NCBI RefSeq assembly: GCF_003987855.1
Contig: NZ_RXIZ01000013.1
Span: 1-64,000 of the forward strand
Length of the DNA: 64,000 nucleotides
Reading direction: 5' to 3'
Origin: Hyphomicrobium sp.
GTDB lineage: Bacteria; Pseudomonadota; Alphaproteobacteria; Rhizobiales; Hyphomicrobiaceae
The notes under the pieces were generated by a model that worked only from the letters and a program-made list of their open reading frames with translations, made no database searches and had not been told where the DNA came from. Every line of letters starts with the position of its first letter. Positions within the stretch are counted from its first letter, which is position 1. Made by a program: the position numbers and the translations under genes. Shown one piece after another: positions 1 through 64,000 of the stretch.

Positions 1-1329
1 GAGGTTCGATTCCATCCACTCCCGCGCGACAGGTTCCGCAGCGACCCAAACGTTGAGAGACGGATTGAGATCACGGGCGACGCCTTCGACGATCACCATG
101 CTCTTCTGAAGCAGGATCAGCTCTGGCCGCGTCTGCATGTCGAAGACTTCGGTGTAGGCGAAGAGCTGGCCCAGCAGATCCGCCATCGAGATCTCTTCGG
201 CTGTCCGGCCCTGGATCGGTTCGCCGATGGCGCGCATGGCCTGCGCGAACTCCTCGACACTGTGATGCGGGGGCACGTAGCCCGCTTCGAAATGAATGGC
301 GGCGGCGCGATGGTAGTCGCGTGTGATGAGGCCATGCAGGATTTCGGCAAGGAAGCGGCGCTCCGGCAAACCCAATCGGCCCATGATGCCGAAATCGACC
401 GCGACGATCTTGCCTTGATCGTCGACGAACAAATTGCCCTGATGCATGTCGGCATGGAAGAAGCCGTCGCGCATCGCGTGGCGAAGGAACGAGCGAAGCA
501 CCGTGAAGCCAAGTGCGGCCGTATCGAAGCCTTTTTCCTTAAGCTTCTCGCGCTGAGCGATCGGGGTGCCGTCGATCCATTCGACGGTCAGCACGCGCTT
601 TGCCGTTCGCCGCCAATCAATTTCGGGAACGCGGAAGCCTTCGTCGTCCTTGATGTTGGACGCCATCTCGGAGATGGCGGCGGCCTCCAGCCGCAGATCC
701 ATCTCGAGGTCGGTCGTGTGCTTCAGGTTGTCGACGACGGCCACGGGCTTCAGGCGTCGCGCGGGCGGGTAGAAGCGCTCGATCAAGCGAGCGGCGAAGT
801 AATAGCTGTCGAGATCGCGATTGAAACGCTTTTCGATATTCGGACGCAGGATCTTTACGGCGACGGTTTTCCTGACGCCGTTGTCGAGCACGCAGGCCTT
901 GTGAACCTGCGCGATCGATGCGGCGGCGACAGGTGGGCCGAACTCAATGAAATGATCCTCGAGCTTGCCGCCGAGCGCGCGTTCCACCGCTTCCCGAGCT
1001 TCGGCCATCGAAAATGGCTCGGCCTTATCCTGCAGATTTTTCAGGTCATCCGACAACTCCGGTCCGATGACGTCGGCGCGCGTGGCAAGAAACTGACCGA
1101 GTTTCACGTAGCTCGGGCCAAGTGCAGTCAGCGCCGTCGCGACCCGCGTCGAACGGTTTTCGTCCTTGCGGAAGGGGGCAGCCACGACTTGGATCGGCAG
1201 CGTGGCGAGACGAGCGATCTTCAGGGGCAGCGGCACCGGCATGCCCTTTGGCACGAACCGGACGCCGTGTTGGGCCAGCACGAAACCGGCGCGCGCGAGT
1301 CTTAGCGTGTTGAGAAGCGCTCCGGGCAT
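1..1329 (-). CDS. ubiB: 2-polyprenylphenol 6-hydroxylase / ABC1-family kinase UbiB (3'-truncated at window edge)
   Basis: Reverse-strand translation from ATG at 1329 (MPGALLNTLRLARAG...) has no stop before the edge and contains the ABC1/UbiB motif FFHADMHQGNLFVDDQGKIVAVDFGIMGRLG. It is absent from the ORF track because it is open at the edge. Confidence 0.9.
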   Translation of the reverse strand, partial: MPGALLNTLRLARAGFVLAQHGVRFVPKGMPVPLPLKIARLATLPIQVVAAPFRKDENRSTRVATALTALGPSYVKLGQFLATRADVIGPELSDDLKNLQDKAEPFSMAEAREAVERALGGKLEDHFIEFGPPVAAASIAQVHKACVLDNGVRKTVAVKILRPNIEKRFNRDLDSYYFAARLIERFYPPARRLKPVAVVDNLKHTTDLEMDLRLEAAAISEMASNIKDDEGFRVPEIDWRRTAKRVLTVEWIDGTPIAQREKLKEKGFDTAALGFTVLRSFLRHAMRDGFFHADMHQGNLFVDDQGKIVAVDFGIMGRLGLPERRFLAEILHGLITRDYHRAAAIHFEAGYVPPHHSVEEFAQAMRAIGEPIQGRTAEEISMADLLGQLFAYTEVFDMQTRPELILLQKSMVIVEGVARDLNPSLNVWVAAEPVAREWMESNL

Positions 1330-1491
1330 CGTCGTAATTTCGTCGTCCTAATATTTGCAGGCGCAGTCCCGGCACATTGCGCCGCAACCAAGTCCGGTCA
1401 AGTGTAGCCGGCTCAAGGGGTAAAAACCGTTAAGCGGAGCCTCGGTTGCTTGATGGAGATGCCAGGGTTGCCATACAACCTGCGGACAAAG

Positions 1492-1526
1492 AAATAGCGC
1501 CCGGCGGATTGCCGCGGGCGCTATTT
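1492..1526. terminator. Rho-independent (bidirectional) terminator hairpin
   Basis: AAATAGCGCCCG-N11-CGGGCGCTATTT perfect 12-bp arms, just downstream of the 1547 stop codon. Confidence 0.75.
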
Positions 1527-1546
1527 TGATGATGTGCCGGTAGTCT

Positions 1547-1843
1547 TTAGAGTTTGCAGAAGGTCGCGCGGCCGTGACAGGTGACCATGCCGCCGTTCGG
1601 GCTGCAGCGATACTTCTTGTTGATCACTTTGTAGCCTTCAACTTGGCCGTTCGCCAGAAAGCCCGGCCATAGACCCCAACTGACGTTCTGGACCATCGTT
1701 TCCATGGCGAACCAGCGCGCGGAATCGGCCGACGACGAGGTCGCGACGGCGCCCTTCGTTACGCAGCCTCCAGCGTTGGCTGCGCCGGCGCTCAGCGAAA
1801 CAACGGCTACGGCAATTGCAGAGAGCAGTATCTTCGTCTTCAT
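1547..1843 (-). CDS. Small secreted protein with N-terminal signal peptide, four Cys in the mature part
   Basis: ORF 1547..1918, internal start at 1843 (MKTKILLSAIAVAVVSLSAGAANAGG...) preceded by GGAGGTGGGACTC Shine-Dalgarno. Confidence 0.7.
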   Translation of the reverse strand: MKTKILLSAIAVAVVSLSAGAANAGGCVTKGAVATSSSADSARWFAMETMVQNVSWGLWPGFLANGQVEGYKVINKKYRCSPNGGMVTCHGRATFCKL

Positions 1844-1964
1844 GAGTCCCACCTCCAAAGAAGAAATCATTCTTCCCGTCCCCGTGTGGAAGCTATGAAT
1901 CGAGGATGCCAGCGTCAACGGAAGTTGCGCTGTTGGAGCTAAAACGTAGTTCAGATGTGGCCGA

Positions 1965-2753
1965 TCAGATCTTCCAACCGCCGTGGATCGCGGCGATGCC
2001 GCCCGTCAAATTGCGGAAGCTGACGCGAGCGAAGCCGGCTTTCCGGATGAGCTCCGCGAAAGCCTCCTGTTTCGGGAAGCGGCGGATGCTTTCGACAAGA
2101 TAGCGATAGGAATCGGCATCGCCAGCGGCCCATTGGCCCAGTCTCGGAATGACTTCAAACGAGTGGAAGTCGTAGGCGCGATCGAGAAGTGGCACGCGGC
2201 ATTCGGAGAATTCCAGGCAGAGGAAACGGCCGCCCGGCTTCAAGACGCGATAGGCCTCGGCGAGCGCCTTATCGATGTGGGTCACGTTGCGAATGCCGAA
2301 CGCGATCGTGTAAGCGTCGAAGCTTGCGCTCTCGAAGGGCAATTCCTCGGCGTTACCCTCGACGCAGCTGATGCGACTGTCGAGACCAGCATCGGCGATG
2401 CGGCGCTTGCCGACTTCGAGCATCTCCGGACTGATATCGCAAATGACGGCGGTCGCATTCGGGCCCGAGTCCCTGGCATAGCGGATCGCAATGTCGCCAG
2501 TGCCGCCTGCAACATCCAGAAGCTTGAACGGCGCGACGCCACGCGGCGCGTTGAGCATCGTGATGAGCTCACGCTTCCAGAGGCGGTGCAAGCCACCCGA
2601 CATCAGGTCGTTCATGAGGTCGTAGCGATCGGCGACGGACGCAAAGACCTTGTTGACGAGGCCCTGGCGGTCGCCCTCGGGGACGGTGCGGAAGCCGAAG
2701 GACGCGGTGCCCTGGCTTGCGTTTTCTGCGTTCTGATCCATATCCGGGACCAT
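1965..2753 (-). CDS. ubiE: Bifunctional demethylmenaquinone/2-methoxy-6-polyprenyl-1,4-benzoquinol methyltransferase
   Basis: [42 protein letters not shown] and [17 protein letters not shown]-binding motif, typical UbiE. Confidence 0.95.
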
Positions 2754-2818
2754 AGCCGCTGCGGCGCCGCCGCGCTATCGTCGCGGCGTCTCATCGTCAA
2801 TTTCAGGTGTCCGTGTTC

Positions 2819-3700
2819 ATGCCGGAGCTTCCGGAGGTCGAAACCGTGCGGAGGGGGCTCGCGCCCGTGTTGGTGGGCAGCCGGGTGGCCAAACTCGACG
2901 CGCGCCGCCCAGACCTGCGCTTTCCCCTGCCAGAGCAGTTCGCAAGGCGTGTCGCCGGCCAGAAGATCGTGGGGCTCGAGAGGCGCGCGAAGTACCTGAT
3001 CGCGCGTCTGTCAGGCGGGGAAGATCTCGTCATGCACCTCGGCATGACCGGCCGGTTTTCGATCATCCACGACGGGCACGTCGATAGGCCGGGCGAGTAC
3101 ATCCACGAGACCGGTCCTGATCCCGCGCACGATCATGTGGTCCTGCATCTCTCGGACGGGACGCAGGTCGTCTACAACGACCCGAGGCGGTTCGGATTCA
3201 TGGTCATGATGCCGCACGAGCTGCGCGGCGAGCATGCGCTGTTCCGCAAACTGGGCGTCGAACCTTTGAGCGATGAATTGACAGCCCAGTATCTCGCATC
3301 GCGGGCGCTGGGCAAAAAGGTCAATCTCAAAGCCTTCCTGATGGACCAGCACGTCATCGCCGGGCTGGGCAACATCTATGTGTCCGAAGCTCTGTACCAG
3401 GCGCGCCTGTCGCCGGACCGTGCCGCCTCGAGTTTGGCGACCGCGCGCGGGGCTCCGACCGATAAGGCGGTGCGGCTCGTCGCGGCGATCAAGGACGTGC
3501 TCGAGCGCGCGATCGCTGCCGGTGGGTCCACGCTGCGCGATTACCGCGCGGCGGATGGCCAGAAGGGCGCCTTCCAGGAGCGATTTTCTGTTTATGACCG
3601 GGAAGACACGGCGTGCAGAACGGGAAATTGCAAGGGCAAGATTCGTCGTGCCGTACACTCCGGACGCGCGACGTTTTATTGTCCGCGCTGCCAGCGCTGA
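2819..3700 (+). CDS. mutM: Formamidopyrimidine-DNA glycosylase (Fpg)
   Basis: N-terminus MPELPEVETVRRGL and C-terminal zinc finger CRTGNCKGKIRR...FYCPRCQR. Start is the Met at 2819. Confidence 0.97.
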   Translation: MPELPEVETVRRGLAPVLVGSRVAKLDARRPDLRFPLPEQFARRVAGQKIVGLERRAKYLIARLSGGEDLVMHLGMTGRFSIIHDGHVDRPGEYIHETGPDPAHDHVVLHLSDGTQVVYNDPRRFGFMVMMPHELRGEHALFRKLGVEPLSDELTAQYLASRALGKKVNLKAFLMDQHVIAGLGNIYVSEALYQARLSPDRAASSLATARGAPTDKAVRLVAAIKDVLERAIAAGGSTLRDYRAADGQKGAFQERFSVYDREDTACRTGNCKGKIRRAVHSGRATFYCPRCQR

Positions 3701-3704
3701 TCCT

Positions 3705-4334
3705 TCAACTCGCTGCGGTTTGGTGTTCGCTCAAGGCGGCGTGAGTCTTGATCAGGATCACGCTGATGCACATGATCGCGAAGCCGCCACCCAAGAACAA
3801 CTGGTTTGCGGCCCAGTCCCCTTTGTGCGTCACGAGCTTGCCGGCGCCGATCAGCCAGAGGAGGCCGATCCCGATCAATAGCGCTTGATAGCCGGCGATG
3901 CGCGCCATGCGGTCCATCGCCAATTGCTGGGAAGCAGCTGACCGGGGATCCGACAGCCGCAGCGCTAGGTAGCCGTAAAGAACCGCGAACAGGACGCACG
4001 CCGAGCCGTACTCCCAGCCGTGCTGCCAGCGAACGCTGGTGAAGAGATAAACGGCGTAAAAGGCCAAGCCGCACCAGAGAAAAGCAACGGCGATGAGAAG
4101 CATGTTAATGGCCAGCGCCTCATGCTGTGCTGGTTTTTGCGATGCTGAATCAGAACCGGTTTCGCGCCAGAGCGGCGCGTTCGTGCGGATCGCCGCCAAG
4201 CTGATGAAGATTGCAAAGACCGCAGCCACGATTGCCGATTCCACGCGCTGGAAAGATCCTGCGGCGATGTACATTGCGCCGAGGGCGACCGCGAGCATCA
4301 AGAGCAGCAATGGAAGCGAAGGGCGCAAGGTCAT
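3705..4334 (-). CDS. Multi-pass membrane protein, paralogue of the next gene
   Basis: ORF 3705..4472 with likely start MTLRPSLPLLLLMLAVALG at 4334; several hydrophobic segments. Confidence 0.7.
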   Translation of the reverse strand: MTLRPSLPLLLLMLAVALGAMYIAAGSFQRVESAIVAAVFAIFISLAAIRTNAPLWRETGSDSASQKPAQHEALAINMLLIAVAFLWCGLAFYAVYLFTSVRWQHGWEYGSACVLFAVLYGYLALRLSDPRSAASQQLAMDRMARIAGYQALLIGIGLLWLIGAGKLVTHKGDWAANQLFLGGGFAIMCISVILIKTHAALSEHQTAAS

Positions 4335-4377
4335 CTTGGCGAAGTCCCCGGTTGATGGCGGGCGTCGAGCCTGAAAC

Positions 4378-4962
4378 TCAGACGCGCGCGCGGGACCGTA
4401 ACGCATCAACGCTGATGGCAGCAATCGCCAGCGCGCCGAAGAAGAAGATGTTGCAGCCTGCCCAGTCGGCATGCGTTTCCGCGCGGGGAAATTTGTTGTC
4501 GACGAAAAGACTGATAATTCCGGCGATCATTCCGATCAGCTGCGCCTGCACCAGCACACGGCCGACGCGAACGAGTGTGTCGTCGGTCCGGCCGGCGGCC
4601 CGGTCCCGATCGAGCAAATTGGCGAAGCCGACGCTCGCCACGGCGGCGAACGTGAAGCCGATGAAGAACTGCCACCACTCGTGCCACTGCTTGTCGATTA
4701 TGAAGACGTACGTGAAGAGCACCGAGAGGGCTGCCCAGGCCCAAACTAGGCCGAGATAGCGGGCGGTGGAGCTTGCGACTGCACCATTGGGCGCGCCGAT
4801 GGCTTTGAGGTTCTCGTGGTCGCGGATGGCGAGCACCGCCAGGACGAGGCACACGCCAGCCGCGGCGAGCATCTGCAATGTCGGCTGGCCCGCGGCGGTC
4901 GCCAAGATGGTCGCGCACACTGCGGCCGCGAGTGAAAAGAGCCAACCGATCAAAGACAGCAT
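4378..4962 (-). CDS. Multi-pass membrane protein, paralogue of 3705..4334
   Basis: 194 aa, hydrophobic segments; C-terminal half aligns by eye with the neighbour (QxLIGxIxxL...GDWAxNxxFxGxxAIxxISV). Confidence 0.7.
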   Translation of the reverse strand: MLSLIGWLFSLAAAVCATILATAAGQPTLQMLAAAGVCLVLAVLAIRDHENLKAIGAPNGAVASSTARYLGLVWAWAALSVLFTYVFIIDKQWHEWWQFFIGFTFAAVASVGFANLLDRDRAAGRTDDTLVRVGRVLVQAQLIGMIAGIISLFVDNKFPRAETHADWAGCNIFFFGALAIAAISVDALRSRARV

Positions 4963-5261
4963 GCGATGGGAAGCCTCCAGCAGGCAAAACGATGGTATTA
5001 AGTAGGAAGCCTCTAGCGCATCCCTAGCCGCGGCGCGCTGCGACCCGGGGGTCGGGGCTTGCGAAGAAGTTTGGATGTTGTGTCAGATTCGCGCTTTTCC
5101 GTGTGCGCTTGATTGACCGGGGAGGCGGGGCCGGGTATACCCCCGGCAAACCGTGCCTGGCGCGAAAGCCCCGGGCCGACCATTCATCTTTTCAACCCTT
5201 TGCCTCGCTTAGCAGTTTGCGAATGCGACGGCGCATTCGCAACTAACGTAAGGACATTCCT

Positions 5262-5528
5262 ATGGCTAACACGTCGTCGGCAAAGAAGGCCGCGCGTCAA
5301 ATGACCCGCCGCACCGACATCAACAAGTCCCGCCGTTCGCGGGTGAAGTCGGAGGTTCGGACCGTCGAAGAGGCGATCCAATCCGGCGATCAGAAGAAGG
5401 CTCTGGCCGCGCTCGCAGCCGCCGAGCCGGTCCTTGTACGCACAGCTCAGAAGGGAATGATGCACAAGAAGACCGCGAGCCGGAAGGTTTCCAGGCTGGC
5501 TCAGCGTGTCAAGGCCATGAGCGCATAA
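5262..5528 (+). CDS. rpsT: 30S ribosomal protein S20
   Basis: [30 protein letters not shown]...[20 protein letters not shown], canonical bS20. Confidence 0.97.
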
Positions 5529-5586
5529 CACACTTGTGAACAGGGTGGGCAATTTTCCTCCCCGTTGCATATTCGTCACGGTAAAG

Positions 5587-5618
5587 AGCGGGTCCGAAAA
5601 CGGGCCCGCTGTTTTTTT
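5587..5618 (+). terminator. Rho-independent terminator of rpsT
   Basis: AGCGGGTCCG-AAAA-CGGGCCCGCT followed by GTTTTTTT. Confidence 0.9.
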
Positions 5619-5796
5619 AGCGTCATTAAACCCCGGGAATCCCGGGCTAGAACGACGATGATCATTGGCCGGAGGATGAGTCCCCACGCGCTTTTTCGGT
5701 GAGGGGTCAAAAATAAAATGACATATGGGTGACGGCTGTTGCGGGCACGACACCAGACAAAGTCACGGTGGAAAAACTCGAAGAGAGTCAGCGCCT

Positions 5797-5849
5797 TTAT
5801 TCACAGTTCTTGCGATTTGACTCGCGTTTTCACCAGTACCTGTGGACAA
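5797..5849. promoter_or_regulatory. Two DnaA-box-like 9-mers (TTATTCACA at 5797-5805; TTGTCCACA on minus at 5841-5849)
   Basis: Match TTATNCACA and TTNTCCACA consensus forms, in a non-coding region between rpsT and dnaA. Confidence 0.5.
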
Positions 5850-6161
5850 CTTTGTGGTGCCGCTTCCGCCTCAATCGCGACGCAGAGGCGCTTGTCGAAA
5901 AGAAGGTTAAGGGATAGTAAATTTGGCAGTGGATGGCAGCGGGGTAAAAGCGGTCGTTCGCACAGGTAAGTTCGACGAGCGTAGCTTTCGGCTCCAGAGG
6001 GTTCTGGATGCGCTGAAAGCATCGTCAAATAGGTAAAGACCTGCATCTCTACTTGGGCGTTGCTTCGGCGAGCTCAAGAGCAGCTTGGTATTGTCTGGGT
6101 TTTCTCAGAGTTGCCTTGAAGCGGGTCTTTATCTCTACTGTGTAACGCGTGAGGGGAACTC

Positions 6162-6605
6162 GTGGAAAATGGTGAGACTCCGGGAGTCGAGGACGTGTCC
6201 GTCCTCGATACTTGGAAGCGTCTCGAAAGCGATCCGACGGCGGTCCTCGTGGACGTGCGAACGCGCGCGGAGTGGGCGTTCGTCGGTGTTCCGGATCTCT
6301 CGAGGATCAACCGGGAGGTCGTGCTGATCGAGTGGCAGACGTTCCCGGACAACCGGATCGCTGCAGATTTTACTGAGCGACTCGAGGCGGCGCTGGCTGC
6401 CCGGGGAGCCGAAAAAAGTACTGAGATTTTTTTTCTGTGCCGCTCAGGCGGCCGTAGTCGAATGGCTGCAGAAGCAATGACCGCGGCGGGATTTCGCCGT
6501 TGTCGCAACGTCAAGGAGGGCTTCGAAGGACCTTTGGATTCTGGCCACCATCGCAGCCAAATCGCCGGCTGGAAATTCTCCGGACTCGATTGGGTGCAGG
6601 GCTAG
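6162..6605 (+). CDS. Rhodanese-like domain protein
   Basis: VLVDVRTRAEWAFVGVPD and active-site loop FFLCRSGGRSRMAAEAM. Confidence 0.9.
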   Translation: MENGETPGVEDVSVLDTWKRLESDPTAVLVDVRTRAEWAFVGVPDLSRINREVVLIEWQTFPDNRIAADFTERLEAALAARGAEKSTEIFFLCRSGGRSRMAAEAMTAAGFRRCRNVKEGFEGPLDSGHHRSQIAGWKFSGLDWVQG

Positions 6606-6721
6606 CAAGACACTTTTCGGAAGACGACACGGCAAGGCATCGGACGGCAGAGGGTAATGCCGGTCGATGAAGAGGGGGGACGCTTCCGGGCGTCCCGCGT
6701 TATCAGCGGGAGTAAATCACT

Positions 6722-8236
6722 ATGCAGGTAGCACAACAGGCAGAGTCTCAGGGCGCCGGGACGGGGCGCGATGCGGAGACCCCGGCAAGCGCTGTCGAGG
6801 GCCGTGGCCACAAAGTTCGCGCCATGCTCAAAGTCCAGCTCGGCGACGAGGTCTATTCGAGCTGGTTCAAAAGCCTGGAATTCGAAAGCTTCGATGGGCG
6901 GATCGTCAAGGTTTCGGTGCCGGTCAAGTTTGTGCGCAACTGGATCCAAGAGCACTATTCCGAACATCTGCTGCGCTGTTCGCGCGTGGAGTTCCCGACC
7001 GCCGAACGTGTCGAAGTCGTTTGGCGTCAGCCTGGCGTCGTGCAGCAGAAGGCGGCCGAAGTTCGCGCTGAGGCGGCAAATTCAGCGACCGCGGCTACCG
7101 CGCCTGCAATGCATGCCGACGCTCCCCGCCCCGCCAGCGCGCTCAGGGCTCCGATCCTGCCCGTACAACGGACGTCTGCGGGCGGTCTGGAAGGTTCGCC
7201 GCTCGATCCGCGCTACACATTCGACAGCTTCGTCGTCGGCGCATCCAACCGGATGGCGCATGCGGGCGCCACGCAAGTTGCCGAAACGGTTCTGACGGGC
7301 GCTCCCGGCTATAACCCACTCTACATTCATTCCGCGGTCGGGCTCGGCAAGAGCCATCTTCTTCATGCCATCGCCTGGGAAGTGAAGAAGCGCGCGCCCA
7401 ATGCGCAGGTCCTTTACCTCACGGCCGAGCGCTTTCGTTATCAGTTCGTGGAAGCTTTGCGGTCTTCCGATCCACTGGCCTTCAAGGAGCGGTTCCGCAA
7501 CATCAACATGCTGCTGATCGATGACCTTGAATTCCTCCAGGGCGAGCGCACGGAGCAGGAATTCGATCACATCATCAACGCGCTTCTCGATGGCGGCAAG
7601 CAGGTGGTCGTCGCTTCGGCCCGTGCTCCCAACCAGATCGAGCGCTTGAATGAGCGGATGCGGTCGCGCTTGCAGCGTGGCCTCGTCACGGAACTGCAGT
7701 CGCTCGACCACGAGCTGCGGCTCAAGGTTCTGGAAAAGCGCCTGGCAGAGAAGCGCGCTGCCGATCCTTCTTTCTCGCTATCGCGCGACGTCATCGATCT
7801 CCTGGCGCTTCGCCTGACGGAAAACGGTCGCGAACTCGAGGGCGCTGTCACGCGTCTCTATGCTACGTGGCAGTACATGCGCACGCCGATCACGCTCGAC
7901 ATCGCCGAGACGGTGATCCGCGATCTCGTGCAGAACCTCGAGCCGCGCCGGATCAAGATCGAAGACATCCTGCGCATCATCTCGCGCCACTACGGCGTGT
8001 CGAAGGGCGATCTGCTGTCGCAACGGCGTCATCGTTCGGTCGTCTGGCCGCGCCAGATCGGCATGTACCTTGCCAAGCACCTCACGGCCCGTTCACTGCC
8101 CGAGATCGGGCGGCGGTTCGGCGGTCGCGACCACACGACCGTTCTGCACGCGATCCGCAAGATCGAGGGCGAGATCAGCAAGAATCCGAACCTCGGAGAC
8201 GAGCTTGAGGAGCTGAAGAGGCTTCTCAATCACTGA
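6722..8236 (+). CDS. dnaA: Chromosomal replication initiator protein DnaA
   Basis: YTFDSFVVGASNRMAHA, IHSAVGLGKSHLLHAIAWE Walker A, LLIDDLEFLQGE Walker B, C-terminal GRDHTTVLHAIRKIE. Confidence 0.98.
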   Translation: MQVAQQAESQGAGTGRDAETPASAVEGRGHKVRAMLKVQLGDEVYSSWFKSLEFESFDGRIVKVSVPVKFVRNWIQEHYSEHLLRCSRVEFPTAERVEVVWRQPGVVQQKAAEVRAEAANSATAATAPAMHADAPRPASALRAPILPVQRTSAGGLEGSPLDPRYTFDSFVVGASNRMAHAGATQVAETVLTGAPGYNPLYIHSAVGLGKSHLLHAIAWEVKKRAPNAQVLYLTAERFRYQFVEALRSSDPLAFKERFRNINMLLIDDLEFLQGERTEQEFDHIINALLDGGKQVVVASARAPNQIERLNERMRSRLQRGLVTELQSLDHELRLKVLEKRLAEKRAADPSFSLSRDVIDLLALRLTENGRELEGAVTRLYATWQYMRTPITLDIAETVIRDLVQNLEPRRIKIEDILRIISRHYGVSKGDLLSQRRHRSVVWPRQIGMYLAKHLTARSLPEIGRRFGGRDHTTVLHAIRKIEGEISKNPNLGDELEELKRLLNH

Positions 8237-8520
8237 CCGCAAAGTCACCCCTTGCGGCCTGATGCGACGTGAGGCCGGCATTTCAACCCCCTGGAGTGCC
8301 GGCCTTGCCATGTGGAAAGCGCCGTTGAGCGGCGCGATCACGCAGATTATGCGCTGACCCATACATCTTACTTGAAAAGCCGGCTTCTTTCGGGTCTGAT
8401 CCGGCTCCGCGGGCGATTCCGCCCATGGGCGCGTCTGCGCCAAAATTCGTCTTTTGTGCGTGATGCTGCAGCGAGCCCGGGGCAGCTGCTCCGCGCACGC
8501 TTCCATAGCTGAGGAAAACG

Positions 8521-9639
8521 ATGCGTCTCGAGATCGAACGTGGGGAACTCTTGAAGGCGCTGAGCCATGTCACGAGTGTCGTCGAACGCCGGACCACGAT
8601 CCCGATCTTGTCGAACATCATGCTCAAAGCCGCCGGCGACGCTTTGATGTTCAAGGCGACGGATCTCGAACGCGAAGTGAGCGAGAGCGTGGGCGCCAAG
8701 GTGACCGCCCCGGGTACGCTTACCGTTCCCGCGCACGTCCTCCACGATATCGTTCGCAAGCTTCCCGACGGCGCGGAGATCGAGATCAAGCGCGACGGCG
8801 ACAAAGAGCGCCTGACGATCACGTCCGGGCATTCGCGCTTCAGTCTGCAGACGCTTTCGGCCGACGATTTTCCCGATCTTGCCGTCGGCGAGATCGGACA
8901 CGAGTTCACGATGGAAGCAGGCGATCTCAAGCGGCTCATCGACAAGACGCGGTTCGCGATCTCGACGGAAGAGACGCGCTACTATCTCAACGGCATCTAC
9001 CTGCACACGGCAGAGACAGCTGGGACGAAGGTGCTTCGGGCAGTCGCCACCGACGGTCATCGCCTGGCGCAAGTCGAACTGCCGCTGCCAAAAGGCGCGG
9101 AGGGCATGCCTGGCGTGATCATTCCGCGCAAGACGGTGCATGAAGTTGCGCGATTGCTCGAAGATTCGAGCGCGAAGGTGAAGGTTGGCGTGTCGCAAAC
9201 GAAGGTGCGGTTCGAGATCGGCTCGGTCGTGCTGACGTCGAAGTTGATCGACGGCACGTTCCCTGACTATGGCCGCGTCATTCCGCACAACAACGACAAG
9301 GAAATGAAGGTGCCGAACGCCTCGTTCAAGGCGGCCGTCGACCGCGTGTCGACGATCGCGAGCGAGCGTGGACGCGCCGTGAAGCTCAACGTCAGCAAAG
9401 ACAAGCTGATCCTGACCGTGAACAACCCGGAAGGCGGCAGCGCGACGGAAGAGATTACCGTCGGCTACAGCGCTGGGCCTTTGGAAATCGGTTTTAACGC
9501 GCGTTATCTGCTCGACATCGCCGATCAGCTGGAAAGCGAGGATGCCCGCTTCCTGCTTGCCGATCCGGGCTCGCCGACCATGGTGCGCGACGGTGGCGAC
9601 GGCAGCGCGCTCTACGTGCTGATGCCGATGCGGGTGTGA
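8521..9639 (+). CDS. dnaN: DNA polymerase III subunit beta (sliding clamp)
   Basis: MRLEIERGELLKALSHVTSVVERRTTIPILSNIML ... C-terminal YVLMPMRV. Confidence 0.98.
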   Translation: MRLEIERGELLKALSHVTSVVERRTTIPILSNIMLKAAGDALMFKATDLEREVSESVGAKVTAPGTLTVPAHVLHDIVRKLPDGAEIEIKRDGDKERLTITSGHSRFSLQTLSADDFPDLAVGEIGHEFTMEAGDLKRLIDKTRFAISTEETRYYLNGIYLHTAETAGTKVLRAVATDGHRLAQVELPLPKGAEGMPGVIIPRKTVHEVARLLEDSSAKVKVGVSQTKVRFEIGSVVLTSKLIDGTFPDYGRVIPHNNDKEMKVPNASFKAAVDRVSTIASERGRAVKLNVSKDKLILTVNNPEGGSATEEITVGYSAGPLEIGFNARYLLDIADQLESEDARFLLADPGSPTMVRDGGDGSALYVLMPMRV

Positions 9640-9652
9640 GGCTTTTGCCTCT

Positions 9653-9706
9653 TACCTCTGCCCATTACTGCGCTCAATGGTGAGAGGGTCAGGGTGAGGG
9701 GCGGCC
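9653..9706 (-). repeat. Dispersed palindromic-type repeat (CCCCTCACCCTGACCCTCTCACC... on minus)
   Basis: Shares CCCCTCACC...CCCTCTC core with 10075-10116 and 58031-58066. Confidence 0.55.
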
Positions 9707-9711
9707 ACGCT

Positions 9712-10040
9712 TCAGCAGTTGCGCCTTTCGAGCTCGTACAACACCGCAGCCAAGACGCCGTCGATATTTTCAATCCCGCCGAGATTTTGGATCCGGACAA
9801 TTTTGTAGCCTAGGTCCCGTGAGCGTTGGTCGCGCTCGCCGTCACTGGCGATTTGGTCTGGGTTCCATGCGTTCCGCCGTCAATTTCGACAATGAGACGT
9901 TGCTCGCGGCAGGCGAAATCCACGAAATACTGCTCGATCGGGAATTGGCGGAGGAACTTAAAGCCGCCGAGGTGGCGATCTCTCAACTGGAACCAAAGCG
10001 TATCTTCGGCTGAGGTCCCGTTGGCGCGGCTTCCGCGCAT
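9712..10040 (-). pseudogene. DUF559 (Vsr/endonuclease-like fold) protein, frameshifted
   Basis: MRGSRANGTSAEDTLWFQLRDRHLGGFKFLRQFPIEQYFVDFACREQRLIVEIDGGTHGT is in one frame. DQIASDGERDQRSRDLGYKIVRIQNLGGIENIDGVLAAVLYELERRNC* continues in another, with the junction near 9860-9870. Confidence 0.75.
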
Positions 10041-10074
10041 CGCTTGGCTCTCGTTGGTATTACCGCTCTGCAGC

Positions 10075-10116
10075 CCCTCACCTAGAACCCTCTCCCTTCG
10101 AAGCGGTAAGAGAGGA
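10075..10116 (+). repeat. Dispersed palindromic-type repeat (CCCCTCACCTAGAACCCTCTCCC...)
   Basis: Same core as 9653-9706, opposite orientation. Confidence 0.5.
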
Positions 10117-10162
10117 CGGCACTTATATTTTAAACTCTGCCGCGTGGTGATAAGCGCATCCA

Positions 10163-11326
10163 ATGACCATTCCAAATGCACTCTGGGTCGAGCGGCTGAC
10201 GCTGACGAATTTCCGAAGCTACGCGTCGGCGAGCGTGACGACCGACGCCGGCCCGCAGGTAATCGTCGGCGCGAACGGGTCGGGCAAAACCAATCTTCTC
10301 GAAGCGCTGTCGCTACTTTCTCCCGGGCAGGGGCTTCGGCGTGTACCGTTCGTCGATCTGCCGCGCGCGTTGGGGGATGGCGGTTTCGCGGTTGCGGCCC
10401 GTGCGCATACGCTCGCCGGGTCGGCTGACCTTGGCACGGGCCTTGCGCCCGTCGCCAAGGAGCGTGGCGAACGCGCGGGTCGCATCGTCCGCATCGATGG
10501 CGTCGCGCAGTCGGGTTCGGGCGTTCTTGCCGACTACCTGGAAATCGTGTGGGTGACGCCGGCGATGGACGGGCTCTTCACGGGGCCGGCGTCCGAGCGG
10601 CGGCGCTTTCTTGACCGGCTGATCCTTTGCTTCGATCACGGCTATCGAATGATCGCGGGCCGGTTCGAACGAGCCATGACGAGCCGCAATCGCCTGCTGG
10701 CCGATGGCGTGCGCGACAACGCGCAGCTCGCCGGTTTCGAACAAGTGATGGCTGAAACGGGCATCGCCGTCGCGGCGGCGCGGCTCGAAGCAGTGGCCGC
10801 GATGCGCGGGATCGTCGAAAAGCGCCGTGCACGCGATCCGAACTCCGCGTTTCCCTGGTCGGCGTTCCGGCTCGAGGGCGAGATCGAGGACGACCTTGGC
10901 CGTATGTCGGCAGTCGAAGCGGAAGATGCCTATGCGAGAACGCTGCGGGAGACGCGCGAACGCGATCGCGCCGCAGGTCGAACGCTCGACGGGCCGCACC
11001 GCTCGGATCTTATCGTCGAACACGGACCCAAGGCGCTCGAAGCGCGGCACTCATCGACGGGCGAGCAGAAAGCCCTGCTGCTCGGGCTCGTTCTCGCTCA
11101 TGCCGAGCTGTTGACCGAGCGGCAGGAGGGCGCGGCGCCGATCCTGCTGCTCGATGAGATCACGGCCCATCTCGATGTCCACCGGCGAGGGGCCCTGTTC
11201 GAGGAAATTCTGCGTCTTGGCGCCCAAGCGTGGATGACCGGAACCGACGCGGATGCGTTTTCGGCGCTTCGGCAAAAGGCGCGATTCTGGGGCGTGAACG
11301 AGGGAAAAATCGAGGCCCTCGGGTAG
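10163..11326 (+). CDS. recF: DNA replication and repair protein RecF
   Basis: LTLTNFRSYASASV...VIVGANGSGKTNLLEALSLLSPGQGLR; GPHRSDL; STGEQKALLLGLVLA; LLLDEITAHLD. Confidence 0.97.
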   Translation: MTIPNALWVERLTLTNFRSYASASVTTDAGPQVIVGANGSGKTNLLEALSLLSPGQGLRRVPFVDLPRALGDGGFAVAARAHTLAGSADLGTGLAPVAKERGERAGRIVRIDGVAQSGSGVLADYLEIVWVTPAMDGLFTGPASERRRFLDRLILCFDHGYRMIAGRFERAMTSRNRLLADGVRDNAQLAGFEQVMAETGIAVAAARLEAVAAMRGIVEKRRARDPNSAFPWSAFRLEGEIEDDLGRMSAVEAEDAYARTLRETRERDRAAGRTLDGPHRSDLIVEHGPKALEARHSSTGEQKALLLGLVLAHAELLTERQEGAAPILLLDEITAHLDVHRRGALFEEILRLGAQAWMTGTDADAFSALRQKARFWGVNEGKIEALG

Positions 11327-11473
11327 GCCGCCCGAGAGGGACAAACGGCCACATCCAAGCCCCCATGCAAAACACTGAAATGGCTGACGTTTTTGGTCTG
11401 GAAATCTGACGATTTCTTGCGGATTTTGGAGCCCGTTTGTGCTATTGAAAACGATCGAAGTTCCGTCCGCTGA

Positions 11474-13936
<2,463 letters not shown>

Positions 13937-13945
13937 CGTCGCCGG

Positions 13946-14404
13946 CTACCGCACGACCGAGTAAGTCGTCTCGATCGTGCGGCGGCCATAGCGGGCGGCG
14001 TTCTTTTCGGCGTGCCGCTTCAAAAGCGCGATGTTCTTCAGGTTCGATTTGTAAGCGATGTCGGCAAGGTCGCCGACCAGAGGGATGCTGCCCACCACCG
14101 TGTCGAGCGTCGTGTTCATCGCCATTCGGGCAATGAGCCAGCGCGGTGCGCCGAGCCGACGAGCTTCCCAGATGATATAGCTCGCGATCGCGCCCGAAAT
14201 CGCATCGCCGATGACGGGGACGAGGCCGAGGACGGCGTCGAGGCCCATCACGACATTCGTGCCGGGGATGCGAATGGCGCTGTCAAGCATCTTGGCCAGC
14301 GCTTCGATGCGCGCAAAGCTTTCGTCGAAGTCGCCAGGAGCCGCTCGGCTCGGGCTCGCCCCGCCGAAACGTGGCTGCTGCAGTCTTTCGAAGACAGATG
14401 ACAT
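13946..14404 (-). CDS. DUF4112 domain protein
   Basis: LAKMLDSAIRIPGTNVVMGLDAVLGLVPVIGDAISGAIASYIIWEARRLGAPRWLIARMAMNTTLDTVVGSIPLVGDLAD. Confidence 0.85.
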   Translation of the reverse strand: MSSVFERLQQPRFGGASPSRAAPGDFDESFARIEALAKMLDSAIRIPGTNVVMGLDAVLGLVPVIGDAISGAIASYIIWEARRLGAPRWLIARMAMNTTLDTVVGSIPLVGDLADIAYKSNLKNIALLKRHAEKNAARYGRRTIETTYSVVR

Positions 14405-14505
14405 GGGCCTGAGCCGTTCCTTCTCTCACACGCCGCAAGGGAACGTGATGTGGGGACGACAAGTTCCGGCGCAAGCCCAGTGTCGCGAAATGCGCTGCGG
14501 GCTTT

Positions 14506-16299
14506 TCACACGCGCTTGCGGCCGGGGAGCGCTCGCGTTTCGGTTCCGGCCTTCGTCGCTGCGCCTTGGAGATCGTTGCGGAATTCGTCGCGCTTCTCGT
14601 GGATCGACGCGATGACGAGACCGGTTGGAATGCCGAGGCCGACAAGAGCGGCTTCGGACAGCTGCAAGCTTGCCTCGATCGTTTCGGGCACGGCATCGTT
14701 GACGCCAATTTCGTAAAGGTGGCGCGCATGCGCAGCGTCCTTGGCGCGGGACACGATGAGAAGGTTGGGATGGCGCGGGCGGATCGCCTTCACGATGGCG
14801 TCGATTTCCGATTGGGTGTGGATCGTGATGATGACCGCTTTGGCGGCGTCGAGCCCGCAGTGTTCGAGGAATTCGACGTTGCGGACGTCGCCGTAATATA
14901 CGGGCTTGCCTTCGGCGCGCGCGTTGGCGACGAGCCCTGGAGCGCGATCGACGGCAATGTAGCGGATGCCGTGCTCGGCGAGCAGATCGCCGATCAGCTG
15001 GCCAACGCGGCCATATCCGACGACGAGCGCCTTCACGTTGATTTCTGTCGCGGGAGACGCTGTGAGCGCGGGATCGACCGTGGCGGGCGGCGCGTTTCGC
15101 TTGGAGAGCCAACGCCCGAGGCGGGCGCATGCCGGGATGAGCGCCATAGTGAGCGAGACGGACGTGAGAAGAATGCTCGTCAGTTCGCGACTAACGAGAT
15201 GGGATTCGAGTGCGAGCGTCAGGATGACGAAGGCGAACTCGCCGCCCGGCGCGAGCAGAGCCGCGGTTTCTAGCGCTGCGCCGCGCGCGACGCCGAAAAG
15301 GCGGGAGAGGCCGTAGATGATGCCGGCCTGAAGACCGAGCAGGCCAACGGTTGCCGCGAGAATCGCCGCAGGGGCCGAGACGAGCGATTTCAGATCGAGC
15401 TGGGAGCCGACCGAGAAGAAGAAGACGCCGAGGAGCAGGGACTTTATGGGTTCGATCGTGGTTTGCACCGCGCGGCGGTATTCCGTTTCGGCGAGCAGCA
15501 GGCCGGCGACGAAGGCGCCGAGCGCGAGCGAGAGGCCGGCGGCGGCCGTGACGAACGCGGTGCTCACAGCCACGAACAATGTCGTGGCAATGAACAAATC
15601 TTCGTTTTGCGTTTGCGCGACGAGACGAAACAGAGGCTTCAGGACGTAACGGCCGACGCCGACGATGGCGACGAGCGCGGCGCAGGCCTGGACGATGGCG
15701 GTCAGGATACCGAGGAACAGAGAGCCCTTGTTGCCCGGCTCGAGAATGCCGATCAGGATCAAGATCGGGACAACGGCGAGGTCCTGGAAGAGCAGGATCG
15801 AAAAGCTGGTTCGGCCCACGGTCGTGGAAAGCCGCTTCTGGTTGGCGAGCATCTCGATGACGATCGCGGTCGAAGACAGGCAGAGCGCCGAACCGATCAC
15901 CAACGAAATGACGGGCGGCTGGCCGAGGGCGTATGCAACCAGGCCAATGAGCAGCGCCGAGACGACGACCTGCGACGCGCCAAGTCCGAACACGAGGCGG
16001 CGCATCGTCGACAGACGTTCGAACGAGAGCTCAAGTCCGATAATGAAAAGCAGGAAGACGACGCCCCATTCAGCGAACTGGGATAGCCGTTCCGTATCGG
16101 TAATCGTCAGCCAGGTGAGTTGCGGAACGTATGGCGTGAGTGCGCCGAGGCCGCCTGGGCTCAGAAAGGCGCCCGTCAGAAGGAACGCTAAAACCGTGCT
16201 GACCCCATAGCGATGCAGCAACGGCACGACGACACCGGCGGTGCCGAGAACCAATAGCGCGTCCTTGTAGCTTGCCAGATCGCCCGCCGCCGACATCAC
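14506..16299 (-). CDS. CPA2-family monovalent cation:proton antiporter with RCK/TrkA-N domain (KefB/C-like)
   Basis: Multi-TM N-terminus LLHRYGVSTVLAFLLTGAFLSPGGLG...; C-terminal VVGYGRVGQLIGDLLAEHGIRYIAVDRAP nucleotide-binding domain. Confidence 0.92.
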   Translation of the reverse strand: MMSAAGDLASYKDALLVLGTAGVVVPLLHRYGVSTVLAFLLTGAFLSPGGLGALTPYVPQLTWLTITDTERLSQFAEWGVVFLLFIIGLELSFERLSTMRRLVFGLGASQVVVSALLIGLVAYALGQPPVISLVIGSALCLSSTAIVIEMLANQKRLSTTVGRTSFSILLFQDLAVVPILILIGILEPGNKGSLFLGILTAIVQACAALVAIVGVGRYVLKPLFRLVAQTQNEDLFIATTLFVAVSTAFVTAAAGLSLALGAFVAGLLLAETEYRRAVQTTIEPIKSLLLGVFFFSVGSQLDLKSLVSAPAAILAATVGLLGLQAGIIYGLSRLFGVARGAALETAALLAPGGEFAFVILTLALESHLVSRELTSILLTSVSLTMALIPACARLGRWLSKRNAPPATVDPALTASPATEINVKALVVGYGRVGQLIGDLLAEHGIRYIAVDRAPGLVANARAEGKPVYYGDVRNVEFLEHCGLDAAKAVIITIHTQSEIDAIVKAIRPRHPNLLIVSRAKDAAHARHLYEIGVNDAVPETIEASLQLSEAALVGLGIPTGLVIASIHEKRDEFRNDLQGAATKAGTETRALPGRKRV

Positions 16300-16483
16300 C
16301 TCTCCTTAACAACCGTAAAGACTATGACGCCGGGCGCCACGCCGCGCCACAGGGCATTTGTGCTCGCTCCTCAGCCTGCTGAGGTTTCGCGTCGTTACAA
16401 CTCGCGCTGCCGCTCGCGCGTCATCGGCGGACTTAACGTCGCCTTAGCCAACACAGGATATCTGTTGGAGTATCTGTCCGCTC

Positions 16484-18889
16484 GTGCCGGATTTCGGCGC
16501 GCGGCAGCGAGGAGGGGTTTGCGCCTTCGAGGGTTTGAAAGTGTTTCGCGCGATCGCTGCAGTCTTGCGTCTCGCACTGTGGCTGGTCCGCAGGGTGCTC
16601 ATCGGTCCGGGCCGTAAGGGAACGGCTGCCGATGCTCCGACGCCGACGCTGCCCGGATCGTTTCAGTCTGTGGCATCGCAGGCTTTCAGTGCGGATCATA
16701 CTGCACCGGAACCGCCGGTTACCGCCCCACCAGCTGTGGCAGCGGTGCCCCGATGGAAAAAGCTCAAGCTTCAATATCGCGTGGCGCTGGGAACAGGCGT
16801 GCTCGTCACCGGGCTCGCAATGCTCCTGTTCGCTTTCATGATGGTCTATTACACCGTCATCTTTCCGGATCCGTTGGCATTGCGCAACGCCGCTCATGCG
16901 CCGCTCGTCCGCGTTCTGGCGCGTGATGGCTCAACGCTCGCGGAGCGGGGTGCGCCGCACGAATACGTCCCGCTCGACAAGATCGCCAAGGCGTTGCCTG
17001 CGGCCGTCGTGGCGACCGAGGACCGCCGGTTCTTCGATCACTACGGGGTCGATCCCGTCGGCATGCTGCGCGCGATGTTCGCCAACCTCAGGGCCGGGCG
17101 CTTCGCTCAGGGCGGCTCGACGTTGACGCAACAGCTGGCGAAGAACCTATTCCTGACGCAGGATCGAACGCTGTCGCGCAAGATCGCCGAGCTTGGTCTG
17201 GCGCTCTGGCTCGAAATACGGCTCAGCAAACCCGAGATCCTCGAGCTCTATCTCAATCAGGTCTATTTCGGCGGCGGCGCCTATGGCGTCGAAGCCGCCA
17301 GCGAAAGGTATTTCGACAAGCCGGCGAGCGAACTCACCATTCCCGAAGCCGCGTTGATCGCGGGGCTTTTGAAAGCGCCCTCCAAATATTCGCCCGCGGC
17401 CAGCCCCGGCGCCGCACGCGCACGGGCGCGCGTCGTTATCACGAAGATGTTCGACGCGGGCTTCATTTCCGAGGCGCAGGAAACGCAGGCTCTGGCGCAG
17501 ACGCTGGTCTTCAACGAACAGAAGGTGGCCAAGACATCGACCGATTCCGGCTATGTGCTCGACTATGTTCTCGATCAGCTGCCGGCAATCGTCGCTGATG
17601 ATCAGCAGAGCCTCATTATTGAAACGACGATCGACAAGACCTTGCAGCGCCGCACGCAGGAAATCGTCACGCAGACGCTCACGCAAAGGGGCGAGGCTTA
17701 CGGCGCCACGCAGGCGGCGCTGACCGTGCTCGATGCGAACGGCGGCATTCGCGCCATGGTCGGCGGCGAGGACTATGCGGAAAGCCAATTCAATCGCGCG
17801 ATAAAGGCAAAGCGCCAGCCCGGCTCGGCGTTCAAGCCCTTCATCTATCTGTCAGCGCTCAACAAAGGCATGACGCCGGACAGCATCGTAGAGGATGGGC
17901 CGATCACGGTCGGCGGATGGTCGCCGAAGAACGACAATGGGCAATATGCCGGCCCCATTCCGATCCGTCGCGCCATCGCGCAATCGATCAACACCGTCGC
18001 GGTCAGGCTCAATCAGTCGATCGGCAAGGGAACGGCGATCGATCTTGCGCAGAGGCTCGGGGTCAAGTCCGAACTGCACGACGGGCCTTCGCTCGCGCTT
18101 GGCACGTCGGAAGTCACGCTGATGGAAATGGCCGGCGCGTACGCATCGTTCTCGAATGGCGGACATCCGGTTACCCCGCACGCGATCACGCGCGTTACCA
18201 CCGAGAGCGGCCGCGTTCTCTTCCAGTACGAACCGCCCGCCAATGTTCAGCCGATCGCGGAGGCCGAACGCATCGGTGCGCTGAACGACATGCTGAACGG
18301 CGCCGTCGTCTATGGGACGGGGAAGCGCGCGGCGCTCGCGGATCGACCGGTCGCAGGCAAGACAGGAACGACACAGGATTTTCGCGATGCCTGGTTCATG
18401 GGCTACACCGCTCAGCTCACGGCGGGCGTGTGGGTTGGCAACGACAACGGCAAACCGATGAACCGCGCGACCGGTGGCAGCCTGCCTGCCGATATCTGGC
18501 GGCAGGTGATGCGCGCTGCGCACGAAGGTTTGCCGTCATTGCCGCTGCCGGGAACCGTCCCATCGAACCCAGAAATGGAAATTGCGGTCTGGGGAAGCCT
18601 GGCCTCAGGTTCGCGTCAGCGCGTCGTCGAGGCGAAGCAAATGGTGCCCTGGCAGCGCGATCATAATCGGCCGTCAGAGGCGGCGCAGTTTTCTCCGGTC
18701 GAGTCGGCGCCTGTGCCCGCAGCGCCAGCGGCTTCACGCGCCTCGCATCCGGCGAACGGCATCGGTGAAGATTTCATCGAGCAAGCGCTCGAAACGACGC
18801 CCACTAAGGGTGAGAAACCGGCAGCGGTCATTACGCCGAACTCGGCGCAAGTCCGAAGCGGGACAATTCCGCTCAGCAGCCTGCGGTGA
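16484..18889 (+). CDS. Penicillin-binding protein 1A family (bifunctional transglycosylase/transpeptidase)
   Basis: ATEDRRFFDHYGVDPVGMLRA; GGSTLTQQLAKNLFL; KRQPGSAFKPFIYLSAL; AGKTGTTQDFRDAWFMGYT. Confidence 0.95.
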   Translation: MPDFGARQRGGVCAFEGLKVFRAIAAVLRLALWLVRRVLIGPGRKGTAADAPTPTLPGSFQSVASQAFSADHTAPEPPVTAPPAVAAVPRWKKLKLQYRVALGTGVLVTGLAMLLFAFMMVYYTVIFPDPLALRNAAHAPLVRVLARDGSTLAERGAPHEYVPLDKIAKALPAAVVATEDRRFFDHYGVDPVGMLRAMFANLRAGRFAQGGSTLTQQLAKNLFLTQDRTLSRKIAELGLALWLEIRLSKPEILELYLNQVYFGGGAYGVEAASERYFDKPASELTIPEAALIAGLLKAPSKYSPAASPGAARARARVVITKMFDAGFISEAQETQALAQTLVFNEQKVAKTSTDSGYVLDYVLDQLPAIVADDQQSLIIETTIDKTLQRRTQEIVTQTLTQRGEAYGATQAALTVLDANGGIRAMVGGEDYAESQFNRAIKAKRQPGSAFKPFIYLSALNKGMTPDSIVEDGPITVGGWSPKNDNGQYAGPIPIRRAIAQSINTVAVRLNQSIGKGTAIDLAQRLGVKSELHDGPSLALGTSEVTLMEMAGAYASFSNGGHPVTPHAITRVTTESGRVLFQYEPPANVQPIAEAERIGALNDMLNGAVVYGTGKRAALADRPVAGKTGTTQDFRDAWFMGYTAQLTAGVWVGNDNGKPMNRATGGSLPADIWRQVMRAAHEGLPSLPLPGTVPSNPEMEIAVWGSLASGSRQRVVEAKQMVPWQRDHNRPSEAAQFSPVESAPVPAAPAASRASHPANGIGEDFIEQALETTPTKGEKPAAVITPNSAQVRSGTIPLSSLR

Positions 18890-18891
18890 TA

Positions 18892-19695
18892 TCAGTGATC
18901 GCGGCCGCGCGCTGGGCCGTAGCGATGTAGATCGGGGCCCAGGACCTGAAGCCAATCTTTGGCGGCTTCGAACTCTGGGCAGATCTTCTTTACGAGTGCC
19001 CAAAAGCGCGGGCCATGATTCATCTCGATGAGATGAGCAACTTCGTGAGCGGCAACATAGTCTAGAACGAACGAGGGCGCGAGGATCAATCGCCAGGAGA
19101 ACGATAGCGCGCCCGTCGTCGAGCATGAGCCCCAGCGGCTCGTCTGATCGCGCACGCCGATACGCTTCACCTTCACGGCCAGCGGCCCCGCGTGCTTTTC
19201 GACGCTCGCGGAGAGATCCCGCTTGGCTTCTTCGAAGAGCCAGCGCGTGAGGCGATTGGAAGCGAGGGTCTTGTCGCCTGGGACGATGATCGAGGGACGT
19301 GCGCCGTTGCGCTTGTCGATCGAGATGACGCGCGAACGCGTATTGCCCGTGAAGGCGATCATATGAGGGACGCCGCGCAGCGGCATCGCGGCGGCATCTT
19401 CGAAAGGAACATGGTTCGGCAAACTGTCGAGACGCGCCCGCACCCAGTCGATGTGGCGGTTGAGGAAACTTCCCGCTTCGTCGAGATCGCATTGCAGGGG
19501 AAGCGTGACGATGACGGCGCGGCGTGTACGACTGACGCGCAGCGTCAAGCGACGGGCGCCCGGATGTCTACGTACTTCCAACTGCGCGCCGATATCTTCG
19601 AGGCGCACGGATCTGTTTTTTGAATTCAAGTCGATGGCGCGTCGCCCGTTCATGATCCCCATGCGCTCTGCCCCCAAAAGCCGACGCGCATCCAA
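18892..19695 (-). CDS. SprT/YgjP-like (M48-type) zinc metallopeptidase
   Basis: RWGSCSTTGALSFSWRLILAPSFVLDYVAAHEVAHLIEMNHGPRFWALV, with HEVAH metal motif. Confidence 0.9.
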   Translation of the reverse strand: MDARRLLGAERMGIMNGRRAIDLNSKNRSVRLEDIGAQLEVRRHPGARRLTLRVSRTRRAVIVTLPLQCDLDEAGSFLNRHIDWVRARLDSLPNHVPFEDAAAMPLRGVPHMIAFTGNTRSRVISIDKRNGARPSIIVPGDKTLASNRLTRWLFEEAKRDLSASVEKHAGPLAVKVKRIGVRDQTSRWGSCSTTGALSFSWRLILAPSFVLDYVAAHEVAHLIEMNHGPRFWALVKKICPEFEAAKDWLQVLGPDLHRYGPARGRDH

Positions 19696-19853
19696 GTGAT
19701 GCTACGAAGTACTGATCGCGTTTGCTGGATCAATACAGCACTAAAATGACCTATCAAGGTTCGCGTCGTCGCTCCAGTTTCAATGTCACACTGATGCGCC
19801 AGCATGTGAATGTGTGGCGGACGGGTCTCAGCATGAGGTACAGCATAACTCAA

Positions 19854-20459
19854 TCAAGAGAGCGCCTTGTCTAATGCGAGCGTGAGTTGATCAACGTCGT
19901 TCGTGTGCGGTATCGGCGCAACTAACGCTCCATCTTTGCCCATCAAATAAAAGATCGCGGAGTGGTCGATGGTGTAGCGGGTCGGATCCTTGTCGTCCGG
20001 AACCTTCTGATAATAGACGCGATATGCTTTTGCGGTCGCAGCGATGTCGGCGTCGCTGCCGGTCAAGCCGACGAGATGTGGGTTGAATGACTTGACGTAT
20101 GTTGCGAGCCGTTCAGGCGTGTCTTGCGCAGGATCGAGCGTGATGAAAACCGGGACGATGTCTTCGGCGCGCTTGCCTAGCTTGTCGAGTGCAGCGGACA
20201 TCACCTGCAGGCCCGCGGGGCAGATATCAGGACAATTTGTGTAACCGAAGAACACCAGCATGTACTTGCCGCGGTAATCCTTGTCGGTGACGTGCTTGCC
20301 AGTCTGATCGATGAGAGTGAATGGTCCACCGACGGACGGCTTGCCGCTGACCGCGGTCTGGTTGTCGGTTGATGGCGCGCCGGGACGGAGTGCGAGGAAT
20401 CCGAGAGCGACGCCGGTCAAGAGACCTGCAAAGGCGAGCGCCATGGTCGTGCGGTTCAT
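19854..20459 (-). CDS. senC: SCO1/SenC family copper/redox protein
   Basis: GPFTLIDQTGKHVTDKDYRGKYMLVFFGYTNCPDICPAGLQ (CxxxC), DHSAIFYLM. Confidence 0.9.
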   Translation of the reverse strand: MNRTTMALAFAGLLTGVALGFLALRPGAPSTDNQTAVSGKPSVGGPFTLIDQTGKHVTDKDYRGKYMLVFFGYTNCPDICPAGLQVMSAALDKLGKRAEDIVPVFITLDPAQDTPERLATYVKSFNPHLVGLTGSDADIAATAKAYRVYYQKVPDDKDPTRYTIDHSAIFYLMGKDGALVAPIPHTNDVDQLTLALDKALS

Positions 20460-20747
20460 TACTTCAATGTCTCCGTCGGGCGTTAGCTAAGTCGATCGTT
20501 TATCATTGTCGAGCGATCGCCATTCGCGGCACTCGCCTGTAAGCAGGCCTCTCAATGGACTGCGCATGCCTTCTGTGGACTCGATGGCGGCGAGAAGATG
20601 GTCCTACGTGGGATCAAGCTCACATGGGGTACTACGGCAATCCTGGCAATGCTAAACATCCTTCTCATCGGGTAGTATCGAGCACGGCGCGGGCGCCGTG
20701 ACTGTGCGACCTGAAGTCACGACGTCGTAAACTGGAATGTTTCGCTC

Positions 20748-22148
20748 ATGAGAACGTCAACCGATGGTCCGCCTGCGGCGCCCCTGTTCAAGGGCATCGT
20801 CAACGAGCGCGAGAGCCAACTTCGGCTCGTGACGAGCGTACGCCTGCGCTGGGTCGCGGTGCTCGGTCAGCTTGCGGCGATCGCAGCGGTGACACTGCTC
20901 TACGGCTTTCCGCTCAACATTGGAAGCTGTCTCATGCTGATCGCGCTATCAGCATGGCTTAACGTCTTTCTCTCCATTCGTTATCCGGCCCGATACCGCC
21001 TCACGACTCGTTTCGCTTTCGTGCTTCTCGCCTATGACGTGCTGCAGCTCGCCGCTCTCCTGTATCTTACGGGCGGAATTCAAAATCCGTTTGCGATCCT
21101 GATGGTAGCGCCGATCACGGTCGCCTCGGCAACTTTGCCACCGCGCTACACGGTGTTCCTCGGCAGCATGGTGATCGTCGCAGGGCTCGTGCTGATCGAC
21201 CATCATCATCCGCTGCCGTGGTATAACGGCACGCGGTTCGATCTGCCGCGCGATTACAAGATCGGGGCACTCATCGCCCTCATCTCCTCGATGGCGTTCA
21301 TGGCATTCTTCACGTGGCGCCTCAACAAGGAATCGCGGCAGATGTCGGCGGCGTTGGCCGCAACCGACATGGTGCTGGCGAGCGAACAGCGTCTCCATGC
21401 GCTCGACGGTTTGGCCGCAGCGGCCGCGCACGAACTCGGCACGCCGCTCTCGACCATCGTTCTCGTCTCAAAGGAACTGGAGTACGAACTCGGCAGCGAC
21501 AGTCGCTATCGCGAGGATCTTCAGCTTCTGCACAGCCAGGCGCGCCGCTGCCGTGAGATTCTTCAGAAGCTGACGCGCAAGCCCGACGAACAGGATCCGA
21601 TGCACGCCAGCCTGAGCGTCGTCGAGCTCCTGGAAGAAGCATCCGCTGTTCATCGCGCGGCAGGCAAGCGGATCATCATCTCGGCAAGTCCTCTGCCAGG
21701 TCTTGATGATGAAGTGCGTATCGAGCCTGTCGCGCACCGGCGTCCGGGCGTGATCTACGGATTGGGCAACCTCATCGAGAACGCCGTCAGCTTTGCACAG
21801 TCGGAAGTGCAACTTTCGGCGCGGTGGAACGGCTCGCACGTTTTCTTCACCATCACCGACGACGGGCCTGGGTTCGCGCCGGAAATGATGGACAGCATCG
21901 GCGAGCCATACATCACATCGCGCCGGTATGAGGAAAACGGCGAGCAGGGCCATTCCGGGCTGGGGCTTGGTCTTTTCATAGCCAAGACGCTGCTCGAGCG
22001 GTCCGGGGCGACGGTAACCTTCAGCAATCTGACGCCGCCCCGGCGAGGGGCTAACGTCCAGATTTCATGGCCAAGAACGGCTTTCGAGCTGCCTCCGGGT
22101 GCTTTCAACTGGCCCGGGCGCCGGGGCATGCCCTTGAACGTCGCTTAA
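20748..22148 (+). CDS. regB: Redox sensor histidine kinase RegB/PrrB
   Basis: Quinone-site heptapeptide GGIQNPF; H-box AAAAHELGTPLSTI; redox-Cys region RRCREILQ; ATPase GLGLGLFIAKTLLERSG. Confidence 0.93.
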   Translation: MRTSTDGPPAAPLFKGIVNERESQLRLVTSVRLRWVAVLGQLAAIAAVTLLYGFPLNIGSCLMLIALSAWLNVFLSIRYPARYRLTTRFAFVLLAYDVLQLAALLYLTGGIQNPFAILMVAPITVASATLPPRYTVFLGSMVIVAGLVLIDHHHPLPWYNGTRFDLPRDYKIGALIALISSMAFMAFFTWRLNKESRQMSAALAATDMVLASEQRLHALDGLAAAAAHELGTPLSTIVLVSKELEYELGSDSRYREDLQLLHSQARRCREILQKLTRKPDEQDPMHASLSVVELLEEASAVHRAAGKRIIISASPLPGLDDEVRIEPVAHRRPGVIYGLGNLIENAVSFAQSEVQLSARWNGSHVFFTITDDGPGFAPEMMDSIGEPYITSRRYEENGEQGHSGLGLGLFIAKTLLERSGATVTFSNLTPPRRGANVQISWPRTAFELPPGAFNWPGRRGMPLNVA

Positions 22149-22289
22149 GCTGGCAATTTGCCGTGAAAGACCTATCTTCTGTTGCCCTTCGAGTAACCTT
22201 TTGGTTGGGTTTTTGCTTGCTTAAGGGGTTGCAGGGCTTTAGGCCGCGTAAGATTATAGCCAGTCGTGTAAAAAGCAGACGGATAAACC

Positions 22290-22874
22290 GTGAACCGGGA
22301 GGCTCCCTTGGTTACCGAAGACCTGTCCTTCAAGCAGGATGAATTGCCGGCCGACCGCTCGCTGGTCATCGTCGACGACGACCGGTCATTCCTGCAACGT
22401 TTGGCGCGGGCAATGGAGCTTCGCGGATTCGAAGTGCGCTTCGGGCATTCGGTTGCCGAAGGCGTCGATCTGATCCGAGAGAAAGCGCCGGCATTCGCGG
22501 TCGTCGACATGCGTTTGGAAGATGGATCGGGTCTGGATGTCATCGCGGAGCTTGCGAAGGCACGTCCGGATTCACGCGCCATCGTGCTGACGGGCTACGG
22601 CAACATCGCAACGGCGGTTTCGGCGGTGAAGCTCGGCGCTGTGGACTATCTCGCGAAACCAGCTGATGCCGACGATGTCACGGACGCGCTGCTTGCGCCG
22701 ACCGATGCAAAGGCGCCGCCGCCGGAAAATCCCATGTCGGCCGATCGCGTGCGGTGGGAACACATCCAGCGCGTCTATGAGCTTTGCAATCGCAACGTCT
22801 CGGAGACCGCGCGCCGTCTCAACATGCACCGTCGTACGCTGCAGCGCATTCTCGCCAAGCGCGCGCCGAAGTAA
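22290..22874 (+). CDS. regA: Redox response regulator RegA/PrrA/ActR
   Basis: LVIVDDDRSFLQRLARAMELRGFEV receiver; C-terminal HTH WEHIQRVYELCNRNVSETARRLNMHRRTLQRILAKRAPK. Confidence 0.93.
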   Translation: MNREAPLVTEDLSFKQDELPADRSLVIVDDDRSFLQRLARAMELRGFEVRFGHSVAEGVDLIREKAPAFAVVDMRLEDGSGLDVIAELAKARPDSRAIVLTGYGNIATAVSAVKLGAVDYLAKPADADDVTDALLAPTDAKAPPPENPMSADRVRWEHIQRVYELCNRNVSETARRLNMHRRTLQRILAKRAPK

Positions 22875-22891
22875 GCGCTGTTCGCGATTTT

Positions 22892-23395
22892 CTAAACTTC
22901 GCCGAGCGTGACGCTCGGATCGATCTGCGCGAGGAGGCGCATCGATGCCGTGCGCGCGATCGACAAGGTTAACGCCTTGCGGCGCGCCGGAGCCAGCGTC
23001 TGCACGGGTGGCGGGCGCACGAGTTCACCGCCATAGGCGTCCGCCAGGATCAGTCCCGCGTCGGTGGGTAAGATCTCGGAGGGAAAATCCGGCGCAACCG
23101 CGAAGAGAAGCGCGTCGCAAAACTCCCGGTATTCCGGCCACTTCAGATCGGCGCGAAAGTCAGCGACGCTCGATTTTATTTCGACAATCCAGATCTCGCC
23201 GTTGCGCCTCAAAGCGAGAACATCGGCGCGCCGCCCGCTCGCAAGAGTGACCTCGCTCAGGCTTTCGAAATCCAGGGTGCGGAGCAGGCGCTGGGTGCCG
23301 CGGAGAATCGTCTTGGCGCGTTCATAATCGCGGGCTTTGTCCGCTATCGGGACAAGGTCGAAAGGTTTCGTTGAGGAAGGCGATCCGTCGGTCAT
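22892..23395 (-). CDS. mmcB: MmcB-family putative DNA-repair endonuclease
   Basis: Downstream part of ORF 22892..23980, start at 23395 (MTDGSPSS...): TLRTLDFESLSEVTLASGRRADVLALRRNGEIWIVEIKSSVADFRADLKWPEYREFCDALLFAV. Confidence 0.8.
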   Translation of the reverse strand: MTDGSPSSTKPFDLVPIADKARDYERAKTILRGTQRLLRTLDFESLSEVTLASGRRADVLALRRNGEIWIVEIKSSVADFRADLKWPEYREFCDALLFAVAPDFPSEILPTDAGLILADAYGGELVRPPPVQTLAPARRKALTLSIARTASMRLLAQIDPSVTLGEV

Positions 23396-23510
23396 GGTGC
23401 CGCCATTATGACCGTGCGACTGTTGCAGACAAGCGGGCAGCGTCGGCGGCGGCTTCGATGCTCGACATCGCGTCGGAATGGGGTCAGGGTCCCGGGGGGA
23501 GAGCGTGCGC

Positions 23511-25229
23511 ATGGTTTTCTGGCGCAACAGATCGGAGAAGAAGGTCGAGGCGCCGGTCGCTGTTGAAGCTGAAACGCCGCCTCCGATTACGGCAGTCGCG
23601 GCAGCGACCGAGACGGCAACGAACGTGGTGACGCTCGTGACGAGCAGGCTTGCAGATCGTCTTGCCGATGTGGCGGGCAGCGCCGGCCGCGACGACGGCA
23701 AAGAGCCGAAGGTTGCGAAGGAAGCGACCGCGAAGGCTGTCGTCGCGAAAGAGCCGTCGCAGATCAAGCCTGCGGAACAGCCGCATTTCTTCGGGCAGAA
23801 GCGCGCCGTTGCGAAAATCCGCGCAGCGCTTGGAGCCGGTCGCGGCGAGCATTTGTTGATCATGGGAGAGCCCGGCACCGGCCGGCTCGAGCTTGCCGAA
23901 GCGCTCGGCACCGAAATCGAACGCGCTCCGAGCGTCGATTGGATATATGTCGTCGATCCGTTCGCGCCGTCGCGCGCCAAAGGTTTTGAGTTGCCACCGG
24001 GCGAGGGGCCTCGGTTTCGCCGCGACGTGCGTATCGCGATCGATAAGGCGCGGGCCGCATTCGGCCGCTATTTGAAAAGCGAAGAGCATCGCATCAGTCT
24101 CGATCTTCTTGAAGAAGACATGCGCTATCGCAGCGAGAGGGCGGTGGAGCCCATTCGCCGGCGCGCCGAAGCACAGAACATTGCGGTCGTCAAATCGCTC
24201 GACGGTTACGTGCTCGCGCCGATGCATGAAGGCCGCGTCGTGCGCTCCGACGTGTTTCGGGCACTGCCGGAAGCGCTCAAGCGCAACGTCGAAGCAAAAA
24301 TCACCGTGCTCGAAGACGAGTTGCAGACGATCGTTGCGCGGCTGCCGGACGCCGATTTCGAAGCAAGCGAAAAGCACGACGCGCTCGTGCGCCAAGCTGC
24401 AGTGCGCGCGGTGCGCCCGGGCCTTGCGGCCGTCAGGCACGCCTACGCGGATGGGCTGTCGATCGGACTGGCTCTCGATGCTATCGAAGACGTGTTCGTC
24501 GCCGAAGCTGTGCGGCACGCGGGCGCCGATGCCTTCTCCCCAGTCATCTTCCTGGATTCGGAAGACATCTATTTGACCGATCCCACCGTTCCGAGCCGTG
24601 TTGTCGTCGCGCGCGAGACATCGGCGAAAGATCTGCTTGGTGAAATCAGCCGCGATGCGCATGGGCTTCCGGTTCTGCTGCCCGGCCATCTGATGCGGGC
24701 GGGCTCCGGTATCGTGATCGTCGAAGCTTGGCGGCTCGCGGCCGATCCGGGCGCATGGCTCGCGCTCAGCGCGGCAATGCGGAACAAGCAGATCGTCCCG
24801 GTGACGTCGCATGGCGTCGGCATCAAGGTCGATCCTGTTCCATTTGCGGCGACTGTCGTGCTCGTCTCAGACGCACAATCGTGGTCGAAGCTCGAAGCGA
24901 TAGAACCGGGCATTCGCCGGCATTTCCCGCACATCGCGAAGCTCGTAGATACCGTGCCTCTTGCCGAACTCAGCGAAGAAGAGTTCTCGCGTGGGGCCGC
25001 GCGTCTCGCGCAGGACCATGGTCTTCGGCCGATCAACACCGCCGTCGCGCCGGTGATCTATAAGGATGCCGTGCGACGCGGCGGTGGCCGCGTTTCGCTC
25101 GCGGGCATCCAGCTTTTGCATCTCTTGCAGGAAGCGGATGCCGTCGCCGCCGATCGTTCGGCTTCGCAGATCAGGGTCGAAGATCTCAACGAGGCGCTGT
25201 CGCGGCGGGCCGACGGCGATACGCCGTGA
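23511..25229 (+). CDS. Lon-related AAA_32-type ATPase lacking the C-terminal Lon protease domain
   Basis: PHFFGQKRAVAKIRAALGAGRGEHLLIMGEPGTGRLELAEAL, WIYVVDPFAPSRAKGFELPPGEGPRFRRDV, VLAPMHEGRVVRSDVFRALPEALKRNVEAKITVLEDEL follow the LonB/LonC-like N-terminal pattern. The protein ends after the AAA lid. Confidence 0.65.
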   Translation: MVFWRNRSEKKVEAPVAVEAETPPPITAVAAATETATNVVTLVTSRLADRLADVAGSAGRDDGKEPKVAKEATAKAVVAKEPSQIKPAEQPHFFGQKRAVAKIRAALGAGRGEHLLIMGEPGTGRLELAEALGTEIERAPSVDWIYVVDPFAPSRAKGFELPPGEGPRFRRDVRIAIDKARAAFGRYLKSEEHRISLDLLEEDMRYRSERAVEPIRRRAEAQNIAVVKSLDGYVLAPMHEGRVVRSDVFRALPEALKRNVEAKITVLEDELQTIVARLPDADFEASEKHDALVRQAAVRAVRPGLAAVRHAYADGLSIGLALDAIEDVFVAEAVRHAGADAFSPVIFLDSEDIYLTDPTVPSRVVVARETSAKDLLGEISRDAHGLPVLLPGHLMRAGSGIVIVEAWRLAADPGAWLALSAAMRNKQIVPVTSHGVGIKVDPVPFAATVVLVSDAQSWSKLEAIEPGIRRHFPHIAKLVDTVPLAELSEEEFSRGAARLAQDHGLRPINTAVAPVIYKDAVRRGGGRVSLAGIQLLHLLQEADAVAADRSASQIRVEDLNEALSRRADGDTP

Positions 25230-26083
25230 TCGCGCATGTCGCCGAAGCGTCCGAGTTGAGCGGGCGGGTCGTCCTCTGGCTCGATCCCGAATCCGATTAT
25301 CCAGCCGCCCGGCTCGAAGCGCCGCTGAAGCTTGCCGCCGCTTATGGCGCGGAAATCGAAACGATCGTGGTCGCCGATGAAAGCGGGGAGCTCACCGAAG
25401 AGGTTCCCTATCGTCTCATCGCGCCAGCCGGAACATCGGTGCGCCGCGATCCGACAGCGTACGACCGGCGTTTCGACCTGCTGCTTGGGCGCTGCCGACG
25501 CGCCGTGGACGATGCAGGCGCTGCCCACGGCGTTCGCGTTCGACATTCGCTTGCAGCAGGAGATGCGGTCGACCGCATCTCGGAGATGTGCCTCGAGCGG
25601 GGACCTTGGAACATCGTGGCGCTCGCGCGCATGCCGGTGACGGGCGGCGATACCATCATTGGCACCCTGCTCGCGAACGTCAGTGGCGCCACGGGATTTC
25701 TGCTCTGCGGTCAGCAGCGATCGAAACAGCCGCGCGTCGTCGTGATCGCGGAGGACGCCGAGCGTCTGACATCAATGTTGCGTGCAGCCGAGCGTTTGTC
25801 TGGGCCACGCGGGCCGGTCCACGTCGTGATCGGCGCCGATACCGCCGAGGCATATACTGAGATCGAAGCGCAAGCCCGGATCGTCGCCGCTGACTTTCAT
25901 GTGCCGGTCGTGTTCGAAGACATGGGGCCGACCTACGGCGTGCCGGAAGCGCTGACGGAATTCGTCGCGCGGCTGAAGCCGAGCCTCGTCATTGCGGTGT
26001 TTGGCGGATCGGCCGTCGCGGATGGGCGTGAACTCTCGCGCGCGTCGATCGTGGCGCGCGCGCCCATTCTGCTCGTGCGCTGA
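25226..26083 (+). CDS. Uncharacterised protein, possibly universal-stress-protein-like (Rossmann-type) fold
   Basis: ATGA overlap with the preceding gene. Two repeating alpha/beta halves by eye (RVVLWLDPESDY.../RVVVIAEDAERL...), ending IVARAPILLVR. Family assignment is weak. Confidence 0.55.
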   Translation: MIAHVAEASELSGRVVLWLDPESDYPAARLEAPLKLAAAYGAEIETIVVADESGELTEEVPYRLIAPAGTSVRRDPTAYDRRFDLLLGRCRRAVDDAGAAHGVRVRHSLAAGDAVDRISEMCLERGPWNIVALARMPVTGGDTIIGTLLANVSGATGFLLCGQQRSKQPRVVVIAEDAERLTSMLRAAERLSGPRGPVHVVIGADTAEAYTEIEAQARIVAADFHVPVVFEDMGPTYGVPEALTEFVARLKPSLVIAVFGGSAVADGRELSRASIVARAPILLVR

Positions 26084-26101
26084 CGGCGATCGTTGCGCGC
26101 C

Positions 26102-27091
26102 TCAACTTGCTTTCGACGCGACCTGCGGATGGAAGAAATCCGGGCCCGAGCCGATGATCTTCGGATCGTGCGTACCGATGGCGTCGAGGTCGCGGCCATC
26201 GTAGTCGATGGAAAGCAGGACATGGCGGATGGTTTCGAGACGCGCGCGGCGCTGATCGTTGGCGCGCACGACCGTCCAGGGGGCGATCGCCGTGTGCGTG
26301 AAGCGGAACATCTCGATTTCCGCGTGAGTGTAAGCGTCGTACCGGGACAATGAGGCGAGGTCGACGGGAGACAGCTTCCATTGCTTCAAGGGGTCTTGAG
26401 CGCGCTCGTGAAAGCGGAGGAGCTGCATCTCGCGGCCGATCGTCAGGTAGAATTTGAAAAGCTTGATGCCGTCGCGGACGAGCAAACCTTCGAATTCGGG
26501 TGCCTCCCGTAGAAAGACGGCAAGCTGATCCTCGGTGCAGAAGCCCATCACGCGCTCGACGCCGGCGCGATTGTACCAGGAACGATCGAAGAGCACGACT
26601 TCGCCTGCCGTCGGCAGATGCACAGCGTAGCGCTGAAAATAAAGTTGGCCGCGCTCGGTCCCGGTGGGCTTCGATAGCGCCACGGTGTGGGTATTGCGCG
26701 GGTTCATGTGCTCGTTGAAGGCCTTGATGCACGATCCCTTGCCAGAACCGTCGCGGCCTTCGTAGAGGCAGAGAATGCGATTGCCGACCTTGAGATTATA
26801 TCTTTGCAGCTTCATCAATTCGATCTGCAGCGCGAGAAGCTGCTTCTCGTACTCTTCGCGTTTCAGGCGCTTGTCGTAAGGATATCCTCCCGAGCGCATG
26901 GCCGCGTCCTCGATCTCCTTCGGCAACTTCGGATCCTCGAGGGAGAAGCCTTTGGGAAGGCCGCGTCCTGAAGCGGTGTCGTCGTCGGAGCCATGCTCCT
27001 CGCGGGCAGAAATCGAAGTGGCGGCATCATCAGGCATGGGGCCGACTTCAGAGGCTTCGGGCTTTTTGTCTTTATGCTTGTTCTTACCCAT
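26102..27091 (-). CDS. ppk2: Polyphosphate kinase 2
   Basis: CLYEGRDGSGKGSCIKAFNEHMNPRNTHTVALSKPTGTERGQLYFQRYAVHLPTAGEVVLFDRSWYNRAGVERVMGF. Confidence 0.95.
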   Translation of the reverse strand: MGKNKHKDKKPEASEVGPMPDDAATSISAREEHGSDDDTASGRGLPKGFSLEDPKLPKEIEDAAMRSGGYPYDKRLKREEYEKQLLALQIELMKLQRYNLKVGNRILCLYEGRDGSGKGSCIKAFNEHMNPRNTHTVALSKPTGTERGQLYFQRYAVHLPTAGEVVLFDRSWYNRAGVERVMGFCTEDQLAVFLREAPEFEGLLVRDGIKLFKFYLTIGREMQLLRFHERAQDPLKQWKLSPVDLASLSRYDAYTHAEIEMFRFTHTAIAPWTVVRANDQRRARLETIRHVLLSIDYDGRDLDAIGTHDPKIIGSGPDFFHPQVASKAS

Positions 27092-27277
27092 TACCTTCTC
27101 CGGATGATTGCGGGCGCTGTCAGCCTAGCACAACGGGATCGGGCGTCCGAAATCTGGCATGCCGGATAGTCAATGCCGTCCAAACGCGGAAAAGCCAGCA
27201 GTCGCCCCCCGCGCCTGCTGGCTTTTCCTGAGTTGCCGCCGACCCTGCCCCCCAGCCTGGTCAGCGGACTAATGGGA

Positions 27278-27838
27278 TCACGCCCGTTGTTTCGTCGGGT
27301 CCGAACCGGCGATGGCGGGAGCTGGAAGGCTGGCGGAAACCGGTGCCTCGATTTCGGGACGCTCGCGACGGCGCGGTGCGACGGGCTGGAACGCGCGTCG
27401 GGCGTGCACTTCGCAGTACGGCAACAACGGCACCTTGTTGCGTCCGCAGAAATGGAACTCAGGTGTCTGCGGGTCGCCGATCGGCCAGCGGCAGCTGCAC
27501 TCGCTCAGCGTCTGGATCGTCTTGCGCTCTGCGAGCGGAATTTCGATTTCTTCTGCAGGCGCCACGTAAGCTTCGGCGTCTACGTAGAGTGCGCGCACGG
27601 CTGGATTGCCGGTCTGTGCAAAGCGCGGCTTCACCGGCCGCTTCACGTTGGCCATACGCGTACGAGGACGATGCGATTTCATCCGCGAGGTCGTTGCCCG
27701 GCCGGAAAGTCCGAGCCGATGGACTTTGCCAATGACAGCGTTGCGTGTCACGCTGCCTAGGCGTCCGGCGATCTGGCTAGCGCTCAGTCCTTCCGACCAG
27801 AGCCTTTTCAAAAGCTCTACGCGCTCATCAGTCCACAT
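27278..27838 (-). CDS. gcrA: GcrA-family cell cycle regulator
   Basis: MWTDERVELLKRLWSEGLSASQIAGRLGSVTRNAVIGKVHRLGLSGR; CRWPIGDPQTPEFHFCGRNKVPLLPYCEVHARRAFQP. Confidence 0.95.
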   Translation of the reverse strand: MWTDERVELLKRLWSEGLSASQIAGRLGSVTRNAVIGKVHRLGLSGRATTSRMKSHRPRTRMANVKRPVKPRFAQTGNPAVRALYVDAEAYVAPAEEIEIPLAERKTIQTLSECSCRWPIGDPQTPEFHFCGRNKVPLLPYCEVHARRAFQPVAPRRRERPEIEAPVSASLPAPAIAGSDPTKQRA

Positions 27839-28323
27839 GGGTCGATTGCTCCCTCTCGAGCCGCATCAGCGGCGGAACACCCCCCGGTGCCCGCGATTAC
27901 CCGGCCGCAATCGAGCCCAAGCCAAGCGCGCGAAACGAACGCGACGCACGGCGTAGGACGACGGTCCCGACCGGTTACAAACGCAAAAACTTGAGAAGAC
28001 GCAGAACAGAAACGCGCGAGAAACGCGGGCCATTGCCAACAAGCAGAGTGCCCAGAGCGCGGTCAGAGCCGATACACAACCGAGAGGAAAAGCAGCTGGC
28101 GCCGCCATATCTCGTGGCCTGACAAGGGGAGATTACAACATGCTGAATCCCGCCTACAAGCCGGAGCTTTGCCGAGAGGGGTATTGACAGGGAAAAGTGG
28201 CGACCAAGCCACAGACGATTCGTGGCAGGGGATATGTCGGATTTCGGTGCATAGGGAGGGTCAATGCAACCTCTGAGGTATGGCGCTGCCCTACAATCCA
28301 GCCATCTCAGAGCTTTTATTGAC

Positions 28324-28385
28324 AGGAACGGCCCGGAGAGGTATCAGGGGTTGTGATCGAGCCGCCGGATTTGGGCGGCTTTTTG
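28324..28385 (+). promoter_or_regulatory. Candidate promoter (TTGACA-N17-TATCAG) followed directly by a terminator-like hairpin in the argD leader
   Basis: TTGACAGGAACGGCCCGGAGAGGTATCAG, then AGCCGCC-ggatttg-GGCGGCT + TTTTGATTTT (28360-28384), about 30 nt before the argD ATG. Confidence 0.5.
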
Positions 28386-28413
28386 ATTTTCTGCTCAGGG
28401 TTATCCACGCATC

Positions 28414-29670
28414 ATGGCAAGTTCCCCTGCTGCGCTGGGGAAAGCTCCCCGTAGCGCTCCGGACACAGCCGTTTCCAGCGGGCCGTCGCCGGCCGTGATG
28501 GGCACCTATGCCCGACAGGACATCGTCTTCGTCAAAGGCGAGGGATGCTGGCTGACCGCAGACAACGGGGCGCGGTACCTCGATTTCGGATCGGGCGTCG
28601 CCGTCAACGCACTTGGACATGCGCATCCGCAACTCGTCGCCTCGCTCAAGGCGCAGGCCGAGAAACTCTGGCACACGTCAAACCTTTACCGCGTGGAAGG
28701 GCAGGAAGACGTTGCCGCGAAGCTCACGCGGCTGACGTTTGCCGACAAGGTCTTCTTTTGCAACTCCGGGGCCGAGGCGTGCGAAGGCGCCATCAAGGTC
28801 GCTCGCCGCTATCAGTTCGTTTCAGGGCAGCCGCACCGGCAGCGGATCATTGCGTTTCGGGGCGCCTTTCACGGCCGCACGCTGGCGACGCTCGCCGCGG
28901 CGGGCAACGAGAAGTATCTCGAAGGGTTCGGCCCGACGGCCGATGGCTTCGATCATGTCGACCTCAACGACATCGATGCCGTCGAGGCCGCGATCGGACC
29001 GGAGACGGCTGCCATCATGCTGGAGCCTATCCAGGGCGAAGGCGGCGTTCGAGCCGCGACGCCGGATTTCATCAAGGCTGTTCGCGACCTTTGCGACAAG
29101 AACGGGCTGCTGCTCATTCTTGACGAGGTCCAGACCGGCATGGGCCGGACCGGCAAGCTGTTCGCGCACGAGTGGGCGGGCATCACGCCGGACGTCATGG
29201 CGATCGCCAAGGGCTTCGGCGGCGGTTTTCCGGTCGGCGCGGTGCTCGCGACCGAGGAAGCCGCCAAGGGGATGACGCCGGGCACGCATGGGTCGACGTT
29301 TGGCGGCAATCCGCTTGGCATGGCGGTCGCTTCGACCGTGGTCGACATTGTTTCCGAGCCGGACTTCCTCGAAGCGGTTCGAAGCAAGACCTTGCATCTG
29401 AAGCAGGGTCTCGAAGGGCTCAAGGATCAGCACGCCGACCTCGTCGAAGAGGTGCGGGGCGTGGGACTTCTGATGGGCCTCAAACTCAAGGCGCAGATCA
29501 CGCCTGCTCAGGTCGTGAAGGCCGCGAACGAGGAAAAGCTGTTGCTCGTCGGCGCTGGCGACAATTGCGTGCGCGTCCTGCCGCCCTTGATCGCAACGGA
29601 TCAGGATATTGCCGAGGGCCTCATGGCTCTGTCGCGCGCACTGACGCGCATTGCTCGGGAAACATCGTAA
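28414..29670 (+). CDS. argD: Acetylornithine aminotransferase
   Basis: [62 protein letters not shown]. Confidence 0.95.
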
Positions 29671-30644
29671 TGCCCAGTTCAACGCAAGAGCTCGAGAAAG
29701 CTCCGCACGTCATGGCCTCCACACCGTCTCCCCGGCACTTCCTCGACATCTGCGATCTCGACAGCAAGACGCTGCGGCGGATCATCGATGCGGCGCATGC
29801 GATGAAGAAGGCCGGCAAGCGCGTGCCGAAGGATTACCGGCCGAAGCATATCGAAGATATCGTTCTGGCGATGATCTTCGAGAAGCCATCGACACGGACG
29901 CGTGTGTCGTTCGACATTGCGATGCGCCAGCTCGGCGGCGGCGCGCTGACGCTCAATCACATGGATCTGCAGCTCGGTCGCGGGGAGTCGGTCGCGGACA
30001 CGGCGCGCGTGCTGTCGCGCTACGTCGACGGCATCATGATCCGAGCCAACGCGCATGCGACGCTGCTCGAACTTGCGAAGTATGCGACGATCCCTGTCAT
30101 CAATGGACTCACGGAAAAGAGCCATCCCTGTCAGGTGATGGCCGATATCCAGACGTTCGAAGAACATTTGGGCCCGATCGAAGGCAAGACGGTCGCCTGG
30201 GTCGGCGACGGCAACAACGTCGCCGTTTCGTGGATGCATGCGGCGGTGCGCTTCGGTTTCAAGCTGCGTCTGGCTTGCCCGAAGGCGCTCTTTCCCGAAG
30301 ACGAAGCGGTCGAATGGGTCAAGCGCGAGAAGGGCGATGTCGAGATCGGCACCGATCCTGAGCGCGCAGTGAAAGGTGCCGATTGCGTCGTCACCGACAC
30401 GTGGGTTTCGATGGGGCAATCTGATGCGGACGAGCGCAAGAAGATGCTCGCGCCCTATGCGGTCGATGAGAAGCTGATGCGCAAGGCCGCGAAGAACGCC
30501 ATCTTCATGCATTGCCTGCCCGCCTATCGCGGGCATGAAGTGACGGAGGACGTGCTCGAAGGCCCGCAGTCGGTTATATTCGACGAGGCTGAAAACCGTT
30601 TGCACGCTCAGAAAGCCATTCTTGCGTGGTGTTTCGGCGCCTGA
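29670..30644 (+). CDS. argF: Ornithine carbamoyltransferase
   Basis: Start [10 protein letters not shown] overlaps the argD stop (TAATG). [55 protein letters not shown]. Confidence 0.96.
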
Positions 30645-30659
30645 TGGAGAGGTCCTCCG

Positions 30660-31622
30660 ATGCCGGTTGATGTTCCGCCGGGGCGGCCTCAGATCCCCTC
30701 GGATGATGTCGTCGTCGCATTTCGCACGCAGAACTCGAACATTCGTGGCCGCCTTGTGAGACTCGGGGCGGCGCTCGACGCGATCGTAGCTCCGCATGCG
30801 ATGCCGGATCTTCCCGGGCGCGCACTGTCGGAAGCGCTGGCGCTCGCGGCGCTCTGCGGTTCGGCGCTGCCGCAGGGCGGCAACCTCAACTTGATGATGC
30901 GATCGAACGGAGCCGTGTCGATCCTGGTTGCAGATTATGCGGCAAGCGGGAAGCTGCGCGGCTACGCCCGTTACGACGGGGCGAAGCTGGAAGAGCTGGC
31001 GAAGGCATCGGCGCGGGCGAACATCTCAGCGGCGCTGGGTGACGGACATCTCGCCATTACGCTCGATTCCGGACCAGGCGAGGAACGCTATCAAGGTGTC
31101 CTCGCGTTCGAGGATGCGCCGTTGTCAGCGACGGTGGCCGCTTATTTCCAGCAACGCGAGAATCTACCGACGTTCATTCGTTCGGCGGTCGCGGAGCAAT
31201 ACGTTGGTTCCAGGAAGGAGCCGCAGCCGCAAACGCGGTGGCATCGGCGCGCTGGCGGCCTGATGGTCCAAAGTCTCGGTGCCTCGCCGGACGACGAGCC
31301 GGAGGTCAGCGACGATGCCTGGAAGCGTGTCGAGATGCTGGCAGCAACCGTCGAAGATCACGAACTGCTCGACCCCGCGCTGACGGTCGAGAGGCTTCTG
31401 CTGCGTTTGTTTCACGAAGAAGCGGTGTCGGTCGAGCGCATCATTCCGCTTTCAGCATTCTGCCGCTGCAGCCGCGAGAAAGTGGAGAATGTTCTGTTGG
31501 CGTTCGGCGCGGGCGAACTTTCAGACATGCGCGACGACAATGGAAAAATCGTCGTCACATGCGAGTTCTGTACCGCGCGCTATGTCTTCTCGCTCGACGA
31601 ACTGCAGGAAGCGAGCCGCTGA
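30660..31622 (+). CDS. hslO: Hsp33 redox-regulated chaperone
   Basis: CRCSREKVENVLLAFGAGEL...VVTCEFCTARYVFSLDEL (CxC and CxxC zinc motif). Confidence 0.95.
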   Translation: MPVDVPPGRPQIPSDDVVVAFRTQNSNIRGRLVRLGAALDAIVAPHAMPDLPGRALSEALALAALCGSALPQGGNLNLMMRSNGAVSILVADYAASGKLRGYARYDGAKLEELAKASARANISAALGDGHLAITLDSGPGEERYQGVLAFEDAPLSATVAAYFQQRENLPTFIRSAVAEQYVGSRKEPQPQTRWHRRAGGLMVQSLGASPDDEPEVSDDAWKRVEMLAATVEDHELLDPALTVERLLLRLFHEEAVSVERIIPLSAFCRCSREKVENVLLAFGAGELSDMRDDNGKIVVTCEFCTARYVFSLDELQEASR

Positions 31623-31647
31623 GCGGTGGCTTCCTGAGTAAAAAGCA

Positions 31648-32214
31648 TCAGCGTCCAAGTCCACCGTTTGCAGCCTTACCGACGTCACCGCCCTGTTCGC
31701 GCGGGTCGCTGTTCTGCGGCTTGTTGCCGGAGAGATCGTACTCGGTCTTCGAGCGCGCGCTCGCGATCTGATTGGCATCGAGCGAGCACTTGCCGGCCTT
31801 GTCCATCAGCACGAACGCCGGGTTGGGCTTGTCGACGAATTCCTGGCGCGTGACCTTACCGTCGCCGTTGGCGTCGAAGTATTTGAGATCGGCGGTGACG
31901 AACATCTTGTCGATCTTCGTCAGGTTCTGCCACTCGGTGGCGTCCAGCGAGTCGTCGTGGTCGGTATCGGCGCTGTTGAACAGATCCTCGGCGTAAGATT
32001 TCCATTCATTGCAGGTCACGACGTTGTCGTGATTGAGATCCCAACTTCCCGCCGCCTGCAAATAGGCGCGGTCGATTTCAGAGATCGAACTGCCGCTACT
32101 AAAAGGATTGATCGAGCCGATGGTCGGCACGGATGCTGTCGAGCAAGCGGAAAGCGCCAGGCCGGCGGAGATCGCGCAGGCGGCAACTGGCAGCAGGGGA
32201 CGGCGAATGGACAT
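31648..32214 (-). CDS. EF-hand lipoprotein
   Basis: Start MSIRRPLLPVAACAISAGLALSACS (lipobox LSAC). EF loops DLNHDNVVTCNE, DTDHDDSLDATE, DANGDGKVTRQE, plus degenerate DKAGKCSLDANQ. Confidence 0.85.
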   Translation of the reverse strand: MSIRRPLLPVAACAISAGLALSACSTASVPTIGSINPFSSGSSISEIDRAYLQAAGSWDLNHDNVVTCNEWKSYAEDLFNSADTDHDDSLDATEWQNLTKIDKMFVTADLKYFDANGDGKVTRQEFVDKPNPAFVLMDKAGKCSLDANQIASARSKTEYDLSGNKPQNSDPREQGGDVGKAANGGLGR

Positions 32215-32405
32215 TGGCGTCTCTAATGATTGCGAGGCTCGGCAGCTCGGATCGAATTGGTATGCCGAAGAGTGAGTCGGAAGCACGGCGGTTGCTGCAA
32301 AAAGTCGTGCGTTCGCTCAACTTGTCGCGGAGAGTGTCACGGGAACGCCACACGGTATCCAGACGCGGTCAAGTCCTTGCACCAACGTCGACTTTTTCCT
32401 GACCG

Positions 32406-33575
32406 TCAGCCCTCGGCCCAGTCGCCGAGGCGATCGAGGAAGAGCATGCACTGAGCAATCTGGCTTTCGTCGATCCATTCATCGGCAGTGTGGGCCTGGG
32501 CGATACTTCCGGGGCCGCAGACGACGGCAGGGGCGCCAGCTTCCTGAAAAAGGCCCGCTTCCGTTCCGTACGAGACGCCGTAGGTCTCATTCTGGCCCGT
32601 GAGTTTCAGAGCCAGCGCCACGACTTCGGACGTGCGCTCGGCGCCGAACGGGGGAACGGCGTTGACGCGTTCGATGTGAATGTCGGCCTCGGGGGCAATC
32701 GCGTGCATCTCGGGAAGACAGCGCTTTTCAGCGTAGCGCCGCAACCGCGTCTCGATCTCGTCCGGCTCTAGGCCGGGAAGTGCGCGGATATCGAAAACGA
32801 ACGTGCAGGCGACCGGCACGATGTTGGTGGCGGTGCCGCCCTCGATCGTCGTCACCTGGAGCGTCGAATAGGGTGGCTCGAAGCGGACATCGAGCACGCG
32901 CTGCTTCAGTTCTTCTTCGATGCGCTCGAGTTCGCTGATGAGACGCGTGGCGTAAGTGACGGCGTTGACGCCGAGGTGCGCCATGCTGGAGTGGGCAGCG
33001 CGGCCTTTGACGTCCACCTGCCAACGCACAGGGCCTTTATGCGCATCGACGACCCGCATGCTCGTCGGCTCACCGACGATCACCATGCGAGGCTTCGGCA
33101 AGTCCTTGCCGAGTTCGGCGATCATCGGGCGAACGCCGATGCAACCAACTTCCTCATCATATGAGAAAGCGAGATGGATGGGCTTGTTGAGACGGCGCGT
33201 CTTGTAGTCCGGCACAGCGGCCAGCGCGGCGGCAAGAAAGCCCTTCATATCGGCAGAGCCGCGCGCATAGAGCTTGCCGTCGTCGGCGCGCAGCGTGAAG
33301 GGATCGCTGGTCCATTGCTGACCCTCGACAGGCACGACATCGGTGTGGCCGGACAGCGCGACGCCGCCCTCATCGGCCGGTCCAATCGTGGCGTAGAGGG
33401 ACGCTTTCTGTCCGTCGCTGCTGACGATGCGGCGCGAGGCGACGCCATGTTGCGCCAGGTAGTCCTCGACGAAAGCAATGAGGCCCAGATTGTTCTTCGA
33501 GCTTGTCGTATCGAAGGAAACCAAGCGCGCGAGCAGTTCGACGGGCGTATAGATCGGGCCTGGTGCTGCGCTCAT
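32406..33575 (-). CDS. argE: Acetylornithine deacetylase
   Basis: M20 family: VALSGHTDVVPVEGQQWTSDPF; YARGSADMKGFLAAALAAV; YGTEAGLFQEAGAPAVVCGPG. Confidence 0.92.
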   Translation of the reverse strand: MSAAPGPIYTPVELLARLVSFDTTSSKNNLGLIAFVEDYLAQHGVASRRIVSSDGQKASLYATIGPADEGGVALSGHTDVVPVEGQQWTSDPFTLRADDGKLYARGSADMKGFLAAALAAVPDYKTRRLNKPIHLAFSYDEEVGCIGVRPMIAELGKDLPKPRMVIVGEPTSMRVVDAHKGPVRWQVDVKGRAAHSSMAHLGVNAVTYATRLISELERIEEELKQRVLDVRFEPPYSTLQVTTIEGGTATNIVPVACTFVFDIRALPGLEPDEIETRLRRYAEKRCLPEMHAIAPEADIHIERVNAVPPFGAERTSEVVALALKLTGQNETYGVSYGTEAGLFQEAGAPAVVCGPGSIAQAHTADEWIDESQIAQCMLFLDRLGDWAEG

Positions 33576-33588
33576 CGGCTGGTGCCGG

Positions 33589-34038
33589 TCAGTTCATGCT
33601 GCGGCGTGTATACGGGCTGTCGAGCGAGAACGCGGGAATAGCGACGTCGAACAACTGTCCGGCTTCGTCCGACATCTGATAACTGCCGACCATGATGCCT
33701 TGCGGCGTCTTCAACGGGCAGCCGGACGTGTAGTGAAAGGCTTTACCGGGTTCGATGACCGGTGTCTGGCCGACAACGCCAGCGCCGCGTACTTCCTCGG
33801 TTCGGCCGTGTGCGTCGGTGATCCGCCACATGCGCGACTTGAGCTGAACCGTCTCGCTGCCGTCGTTGGAAATCTCGACCGCGTACGACCAGACGAAATG
33901 GCTGTCCTCGGGCGACGACTGATCTTCCATGTACTTGGGCTCGACGCGGATGCGGATGCCCCGCGTGGTCGCTTCGTAAGGCTGGAAGGCAGCAGCTGCC
34001 GCCCTCTTCGACGTCGATGTCGGCGTACTTTTACTCAT
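33589..34038 (-). CDS. apaG: ApaG family protein
   Basis: YEATTRGIRIRVEPKYMEDQSSPEDSHFVWSYAVEISNDGSETVQLKSRMWRITDAHG...GVVGQTPVIEPGKAFHYTSGCPLKTPQGIMVGSYQM. Confidence 0.95.
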   Translation of the reverse strand: MSKSTPTSTSKRAAAAAFQPYEATTRGIRIRVEPKYMEDQSSPEDSHFVWSYAVEISNDGSETVQLKSRMWRITDAHGRTEEVRGAGVVGQTPVIEPGKAFHYTSGCPLKTPQGIMVGSYQMSDEAGQLFDVAIPAFSLDSPYTRRSMN

Positions 34039-34047
34039 GATGTCCCG

Positions 34048-35259
34048 TCACCCCGTAACCGTCTTGACCGCCTTCGCAAGATCGTCCGCCAAATCTTCGG
34101 CCGCTTCAAGCCCGATCGAAAGACGGATCATACCATCACTAATGCCGAGTTCCGAGCGTTGTGCTGGAGTTAGCTTAAAGTGCGTCGTTGTGGCTGGATG
34201 CGTCACGAGGCTCTTGGCGTCGCCGAGATTGTTGGAAATGCGGATCAAACGCAGGGCGTTAAGGCACCGGAACGCGCCTTGCTTGCCGTTTTCGACCTCG
34301 AAAGCGACCATCTGGCCGCCGCCCGGCATCTGCTTTGCCGCTAGGGCCGCTTGCGGATGATCGGCGCGGCCGGGGTAGATCACGCGGGTGACGCCCTTCA
34401 AGCCCGACAGCGTATCGGCGATCGAGGCGGCCGTCGCGCATTGCGCCTTGACGCGGATCGGCAACGTTTCGAGACCCTTGAGCATGACCCAGGCGTTGAA
34501 CGGGCTCATGGAGGGGCCGGTCTGACGCAGCCATTCCTGCACGTACTTGCCGACGAATTCCGTTTTGCCCAGCACGGCGCCGCCGAGGCAACGGCCCTGG
34601 CCATCGATGTGCTTGGTCGTCGAATAGACGACGATGTCCGCGCCCAAGGCGAGGGGACGCTGCAGCATCGGCGTCGCGAAGACGTTGTCGACGATGCTGA
34701 TGATGCCGTTGTCGCGGGCGATCTTGGCGACGGCGGCGATGTCGACGAGCTCCAGCGTCGGGTTCGAGGGCGTCTCGAAGAAGAACATCTTGGTGTTCGG
34801 GCGGATCGCCGATTTCCAGGCATCGAGGTCCTTGCCGTCGATCAGCGTCGCTTCGATGCCGAAGCGCGGACACAACGTCTCGATGATGTAGCGGCAGGAA
34901 CCGAACAGCGCCCGGGCGGCGACGACGTGATCGCCGGTTTTTACATACGACAGGACAGCGGCGGTGACGGCCGCCATGCCGGTTGCCGTCGCGCGGCATT
35001 CCTCTGCGCCCTCGAAGATCTTCAAGCGATCCTCAAACATCGAGATCGTCGGATTGCCGAAGCGCGTGTACTGGAAGCCTGGATCTTCCTGCTTGAAGCG
35101 GGCTTCCGCCTGCTCGGCGCTGTCGTAGACGAAGCCTTGCGTCAGGTGGAGGGCTTCCGACGTCTCGCCCCAGTTCGAACGGGTGATACCCGCGTGCACG
35201 AGCGCAGTTTCTGGACGCCAGGCCGGATTGTTGTTTGGAAATTTTTCGTCGTTCGCCAT
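34048..35259 (-). CDS. metZ: O-succinylhomoserine sulfhydrylase
   Basis: ALHLTQGFVYDSAEQAEARF...FQYTRFGNPT; YSTTKHIDGQGRCLGGAVLG PLP-Lys motif. Start taken at MANDEK. Confidence 0.92.
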   Translation of the reverse strand: MANDEKFPNNNPAWRPETALVHAGITRSNWGETSEALHLTQGFVYDSAEQAEARFKQEDPGFQYTRFGNPTISMFEDRLKIFEGAEECRATATGMAAVTAAVLSYVKTGDHVVAARALFGSCRYIIETLCPRFGIEATLIDGKDLDAWKSAIRPNTKMFFFETPSNPTLELVDIAAVAKIARDNGIISIVDNVFATPMLQRPLALGADIVVYSTTKHIDGQGRCLGGAVLGKTEFVGKYVQEWLRQTGPSMSPFNAWVMLKGLETLPIRVKAQCATAASIADTLSGLKGVTRVIYPGRADHPQAALAAKQMPGGGQMVAFEVENGKQGAFRCLNALRLIRISNNLGDAKSLVTHPATTTHFKLTPAQRSELGISDGMIRLSIGLEAAEDLADDLAKAVKTVTG

Positions 35260-35343
35260 GGGCTTGGTCTCTCGTGCAACAAAAATCCCGGTCCGATGCG
35301 CCGGCTGACGAAAGGCCGGGCGCGGGAAACCGGGTGCGCACAC

Positions 35344-35400
35344 GGCCTCTTTAGCGACTTGTTTAACGTGGCTGCAAGCCGGCCGGCCAAAGGACCACGG
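35344..35400 (-). promoter_or_regulatory. SAM-II riboswitch in the metZ leader
   Basis: Minus strand CCGTGGTCCTTTGGCCGGCCGGCTTGCAGCCACGTTAAACAAGTCGCTAAAGAGGCC. P1 CGTGG/CCACG plus GCTTGCAGCCACGTTAAA..GCTAAAGAGG conserved core. Confidence 0.85.
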
Positions 35401-35534
35401 AAAGTGGTTGGGGCTTAGCGCCGGTGGCGCATGGCGTCAAGAGGCGCCCTTCGCAAGGGCGCAAAGGGTGTATCATGGGCTCTGTCGCCCTTGGCGAAGG
35501 TTCGTGGCTGCTCTAGACCGTCTCCGAGGGGGCC

Positions 35535-36671
35535 GTGCCGAAACGAATGAGCAAACCTGAAAAGATAGTCGGGACGCAGAAGCGTCCCGAGCGCGTCATC
35601 GGTATTCTGCCGTCGCAAAGCATTTCGCGCATGATTGCGGATGGCGAAGTCATGCTGGCTGAGCCGGCGGCCGAGGGGCAGGTTCAGCCTGCGAGCCTCG
35701 ACTTGAGGCTCGGTGCGGTCGCCTACCGCGTCCGCGCAAGCTTTCTGCCACGTCCGGGCGGACGGGTGCAGGGCAAGCTCGATGATCTTGCCCTTCATAC
35801 GATCAGCCTCAGCCAAGGCGCGGTGCTGGAAACGGGCTGCGTCTATATCGTGCCGCTGCTCGAAACGCTGGCGTTGCCGCCGGATGTCGAAGCGTCAGCC
35901 AATCCGAAAAGCTCGACGGGCCGGCTCGACGTATTCACGCGCGTCATTGCCGACGGCGTTGGCGCATTTGACCAAATCCCGCGTGGGTATGCAGGCCCGC
36001 TTTATGCGGAAATCTGTCCGCAGACGTTTCCGATCGTGGTGCGCAAAGGCTCCCGCCTGTCGCAGATCCGCTTTCGGAACGGACCGGCGGCCGATAGCGA
36101 CGATGTCTTGCGCGAGCTGCAGTCGCGCGAGCGGCTGGTCTCGGCGGATAACGCCGACATTTCCGGCGGCATCGCGCTGACGGTTGATCTGGCGGGTGAC
36201 GACAAGGGGCTCGTCGGCTTTCGGGCGCGCCGCCATACGGGCGTTGTCGATGTGGATCGCATCGGCGCGTATCCACTCGAAGATTACTGGGATCCGATTT
36301 TCGTCAAGGACAAGCACCGGCTGATCCTCGACCCGGATGAATTCTATATCCTGGCGTCGAAGGAGGCCGTGCACGTGCCGCCGACGCATGCGGCGGAAAT
36401 GGTGCCGTTCAATCCCCTCGTCGGCGAATTCCGCGTGCACTATGCGGGGTTCATGGACCCTGGTTTCGGGCATGCGGCGGCGGGAGGAAATGGCTCGCGC
36501 GTTGTGCTCGAAGTGCGTTCGCACAAGGTGCCGTTCATTCTCGAAGATGGGCAGATCATCGGCCGGCTGATCTATGAACGCATGATCGAAACGCCAAAGA
36601 CGCTCTATGGCCAGGGGCTGAAATCCAACTATCAGGGCCAGGGCCTGAAGCTGTCGAAGCATTTTCGTTAG
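35535..36671 (+). CDS. 2'-deoxycytidine 5'-triphosphate deaminase, tandem-domain form
   Basis: VQPASLDLRLG...NPKSSTGRLDVFTRVIADG (first domain) and FRVHYAGFMDPGFGHAAAGGNGSRVVLEVRSHKVPFILEDGQIIGRLIYERM (second domain). Confidence 0.85.
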   Translation: MPKRMSKPEKIVGTQKRPERVIGILPSQSISRMIADGEVMLAEPAAEGQVQPASLDLRLGAVAYRVRASFLPRPGGRVQGKLDDLALHTISLSQGAVLETGCVYIVPLLETLALPPDVEASANPKSSTGRLDVFTRVIADGVGAFDQIPRGYAGPLYAEICPQTFPIVVRKGSRLSQIRFRNGPAADSDDVLRELQSRERLVSADNADISGGIALTVDLAGDDKGLVGFRARRHTGVVDVDRIGAYPLEDYWDPIFVKDKHRLILDPDEFYILASKEAVHVPPTHAAEMVPFNPLVGEFRVHYAGFMDPGFGHAAAGGNGSRVVLEVRSHKVPFILEDGQIIGRLIYERMIETPKTLYGQGLKSNYQGQGLKLSKHFR

Positions 36672-36748
36672 GCCTCGGCGGTCTCCCCCACGGGCAGCCG
36701 GCCGCCACGGCCGGCCCCGTTGCGTTCCGCGCGCCGGCAGAACTGAGG

Positions 36749-37075
36749 TCAGCGCTTCTTCGTCTTCTCGCTGGCCTTCAGGATCGAGGCGATCACGCCG
36801 GGGAAGCGCTTTTCCAACTCGGCGCAACGCAGAGCATTGACGACTTCCGTGCCACGCCGCTCCGAGCGAATGAGCCCGGCTTCGCGCAGCACCTGGAAAT
36901 GGTGCGACTGCGTCGATTTTGGCAAGTCGGCGGGCGCCGCCATCGAGCAGTTCATTCCACAGCTGCCGCCCGCGAGCTTCTTCACGATCTCGAGCCGCGT
37001 CGGATCGGCGAGCGCATAAAGGATGCTCTCGAGGGTCACGTCCTCGACCGCTGGATGAACAAATGGCCTCTGCAT
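36749..37075 (-). CDS. ArsR-family HTH transcriptional regulator
   Basis: ESILYALADPTRLEIVKKLAGGS...KSTQSHHFQVLREAGLIRSERRGTEVVNALR. Start taken at MQRPFVHP (ATG 37075). Confidence 0.9.
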   Translation of the reverse strand: MQRPFVHPAVEDVTLESILYALADPTRLEIVKKLAGGSCGMNCSMAAPADLPKSTQSHHFQVLREAGLIRSERRGTEVVNALRCAELEKRFPGVIASILKASEKTKKR

Positions 37076-37101
37076 AGGCACAGAGATAGCCACGGAAAAG
37101 T

Positions 37102-37139
37102 GAACTTTCAATAGTTCGAAAATCTTGAACTACGGAACT
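37102..37139. promoter_or_regulatory. Cluster of GAACT/AGTTC half-sites in ArsR-SDR divergent region
   Basis: GAACT-ttcaat-AGTTC-gaaaatctt-GAACT-acg-GAACT; includes TAGTTC-N9-GAACTA. Confidence 0.5.
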
Positions 37140-37230
37140 TAGGCATTATCTGCCTGTTGTCCGGGGCGCCTGCCATCCGATTGGCCGGCCTACTCTGAAG
37201 GACGGTCGTTCAAAATGTTGCGAGAAGATC

Positions 37231-38007
37231 ATGTCCAAATCTCTTTCGGGAAAAATTGCCGTCGTCACCGGAGCCAGCCGTGGCATCGGACGAAGCATCG
37301 CTGAGACGCTGGCTGCGAAGGGCGCCCTCGTTGCTGTCCACTACGGAAAAAGTAAAGGGCCAGCGGAAGAAGTCGTGGCAAAGATCAAGGCTGCAGGGGG
37401 CGATGCTTTCGCAGTCGGCGCCGATCTAGCCAAGAAAGGCGCGGCTCAGGCGCTGTTTGCCGCTGTAGATCAGGAATTGAAGCAGCGGACCGGAGACACG
37501 AAATTCGACATTCTCGTCAATAACGCCGGTATCGCGCCGTTCGTCAATTTTGCGGATACGACGGAAGAGATCCTCGATGAGATCTACACTGTGAACGTCA
37601 GATCTCTCTTTCTCATCACGCAAGAAGCGGTGAAGCGTCTGCGCGACAACGGCCGCATCATCTCGACGTCCTCAGGGGTCGTCCGCACGCCGCTCCCGGC
37701 AGTTGCCGCCTATTCGATGCTGAAAGCTCCGCTCGACAACCTAGCGAAATCGTTGGCGGTCGAACTCGGCCCGCGCGGCATCACAGTCAACACGGTCGCG
37801 CCGGGCGTCATCAATACAGATATGGCTGCCGACTTCGTGAACAACGCGGAGGGTCAGGCATTCGCGATCAGCAAGCAGGCGCTGAAGCGGATCGGGCAGC
37901 CGGACGATGTCGCGGACGTCGTTGCGTTTCTGGCTGGACCGGATTCGCGCTGGGTTACGGGGCAAACAATCGATGTCACCGGCGGCAGCGTGATCACGTT
38001 CGCCTGA
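37231..38007 (+). CDS. SDR-family oxidoreductase
   Basis: KIAVVTGASRGIGRSIAETLAAKGA; ILVNNAGIAPF; AYSMLKAPLDNLAKSLAVELGPRGITVNTVAPGVI. Confidence 0.93.
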   Translation: MSKSLSGKIAVVTGASRGIGRSIAETLAAKGALVAVHYGKSKGPAEEVVAKIKAAGGDAFAVGADLAKKGAAQALFAAVDQELKQRTGDTKFDILVNNAGIAPFVNFADTTEEILDEIYTVNVRSLFLITQEAVKRLRDNGRIISTSSGVVRTPLPAVAAYSMLKAPLDNLAKSLAVELGPRGITVNTVAPGVINTDMAADFVNNAEGQAFAISKQALKRIGQPDDVADVVAFLAGPDSRWVTGQTIDVTGGSVITFA

Positions 38008-38045
38008 CCTTTTTTCTCCTCTCTCCGCATCGTCCCTCCCGAACT

Positions 38046-38078
38046 GACGCCAAAATCTGCGATTTTGGCGTCTTTTTT
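38046..38078. terminator. Rho-independent terminator after SDR gene
   Basis: GACGCCAAAATC-TGC-GATTTTGGCGTC perfect 12-bp stem followed by TTTTTT. Confidence 0.85.
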
Positions 38079-38234
38079 GCGCGAAAGCCAAATGTCGCGC
38101 TTGCATTCGGGCCACAAATGCTGCTCTTTTCGGCGGCTTCATTCGAAAAAGGCCGCAAAACAGCGTGTTTTTGGGCTTCGACGATGTAGTGTCTGATCGG
38201 AAAGCGATTCGAAATCGCATTGAGAGGGAAAACA

Positions 38235-38567
38235 ATGGCAAAAGCAGCCGCGCCGGCTAAGGCAGCAAAAGCACCAGTTAAAGCGAAAGTTGATACCGTT
38301 ACTCTGAAGCACATCGCTGCGACGCTGGCAGAAACGCATGAGATTCCGAAGAAGCAGTCGGTCGCGCTTCTCGAAGACCTCGTCGCTCAGATTTCCAAGC
38401 ACCTGAAGAAAGGCGCGCGTATCCGCATCGGCGGTCTTGGCGTGCTGCAGGTTCGCAAGCGCCCGGCGCGCATGGGCCGCAACCCGGCCACGGGCGAAGC
38501 CATCAAGATCAAGGCTTCGAAGAAGATCGCTTTCCGCGCTGCGAAAGAGCTGAAAGAGTCGATCTAA
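38235..38567 (+). CDS. HU-family DNA-binding protein
   Basis: LAETHEIPKKQSVALLEDLVAQISKHLKKGARIRIGGLGVLQVRKRPARMGRNPATGEAIKIKASKKIAFRAAKELKE. Confidence 0.93.
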   Translation: MAKAAAPAKAAKAPVKAKVDTVTLKHIAATLAETHEIPKKQSVALLEDLVAQISKHLKKGARIRIGGLGVLQVRKRPARMGRNPATGEAIKIKASKKIAFRAAKELKESI

Positions 38568-38591
38568 GCCTATTTGGCGTAGAATTGCGAA

Positions 38592-38622
38592 AGGCTGCCG
38601 GAGGTCACGGCAGCCTTTTTTA
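38592..38622 (+). terminator. Rho-independent terminator of the HU gene
   Basis: AGGCTGCCG-gaggtca-CGGCAGCCT followed by TTTTT. Confidence 0.9.
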
Positions 38623-38654
38623 TTTTCAATCTGCCATTTCCTCGCGGGCGTCCG

Positions 38655-39827
38655 TCAGCCGTTGCGGAAATAATTCGTGATGAAGCGCTCGTAGATCGTC
38701 GTCAGCGTTTCGAGGTCGGAAACGCTGGTGTTTTCGTCGACCTGATGGATGGTGGCGTTGACGAGACCAAACTCAACCACGGGACAAATGTCCTTGATAA
38801 AGCGCGCATCCGATGTGCCGCCGCCGGTCGTCAGCGCTGGCGTGCGTCCGGTGATCGATTTCACCGCATCCTTCAGCGTCGATACGAGCGGTCCTGGTTT
38901 GGTGAGGAAGACATCGCCGGTGCCGGAGAATTCCAGATCGTATTTAGCGCCGACCTCGTCTGCCGCGGCAGCGACATTGTCGCGAACCCATTCCTCGATT
39001 TTGGCCCGCGTCCAGAAATCGTTATAGCGGATGTTTGCGCGCGCCACGGCGCGGCCAGGGATTACGTTGGTTGCCGTATTGGGAACCGAAATGACGGTCA
39101 CCTGCAGGTTCGACGGCTGGAAGGCTTCCGTGCCCTCATCGAGCGTGGTGGTCGACAAGCGATCGATGATGCGAGCAAGTTTCGGCACCGGATTGTCTGC
39201 CAACTGCGGATAGGCCGAGTGTCCCTGCTTGCCGTGAACCACAAGATCGATCGTCAATGAGCCGCGCCGGCCAATGCGAATTTCGTCGCCGAGAGCGGTG
39301 GGGTTCGATGGCTCGCCGACGAGGCAGGCGTCGATCACTTCGTCGCGCGCCTTCAACCAGTCGAGAATTTTCATCGTGCCGTTGATGGCGGCGCCTTCCT
39401 CGTCACCCGTGATGATGAACGACAGCGAACCCCTGGGCAGGCCGTTAAAATGATGGATGTATTTCAGGGTCGCCGCCACGAACGCGGCGATGCAGCCCTT
39501 CATGTCGACGGCGCCCCGCCCGTAGAGAATGCCGTCGCGGACGTCGCCTGCGAACGGCGGCACGGTCCAGGCGGCCGCGTTGCCGACGGGTACGACATCG
39601 GTGTGGCCGGCGAACGAGAGATGCGGGCGCCCGTTGCCAAGCCGCGCATAGAGATTGTCGACGTCAGGGGTTCCCGGCTCGGAAAATACGAGACGATGGC
39701 ACGTGAAGCCCGCGGGCTCGAGCACGTTCTGCAACAGCGTCAGCGCGCCGGCTTCATCCGGTGTCACGCTCTCGCAGCGGATCAGCGCCTGCGCGAGTGC
39801 GACGGGGTCTGTTGGGACGAGGGTCAT
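38655..39827 (-). CDS. dapE: Succinyl-diaminopimelate desuccinylase
   Basis: LSFAGHTDVVPVGNAAAWTVPPFAG; LYGRGAVDMKGCIAAFVAA; TGDEEGAAINGT; LTTGGGTSDARFI. Confidence 0.95.
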   Translation of the reverse strand: MTLVPTDPVALAQALIRCESVTPDEAGALTLLQNVLEPAGFTCHRLVFSEPGTPDVDNLYARLGNGRPHLSFAGHTDVVPVGNAAAWTVPPFAGDVRDGILYGRGAVDMKGCIAAFVAATLKYIHHFNGLPRGSLSFIITGDEEGAAINGTMKILDWLKARDEVIDACLVGEPSNPTALGDEIRIGRRGSLTIDLVVHGKQGHSAYPQLADNPVPKLARIIDRLSTTTLDEGTEAFQPSNLQVTVISVPNTATNVIPGRAVARANIRYNDFWTRAKIEEWVRDNVAAAADEVGAKYDLEFSGTGDVFLTKPGPLVSTLKDAVKSITGRTPALTTGGGTSDARFIKDICPVVEFGLVNATIHQVDENTSVSDLETLTTIYERFITNYFRNG

Positions 39828-40585
39828 GATGCTGTGGGATTGTTAATGAGCTGCTCGACAGATGGCAACGGGATGTCGCGGCCTTCTAGGCTCTGGACGA
39901 TTGTGATCTTCTGCCAAATCTTGCCTGAAAGGTCGGAGGTCAATCGCTCGATGTCGCCGACGGTATCGATGATCACCGGATCGCTCAGCTTCTCGGCGTA
40001 GAGCGAGGCGAGTTTCGCGGTGAGCGAAAGCATCTCGGAACAGTAATCGAGATAGCGCACCAACTCGAACGGCGTGAGGTCGCGATCGGGCGAACTTGAC
40101 GTGCGCGCGGCACCCATCATGCTCGGGTCCTTCGTCAGTTGGTGCATGTCGATGACGTGGACGATTGAGCGAAACTCGTGGATTGCCTTCAAAGCGGAGC
40201 GCTGCTTCCAACGCGTCTCGAGTGAGGAGACGAAGAAAAGCGTCGCTCCCATGAGCACGACGATGTTGAAACCGGAGTCGATGCCCTGCAGCGTGCCGTA
40301 GAGATCGTCGGTCGCTTTTGTGCCCGAGAAGATCAGCTGGGCAACGGCTATAAGGAGACCGAGACCCGCGGTGATCGCGACCCAGATGATGAAGCGGAGG
40401 AAGAGGTGCGGGCGGGTGATCTTGCGCGTCTTGACCGTCGTTTCTTTCGCGAGGTCGACGAGTTCGCGGCAAACGTCGGCGAGGCCGGCGCGCGGAAAAC
40501 GCTCCTCGATGCGGCGGACGAGAAGCTCAAGGCTCTCGATTATCCGGCCCGCATCGAGTGCGCGATAATTCCGGCGCGTTGTCAC
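39824..40585 (-). CDS. Uncharacterised membrane protein between dapD and dapE
   Basis: Likely GTG start at 40585 directly after the dapD stop (40588). 4-bp overlap with dapE start. Two hydrophobic segments (FLRFIIWVAITAGLGLLIAVAQLIF; FNIVVLMGATLFFVSSL). Confidence 0.75.
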   Translation of the reverse strand: MTTRRNYRALDAGRIIESLELLVRRIEERFPRAGLADVCRELVDLAKETTVKTRKITRPHLFLRFIIWVAITAGLGLLIAVAQLIFSGTKATDDLYGTLQGIDSGFNIVVLMGATLFFVSSLETRWKQRSALKAIHEFRSIVHVIDMHQLTKDPSMMGAARTSSSPDRDLTPFELVRYLDYCSEMLSLTAKLASLYAEKLSDPVIIDTVGDIERLTSDLSGKIWQKITIVQSLEGRDIPLPSVEQLINNPTAS

Positions 40586-40587
40586 GA

Positions 40588-41430
40588 TCAATCCCGCAAA
40601 AGTTCGTTGATGCTGGTCTTCGAACGGGTCTTCTGATCGACGCGTTTGACGATCACGGCGCAATAGAGGTTGGGGCCGGGTTCGCCATTGGGAAGCGGCT
40701 TTCCTGGCATCGTGCCGGACACGACGACCGAGTACGGCGGGACCTTGCCAAAGAACTTTTCGCCCGTGGCGCGGTCGATGATCGTCGTCGAGGCGCCGAG
40801 ATAGACGCCCATCGACAGGACCGAGCCTTCGCCGACCTCGACGCCCTCGGCGACTTCCGCGCGGGCGCCAATGAAGCAATTGTCCTCGATGATGACCGGT
40901 CCGGCCTGGAGCGGTTCGAGCACGCCGCCGATGCCGGCGCCGCCGGAGATGTGGCAGTTCTTGCCGATCTGCGCGCAGCTGCCGACCGTCGCCCAGGTGT
41001 CCACCATCGTGCCGCTATCGACGTAGGCGCCGAGGTTGACGAAGGCGGGCAGCAGGACGGCGCCCGGGGCAATATAGGCGGAGCGGCGGACGATAGCGCC
41101 GGGCAGCACGCGAAAGCCGCCCTTGCGGAAATCGGCTTCGGTCCAGCCGGCGAACTTCGGCGGCACCTTATCCCAGTAGAAGCTGCCTGCCGGGCCGCCC
41201 GAGATCGTTTCCATGTCATTGAGACGGAACGACAGGAGCACGGCCTTCTTGAGCCACTGATTGACGGTCCAGGCGCCATTTACTTTTTCGGCGACGCGCG
41301 CCTCACCTTTATCGAGAAGGTTCAGTGCGGTTTCGACCGCGTCGCGAACGGCGCCTATTGTTTCGAAAGAAATGCCGTCTCGGGTCTCCCAGGCCGTCTC
41401 GATCGTGGATTTCAGGTCGTCGTGGGCCAT
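40588..41430 (-). CDS. dapD: 2,3,4,5-tetrahydropyridine-2,6-dicarboxylate N-succinyltransferase
   Basis: Left-handed beta-helix hexapeptide pattern; [83 protein letters not shown]. Confidence 0.97.
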
Positions 41431-41659
41431 GGGAAGGAAGTCTCCGATGCTGCTGGCGTCTTTTGAGAGGCGCTTGTCGCCTCTCGGGGGCGGGGTGTCA
41501 ATTCGGTGGGAGCGCGGCTACCGCGCAGTTGCGTGGCGCCTGGCGGCAGGCGACTCACCTTTTCGGCAGGCGGATGATTTCGCCCGTCATTCGAATCTGG
41601 CAAGGTTCGCCCCCGTCGGACCGCGCCTCCGCGGCCGCTTCAACAAGAAAGCGAAGTCC

Positions 41660-41905
41660 ATGGCGAAATCGGAAAGCACAAGCAAAAAGGTTGCGTCGGC
41701 GGCCTCGAAGGTCCTGCGAAGCAAGTCGGCGAGCAAGATGGAAAAATCGGTTGCGGCTTCGGCGTTGACGCAGAAGGGAAGCACCGAAACGACGAGCGCC
41801 CGCGTCGCAAAGGAAGCATCCAAAGTCCTGCGCAGCAAGTCCGCCAGTAAGGCCGCCAAGTCCGCAGCCGCATCGGCGCTGACGCAGAAGACGAAGAAGA
41901 AGTAA
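41660..41905 (+). CDS. Small basic Lys/Ala/Ser-rich protein with internal duplication
   Basis: 81 aa; KVASAASKVLRSKSASKMEKSVAASALTQK and RVAKEASKVLRSKSASKAAKSAAASALTQK units. Start taken at MAKSES. Confidence 0.7.
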   Translation: MAKSESTSKKVASAASKVLRSKSASKMEKSVAASALTQKGSTETTSARVAKEASKVLRSKSASKAAKSAAASALTQKTKKK

Positions 41906-42019
41906 GTGACCCGCCTCCTAAGACATCGAGCTTAGGTTCCACGTGTGCCGTAAATGCGCTGTCCCGGATAATCCACTCCGGGGCGCTCGCGGTTTTGCGG
42001 AAATCCCAACGTTCTGAAC

Positions 42020-42100
42020 TGTCATCCTCGGCTTTATGCCGAGGATCTATTTTGGGCCGCGCTGATGCCAGTTGGATCCCAGGACAAGCCGGGGATGACA
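42020..42100. repeat. Composite intergenic palindromic repeat
   Basis: Outer arms TGTCATCCTCGGCTT / AAGCCGGGGATGACA (14/15 complementary); inner hairpin CTCGGCtttatGCCGAG. Confidence 0.75.
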
Positions 42101-42119
42101 ATTGATGCCATCACCCGAC

Positions 42120-42767
42120 TTAGTTGATCGTTTCCTGGATCAGCTTCTTGGCGTCAGCGGAGTCCCATTTTGCCTCGCCGGCGATGCGGCCGACCTCCAA
42201 GCCGTCCTTGTTGATCAGGATGGTGGTCGGCATGCCGATGAGCTTCAGAGCCATGCCCTGCTTGGCGGTCGGGTCGGCGTAGAGCTTCACGTCATTGGCT
42301 TTCAGGTCATCCAGGAACTTGCGCGAGGCTTCGTAGCCCGCGCGGTCGAGGCTCAGGGCGATCACCTCGAACTTATCGCTGCCAAGCTCCTTCTGGAGGT
42401 TGTTCAGCGCCGGCATTTCCTCGCGACAAGGCCCGCACCACGTGGCCCAGAGATTGAGGAGGACGGTCTTGCCCTTGAGGCTCGAGAGGTGGATCTCCTT
42501 GCCCGCCGCGTCCTGGAAGGTGATGTCGGGGAGCGCCTCAGGTGATTTCTTCGTGACGAAAGCTGCCATTTCGCCGAGCTTAAATGACGCGTCTCCCGAT
42601 GCGCCGACCTCAGGAGCCGACATATTCTGGGCGACAGCGCCAGAATTTGCCGGGCCTCCGTTGTCGAACCGGCCCCCGATAACGTATACGGCGCCGAACC
42701 CGAGCAGCGCCGAGAGCGCCACAATCCAAAGAGCCCTCGAGGGCCGTGCCGCATTTCTCGCTGCCAC
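42120..42767 (-). CDS. tlpA: TlpA-family thiol:disulfide oxidoreductase
   Basis: [57 protein letters not shown]-terminal TM anchor. Confidence 0.93.
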
Positions 42768-42805
42768 CTGGTAACCTTGTTCGCTATTCGACTACGGAGC
42801 CGTTC

Positions 42806-44215
42806 GTGACCGACAAGCCCGCCAACGCCATGTGGGGTGGCCGTTTTGCAATGTCTCCTGCGGAGATCATGCAGGAGATAAATGCCTCGATCGGGTTCGA
42901 CAAGGCGCTTGCACCCCAGGACATTCGCGGCTCGAAGGCGCACGCCGAGATGCTGGCGGAAGCCGGCATTATCACGAAAGCGGATGCGCGTGAGATCACA
43001 AAGGGCTTGGACAAGATCAAGGCGGAGATCGACGCGGGCACGTTCGAGTTCTCCAGGGCTCTCGAAGACGTCCACATGAACGTCGAAAGCCGGCTCAAGG
43101 ATATGATCGGCCCGGCGGCAGGGCGCCTTCACACCGCGCGCTCGCGCAACGACCAAGTGGCGACCGATTTCCGCTTGTTCGTGCGCGATGCCGTCGACGG
43201 CATCGATACCGCGCTGGAAAAAGTGCAGTGGGCTCTTGCCGATAAGGCGGAAAAGCATGCCGGCACGGTCATGCCGGGTTTTACGCATCTGCAACCTGCC
43301 CAGCCTGTGACGTTCGGTCATCATCTATTGGCGTACGTCGAGATGATCGCGCGCGATCGCGGCCGGTTCGCGGATGCGCGCAAGCGGCTCAATGAAAGCC
43401 CGCTCGGGTCGGCGGCGCTCGCCGGCACGTCATTCCCGATCGATCGTGAGAAAACGGCGGAAGCGCTCGGATTCGACCGGCCGATGGCCAATTCGCTCGA
43501 CGGCGTGTCGGATCGCGACTTTGCGATGGAAACGCTGGCGGCCGCGACCATCACGGCCGTGCATTTCTCCCGCCTCGCCGAAGAGATCGTGATCTGGATG
43601 ACGCCGCAGTTCGGCTTCGTGAAGCTGTCGGATCGCTTCACGACAGGGTCGTCGATCATGCCGCAGAAGCGCAATCCGGATGCCGCCGAGCTTGCCCGCG
43701 CCAAGGTCGGGCGCATCGCCGCGGCATTCCAAGGCCTGGTCATCGTGATGAAAGGTCTTCCGCTCGCCTATTCAAAGGACATGCAGGAAGACAAGGAAAC
43801 GACGTTCGACGCGCTGTCGAGCCTGCGTCTCGTCATGGCGGCGATGGCTGGCATGGTCGCCGATCTGGAGCCCAACGTCGACGCCATGCGGGCGGCGGCC
43901 GGGCGGGGCTATTCGACTGCGACCGATCTGGCAGACTGGCTGGTGCGGGAGCTGAAGATGCCGTTCCGGGAGGCGCATCACGTCACCGGTTCGATCGTCA
44001 AGGCGGCCGAGACGAAGGGAATCGATCTCGATCAGCTTTCACTCGAAGAGATGCAAAAGGTCGAGCCGCGCATCACAAAAGCCGTATTCTCGGTGCTGTC
44101 TGTGGAGAATTCGGTGAAAAGCCGGACCAGCTATGGGGGAACCGCGCCACAGAACGTCGTCAAAATGGCGCGTCAGTGGCTTCGCAGGTTGGAAAAGGGA
44201 CGCGGGAAGGTCTAA
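42806..44215 (+). CDS. argH: Argininosuccinate lyase
   Basis: [62 protein letters not shown] start at 42806 favoured over the 42746 ORF start. Confidence 0.95.
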
Positions 44216-44273
44216 AAATTCTGGGACGGTAGCCTGCAGCAGCGGGCTGACGGGGTTTGGGAGTGATTTCAGC

Positions 44274-44498
44274 ATGGCCGCGCTTTTGCGCAGCTCGAAA
44301 ACGTTGATGACCGTGGCACTTCTCAGCGCCGCGGCAATCGGGCTTGCGGGCTGTGGCGTCAAGGGACCGCTGGAGCCGCCGCCGGGCGCCAAGGCGGCAG
44401 GTGAAGCGAAGTCGGCCAACGCTGCGGATCCGGGCAAGAATTCGGACGCGCCGCCGAAGCCGCACGAGTCCTTCATTCTGGACCCGTTGCTGCGCTAG
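44274..44498 (+). CDS. lptM: LptM/YifL-like small lipoprotein
   Basis: ALLSAAAIGLAGCGVKGPLEPPPGAK, lipobox LAGC and GxKGPLxxP motif, between argH and lysA. Confidence 0.85.
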   Translation: MAALLRSSKTLMTVALLSAAAIGLAGCGVKGPLEPPPGAKAAGEAKSANAADPGKNSDAPPKPHESFILDPLLR

Positions 44499-44559
44499 CG
44501 GCTGGCTGTTGATCCGGCAGCCGCAACGACAGCTTGACCTTTCGGGCATTTTCCGGTGA

Positions 44560-44580
44560 AGCGGATGCTTCTCATCCGCT
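44560..44580 (+). promoter_or_regulatory. Hairpin directly upstream of lysA start
   Basis: AGCGGATG-cttct-CATCCGCT, perfect 8-bp stem ending 12 nt before the lysA ATG. Confidence 0.5.
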
Positions 44581-44592
44581 AGAAGCGTTTCC

Positions 44593-45858
44593 ATGCATCA
44601 TTTCCACTACAAGGCAGGTATCCTCCATGCGGAGGATGTGAGCCTCGCGCAGGTCGCTGCGGAGGTCGGAACTCCGTTCTATTGCTATTCGACGGCAACG
44701 CTCGTTCGGCACTACGAGGTTCTGGCCAAAGCGTTCGCTGGCCAGAACGCGCTCATCTGCTTTGCCGTTAAAGCCAACTCGAACCAGGCCGTGCTGAAGA
44801 CGATGGCGCAGCTCGGCGCGGGCATGGATGTCGTCTCGGAAGGTGAGCTGCGCCGCGCGCGCGCCGCCGGCGTTCCGGCATCGAAGATCATCTTCGCGGG
44901 TGTCGGCAAGACGCGGGATGAAATGGGCTACGCGCTCGAACAGGGCATTCTCGGCTTCAATGTCGAGAGCGAGCCCGAGCTTCAAGCCCTCAGCGACGTC
45001 GCGAGCGCTGCCGGCAAAACCGCGTCAATTGCGATCCGGGTCAATCCGGACGTCGACGCTAAAACACATGCGAAGATCTCCACCGGCAAGGCGGAGAACA
45101 AGTTCGGCGTGCCTTACGTCGATGCGCGCCGTCTTTACGCCGAGGCCGCTAAGCTGCCGGGCATCAAGATCTCCGGCATTCATATGCACATAGGCAGCCA
45201 GATCACCGATCTCGCGCCATTCCGGGACGCCTTTCGGCTGATGGCGGATCTCGCGCGCGATCTCAAGGCGCACGGTCTGGCGCTCGAGCATCTCGACATA
45301 GGCGGCGGACTTGGCGTGCCCTACCGTGGCGCGAACGATATTCCCCCGACGCCGGACGAATACGCGGCCGTGGTGAAGGAGCAGCTCGGCAGCCTCGGTC
45401 TCAAGATCGTCATGGAGCCGGGCCGCATGATCGTGGGCAACGCCGGCGTGCTCGTGACGAAGGTCATCTACGTCAAGGAAGGCGCCGACAAGACTTTCAC
45501 GATCGTGGATGCCGCCATGAACGACCTCATTCGGCCAACGCTCTATGAGGCCTATCACGACATCTGGCCGGTGCGGGAGGCGTGTAGCGACCTCTCGCCG
45601 ATCCAGCAGGATATTGTCGGCCCGGTCTGCGAAACGGGAGATTTTCTCGCGGAGGACCGGACGTTACCGCCGGTCGGACCCGGTGATCTCATCGCGGTGA
45701 TGACAGCGGGCGCGTACGGCGCGGTGATGTCATCGACATACAATAGCCGTCTGCTGGTGCCAGAAGTTCTCGTCAACGGGGACGCCTACGCGGTCGTCCG
45801 GCCAAGACCCAGCTATGACGATCTGATGTCCGCCGATCATCTGCCACCGTGGCTTTAG
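44593..45858 (+). CDS. lysA: Diaminopimelate decarboxylase
   Basis: FYCYSTATLVRHYEVLAKAF; CFAVKANSNQAVLKTMAQLGAGMDVVSEGEL; HIGSQITDLAPF; EPGRMIVGNAG; GPVCETGDFLAEDR. Confidence 0.97.
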   Translation: MHHFHYKAGILHAEDVSLAQVAAEVGTPFYCYSTATLVRHYEVLAKAFAGQNALICFAVKANSNQAVLKTMAQLGAGMDVVSEGELRRARAAGVPASKIIFAGVGKTRDEMGYALEQGILGFNVESEPELQALSDVASAAGKTASIAIRVNPDVDAKTHAKISTGKAENKFGVPYVDARRLYAEAAKLPGIKISGIHMHIGSQITDLAPFRDAFRLMADLARDLKAHGLALEHLDIGGGLGVPYRGANDIPPTPDEYAAVVKEQLGSLGLKIVMEPGRMIVGNAGVLVTKVIYVKEGADKTFTIVDAAMNDLIRPTLYEAYHDIWPVREACSDLSPIQQDIVGPVCETGDFLAEDRTLPPVGPGDLIAVMTAGAYGAVMSSTYNSRLLVPEVLVNGDAYAVVRPRPSYDDLMSADHLPPWL

Positions 45859-45887
45859 GCCAAAAAAGTTTTTATCGCGTTTTTTCT

Positions 45888-45929
45888 GTTTGCACTTGAC
45901 GCAAACTCGAATTGCACTACATGCAATTC
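45888..45929. promoter_or_regulatory. Two matching dyad operators upstream of the XRE gene
   Basis: TTGCACTTGACGCAA (45890-45904) within GTTTGCACTTGACGCAAAC, and TTGCACTACATGCAA (45912-45926) within GAATTGCACTACATGCAATTC; 22 bp centre to centre. Confidence 0.65.
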
Positions 45930-46274
45930 ATGTCGAAGCGCCCGAAGCCTAAAAGCATCGATGACCGCATCGCAGAGATCTGCGAGCGGCTTGCGAATGC
46001 GCGCAAGCTTTCAGGTCTGACGCAATCGACAGTCGCAGATGCGATGGGGCTATCGAACAGCCAATATTCGCGCATCGAGAACGGCGCCACCGATATGACG
46101 CTCAGGCAATTTCTAGTGGCCTGCGAAGAGGTTCGTCTCGATCCGTCCCTGCTGTTTGCAAACCCCGTCGACACGGAGGTCGCCGACCTCCAGACGCGAT
46201 TGCGCGCGTCGGAGGGAAAACTGGCGGCCATCACCCGGATGCTCAAGAGCGACAAGGACATCTGGGAAAGCTGA
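45930..46274 (+). CDS. XRE-family HTH transcriptional regulator
   Basis: IAEICERLANARKLSGLTQSTVADAMGLSNSQYSRIENGATDMTLRQFLVACEEV. ATG at 45930 favoured over the TTG at 45912. Confidence 0.85.
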   Translation: MSKRPKPKSIDDRIAEICERLANARKLSGLTQSTVADAMGLSNSQYSRIENGATDMTLRQFLVACEEVRLDPSLLFANPVDTEVADLQTRLRASEGKLAAITRMLKSDKDIWES

Positions 46275-46286
46275 AAGGACGACGAC

Positions 46287-47117
46287 ATGACGGAAGATAC
46301 ACCGGAAGCTCAGTCCACTTCGAAGCCGACCAAGACCGCTATCACGATGGTTCTCGACCGATCCGGGTCGATGGACGCCTGCCGCGACGCCACAATCGAA
46401 AGCGTGAACGCCTACCTGACCAAGACCCGCGCCGATCAAAACCTGAAAGATTCTGATTTCGAACTCGCAATCTTCGATACCGAGGCCTACGACGTCATTC
46501 GGCGCGGCGACCTCGTCGCGACGAGGGACATCGCACGCGACGAATTCGAGCCACGCAGCGGCACGCCCCTGCTGGACGCGGTCGGACGGGGAATCGACGG
46601 TCTCGATCGACGCGCGCGTGACGACAACGCAATCCTGGTGGTCGTGACGGACGGATTAGAGAATTCGAGCCGCAAGCATACCTATGAAAGCATCAAAGCG
46701 CTTCTCGATGAGCGTCAGAAGAAGGGCTGGCTGGTGCTCTTTCTCGGCGCTGGGCTCGAGAGCGCGCGTGAAGGCATTCGCATGGGTGTGCAATCTGCAA
46801 ACGTTGCGAGCATAGCAGTCGACCAAGCCTGTCTGAGGGCATCAATGGATGCGATGGCCGAAGCAAATGCCGTCTACGCCGCTGCCCCGTCCGTTTCCGC
46901 GAGGCGAATGTTCGTCGATAACGAAAAATTCTCGCCAGAAACGCGCGCGGCGATGGGAGATAGCACCGGCGGACGCGGGCTTCTGGGCGCTTCAGGTAGC
47001 GGCTTGAAGAAGAAATTTTTTAACCGCAAGCCGTCGGGGGCGACCATGCCGAAAGCTCCTCCAGCGCGTGAGGCCGACACTTGGTCGGGCGCCAACGAGG
47101 ACGCTTGGCGCAAATAA
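46287..47117 (+). CDS. vWA domain protein
   Basis: MIDAS motif: AITMVLDRSGSM (DxSxS), SGTPLLDAV, VVVTDGLENSS. 12 bp downstream of the XRE gene. Confidence 0.9.
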   Translation: MTEDTPEAQSTSKPTKTAITMVLDRSGSMDACRDATIESVNAYLTKTRADQNLKDSDFELAIFDTEAYDVIRRGDLVATRDIARDEFEPRSGTPLLDAVGRGIDGLDRRARDDNAILVVVTDGLENSSRKHTYESIKALLDERQKKGWLVLFLGAGLESAREGIRMGVQSANVASIAVDQACLRASMDAMAEANAVYAAAPSVSARRMFVDNEKFSPETRAAMGDSTGGRGLLGASGSGLKKKFFNRKPSGATMPKAPPAREADTWSGANEDAWRK

Positions 47118-47199
47118 AAATTGCAGCGAATCGAGAATGCAGGCCGGGAGCGATTCCGGCCTGTTTTCATTGGAACGTTTGATTCTACAGGCGCGCCGC

Positions 47200-48561
47200 T
47201 CAGTTCTGTAAGGCGCTTGCTGGCGATTGCGGATTGCCGCTGCAGCCAGGGCAACGGCGAAGTGTGGGCGGGTGCTTCCTAAAGGCCATCGCGCTGTCGA
47301 GCACGCGCAAGCAGGTTTCAGACGGGGCTTCGGTATCGATGCTGACACCTGAAAACCCGATCACTTCGCCGGCGAGATCGACGACGCGGGTGCAGATCAC
47401 GCGCAAGTGCCTGTCGCCGAATATGTAGCTTTCGGTGATCGGGTCATCGCTCAGCTTCGATTGGTCGAGGATGCGCTTCACGGTCGCCAAGGTCGGGCCG
47501 CTCATCACGTCCCAAATGGTTTTGCCTTCGAGTTCGAGGCCCGTCATGTTGTGAATGCTTGCGAACCTGTCGTTGGCGCGAACGTGGCGGAAGTTCATAT
47601 CCAAAAAGCAGAGGCCGACCGGTGCCTGCTTGTAGAGCGTGGCGAGCTGGTGCAGCTGCTGGAAGGGGGAATCGTCGAGCGGTTCGCTCGTCTCTTCGCC
47701 GGACGCAAACTCATCGAGGGCGCGCCGCGCGTCTGCAGGCGCCATGGGCTTACCGTACAGCCAGCCTTGTCCCAAATCGCAGCCCAGTTCGCGCAGCACG
47801 GCCTCCTCTTCGGGTGTTTCCACGCCTTCGGCGACGACCGTGATGGCAAGGCTCTGCCCAAGGCCGATGATGGCGGCGGCGATGCGCCTCTTGCTTCGGT
47901 CGCGGTGAAGCGCGCGAACGAAGCGGGCGTCGATCTTGAGCTTGCGGAAGGGAAACGCTTCGAGCCGGGCAAGGCTCGAATAGCCGGTGCCGAAATCGTC
48001 GAGTGCGACTTTGATCCCCATGCCATCGAGTTCCGCGACGTGGGCGTAGGCCGCCTCCTCGTCGGAGATCAGCGAACCTTCGGTAACTTCGACCTGGAAC
48101 CGGTCGAGGGGAAATCCGGTGACACGGACGGTGTCGGCGAACGTCCTCGGGAAGCCGTTCTGGATCAACTGCTTAGGCGAGAGGTTGAACGCCAGGAAGA
48201 ATTTGCCGGGCCAAGTTGCGGCTACGGGGCAAGCCAGCTGCACCAGATGGTTGAAGAGCCGATCAATAAGATCGTGCTGTTCCAGTTCCAAAATGAATTC
48301 GGCGGGCGGGATCGCGCCGCGGGCCGGATCGGTCCATCGCGCCAGGACCTCGAAGCCTCGCAACGCACCTGATCGAATATCGACAATTGGTTGAAATGCC
48401 GGCCAAATATGCTCATTCTCAATCGCGAAAGACAAGCGGGCGCCAACGGTTGATCCGCTGTCGCCAAGTGTGGGAACGAGCATTATTCTTCCTTGGTCTA
48501 GGTCGGCTACGCCGGGACACTTCCGTATGCGTCCAATCTGGGCTTGATACTCATTTACCAA
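47200..48561 (-). CDS. EAL-domain c-di-GMP phosphodiesterase with C-terminal PAS-like domain
   Basis: FQPIVDIRSGALRGFEVLARW, FNLSPKQL, VALDDFGTGYSSLARLEAFPFRKLKID, VVAEGVETPEEEAVLRELGCDLGQGWLYGKP; C-terminal LYKQAPVGLCFLDMNFRHVRANDRFASIHNMTGLELEGKTIWDV. Confidence 0.9.
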   Translation of the reverse strand: MVNEYQAQIGRIRKCPGVADLDQGRIMLVPTLGDSGSTVGARLSFAIENEHIWPAFQPIVDIRSGALRGFEVLARWTDPARGAIPPAEFILELEQHDLIDRLFNHLVQLACPVAATWPGKFFLAFNLSPKQLIQNGFPRTFADTVRVTGFPLDRFQVEVTEGSLISDEEAAYAHVAELDGMGIKVALDDFGTGYSSLARLEAFPFRKLKIDARFVRALHRDRSKRRIAAAIIGLGQSLAITVVAEGVETPEEEAVLRELGCDLGQGWLYGKPMAPADARRALDEFASGEETSEPLDDSPFQQLHQLATLYKQAPVGLCFLDMNFRHVRANDRFASIHNMTGLELEGKTIWDVMSGPTLATVKRILDQSKLSDDPITESYIFGDRHLRVICTRVVDLAGEVIGFSGVSIDTEAPSETCLRVLDSAMAFRKHPPTLRRCPGCSGNPQSPASALQN

Positions 48562-48755
48562 ACACGGTCAATCTCTGGTTGCCTCGTTAAATGCGGGCGA
48601 ATTGACACGTCTGCGGCAACTCCTGATGGAACGGGGATTTCTCTCGGGATCAAATACGTTCTTCGGAAGAACGTAACGCGCTGGCCACGCCTAACCAGGG
48701 GAAGTTTGCGTTTTGTTAACGTGCGGGTCCGGAGGGCCGTGATAGCTTAACTTGC

Positions 48756-51479
48756 ATGGCAGCCCCCACGAGCAGGGACCCCGGTCCCGAGATGTCGCGA
48801 TCGTTCGCGCGGAAAGTCCGTCTCAGCACGTTTGCGTTGTTTTTCGAACGCCTTTGGCCGCGGTTGTGGCTGGTCATCGGCGTGGCGATGCTGTTCGCGA
48901 TCCTGTCGTTTCTTGGCCTATGGCCCAATCTCGAGCCGCTGCCGCACAAGATCCTGCTCCTCGGCTTCGGAGCGGCGGCGATTGCCGCCATCATCTATGC
49001 GGTCCGGATTCCGTGGCCGACGCGGGATGAAGCGATCCGGCGCATCGAGCGCCGTTCCGGCGTCCCTCACCGTCCGGCGACATCCTACGAAGACACGCTT
49101 ACGTCCGGCGCATCTGATACGGCGACGGTTGCCCTGTGGGAGGCACATCGGCAGCGTTTGGCGCGCGCCATTCAAAGGCTGAAAGTCGGCAATCCTGCGC
49201 CGCGAACGGATCGGCTCGATCCCTGGGCGCTGCGCGGTCTGCTGCTCCTGCTGCTCATCCCGGTCGCGGCGATGACGACGGGCAATTTGGGTGACCGGCT
49301 GGCGTCGGCATTCCGCTTTGCCTCAGCCGAGCAGGGTCCGCCTGCGCGGATGGACGCTTGGGTCACGCCACCACCTTACACCGCGCTGCCTCCGATCCTT
49401 CTTGCGGATGGATCGAAGCAGGCGAGCGAGGACGCGCAGGAGCGCGGCAAGTTCTTCGAAGTGCCGGACAAGAGCCAGCTCACCCTGCGCGGCGTCGGCT
49501 TTGATGGCAGCGGGGTCAAGCTCGAGGTTCTGGCCGACGGCGCGACAGAACCCGTCATCGTCGAGCCGGAGAAGCCGAAGGCTGGCGAACCCGCGAAAGA
49601 GGCCGTCGCGTCGAATGCGGGGGCATCCAACGTTTCAGAAGTCCGCTACGAGATCCGCAAGTCGGCGCGCGTGCGGGCGCTCAATGGCAGCCGTGAGCTC
49701 GGATTATGGACGTTCGACGTCGTTGCCGACGAACTTCCGAAGATTGCGTTGACGAAAGACATCAGCGGGACACCGCGCGGTTCGATGCGCGTGGTCTATA
49801 AGGCTGAAGATGATTACGGCGTGCAAAGCGCCGAGGTGAAAGTGCGCAAGCTGCCGCCGCCGCCCGTCGATCCGTCGAAGGCCTGGGCGCAGCCGCCGCC
49901 GATCGTCGGAACGCCGTTGCCGCCGGAGCCGCCTCCGGTCATGAGCCTCAAGATCCCGCGCCCCGGGGCCAAGACGGTCGACACGTCGACGCTGATCGAA
50001 GTAGGCGAAAATCCGCTCGCCGGTCAGCGCGTGGAGCTTTGGCTCGAGGCGACGGACGTCGGTGGACAGATCGGACGCAGCAAGCCGATCCAAATCGTGC
50101 TGCCTGCTCGTCGCTTCAAGAATCCCTTGGCGCGCGCGCTCGTCGAACAGCGCCGTCTGCTCGCAGAAGATTCGCGCTACCGGCCGATGGTCGTTCGCGC
50201 ACTCGATGCTCTGACGATGGAGCCTGAAGGTTTCATCACCGATGACGGCGTGTTTCTCGGCATGCGTTCGGTTTTCCACCGCCTCGATCGCGATGGCTCA
50301 CGCGAAACGATCAACGGGGCGATCGCGGATCTGTGGCAGATCGCGTTGAAGGTCGAGGATGGCGATCTCTCGCAGGCGGAAAAGGCGCTGAAAGATGCAC
50401 AGGATCGACTTTCGGACGCCATTCAGAAGGGCGACGACAAGGACATCCAGGACGCGATGGCGGAGCTGAAGAAGCGGCTCAACGATTACCTCAACGAGAT
50501 GCAGAAAAACGCCGAGAAGGAGAACCCGTCTCCCGGCGATCAGCAGAACGACCAAAACGATCAGCTCGGCCAGCAAGATCTCGATCAGATGATGAAGGAT
50601 CTTGAAAAGAGCGCGCGCGAGGGCTCGCGCGAAGAGGCCGAGCAAATGCTGTCGGAAATGCGCGAGCTGATGGATCGCCTGCAGGCGGCGAACTCGCCGG
50701 AAGCGCGGGCGCAGCAGCAGCGCGCCCAGCAGATGATGAAGAAGCTCAACGAACTCAGCGATCTCACCGGCAAGCAGCAGCAGCTGATGGACGATACCTT
50801 CGGCGAGCGGCGAAAGCAGGAAGGCGAGGGTGGCTCGCAGCAGGATCAGCAGGGGCAGGGATCACCCCACGCGGGCAAGAACGGTCAAAAGGGCCAGGGC
50901 CAGCAGCAGCGCGGCGGCCAGGAAGGCATGCAGGCCGACCAGGACGGCGGCGGCGAGCAAGGCGAAGGACAGCAGGGCGAGGGTGGCCGTCCGGGCGGAC
51001 AGCAGCAGCGGCGCGGCAAGGGCAGCCTGCAAGACCGGCAGGCGCAGCTTCGCAACGAACTCGACAAGCTGAAGAAGGATCTCGAGCAGATGGGCGCCGG
51101 CGATCCCGATAAGCTCGGGAACGCGCAGGATTCGATGGGCAAGGCCGAGGATGCGCTGAAGCAGGGCGATCTCGACGAGGCGGCCAACCAGCAAGGCCAG
51201 GCGCTCGATCAGATGCGCCAGAGCGCCCAGCAAATGGCGCAGCAGATGCAGCAGAACGCGCAGCAGCGTCTTGGCCGCGGCGGTTCATCCCCGCGCGATC
51301 CGTTCGGGCGGCCGCAGCGCGCGCAGGGGCCGGACTTCGGCAACTCGGTGAAAGTGCCGGATGCGATCGACGCGCAGCGCGCCCGCGAAATTCTGGAAGA
51401 GCTGCGCAAACGGTCCGGCGAAAGCCTGCGTCCGCAGGACGAACTCGAATACATCGACCGGCTGTTGAAGCGGTTCTAA
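48756..51479 (+). CDS. TIGR02302/DUF4175 family protein
   Basis: Two N-terminal TM segments, PWPTRDEAIRRIERRSGVPHRPATSYEDTL, long Gln/Gly-rich C-terminal region ending YIDRLLKRF. Confidence 0.88.
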   Translation: MAAPTSRDPGPEMSRSFARKVRLSTFALFFERLWPRLWLVIGVAMLFAILSFLGLWPNLEPLPHKILLLGFGAAAIAAIIYAVRIPWPTRDEAIRRIERRSGVPHRPATSYEDTLTSGASDTATVALWEAHRQRLARAIQRLKVGNPAPRTDRLDPWALRGLLLLLLIPVAAMTTGNLGDRLASAFRFASAEQGPPARMDAWVTPPPYTALPPILLADGSKQASEDAQERGKFFEVPDKSQLTLRGVGFDGSGVKLEVLADGATEPVIVEPEKPKAGEPAKEAVASNAGASNVSEVRYEIRKSARVRALNGSRELGLWTFDVVADELPKIALTKDISGTPRGSMRVVYKAEDDYGVQSAEVKVRKLPPPPVDPSKAWAQPPPIVGTPLPPEPPPVMSLKIPRPGAKTVDTSTLIEVGENPLAGQRVELWLEATDVGGQIGRSKPIQIVLPARRFKNPLARALVEQRRLLAEDSRYRPMVVRALDALTMEPEGFITDDGVFLGMRSVFHRLDRDGSRETINGAIADLWQIALKVEDGDLSQAEKALKDAQDRLSDAIQKGDDKDIQDAMAELKKRLNDYLNEMQKNAEKENPSPGDQQNDQNDQLGQQDLDQMMKDLEKSAREGSREEAEQMLSEMRELMDRLQAANSPEARAQQQRAQQMMKKLNELSDLTGKQQQLMDDTFGERRKQEGEGGSQQDQQGQGSPHAGKNGQKGQGQQQRGGQEGMQADQDGGGEQGEGQQGEGGRPGGQQQRRGKGSLQDRQAQLRNELDKLKKDLEQMGAGDPDKLGNAQDSMGKAEDALKQGDLDEAANQQGQALDQMRQSAQQMAQQMQQNAQQRLGRGGSSPRDPFGRPQRAQGPDFGNSVKVPDAIDAQRAREILEELRKRSGESLRPQDELEYIDRLLKRF

Positions 51480-51601
51480 GTCGAGCGACCGCGCGACTGC
51501 TTCCGATGCCTCCATCAACGCTGACGGCCTAGAGGCCGTCGGTCGGGGAAGAAGAGCGCTTCGATCCGCTCGATCAGATGTTCGATGGCACGCAGCATGT
51601 G

Positions 51602-51632
51602 CGTTCTCCGAGGTAATGTGCTGCGGAGAACG
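51602..51632. promoter_or_regulatory. 9-bp inverted repeat in the intergenic region upstream of the LysR gene
   Basis: CGTTCTCCG-aggtaatgtgctg-CGGAGAACG. Confidence 0.5.
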
Positions 51633-51669
51633 GTGCGCTTCATGGGCGCGCGGAACAAACGGCATTGCT

Positions 51670-51684
51670 TTACATGACCTGTAA
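51670..51684. promoter_or_regulatory. Candidate LysR-type operator
   Basis: TTACA-TGACC-TGTAA perfect dyad 22 bp before the LysR gene start. Confidence 0.45.
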
Positions 51685-51705
51685 GTTTTTGTTACATGTC
51701 GGTCC

Positions 51706-52686
51706 ATGTCACGCAGATTGCCGCCGCTCAATTCGCTCAAAGCCTTCGAAGCCGCTGCGCGGCTGGCGAGCTTTTCGCGCGCGGCCGCCGAACTCAACGT
51801 GACGCACGCCGCCATCAGCCGGCATGTGCGCGCACTCGAAGCGGAGTTTCGCACGCCGCTCTTCGAGAGAACCGGCCGGGGCGTGGAACTCACCGAAGTC
51901 GGCCGCGCACTTGCGCAGGAGCTTACGACAGGCTTCGACATCATCGCGGCGGCGGCGAGCCGGTTCGCGAAGCCATCGCGGCGCAAGCGGCGTCTTCGGG
52001 TAACGTCGGACCCGTCGTTCGCCGCGCTCTGGCTGGTGCCGCGCCTCGGCCGGTTCACCGCGCTCCATCCCGGCATCGAACTCGAAATCGACGCCAGCCC
52101 ACGGCTCGTCGATTTCGCGAAAGAAGATATCGACTTCGGTATTCGCTGGGGCGGCGGCGCATGGGACGGCGTCGATGCCAAGAAGCTTGCCGATGCGGAG
52201 CTGACCCTCGTCTGCAGTCCGCAGTTCCTCAGCGCGCATCCGATCTCCAAGCCCGCCGATCTCGATGGCGAACGCCTGATCCAGGAGACGGCGAAAGAAT
52301 GCTGGAACGCGTGGCTCGCGGCGGCGGGCATCGCCGATCGGGTGACGCCATCGGGGCCGACACTCAACGGCGATCTCGCAATCGCTGCGGCGGAGGCTGG
52401 CCAGGGGCTAGCGCTTGCCGATCAGATCCAAGCGGGAGATGCGCTCGCCGCCGGGTATCTCGTGCGGCCGTTCGAAGTGGTGGCGACGCGTTACGCGTAT
52501 TATCTGGTTCGTCGGCCCGGAGCGAGGGTGACAGAGGCGGCATCCGCATTCGAAGCGTGGCTAGAAGCTGAACTCAAAGCCTTCACAGCGAAACTTGCCA
52601 AAACGACTGCGGTGCGCGCGGAGATAAGCCGAACGCTGGCCAAATCCAAACCTTCGGCGCGCCGAGGGCGTGTGGCCGCGCGTTAG
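51706..52686 (+). CDS. LysR-family regulator, GcvA-like
   Basis: LPPLNSLKAFEAAARLASFSRAAAELNVTHAAISRHVRALEAEFRTPLFERTGRGVELTEVG. Confidence 0.93.
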   Translation: MSRRLPPLNSLKAFEAAARLASFSRAAAELNVTHAAISRHVRALEAEFRTPLFERTGRGVELTEVGRALAQELTTGFDIIAAAASRFAKPSRRKRRLRVTSDPSFAALWLVPRLGRFTALHPGIELEIDASPRLVDFAKEDIDFGIRWGGGAWDGVDAKKLADAELTLVCSPQFLSAHPISKPADLDGERLIQETAKECWNAWLAAAGIADRVTPSGPTLNGDLAIAAAEAGQGLALADQIQAGDALAAGYLVRPFEVVATRYAYYLVRRPGARVTEAASAFEAWLEAELKAFTAKLAKTTAVRAEISRTLAKSKPSARRGRVAAR

Positions 52687-53636
52687 GGCGCGGCCGGCTT
52701 CGGTACGAACCGTGTCAGGAAACCGCCGATCACCTGGTGGCTCGTCAGCCGCGCACCCGCCCAGCCGTCACGTGGCTCTTCGCCCTTCCACCAGCGCGAG
52801 AACTGCCGCCACATATCGATAGGATACCAGGAGCCGTCACGGCCGGTGAGCGGTCCCCAGTAGTCGGCAAGCGTGAACTTATATTCGAGGAACACAGAGC
52901 CGCTCTTCAAACGGAACTCGAGACCGAACAGCGCCTGCCCGACGGGGCCGGTGTATTGATATTCGTAGGTTCGCGATGCGTCGGTCTTCAAATGAATTTC
53001 CGAATGCGGAAACGAAAGGCCCGCGCCGCCCCCGAAGTAGGGCGAGACGATGCCGATCGAGGGCAGGCGCATCAGGCCGTTCAGCGTCAGCATGTTGTGG
53101 CCGTGCGTCCATTCGAGCTTGGAGAAATAATCGCCGACCTTCGCCGTCGCTGGCGCAGGCTTGCCGTCGATCGTTCCCTGGAACTCGAAATCCTGTTTGA
53201 AGGGCGCGTAGACTTTCGAGTGGGTGAAGTCGAGCATCGAGCCGAAGCGTCCGCCGAACCAGCGCTGAATGCGCACGCCGTAGTAGAGCGGGTTCTCGAA
53301 GGGTTCGGTGAACCAATCGATCTTTTTGATCGTCAGGTCCGTGTTGCCCGGCTTCACGAGGTGGAAATCGCTCGGGTAATGATACGGCGCGCCGAGGTAG
53401 GCGCCGAAATCGGTTTCGCGGCCCGGTTGGCGCGCGGTGGAGACAGGCGGATTGGCCGTCGTCGCCGATGAGTCATCGTAATCATCCGGGAGCGCAGCCA
53501 TGACGAGCAATCCCATCGTGACTGCGGTGGCCGCGATCTGGATCGCGCGGCCGATGGCCGACGTCGATGGCCAGGGGAGAAATCGGGGTGGCGACCACAG
53601 CGGTGCAGACAGGCGTTCGCGTGCGAGCATTCCCAT
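52683..53636 (-). CDS. Outer-membrane beta-barrel protein, lipid A oxidase-like
   Basis: LEWTHGHNMLTLNGLMRLPSIGIVSPYFGGGAGLSFPHSEI...YEYQYTGPVGQALFGLEFRLKSGSVFLEYKFTLADYWGPLTG; barrel-like alternating strands. Lipid A oxidase similarity is from memory. Confidence 0.55.
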   Translation of the reverse strand: MGMLARERLSAPLWSPPRFLPWPSTSAIGRAIQIAATAVTMGLLVMAALPDDYDDSSATTANPPVSTARQPGRETDFGAYLGAPYHYPSDFHLVKPGNTDLTIKKIDWFTEPFENPLYYGVRIQRWFGGRFGSMLDFTHSKVYAPFKQDFEFQGTIDGKPAPATAKVGDYFSKLEWTHGHNMLTLNGLMRLPSIGIVSPYFGGGAGLSFPHSEIHLKTDASRTYEYQYTGPVGQALFGLEFRLKSGSVFLEYKFTLADYWGPLTGRDGSWYPIDMWRQFSRWWKGEEPRDGWAGARLTSHQVIGGFLTRFVPKPAAP

Positions 53637-53712
53637 TCCCCCCGTTTGCCGCCCGCATCAGGCGGTCTCGTCGTGGCGTGCCTGCGCCTTCCCGCACAGT
53701 TGCCGGTAGGCT

Positions 53713-54825
53713 TTATGCGCCTCCTCCAGACGCTTGCAAGGCATCCAGCATTCGATTTACTGCGGCAATCTGCGGCGCGTCACGAGTCAGATACTGCGGG
53801 CCCGTATAACCCCACCAATCCCAGCAGCCTTGCGGATTGATCGGCGACTTCGCCACCTGTGGAAAAAGCACGACGATCCGATTCGTATCGGCCCAGCGGG
53901 CATAGCCCGACTCCTTGATGAACGTGTCGCCCACCGCTTCGCGATTCTGCTCGCAGCCGTGGAAGGCGATGTGAACGCGGCAGCCTTTTGACTCAGCGCA
54001 GGCTTTGGGAACGTACACGACGCCGGTTTCGGCAAGCTCGGCGCTGTCGTTGTTGGTGACGAACGGCCGTTGATCGAAATCAATGAATTGGCCAGAGAGT
54101 GCGCTCGCCCGCGGCTGCAGATCGCCGTAGATGAATTTCAACAGCGCGCCTGCTTGATCGTAATTGCAATTGACGATGTATGGCTCGCCCGAAACACCGC
54201 AGGAACTGCCCTCGTCGTCGGTCACGAACGCATGGCCGGCAGGGACATCGGACACGAGCGCGACGTTCGCATCGGGCACGCCGAGCTTCTTGTAGAAATC
54301 TGCCGCGTGCCTGACGATCGATGGGGCCACCGTGCGGTCGGCCGTTCCGGTGAAGAGATAGATGCGATCGCGTATGACGTCGGCGATGGGATCGATCTCG
54401 CCCTTCTTAGCGCGGTCTTCCGCTTTTCGTGCAAGTTCGTCGGGATCGGATACGCCCCATATGCCGAGGAGATCGAGCATGCAGCCGTTCACGGCCTTGC
54501 TGAGGTTCAAGAGCGCGGTACCCGTGCCGGGCATCGTGTTGGCGAAAATGCTTTCGGAGCAGCCATAGGGTCCGCCCGCGATGATCGCGGCGCCGATGAC
54601 GCGCTTGGCATGCGCCATCTGGAATTGACCGGCCATGTAGGCGCCTGAACTGATACCAGACACCGAGGTCTGATCCGGTTCGACGCCGAGCGCGGGAATG
54701 GGACGCGCGGTTGTTGCCGTTGTCTCGGCTTTGTCGCTTTTGTCGTTGCAGCCTGCGGTCAGTGCGGCGGCGAACGCTGCAAGGATCAGCGGCAGGCGGG
54801 CGAGCGGATATCGTCGAACTGGCAT
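53713..54825 (-). CDS. PHB depolymerase-like esterase lipoprotein
   Basis: Start MPVRRYPLARLPLILAAFAAALTAGC (lipobox). TSVSGISSGAYMAGQFQMAHA (GxSxG), HIAFHGCEQNRE, GCWDWWGYTGPQYLTRDAPQIAAVNRML. Confidence 0.85.
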   Translation of the reverse strand: MPVRRYPLARLPLILAAFAAALTAGCNDKSDKAETTATTARPIPALGVEPDQTSVSGISSGAYMAGQFQMAHAKRVIGAAIIAGGPYGCSESIFANTMPGTGTALLNLSKAVNGCMLDLLGIWGVSDPDELARKAEDRAKKGEIDPIADVIRDRIYLFTGTADRTVAPSIVRHAADFYKKLGVPDANVALVSDVPAGHAFVTDDEGSSCGVSGEPYIVNCNYDQAGALLKFIYGDLQPRASALSGQFIDFDQRPFVTNNDSAELAETGVVYVPKACAESKGCRVHIAFHGCEQNREAVGDTFIKESGYARWADTNRIVVLFPQVAKSPINPQGCWDWWGYTGPQYLTRDAPQIAAVNRMLDALQASGGGA

Positions 54826-54866
54826 GGTGGAATGAATTCCAGAAATCGGGGCTTCAGAAAATGAGG

Positions 54867-55727
54867 CTATCGGGTAATGGCGTCGAAGCTCAAGGCGGCG
54901 TTGGGCCCAATATACCAGCACTTCTTCTCATCCGCCTCCTTATGCCAGATGAGACTCTTAACGTCGTTCCAGCCACCCTTCTGAAGGCTTCGCTGCAAGG
55001 CCTTAAGCTCATTTGCGCTGGGCTGGGGAGTCAAGCCTTCCGCGTAAACGAACGAGACCGTACTGACGGCCGTTGCCTCATAGCCTTCTTCGCGGCGCGT
55101 GATGAGGAACGCGACCGAATTCAGGTTCTGGCCGGGGATGCGGGGAACGCCGAGCGGAAAGATCAGACGCCCGCCAACTTTCAGCTTTTCGATCCATGGA
55201 GCAGCGGGCCGTGGCACGGCAAAGTTGACGTAGACGATATCCACCTTGCTCTTCGGCCAGTCGCAGCCATTGGCGCAAACGACTTCGACGTTGGCGCGGT
55301 CGGCGAGATTGTCTTTTGCTCGGGCGGCGGATTTCTCGTCGTATTCGACGGCGATGACGCGTCCGGCCGCTCCGACGAGTTCGGAAATGATCGCGGAGTA
55401 ATAGCCGTTTCCCGCACCGATGTGGGCGACGGTATCGCCCTCGCGCGGCGCGACGAGATGCAGCCAGCGCGCATGGAGCGACGGACTGCCGTTATTTACG
55501 CCGCGGGCTTCGTCGATGGCAATGACGACGTCCTGATAGATGAGGGCAGGATCTTTGTCGGCGTGCACGCCGTACGACCACGGTGTCAAGATATGCCATG
55601 GCGGCGGACCCAGGAACGCCTCGCGCGGCACGCTTGCGAAGGCGTCCTCGAGACGTTTGTTGTCGGCTGCGTCAGCGATCGTCAGCATCTGGCGCGCGAA
55701 GACGCGGCGCACATTGGCAAGTTTCAT
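54867..55727 (-). CDS. Protein-L-isoaspartate O-methyltransferase family protein
   Basis: EAFLGPPPW...; PSLHARWLHLVAPREGDTVAHIGAGNGYYSAIISELVGAAGRVIAVEYDEKSAARAKDNLA. Confidence 0.88.
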   Translation of the reverse strand: MKLANVRRVFARQMLTIADAADNKRLEDAFASVPREAFLGPPPWHILTPWSYGVHADKDPALIYQDVVIAIDEARGVNNGSPSLHARWLHLVAPREGDTVAHIGAGNGYYSAIISELVGAAGRVIAVEYDEKSAARAKDNLADRANVEVVCANGCDWPKSKVDIVYVNFAVPRPAAPWIEKLKVGGRLIFPLGVPRIPGQNLNSVAFLITRREEGYEATAVSTVSFVYAEGLTPQPSANELKALQRSLQKGGWNDVKSLIWHKEADEKKCWYIGPNAALSFDAITR

Positions 55728-55767
55728 CTCCGGCTCCGATCGCCGCGCTTTGGGCGGGCGGCTCGCG

Positions 55768-58101
55768 TTATCTTACGCGGATCGAAGAGCGGTCGGTACG
55801 GCCTTTGGCATCGATAACGGTAAGTTTGGCGAAGCCTTCTGTGGGCTGCCACGTGACTTCGCGGGCGTGCGCATCCGAAGCGATCGGTTTGCCGTCGATC
55901 AGCCAGGTGAGCGGCAGTGCGCCACCATCGGCTTTGAGCACGAGGGGTTCGCCGTCGAGATCGGCTGTCGCGATTTCGGATTGATCGGGCGGAAACGAGA
56001 TGAGAACCGGTGGTTCGAGGAATTTGCCTGTAACAGGATCGTCGCCCGGGTCGCGCCAGCGCTTCAACGGCGCGGGGAGCTCAGCATTCGTCGCGCGGAT
56101 TACGTTGGCGGGCGCGCCTTGCAAGGGCGCGCGCGCGCCGGGAATACGCTCGAAGGCGTCAAACAACATCGGCGCTGCGGCGCTGCGGCCGACGAGCCCG
56201 GGGATGCTCGAATTGTCCGGACGGCCGACCCAGGCGGCAATCACATACTTGCCGTCGTAGCCGATTGCCCAGGCGTCGCGATAACCATAGGACGTGCCGG
56301 TCTTGTAGGCGAAGCGTCCGCCCTTGGCGTTGAGCGGCGGCGGTGCGTCTTTCAGGACATCCGTCACATACCACGCCGCGAGCGGTGACATGAGACGATG
56401 GGCGTTGACGAGCGGCTTCAGATGCGATGTCGCCCAGACCTTGCCGCGCTCGTTCCAGCGATGGGTCAGCATAATGCTGTCGCCGCCGCGCGCGAGGCCG
56501 GCGTAGAGCTGCGTCAGTTCCTCGAGCGTCAAACCCGTACCGCCGAGTGCCATCGCCAACGTCGGCTCGGACTTGTCTGGGAAGCGAGCTTCGACGCCGG
56601 CACGGCGGAAGCGGCCAACGAGCTTGCCCGGTCCGACGCGGGCCAAAACGCGGACAGCGGGGATGTTGAACGACTGCTCCAGCGCCTCGCGAATGGAGAC
56701 GGTGCCGTGATAGCCTTCATCGAAGTTCTTCGGCGCGTAATTGCCGAAGCGAACGGGCCGATCCTCGATGAGTGTTTCGGGATGCGCGAGGCCGGCTTCG
56801 AAAGCCAAACCATAAATGAACGGCTTCAACGTCGACCCGGGCGAGCGCACGGCGGTTGCCATGTCGACGGCGCCCTGACGCGATTTATCCATATATCCGG
56901 CGGAGCCGACCTCAGCCAAAATCTCGCCCGTCTGATGGTCGGCGACGATGACGGCGGTCGAAACGTTGTCGCCGATCATGCGGGCGTGATCCTGCGCGAG
57001 CTTTTCCAGGCTCGCTTGCAGATTGCGGTCGAGCGTCAGCTTGATCACGCTTTCGCTCGGATGGGCGGCAACTTCGCCTTCGGCGAGATGGGGAGCGAGC
57101 AGAGGAAACGAGTAGCGCGCGGCTGGAATGCGCTCGGTCTTGGCGCGTTCGGCTTCCGCCAGCGTGATGACGTGTGCGGCGACGGCGCGATTGAGCACGC
57201 GATTGCGGGCGCGCAACGCTGCATTCGGATTGCGATCGAGACGGCGAATTTCCGGTGACTGCGGGAGGGCGACAAGAAGAGCAGCTTCGCCGAGCGAGAG
57301 GCGGCGTGGTTCCTTGCCGAAATAGGCGAGCGAGGCGGCGCGAACACCTTCGAGATTGCCGCCGAACGGCGCGAGGCGAAGATAGAGCTTGAGGATCTCC
57401 GTCTTGGAAAGGGTGCGCTCAAGTTCGATGGCGCGCGCCATCTGGCGAAGCTTGCCGCCCGCCGTGCGCTCGTGACGGCCGTCGAGCAGGCGAGCGACCT
57501 GCATCGTCAGCGTCGAGCCACCGGATATGATGCGGCCGTGGCGCAGCATCTGCATCACCGCGCGGAGGATGGCTTTCGAGTCGACACCGTGATGCGAATA
57601 GAAGCGCTTGTCTTCGAAGGCGAAGAGCATTTTCAGGTAGTGCGGATCGACGTCCTTGGGATCGAGCGGCAACCGCCACATGCCATCGGTCGTCGTGAAG
57701 GCGCGGAGCAGGCGATCGTCGCGGTCGACGACGGTGGTCGATACGGCCCTGGCGTTCTCGAGCGGCAGGGGGCCGGCGTCGGCGAAGGCTTTGAGGTAGA
57801 GGCCGCAGGCGCCGGCCGCGAGTACGAAGAATGCCGCGCAAGCCGCAATGGCCACACGGCGCAGCGTGAATGGATTTCGGCTTTTCTCACGCGGCGGAGA
57901 AGCAGCGCGAAGGCGAGATAAGAAGGGGACGTAGCGCCGGAGGAGGGTGGCTGACGCTGGGGGCACCGACGGCTCGTCACCCCCTCTCCGGCCTTCCCCC
58001 ATTGGGGGAACTGCAGACGAGGAGACTTGCGCCCCCTCACCCTGGCCCTCTCCCCGAGGGGAGAGAGAGACGTTCTTCTTTGCCCATGGCCCCAGCCGCA
58101 C
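55768..58101 (-). CDS. pbpC: Penicillin-binding protein 1C
   Basis: FEDKRFYSHHGVDSKAILRA; GGSTLTMQVARLLDGR; RSPGSTLKPFIYGLAF; YKTGTSYGYRDAWAIGYDGKYVIAAWVGRPD. N-terminal start uncertain because it runs through repeat sequence. Confidence 0.92.
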   Translation of the reverse strand: MRLGPWAKKNVSLSPRGEGQGEGAQVSSSAVPPMGEGRRGGDEPSVPPASATLLRRYVPFLSRLRAASPPREKSRNPFTLRRVAIAACAAFFVLAAGACGLYLKAFADAGPLPLENARAVSTTVVDRDDRLLRAFTTTDGMWRLPLDPKDVDPHYLKMLFAFEDKRFYSHHGVDSKAILRAVMQMLRHGRIISGGSTLTMQVARLLDGRHERTAGGKLRQMARAIELERTLSKTEILKLYLRLAPFGGNLEGVRAASLAYFGKEPRRLSLGEAALLVALPQSPEIRRLDRNPNAALRARNRVLNRAVAAHVITLAEAERAKTERIPAARYSFPLLAPHLAEGEVAAHPSESVIKLTLDRNLQASLEKLAQDHARMIGDNVSTAVIVADHQTGEILAEVGSAGYMDKSRQGAVDMATAVRSPGSTLKPFIYGLAFEAGLAHPETLIEDRPVRFGNYAPKNFDEGYHGTVSIREALEQSFNIPAVRVLARVGPGKLVGRFRRAGVEARFPDKSEPTLAMALGGTGLTLEELTQLYAGLARGGDSIMLTHRWNERGKVWATSHLKPLVNAHRLMSPLAAWYVTDVLKDAPPPLNAKGGRFAYKTGTSYGYRDAWAIGYDGKYVIAAWVGRPDNSSIPGLVGRSAAAPMLFDAFERIPGARAPLQGAPANVIRATNAELPAPLKRWRDPGDDPVTGKFLEPPVLISFPPDQSEIATADLDGEPLVLKADGGALPLTWLIDGKPIASDAHAREVTWQPTEGFAKLTVIDAKGRTDRSSIRVR
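58031..58066 (+). repeat. Dispersed palindromic-type repeat copy
   Basis: CCCCTCACCCTGGCCCTCTCCCCGAGGGGAGAGAG, same core as 9653-9706 and 10075-10116. Confidence 0.6.
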
Positions 58102-58107
58102 GTCGCA

Positions 58108-61100
58108 TCACTCCTTCGTCGAGACGGCGAGCGTGCCGGCGGCGGAGCGCGCGTACCGTTCGGGCCGGTACATGTCTTCGACGGTTGCCGCCGGATGGAC
58201 GAACGTGCCCGGCGTCACGGCGCGAACGATGTAGGCCAGCGTCGCGGTGACGGCGGTCGTCTTCGGCTGCGTGGTGCCGTCGGGCAGAACGACCTGGCTC
58301 TCCGGCGTGCTGTTGCCGCTTGTGTTGTCCGGCGTATCGCTATTCTCGGCATCCGAGGACGAAGACGATGTCGACGTGCGCACGTTCGCGAAGTTGAACG
58401 CGGCGACGAAGCGATCATCGCGGAACTCGGTGTGCTCCGGCTCGGCCGTCGACTTCAGCCACGACAGGCCCGAGATCGCGCCGCTGTCGACAAGGTGCGG
58501 GTTTTCGATCTCGAAGCCCGCAGGCAGGCGATCGACGACCATCACGCGGCCGGCAGGATCTTCGGACGTGACCTTCACCACCATGACGAAGCGATCGTTC
58601 TGCTTCACCTTGGCCTTGCCGCCGGTGAGGCTTGCCAGATCGATCTTCTTGCCATCGACCGTGTAGGCCTGCCGCTCGATCTTGAAGCCTTTCGAGACGG
58701 CGGGTTCCGGCGTCAGCGCTGCGCCGATGACGGAGATCACCGCATCGACGGCGGTGTCGCCGTTGTTGGTGATGGTCAAGGCGCCGTTCTTCAGCTCGGC
58801 CGGCGTGAGGCCCTTCAGCAAGGGACCATTCACCGGCTTGCCGTCGATCGACAGCGTTGTTGCTTTCACTTCATCGTTCAAGGCTTTGGCGGCGAGCAGC
58901 ATCCAGGCCTGTTCCTGCGTGGATGTGTACGTCCGCGTTTCGTAAGCCTTGGCGATGACGGTCGCGAGGCGCGGCTGGTCTTCGCGGGCGATGCCGGTTT
59001 CGGCCGCCAACGTGACGAGCGCGGCGCCATCGCGCAGCGTCGAGCCATAGTCGCTGCGATAGCCGCTGTCGGGGGTATCCGGCATGGCGGCCAGTGCGGC
59101 GGCGAACGTGCGTTCGGCGCGTTCCTTGTCGCCCATCATCGCGAGCGCCGCGCCGACTTGCGCCTTGGCTAGCGGCGTCGAGAAGCGGCCGATGCGTTCG
59201 TCGGCGTAGTATCTCAGGTCACCGATCGGCGCGCGGCCGTTGCGGGCGAGGACATAGAGCGCATAGGCCCGATCTTCGCCACCCTTCTCGAAGTCAGAAG
59301 CGTAGGCGATGAAGTTCTGCAGCCGGTCGAGCGCGCGATTGAAGCTCTCACGCGGCACATCGTAGTTGGCTTCCTTGGCGCGCGTCAGGAAGTCGGTGAC
59401 GTAGGCCGTCAGCCACAGGTCGGTGCTGTAGGGTCCCCAGACGCCGAAGGCACCCGTCGAGTCCTGCATCTCGAAGACGCGGCCGATGGCTTTCTGGACG
59501 CGATCCTTCAGTTCCTTGTCCTGGGCGAGACCGATCTGGGCCGCCACCGCGTTGGCGACGACCAGCGGCATCGCTCGCGATACCGTCTGCTCGGCGCAGC
59601 CGTACGGATAGCGGTCGAGCTGCGAGAGAAGTGTCGGCACGTCGAGGCGAGCGGCCGGCCCGACCGACATGTTAATGCGGGTTCGCGACGGGATCAGATC
59701 GTAGGCGAGATCTGCCGATACGCTGAGCTTGCCGCCGGGCTTCAGCGACGAGATCGTGGTGCGCTTGATATCGCCGGCGGGCGGGAAGACGTTGAACGTC
59801 ATCTCGCGCTTGACGGCAATGTCGTTGGGCCCGGTGACGACAGCCTTGAGCGTCACTTCGCCAAGCTCCGTCGGCTTGAACAGGATGCGCTGCATCGTGC
59901 GTTCGCCCTGTTTCAGGTCAGCCGTCTTGTCGGCAACAGGCGTCAGCGTCTCGTTGCGGTCGTCGCCCGCTTTACGCGACAGCGTCAGCTTGTAGGGCGC
60001 GGCCGGGCCATCGACGTTGTGGATGCCGAAGCCGAGGTCGACTTCGTCGCCCAAGGTCATGAAGCGGGGGACCGCGACGGTGAGAGCCACCGCATCCCGG
60101 ACGATCAAGTCGCCCGAGCCATGACCCACCTTGTCCTTGCTCCATGCCACCGCCATGAACCGCACGGTGCCGTTGAAATCCGGCAGGTCGAACGAGACGC
60201 TCGCGGTGCCGTCATCCTTCACCTGAACGATGCCGGAATAGAGCGAGACGACCGTTTCGACCGTGGGGTTGCCTTGCAGCGCCGCGCCCGCGTCACCACC
60301 CGAGCGCAGCTTGCCGCGATCGGCGTGCATGCCATCGATCAGCTTGCCGTAGAAGTCGCGGATTTCGAAGGCGAGCTTCTGTTGTTGCGAGAACCACTTC
60401 TCAGGCGCGGGCGTCTCGAAGCGTGTGAGGTTCAAGATGCCGAGGTCGACGGCTGCGACGACGACGCGCGCGTCTTCGCCGGGAGCCAAGCCTTCGACTT
60501 TCAGCGGCACATCGACGTGCGCGCCGGACTTCACCTTGTCGGGAAGCGTGACCGCAACTTTCAGGTGCTTGCTGCTCTGGTCGATCGGCAGCCAGCGGAT
60601 ACCGATGGCGCGGCTCGGCATGCGCTTTTGCCCCTCGTCCATCGGGCGATAGAGGATTGCGGTGGCGTAGGCGCCGGGGCCCCACTCGCCATCGACGGGG
60701 ATCTCAACTTCGCCGCCGCCTTTGGCAATGTCGACTTCCTTCATCAGGTCGAGGCCGGTTCCGAGCACGGCGACGAGCGCCTTGCCGCCGAGCTTTGATG
60801 CGATGCGCAGCTTCGCGGTGTCGCCCGATTTGTAGCTGTCCTTGTCGAGCGCCACGTCGAGCTGTTCGGGTGAATCGACGTTGTCGCCCGCCGTGTACCA
60901 GCCGGCATTGAAGATGATGCTCGAGGCCGGGCCATCGGCAGCGGACGAGGCGATGTCGAGGCGATAGCGGCCCCAGTCGATCGGCTGGGAAATCTTGGCG
61001 GCGCCGCCGGCGGTGACGGCGAGCTCGCCACTGCCGATCTTGCGCTTGACCGTGACGGCTTCGTACGTCCAGGCGCCGTCGCGGCGATACCACTGCCAGT

Positions 61101-63477
61101 TCGTGTCGAGACGCGTCAGAGTCCAGGTGAGATCGCTCGCGGCTTGCGCCTTTCCGTCGGCGCCGAGAAGCACGACGTTGAATTCGGCGTTCTGGCCTTC
61201 GGGCGCGGACAAGTTGTCAAACAGCGGCTTGATGCCGATGCGCTGGAGTTTGAGGTCGACGGGGAGCGTCAGGTTGCGCTCGATCGTTCGGCCGCCGTCC
61301 TCGCGCAGCTTGACCGTGATCTGCGCTTCGAGCGGCTTCGGCGTCTTGGGCATTTGCGGCAGCGTGATGGGCACAGCGGCCTTGCCGGACTGATCCATGG
61401 CAAGGTTCGCCTGCAGTGCCTGACGCGCGGGGTTCACGAGTTCGTCGGCTTGGCCGAACACGTATCCGGCATAGCCCGGCACGTCCTTGTTGGAGGCGCG
61501 CACGACGACTTCGCCTTCAAGTCCGAGGCCTGCCGCGGGCGGACCGTAGAGATAACGGCCGTCGGCGTTGATCGACTGGTTCTCATCCGGCGACAAGGCC
61601 TTGAGGTCGGACGTGAGCGTCATGTCGAGGCGTTCGGGGACGAAGTCTTCGACGAGGAATGAGCGCTCGGCGATGGGTTCCGCCTTAGGATCGGTATAGA
61701 GCTTCACCCGCCACGTGCCGGTCATCGCCGTCTTGGCGAGCGTCAGGATGCGCGAGCGGCCGCCGAGGCCGGCATCGTTCATCAGGAGGCGGGCCTGCTC
61801 GACGCCGTCGGGCCGGAAGAGCATCAGCGTCGCGGGGATCGCCGACGCCTTGCCGAACTGATCGCGCACCAGCGCCGTCACGTTCACGTCCTCGCCGCCG
61901 CGATAGACACCGCGCTCGGTGTAGATGTAGGCGTCGACCGGGCCGGACGGATCGCGACCCTGCACGCCGCGATCGGAAAGATCGAAGGAGTTGAGCGTCA
62001 GGTCGAGGAAAGCGTATTCGCCTTCGCCTTTCTGAGCGACGAGGATGGCGGGCGCGGCGCCGCCTTCGCCTTTCGTGATCGCCGCATCGAACTTGGCATA
62101 GCCGCGGCCATCGGTCGTCGCCGTTGCCAGGACTTCGTTGTTCTTGGCGATCAGCTTCACGGACGAGCCGCCGATGCCGGTCGCGTCGCTCAAGGAACGA
62201 ACGAAGGCGTGGACGCCGTCATTGCCGGAAAAGGCGGTTAGCCCAAGATCAGAGACGATGAACCACTGCGTGGCGCGTTCGTAGCTTTCCTGCTTCTGCT
62301 TCTCGGATGGCTTGGCGACGATGACGTAGACGCCGGGTTCGAGCTTGCCGGTGGCGTCCGTCACGGGGACGGCCGTGGTCACGTCCTCGTTGAGCTTCGA
62401 GGCGATATCCATCTGGCCCTGGTAGACCTTGATGCCGGAGCGGTCGCGAATGTTGTCGACGTCGTAGCTCGAGAGCTGACGCGCCATGTCGCCGCTCTGC
62501 AGCGTTGTCGCCAGATTGCGGTCGCCGATGCGATAGACTTCGACATCGATCTTGCTGGTGTTGGTCGTGGTGACGGGAATGCCCTGCTGGCCGCGTGAGG
62601 GCAGCACGTAGGCTTTGCCGCCGAAGCGTACGAAAGGCGAGCGATCGGGGATATAGACGGCGATGTCGGACGTCTTCAGCAGCTTTTCGCCGATGTCGGA
62701 CGGAAGTCCGGCACGGATCTGGACCTGATAGCGCTCGCCGTACTTCAGGCCTTCGAGGCAGAGCTGCTTGCCGTCCTGCACAAGGTTCTGCGGGTCCTTG
62801 CCGCCAACCGAGATGAACTTCGCAACATCGGTCTGCGTGCGCGAAAGGTCTTCGGAGAATTGCAGGCAGAGGCGCGGCGGCGTGGCGTCATTGTCGGTCT
62901 TGTAGTCGGTCATGCGGAAGCCGTACTGGCCACGCAGGCGGTCATACATCTCGCGCGTCGTCTGATCGTCGGCGATCGACAGGCTCAAGCTCAACGCGTC
63001 GATGGCGGGACGCCAGTAGGAGCGCGCTTCGAGCGTGCGGCCCAAGACGTAGAGCGCGTGCGCCTTCTCGGCATTGCCGGTCGCGCGCTGATAGCCGGTG
63101 TAGGCGGCGCCGGAGGCATAGATCGCCAGGTCGTAGCGCTCGTTCGAATTGTTGGGGTCCGGCGGGATGGCGATCAGCGCTTCCGCGAGACGCGTCCAGG
63201 CGGCGGAGTCCTGAGCGTTGGCGGAGACGACGTTGGCGAGCGCCCGTGAGGCTGCGCGCGGATCGCTCGCGAAATCTTTCTCGGCCTGCGCCTTGAGCGC
63301 GGCCGGCGACTTGCCGTCCGGTTTCCAGTTCGCCTTGAGATAGGCCTCATAGCGTTTGGCGTCGGCGGCGACGCCCTGATGCAGGAAAGGCTTCGGGTCT
63401 GCACTGGCAGTTGCGAATGTCGCCAGCATGAGAGTGAAAACCGCTGCAAGGCGCGCGAGGAAAAGCATTGGTCGCAT
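58108..63477 (-). CDS. Bacterial alpha-2-macroglobulin (MG1/YfhM-type)
   Basis: 1789 aa with N-terminal signal peptide, bait/MG domains, thioester motif YPYGCAEQTVSRAMPLV, upstream of pbpC in the same orientation. Confidence 0.93.
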   Translation of the reverse strand: MRPMLFLARLAAVFTLMLATFATASADPKPFLHQGVAADAKRYEAYLKANWKPDGKSPAALKAQAEKDFASDPRAASRALANVVSANAQDSAAWTRLAEALIAIPPDPNNSNERYDLAIYASGAAYTGYQRATGNAEKAHALYVLGRTLEARSYWRPAIDALSLSLSIADDQTTREMYDRLRGQYGFRMTDYKTDNDATPPRLCLQFSEDLSRTQTDVAKFISVGGKDPQNLVQDGKQLCLEGLKYGERYQVQIRAGLPSDIGEKLLKTSDIAVYIPDRSPFVRFGGKAYVLPSRGQQGIPVTTTNTSKIDVEVYRIGDRNLATTLQSGDMARQLSSYDVDNIRDRSGIKVYQGQMDIASKLNEDVTTAVPVTDATGKLEPGVYVIVAKPSEKQKQESYERATQWFIVSDLGLTAFSGNDGVHAFVRSLSDATGIGGSSVKLIAKNNEVLATATTDGRGYAKFDAAITKGEGGAAPAILVAQKGEGEYAFLDLTLNSFDLSDRGVQGRDPSGPVDAYIYTERGVYRGGEDVNVTALVRDQFGKASAIPATLMLFRPDGVEQARLLMNDAGLGGRSRILTLAKTAMTGTWRVKLYTDPKAEPIAERSFLVEDFVPERLDMTLTSDLKALSPDENQSINADGRYLYGPPAAGLGLEGEVVVRASNKDVPGYAGYVFGQADELVNPARQALQANLAMDQSGKAAVPITLPQMPKTPKPLEAQITVKLREDGGRTIERNLTLPVDLKLQRIGIKPLFDNLSAPEGQNAEFNVVLLGADGKAQAASDLTWTLTRLDTNWQWYRRDGAWTYEAVTVKRKIGSGELAVTAGGAAKISQPIDWGRYRLDIASSAADGPASSIIFNAGWYTAGDNVDSPEQLDVALDKDSYKSGDTAKLRIASKLGGKALVAVLGTGLDLMKEVDIAKGGGEVEIPVDGEWGPGAYATAILYRPMDEGQKRMPSRAIGIRWLPIDQSSKHLKVAVTLPDKVKSGAHVDVPLKVEGLAPGEDARVVVAAVDLGILNLTRFETPAPEKWFSQQQKLAFEIRDFYGKLIDGMHADRGKLRSGGDAGAALQGNPTVETVVSLYSGIVQVKDDGTASVSFDLPDFNGTVRFMAVAWSKDKVGHGSGDLIVRDAVALTVAVPRFMTLGDEVDLGFGIHNVDGPAAPYKLTLSRKAGDDRNETLTPVADKTADLKQGERTMQRILFKPTELGEVTLKAVVTGPNDIAVKREMTFNVFPPAGDIKRTTISSLKPGGKLSVSADLAYDLIPSRTRINMSVGPAARLDVPTLLSQLDRYPYGCAEQTVSRAMPLVVANAVAAQIGLAQDKELKDRVQKAIGRVFEMQDSTGAFGVWGPYSTDLWLTAYVTDFLTRAKEANYDVPRESFNRALDRLQNFIAYASDFEKGGEDRAYALYVLARNGRAPIGDLRYYADERIGRFSTPLAKAQVGAALAMMGDKERAERTFAAALAAMPDTPDSGYRSDYGSTLRDGAALVTLAAETGIAREDQPRLATVIAKAYETRTYTSTQEQAWMLLAAKALNDEVKATTLSIDGKPVNGPLLKGLTPAELKNGALTITNNGDTAVDAVISVIGAALTPEPAVSKGFKIERQAYTVDGKKIDLASLTGGKAKVKQNDRFVMVVKVTSEDPAGRVMVVDRLPAGFEIENPHLVDSGAISGLSWLKSTAEPEHTEFRDDRFVAAFNFANVRTSTSSSSSDAENSDTPDNTSGNSTPESQVVLPDGTTQPKTTAVTATLAYIVRAVTPGTFVHPAATVEDMYRPERYARSAAGTLAVSTKE

Positions 63478-63855
63478 CCTGTTTGAGTGCCTCGATGTCG
63501 GAGCGCACGAGCGGCGAGGGACTTCGCGCTCGGGTTGGCCCGCGCCGGAGTATCTTGAAGCGAGCCTTTGCGGGGAAGCCCAACAAGGCTCAAGGGCCGA
63601 AGCGCGGCGATAAAATTGGAAGTTCCGTTGGTTGCGCGTTCTTGCGGCCTTTTTCCGACATTGCTCCCAGGGCGAAACTTAACACCCCGGCAAAGTGCGG
63701 GGATAAGTTTTTTATCTCGCGGGATATCGGGCCTGACGGCGCGCTGAAACAGGCAGCTGCCGGAAACCGGCCTCGCCGCCCGAATGACAGTTTCCTAACG
63801 GCGCACGCTCAAACGGCGAAAAGATGTAACAGGTCTAAACTTTCCCAAGTCATGA

Positions 63856-63882
63856 CTGTGGCCGGGGCGAGCCCGGCCACAG
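63856..63882. terminator. Strong stem-loop, possible terminator
   Basis: CTGTGGCCGGG-gcgag-CCCGGCCACAG, perfect 11-bp stem. No clear U tract. Confidence 0.4.
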
Positions 63883-63903
63883 CAAAAGGAAAGTGGTTTC
63901 GCC

Positions 63904-64000
63904 TTAGTGCCGCGGGAGAGGTAGCGGCAGCGCTGCGGGGTCGTCCGACTGCGCGGCGATGATCTCGGGCGAAAGGCGCGGGAGTTTCAGCGGGCGGCCG
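63904..64000 (-). CDS. C-terminal fragment of a gene running off the right edge
   Basis: Minus-strand open frame ...GRPLKLPRLSPEIIAAQSDDPAALPLPLPRH* with stop at 63904, followed by the 63856 stem-loop. Confidence 0.35.
   Translation of the reverse strand, partial: GRPLKLPRLSPEIIAAQSDDPAALPLPLPRH

What the first reader, a model, noticed from the sequence alone, without database searches (positions are those of the whole stretch)
45888..47117. XRE regulator + vWA protein cassette with two matching operators overlapping its own promoter and start codon
Sequence: TTGCACTTGACGCAA and TTGCACTACATGCAA share TTGCACTnnnnGCAA. Both sit in perfect dyads and are exactly 22 bp apart (about two helical turns). 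The first contains a TTGACG -35-like element, and the second ends 4 bp before the likely ATG, suggesting a very short or absent leader. The vWA gene starts 12 bp after the XRE stop and has an intact MIDAS. Inference: a self-regulated two-gene module, with cooperative autorepression like phage or controller-protein switches. The role of the vWA protein is unknown.
Basis: partly seen in the sequence, partly recalled or inferred. Interest (0 to 1): 0.65.

Follow-up and report, generated by a model that had tools for sequence, protein, structure and literature searches.

The report
Self-repressed XRE–vWA gene pair
Some Hyphomicrobium genomes carry a compact two-gene unit in which a small DNA-binding protein most likely switches off its own promoter through two matched sites, and this regulator and its partner, a metal-site peptide-binding (vWA) protein, end in the same short tail (D-x-W-x-x), which suggests that they bind each other or share a binding partner.

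Summary
Two dyads (45888-45906 and 45909-45929, 22 bp centre to centre) precede an XRE gene (45930-46274); a vWA gene with a complete MIDAS (46287-47117) and a terminator (47139-47164) follow. All six XRE-vWA pairs found (5 of 22 Hyphomicrobium genomes, three chromosomal sites) keep both dyads while spacer and upstream DNA diverge. In the genus the near-exact operator occurs at a promoter only here. The dyads enclose a sigma-70-like -35 (TTGACG) and -10 (TACATG); the -10 lies 6 nt (five loci) or 7 nt (one) before the start codon, so a leaderless mRNA is predicted. Lambdoid phages with otherwise unrelated repressors use the same TTGCACTTGACGCAA word beside CI-like and Cro-like genes. Autorepression is well supported, though not shown by experiment. 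New here: XRE and vWA both end in D-x-W-x-x-COOH in 6/6 pairs, with further D-x-W copies in the vWA tail; none of about 80 unlinked vWA relatives ends this way. My preferred, unproven reading is that the vWA MIDAS binds D-x-W peptides and so couples vWA to the repressor. The pair matches no known defence or toxin-antitoxin family. New variant of a known kind.

The parts
45888..45906 (.). Operator 1: perfect dyad GTTTGC-ACTTGAC-GCAAAC enclosing the -35 element
   Evidence: Sequence; TTGCACTTGACGCAA identical in 5 of 6 loci and one mismatch in the sixth
45896..45901 (+). -35 element TTGACG (CTTGAC at 45895-45900)
   Evidence: Sequence; matches the alphaproteobacterial sigma-70 consensus CTTGAC-N17-CTATAT (PMC2873474); conserved in orthologues. 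The generic scan for strict E. coli promoters found none
45909..45929 (.). Operator 2: perfect dyad GAATTGC-ACTACAT-GCAATTC enclosing the -10 element and abutting the start codon
   Evidence: Sequence; TTGC-N7-GCAA kept in 6 of 6 loci
45918..45923 (+). -10 element TACATG (CTACAT at 45917-45922); predicted +1 at 45930, the A of ATG, i.e. leaderless mRNA
   Evidence: Spacer 16 or 17 nt, and 6 nt (five loci) or 7 nt (one locus) from the -10 to the start codon; no ribosome-binding site before the XRE start; inference
45930..46274 (+). XRE-family regulator, 114 aa: HTH at residues 19-72, recognition segment LSNSQYSR, C-terminal helix, tail KDIWES
   Evidence: Pfam HTH_3 2.8e-9 and HTH_31 5.8e-9; six orthologues, LSNSQYSR and K-D-x-W invariant; dN/dS 0.10-0.28
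46287..47117 (+). vWA protein, 276 aa: MIDAS D24-S26-S28/T93/D122, disordered tail with two D-x-W motifs, ending DAWRK
   Evidence: PHROG 7371 2.2e-34, Pfam vWA models only below cutoff; AF2 core pLDDT about 97, tail mostly under 55; alignment; own Shine-Dalgarno AAGGA 7 nt before its ATG
47139..47164 (+). Likely intrinsic terminator of the two-gene unit (11-bp stem, then T-rich)
   Evidence: Scan (such sites are also expected by chance, mean 1.7 per region); a like hairpin follows the G048 copy

Best explanation
A self-contained, negatively autoregulated bicistron. XRE dimers bind two TTGC-N7-GCAA operators that sit on the same face of the helix, one over the -35 and one over the -10, so that binding shuts the promoter. 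The mRNA is leaderless for XRE; vWA is translated from its own Shine-Dalgarno site. The vWA protein is a peptide-capturing MIDAS domain. The preferred mechanism for its role is that the MIDAS metal takes the Asp of D-x-W peptides. One such peptide is the C-terminal tail of XRE; the other copies lie in the vWA protein's own tail and would compete, or link several vWA subunits. Capture of the XRE tail would tie the state of the vWA protein (free, bound to its own tail, or bound to an unknown cellular or phage target) to repression of the pair. Shown by sequence: the operators, their conservation, promoter overlap, gene order and shared tails. Inferred: repression, leaderless start, cooperativity. 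Hypothesis: the MIDAS/D-x-W link (about 0.35). The confidence given is for the autorepression part.
For: Operators kept in 6/6 loci while the 7-8 bp spacer and upstream DNA vary. XRE recognition segment LSNSQYSR identical in all six. TTGCACTTGACGCAA with at most one mismatch occurs at a promoter only upstream of this XRE; the other genus hits inspected look like plsX coding sequence or scattered chance matches. The double-operator pattern is present in 7 of 398 genomes of the order: two are this operon, three are one shared coding-like sequence, one is a single chance-like match, one is an unrelated TetR promoter; the control pattern gave 0. Same operator word next to CI-like and Cro-like genes in lambdoid phages. 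Both genes under purifying selection: XRE dN/dS 0.10-0.28, vWA 0.14-0.40. For the tail link: XRE and vWA both end D-x-W-x-x-COOH in 6/6 pairs, chance about 0.0007 per protein end, and the vWA gene was the only one of 45 window ORFs of 150 aa or more to end so. In a second genus, the truncated ORF before a tailed vWA gene ends WDK*, again with Trp third from the end. MIDAS sites of other vWA proteins take an acidic side chain or an extended peptide (PMC4660213, PMC7159879).
Against: No binding, expression or start-site data. The -10 is a weak match to the E. coli consensus. The AF2 model of vWA leaves its tail disordered, and a read-through XRE-vWA fusion showed no confident docking (pTM 0.59); coordinates and PAE were not available, so this test is weak. 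The D-x-W tail could equally bind a third protein. In the six orthologous pairs the motif is inherited, so 6/6 is not six independent events.
Confidence: 0.8

Rival explanations
1. The shared D-x-W-x-x C-terminus is not a ligand of the vWA MIDAS but a tag read by a third factor (a protease, an AAA+ chaperone or a membrane protein) that controls both proteins, for example by regulated turnover of the repressor.
For: The motif sits at exactly the same distance from the carboxyl end in both proteins (W at -3, D at -5 in all six pairs), which fits recognition of a free C-terminus. The tail is disordered in the model.
Against: The vWA tail also has one or two internal D-x-W copies, not expected for a strictly C-terminal tag. 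No third gene travels with the pair: downstream genes differ at the three sites.
Confidence: 0.3
2. A toxin-antitoxin-like pair: XRE is the antitoxin and autorepressor, vWA the toxic or growth-arresting partner, held by the XRE tail.
For: Small XRE gene first, 12-13 bp gap, autorepression of both genes, patchy distribution (5 of 22 genomes) at three sites. One copy lies about 3.5 kb from a gene with a strong hit to the candidate defence family PDC-S37.
Against: No PADLOC match for vWA. The XRE hits to the HipB/Y4mF and PezA antitoxin models are far below cutoff. No catalytic domain besides a peptide-binding fold is recognised. I know of no vWA toxin.
Confidence: 0.1
3. XRE is an autorepressor and vWA is only co-transcribed cargo; the tails resemble each other through chance or exchange of sequence.
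For: Many vWA relatives in phages and in the same family have no adjacent XRE of this kind. Tails diverge fast apart from the motif.
Against: All six XRE orthologues are linked to a tailed vWA; no XRE orthologue was found without one in 103 family genomes. The tail motif is kept under divergence to about 50% identity.
Confidence: 0.2
4. XRE activates rather than represses its promoter.
For: XRE proteins can activate (own knowledge); operator 1 reaches the -35.
Against: Operator 2 covers the -10 and reaches the predicted start, a position that excludes RNA polymerase; CI-like and Cro-like proteins with the same operator word are repressors by family knowledge.
Confidence: 0.05

Closest known systems
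Lambdoid phage CI/Cro-type immunity operators (IMG/VR contigs L180, L182, L183)
   Same: HTH regulator with TTGC-N7-GCAA operators, including the identical TTGCACTTGACGCAA that embeds the -35 TTGAC
   Different: Phage repressors carry an extra C-terminal region like that of LexA/CI proteins and control a divergent switch with Cro; here one short XRE controls one bicistron, with no divergent promoter
Restriction-modification controller (C) proteins
   Same: Small XRE autoregulator with paired operators over its own, often leaderless, promoter (own knowledge)
   Different: No methylase or nuclease; the cargo is vWA; the PADLOC control-protein match is weak (E 0.0047)
PHROG 7371 vWA proteins of tailed phages and their bacterial relatives
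   Same: vWA core and MIDAS, about 30-40% identical
   Different: No XRE partner of this kind found, and none of those compared has the D-x-W-x-x-COOH end
MoxR-vWA systems (CbbQO, RavA-ViaA, ternary conflict systems)
   Same: A vWA MIDAS that captures an acidic or extended peptide
   Different: No MoxR AAA+ gene seen next to the pair; the vWA protein is small and stands alone
Type II toxin-antitoxin systems with XRE antitoxin (HipBA, PezAT)
   Same: Small XRE gene first, autorepression
   Different: No known toxin domain; XRE far below the antitoxin cutoffs

Membership tests
XRE-family autoregulator | HTH_3 / HTH_31 domain above Pfam cutoff | tested here: met
   37.3 bits (cutoff 23) and 36.6 bits (cutoff 27)
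XRE-family autoregulator | Conserved dyad operators over its own promoter in orthologues | tested here: met
   6 of 6 loci
XRE-family autoregulator | Protein binds the operators and lowers expression | not testable with these tools
   Needs EMSA or reporter
vWA domain with MIDAS | DxSxS, conserved Thr and Asp, Rossmann-like fold | tested here: met
   Residues invariant across 62 sequences; AF2 core of high confidence with vWA hits in the PDB
PHROG 7371 | Match to the family profile | tested here: met
   E 2.2e-34 over residues 13-209; the tail is outside the profile
R-M controller protein system | Adjacent restriction or modification gene | tested here: not met
   Neighbours are lysA, an EAL-PAS gene and a DUF4175 gene in the window; other sites
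Type II toxin-antitoxin | Recognised antitoxin or toxin family match | tested here: not met
   All NCBIfam antitoxin hits far below cutoff; vWA has no PADLOC hit
Type II toxin-antitoxin | vWA expressed alone harms growth and XRE relieves it | not testable with these tools
   Needs a growth assay
MoxR-vWA system | Adjacent MoxR-type AAA+ ATPase | tested here: not met
   None among the genes identified next to the pair; not every neighbour was scanned
Phage CI/Cro switch | Divergent second regulator sharing the operators | tested here: not met
   Upstream is the co-oriented lysA gene

The most novel reading that the evidence does not exclude
A new type of regulatory module in which a vWA MIDAS reads a C-terminal D-x-W peptide on a DNA-binding repressor and on its own tail, making a metal-dependent peptide-capture switch that sets its own expression, possibly a sensor of phage or chaperone state carried at several chromosomal sites.
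Probability: 0.25. Interest if true: 0.75.

Novelty: new variant of a known kind. Interest (0 to 1): 0.5.

Why it matters
Small vWA proteins of this family occur in hundreds of phage and bacterial genomes and have no known function. A bacterial copy locked to its own regulator, with a short shared C-terminal motif, gives a concrete, testable handle on what the vWA domain binds. It would also show a leaderless promoter whose -35 and -10 are each wrapped in an operator, a compact autorepression design.

Tried and rejected
Motif counts in the window alone: not above chance with one mismatch, so the case rests on conservation. A wider regulon: rejected for near-exact sites, since the TTGCACTCGACGCAA matches shared by several Hyphomicrobium genomes are in plsX-like coding sequence; looser sites were not excluded. 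Alternative upstream starts (TTG 45912, ATG 45921): not favoured, as they lie inside operator 2 and upstream of the predicted +1, and the ATG matching 45921 is out of frame in G046 copy 1. A phage home for the pair: no XRE relative in viral contigs. A tail-Trp rule in all vWA relatives: rejected, since Trp-rich tails occur mostly in one viral clade and overall near background, and D-x-W-x-x-COOH only in the XRE-linked clade. Structure of the fusion (code TGA=W) to see docking: inconclusive. The XRE of G032 was not found, probably because the vWA contig starts inside it.

Full report
WHAT IS THERE. The window is part of a Hyphomicrobium-like genome (a relative fetched is a Hyphomicrobium MAG whose contig matches G048 in length, and G048 is in the same genus as G000). 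Between lysA (44593-45858) and a minus-strand EAL-PAS gene (47200-48561) lie an XRE gene (45930-46274) and a vWA gene (46287-47117).

IS IT REAL. Motif statistics in the window alone are weak. Comparative evidence is strong. Six XRE-vWA pairs were found in five of 22 genomes of the genus, and no XRE orthologue in the other family genomes searched. All six have both dyads at the same place: TTGCACTTGACGCAA (five identical, one with a single change), then a 7-8 bp spacer that is not conserved, then TTGC-N7-GCAA, then the start codon. The upstream DNA differs, except between close copies. In the genus, TTGCACTTGACGCAA with up to one mismatch appears at a promoter only before this XRE; the recurrent second hit, TTGCACTCGACGCAA, lies in plsX-like coding sequence. 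A looser double-operator pattern hit 7 of 398 genomes in the order: two are this operon, three carry the same coding-like sequence, one is a lone chance-like match, and one is a TetR promoter with a similar palindrome; the reversed control gave none.

PROMOTER GEOMETRY. Operator 1 encloses TTGACG (45896-45901), operator 2 encloses TACATG (45918-45923). The spacing is 16 bp here and 16 or 17 bp in the relatives. The alphaproteobacterial consensus is CTTGAC-N17-CTATAT (PMC2873474); here the sequence reads CTTGAC-N16-CTACAT. The -10 ends 6 nt before the start codon in five loci and 7 in one, so +1 falls on or next to the start codon. There is no Shine-Dalgarno sequence before XRE, whereas vWA has one (AAGGA). 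Leaderless mRNAs are not unusual in alphaproteobacteria (PMC7566282). A strict E. coli promoter scan finds nothing, so the promoter call rests on conservation.

PHAGE PARALLEL. A scan of viral contigs for the operator word found six contigs. Three are near-identical, coding-like matches; three (L180, L182, L183) are lambdoid phages with TTGC-N7-GCAA sites beside CI-like genes (in L180 and L182 between CI-like and Cro-like genes) and at a further promoter, including the identical TTGCACTTGACGCAA. Their repressors are related to the window XRE only by the HTH fold. The pair itself was not found in phages.

THE TWO PROTEINS. XRE is 58-90% identical to the window copy among the other five and under purifying selection (dN/dS 0.10-0.28), as is vWA (0.14-0.40). 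The vWA core is predicted with high confidence, with vWA domains as PDB neighbours; all MIDAS residues are invariant. Its sequence family is PHROG 7371, of unknown function; relatives lie in 210 phage records. In a tree of 62 relatives the XRE-linked vWAs and one from another genus (G032) form one clade, 100/99 support.

THE SHARED TAIL. XRE ends KDIWES, KDIWES, KDAWDD, KDVWET, KDVWET, KDAWET. The vWA partners end EDAWRK, GDAWNE, ADSWGA, DDIWGS, DDIWGS, GDIWGR. Trp is always third and Asp fifth from the carboxyl end. The vWA tail has a further D-x-W upstream (two in G046 copy 1). None of about 80 relatives without this XRE ends this way, and the expected frequency is about 0.0007 per protein. 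In G032 the contig begins inside the gene before a tailed vWA; its last codons read WDK-stop, again Trp third from the end. The six pairs are homologous, so they are not independent, but keeping the motif in otherwise variable tails indicates selection.

HOW IT PROBABLY WORKS. XRE represses the bicistron (well supported). vWA MIDAS domains bind acidic side chains or extended peptides (PMC4660213, PMC7159879), so the tail on the repressor and the copies on vWA itself suggest a peptide-capture link between them (hypothesis, about 0.35). A third partner that reads the free C-terminus is nearly as likely. AF2 did not help: the tail is disordered in vWA alone and no confident docking appeared in a read-through fusion, and neither contacts nor PAE could be inspected.

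MOBILITY. lysA and the DUF4175 gene are close neighbours in most genomes of the genus; the pair sits between them only in G000 and G048. G043, G060 and G046 copy 2 share a second site (the G046 copy with a 7-kb insertion downstream); G046 copy 1 is at a third, about 3.5 kb from a helicase-nuclease gene matching the candidate defence family PDC-S37. The pair thus behaves as a small portable unit. A defence role is possible but has no support at the other two sites.

VERDICT. Observation confirmed, interpretation supported as far as sequence can go. New variant of a known kind (autorepressed XRE module) with an unusual partner and a shared tail worth testing.

Noticed in passing
window 47200-48561 (-): EAL-PAS gene between the pair and the DUF4175 gene; present next to lysA in G045 and G053 but absent from this place in G048 and G059, so the lysA-DUF4175 gap seems to collect insertions.
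   Followed up: partly
L018 9893-16890 (G046): DUF4011/MTES_1575 helicase-nuclease (PDC-S37-like, also weaker Hhe and MkoA matches) plus two unmatched proteins near one XRE-vWA copy.
   Followed up: partly
L169 (G438): Double palindrome TTGCACTGGATGCAA-N6-TTGCACTAGATGCAA directly before a TetR-type gene with a divergent SDR gene: the same half-site design with an unrelated regulator.
   Followed up: partly
L180, L182, L183: Lambdoid phages with TTGC-N7-GCAA operators about 45-47 bp apart next to CI-like and Cro-like genes, and a further copy at a promoter before a short unknown gene.
   Followed up: partly
L160, Myxococcus phage Mx1: A related vWA gene a few kb from a TROVE (Ro60-like) gene and a SLOG gene.
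   Followed up: no
L106, L117, L121, L081 (viral contigs): One viral vWA clade ends in Trp-Pro repeats such as PWTAPKAEAPWTPPQ, a different Trp-rich tail.
   Followed up: partly
window 37001-39000: Local G+C dip (0.56-0.58 against about 0.62).
   Followed up: no
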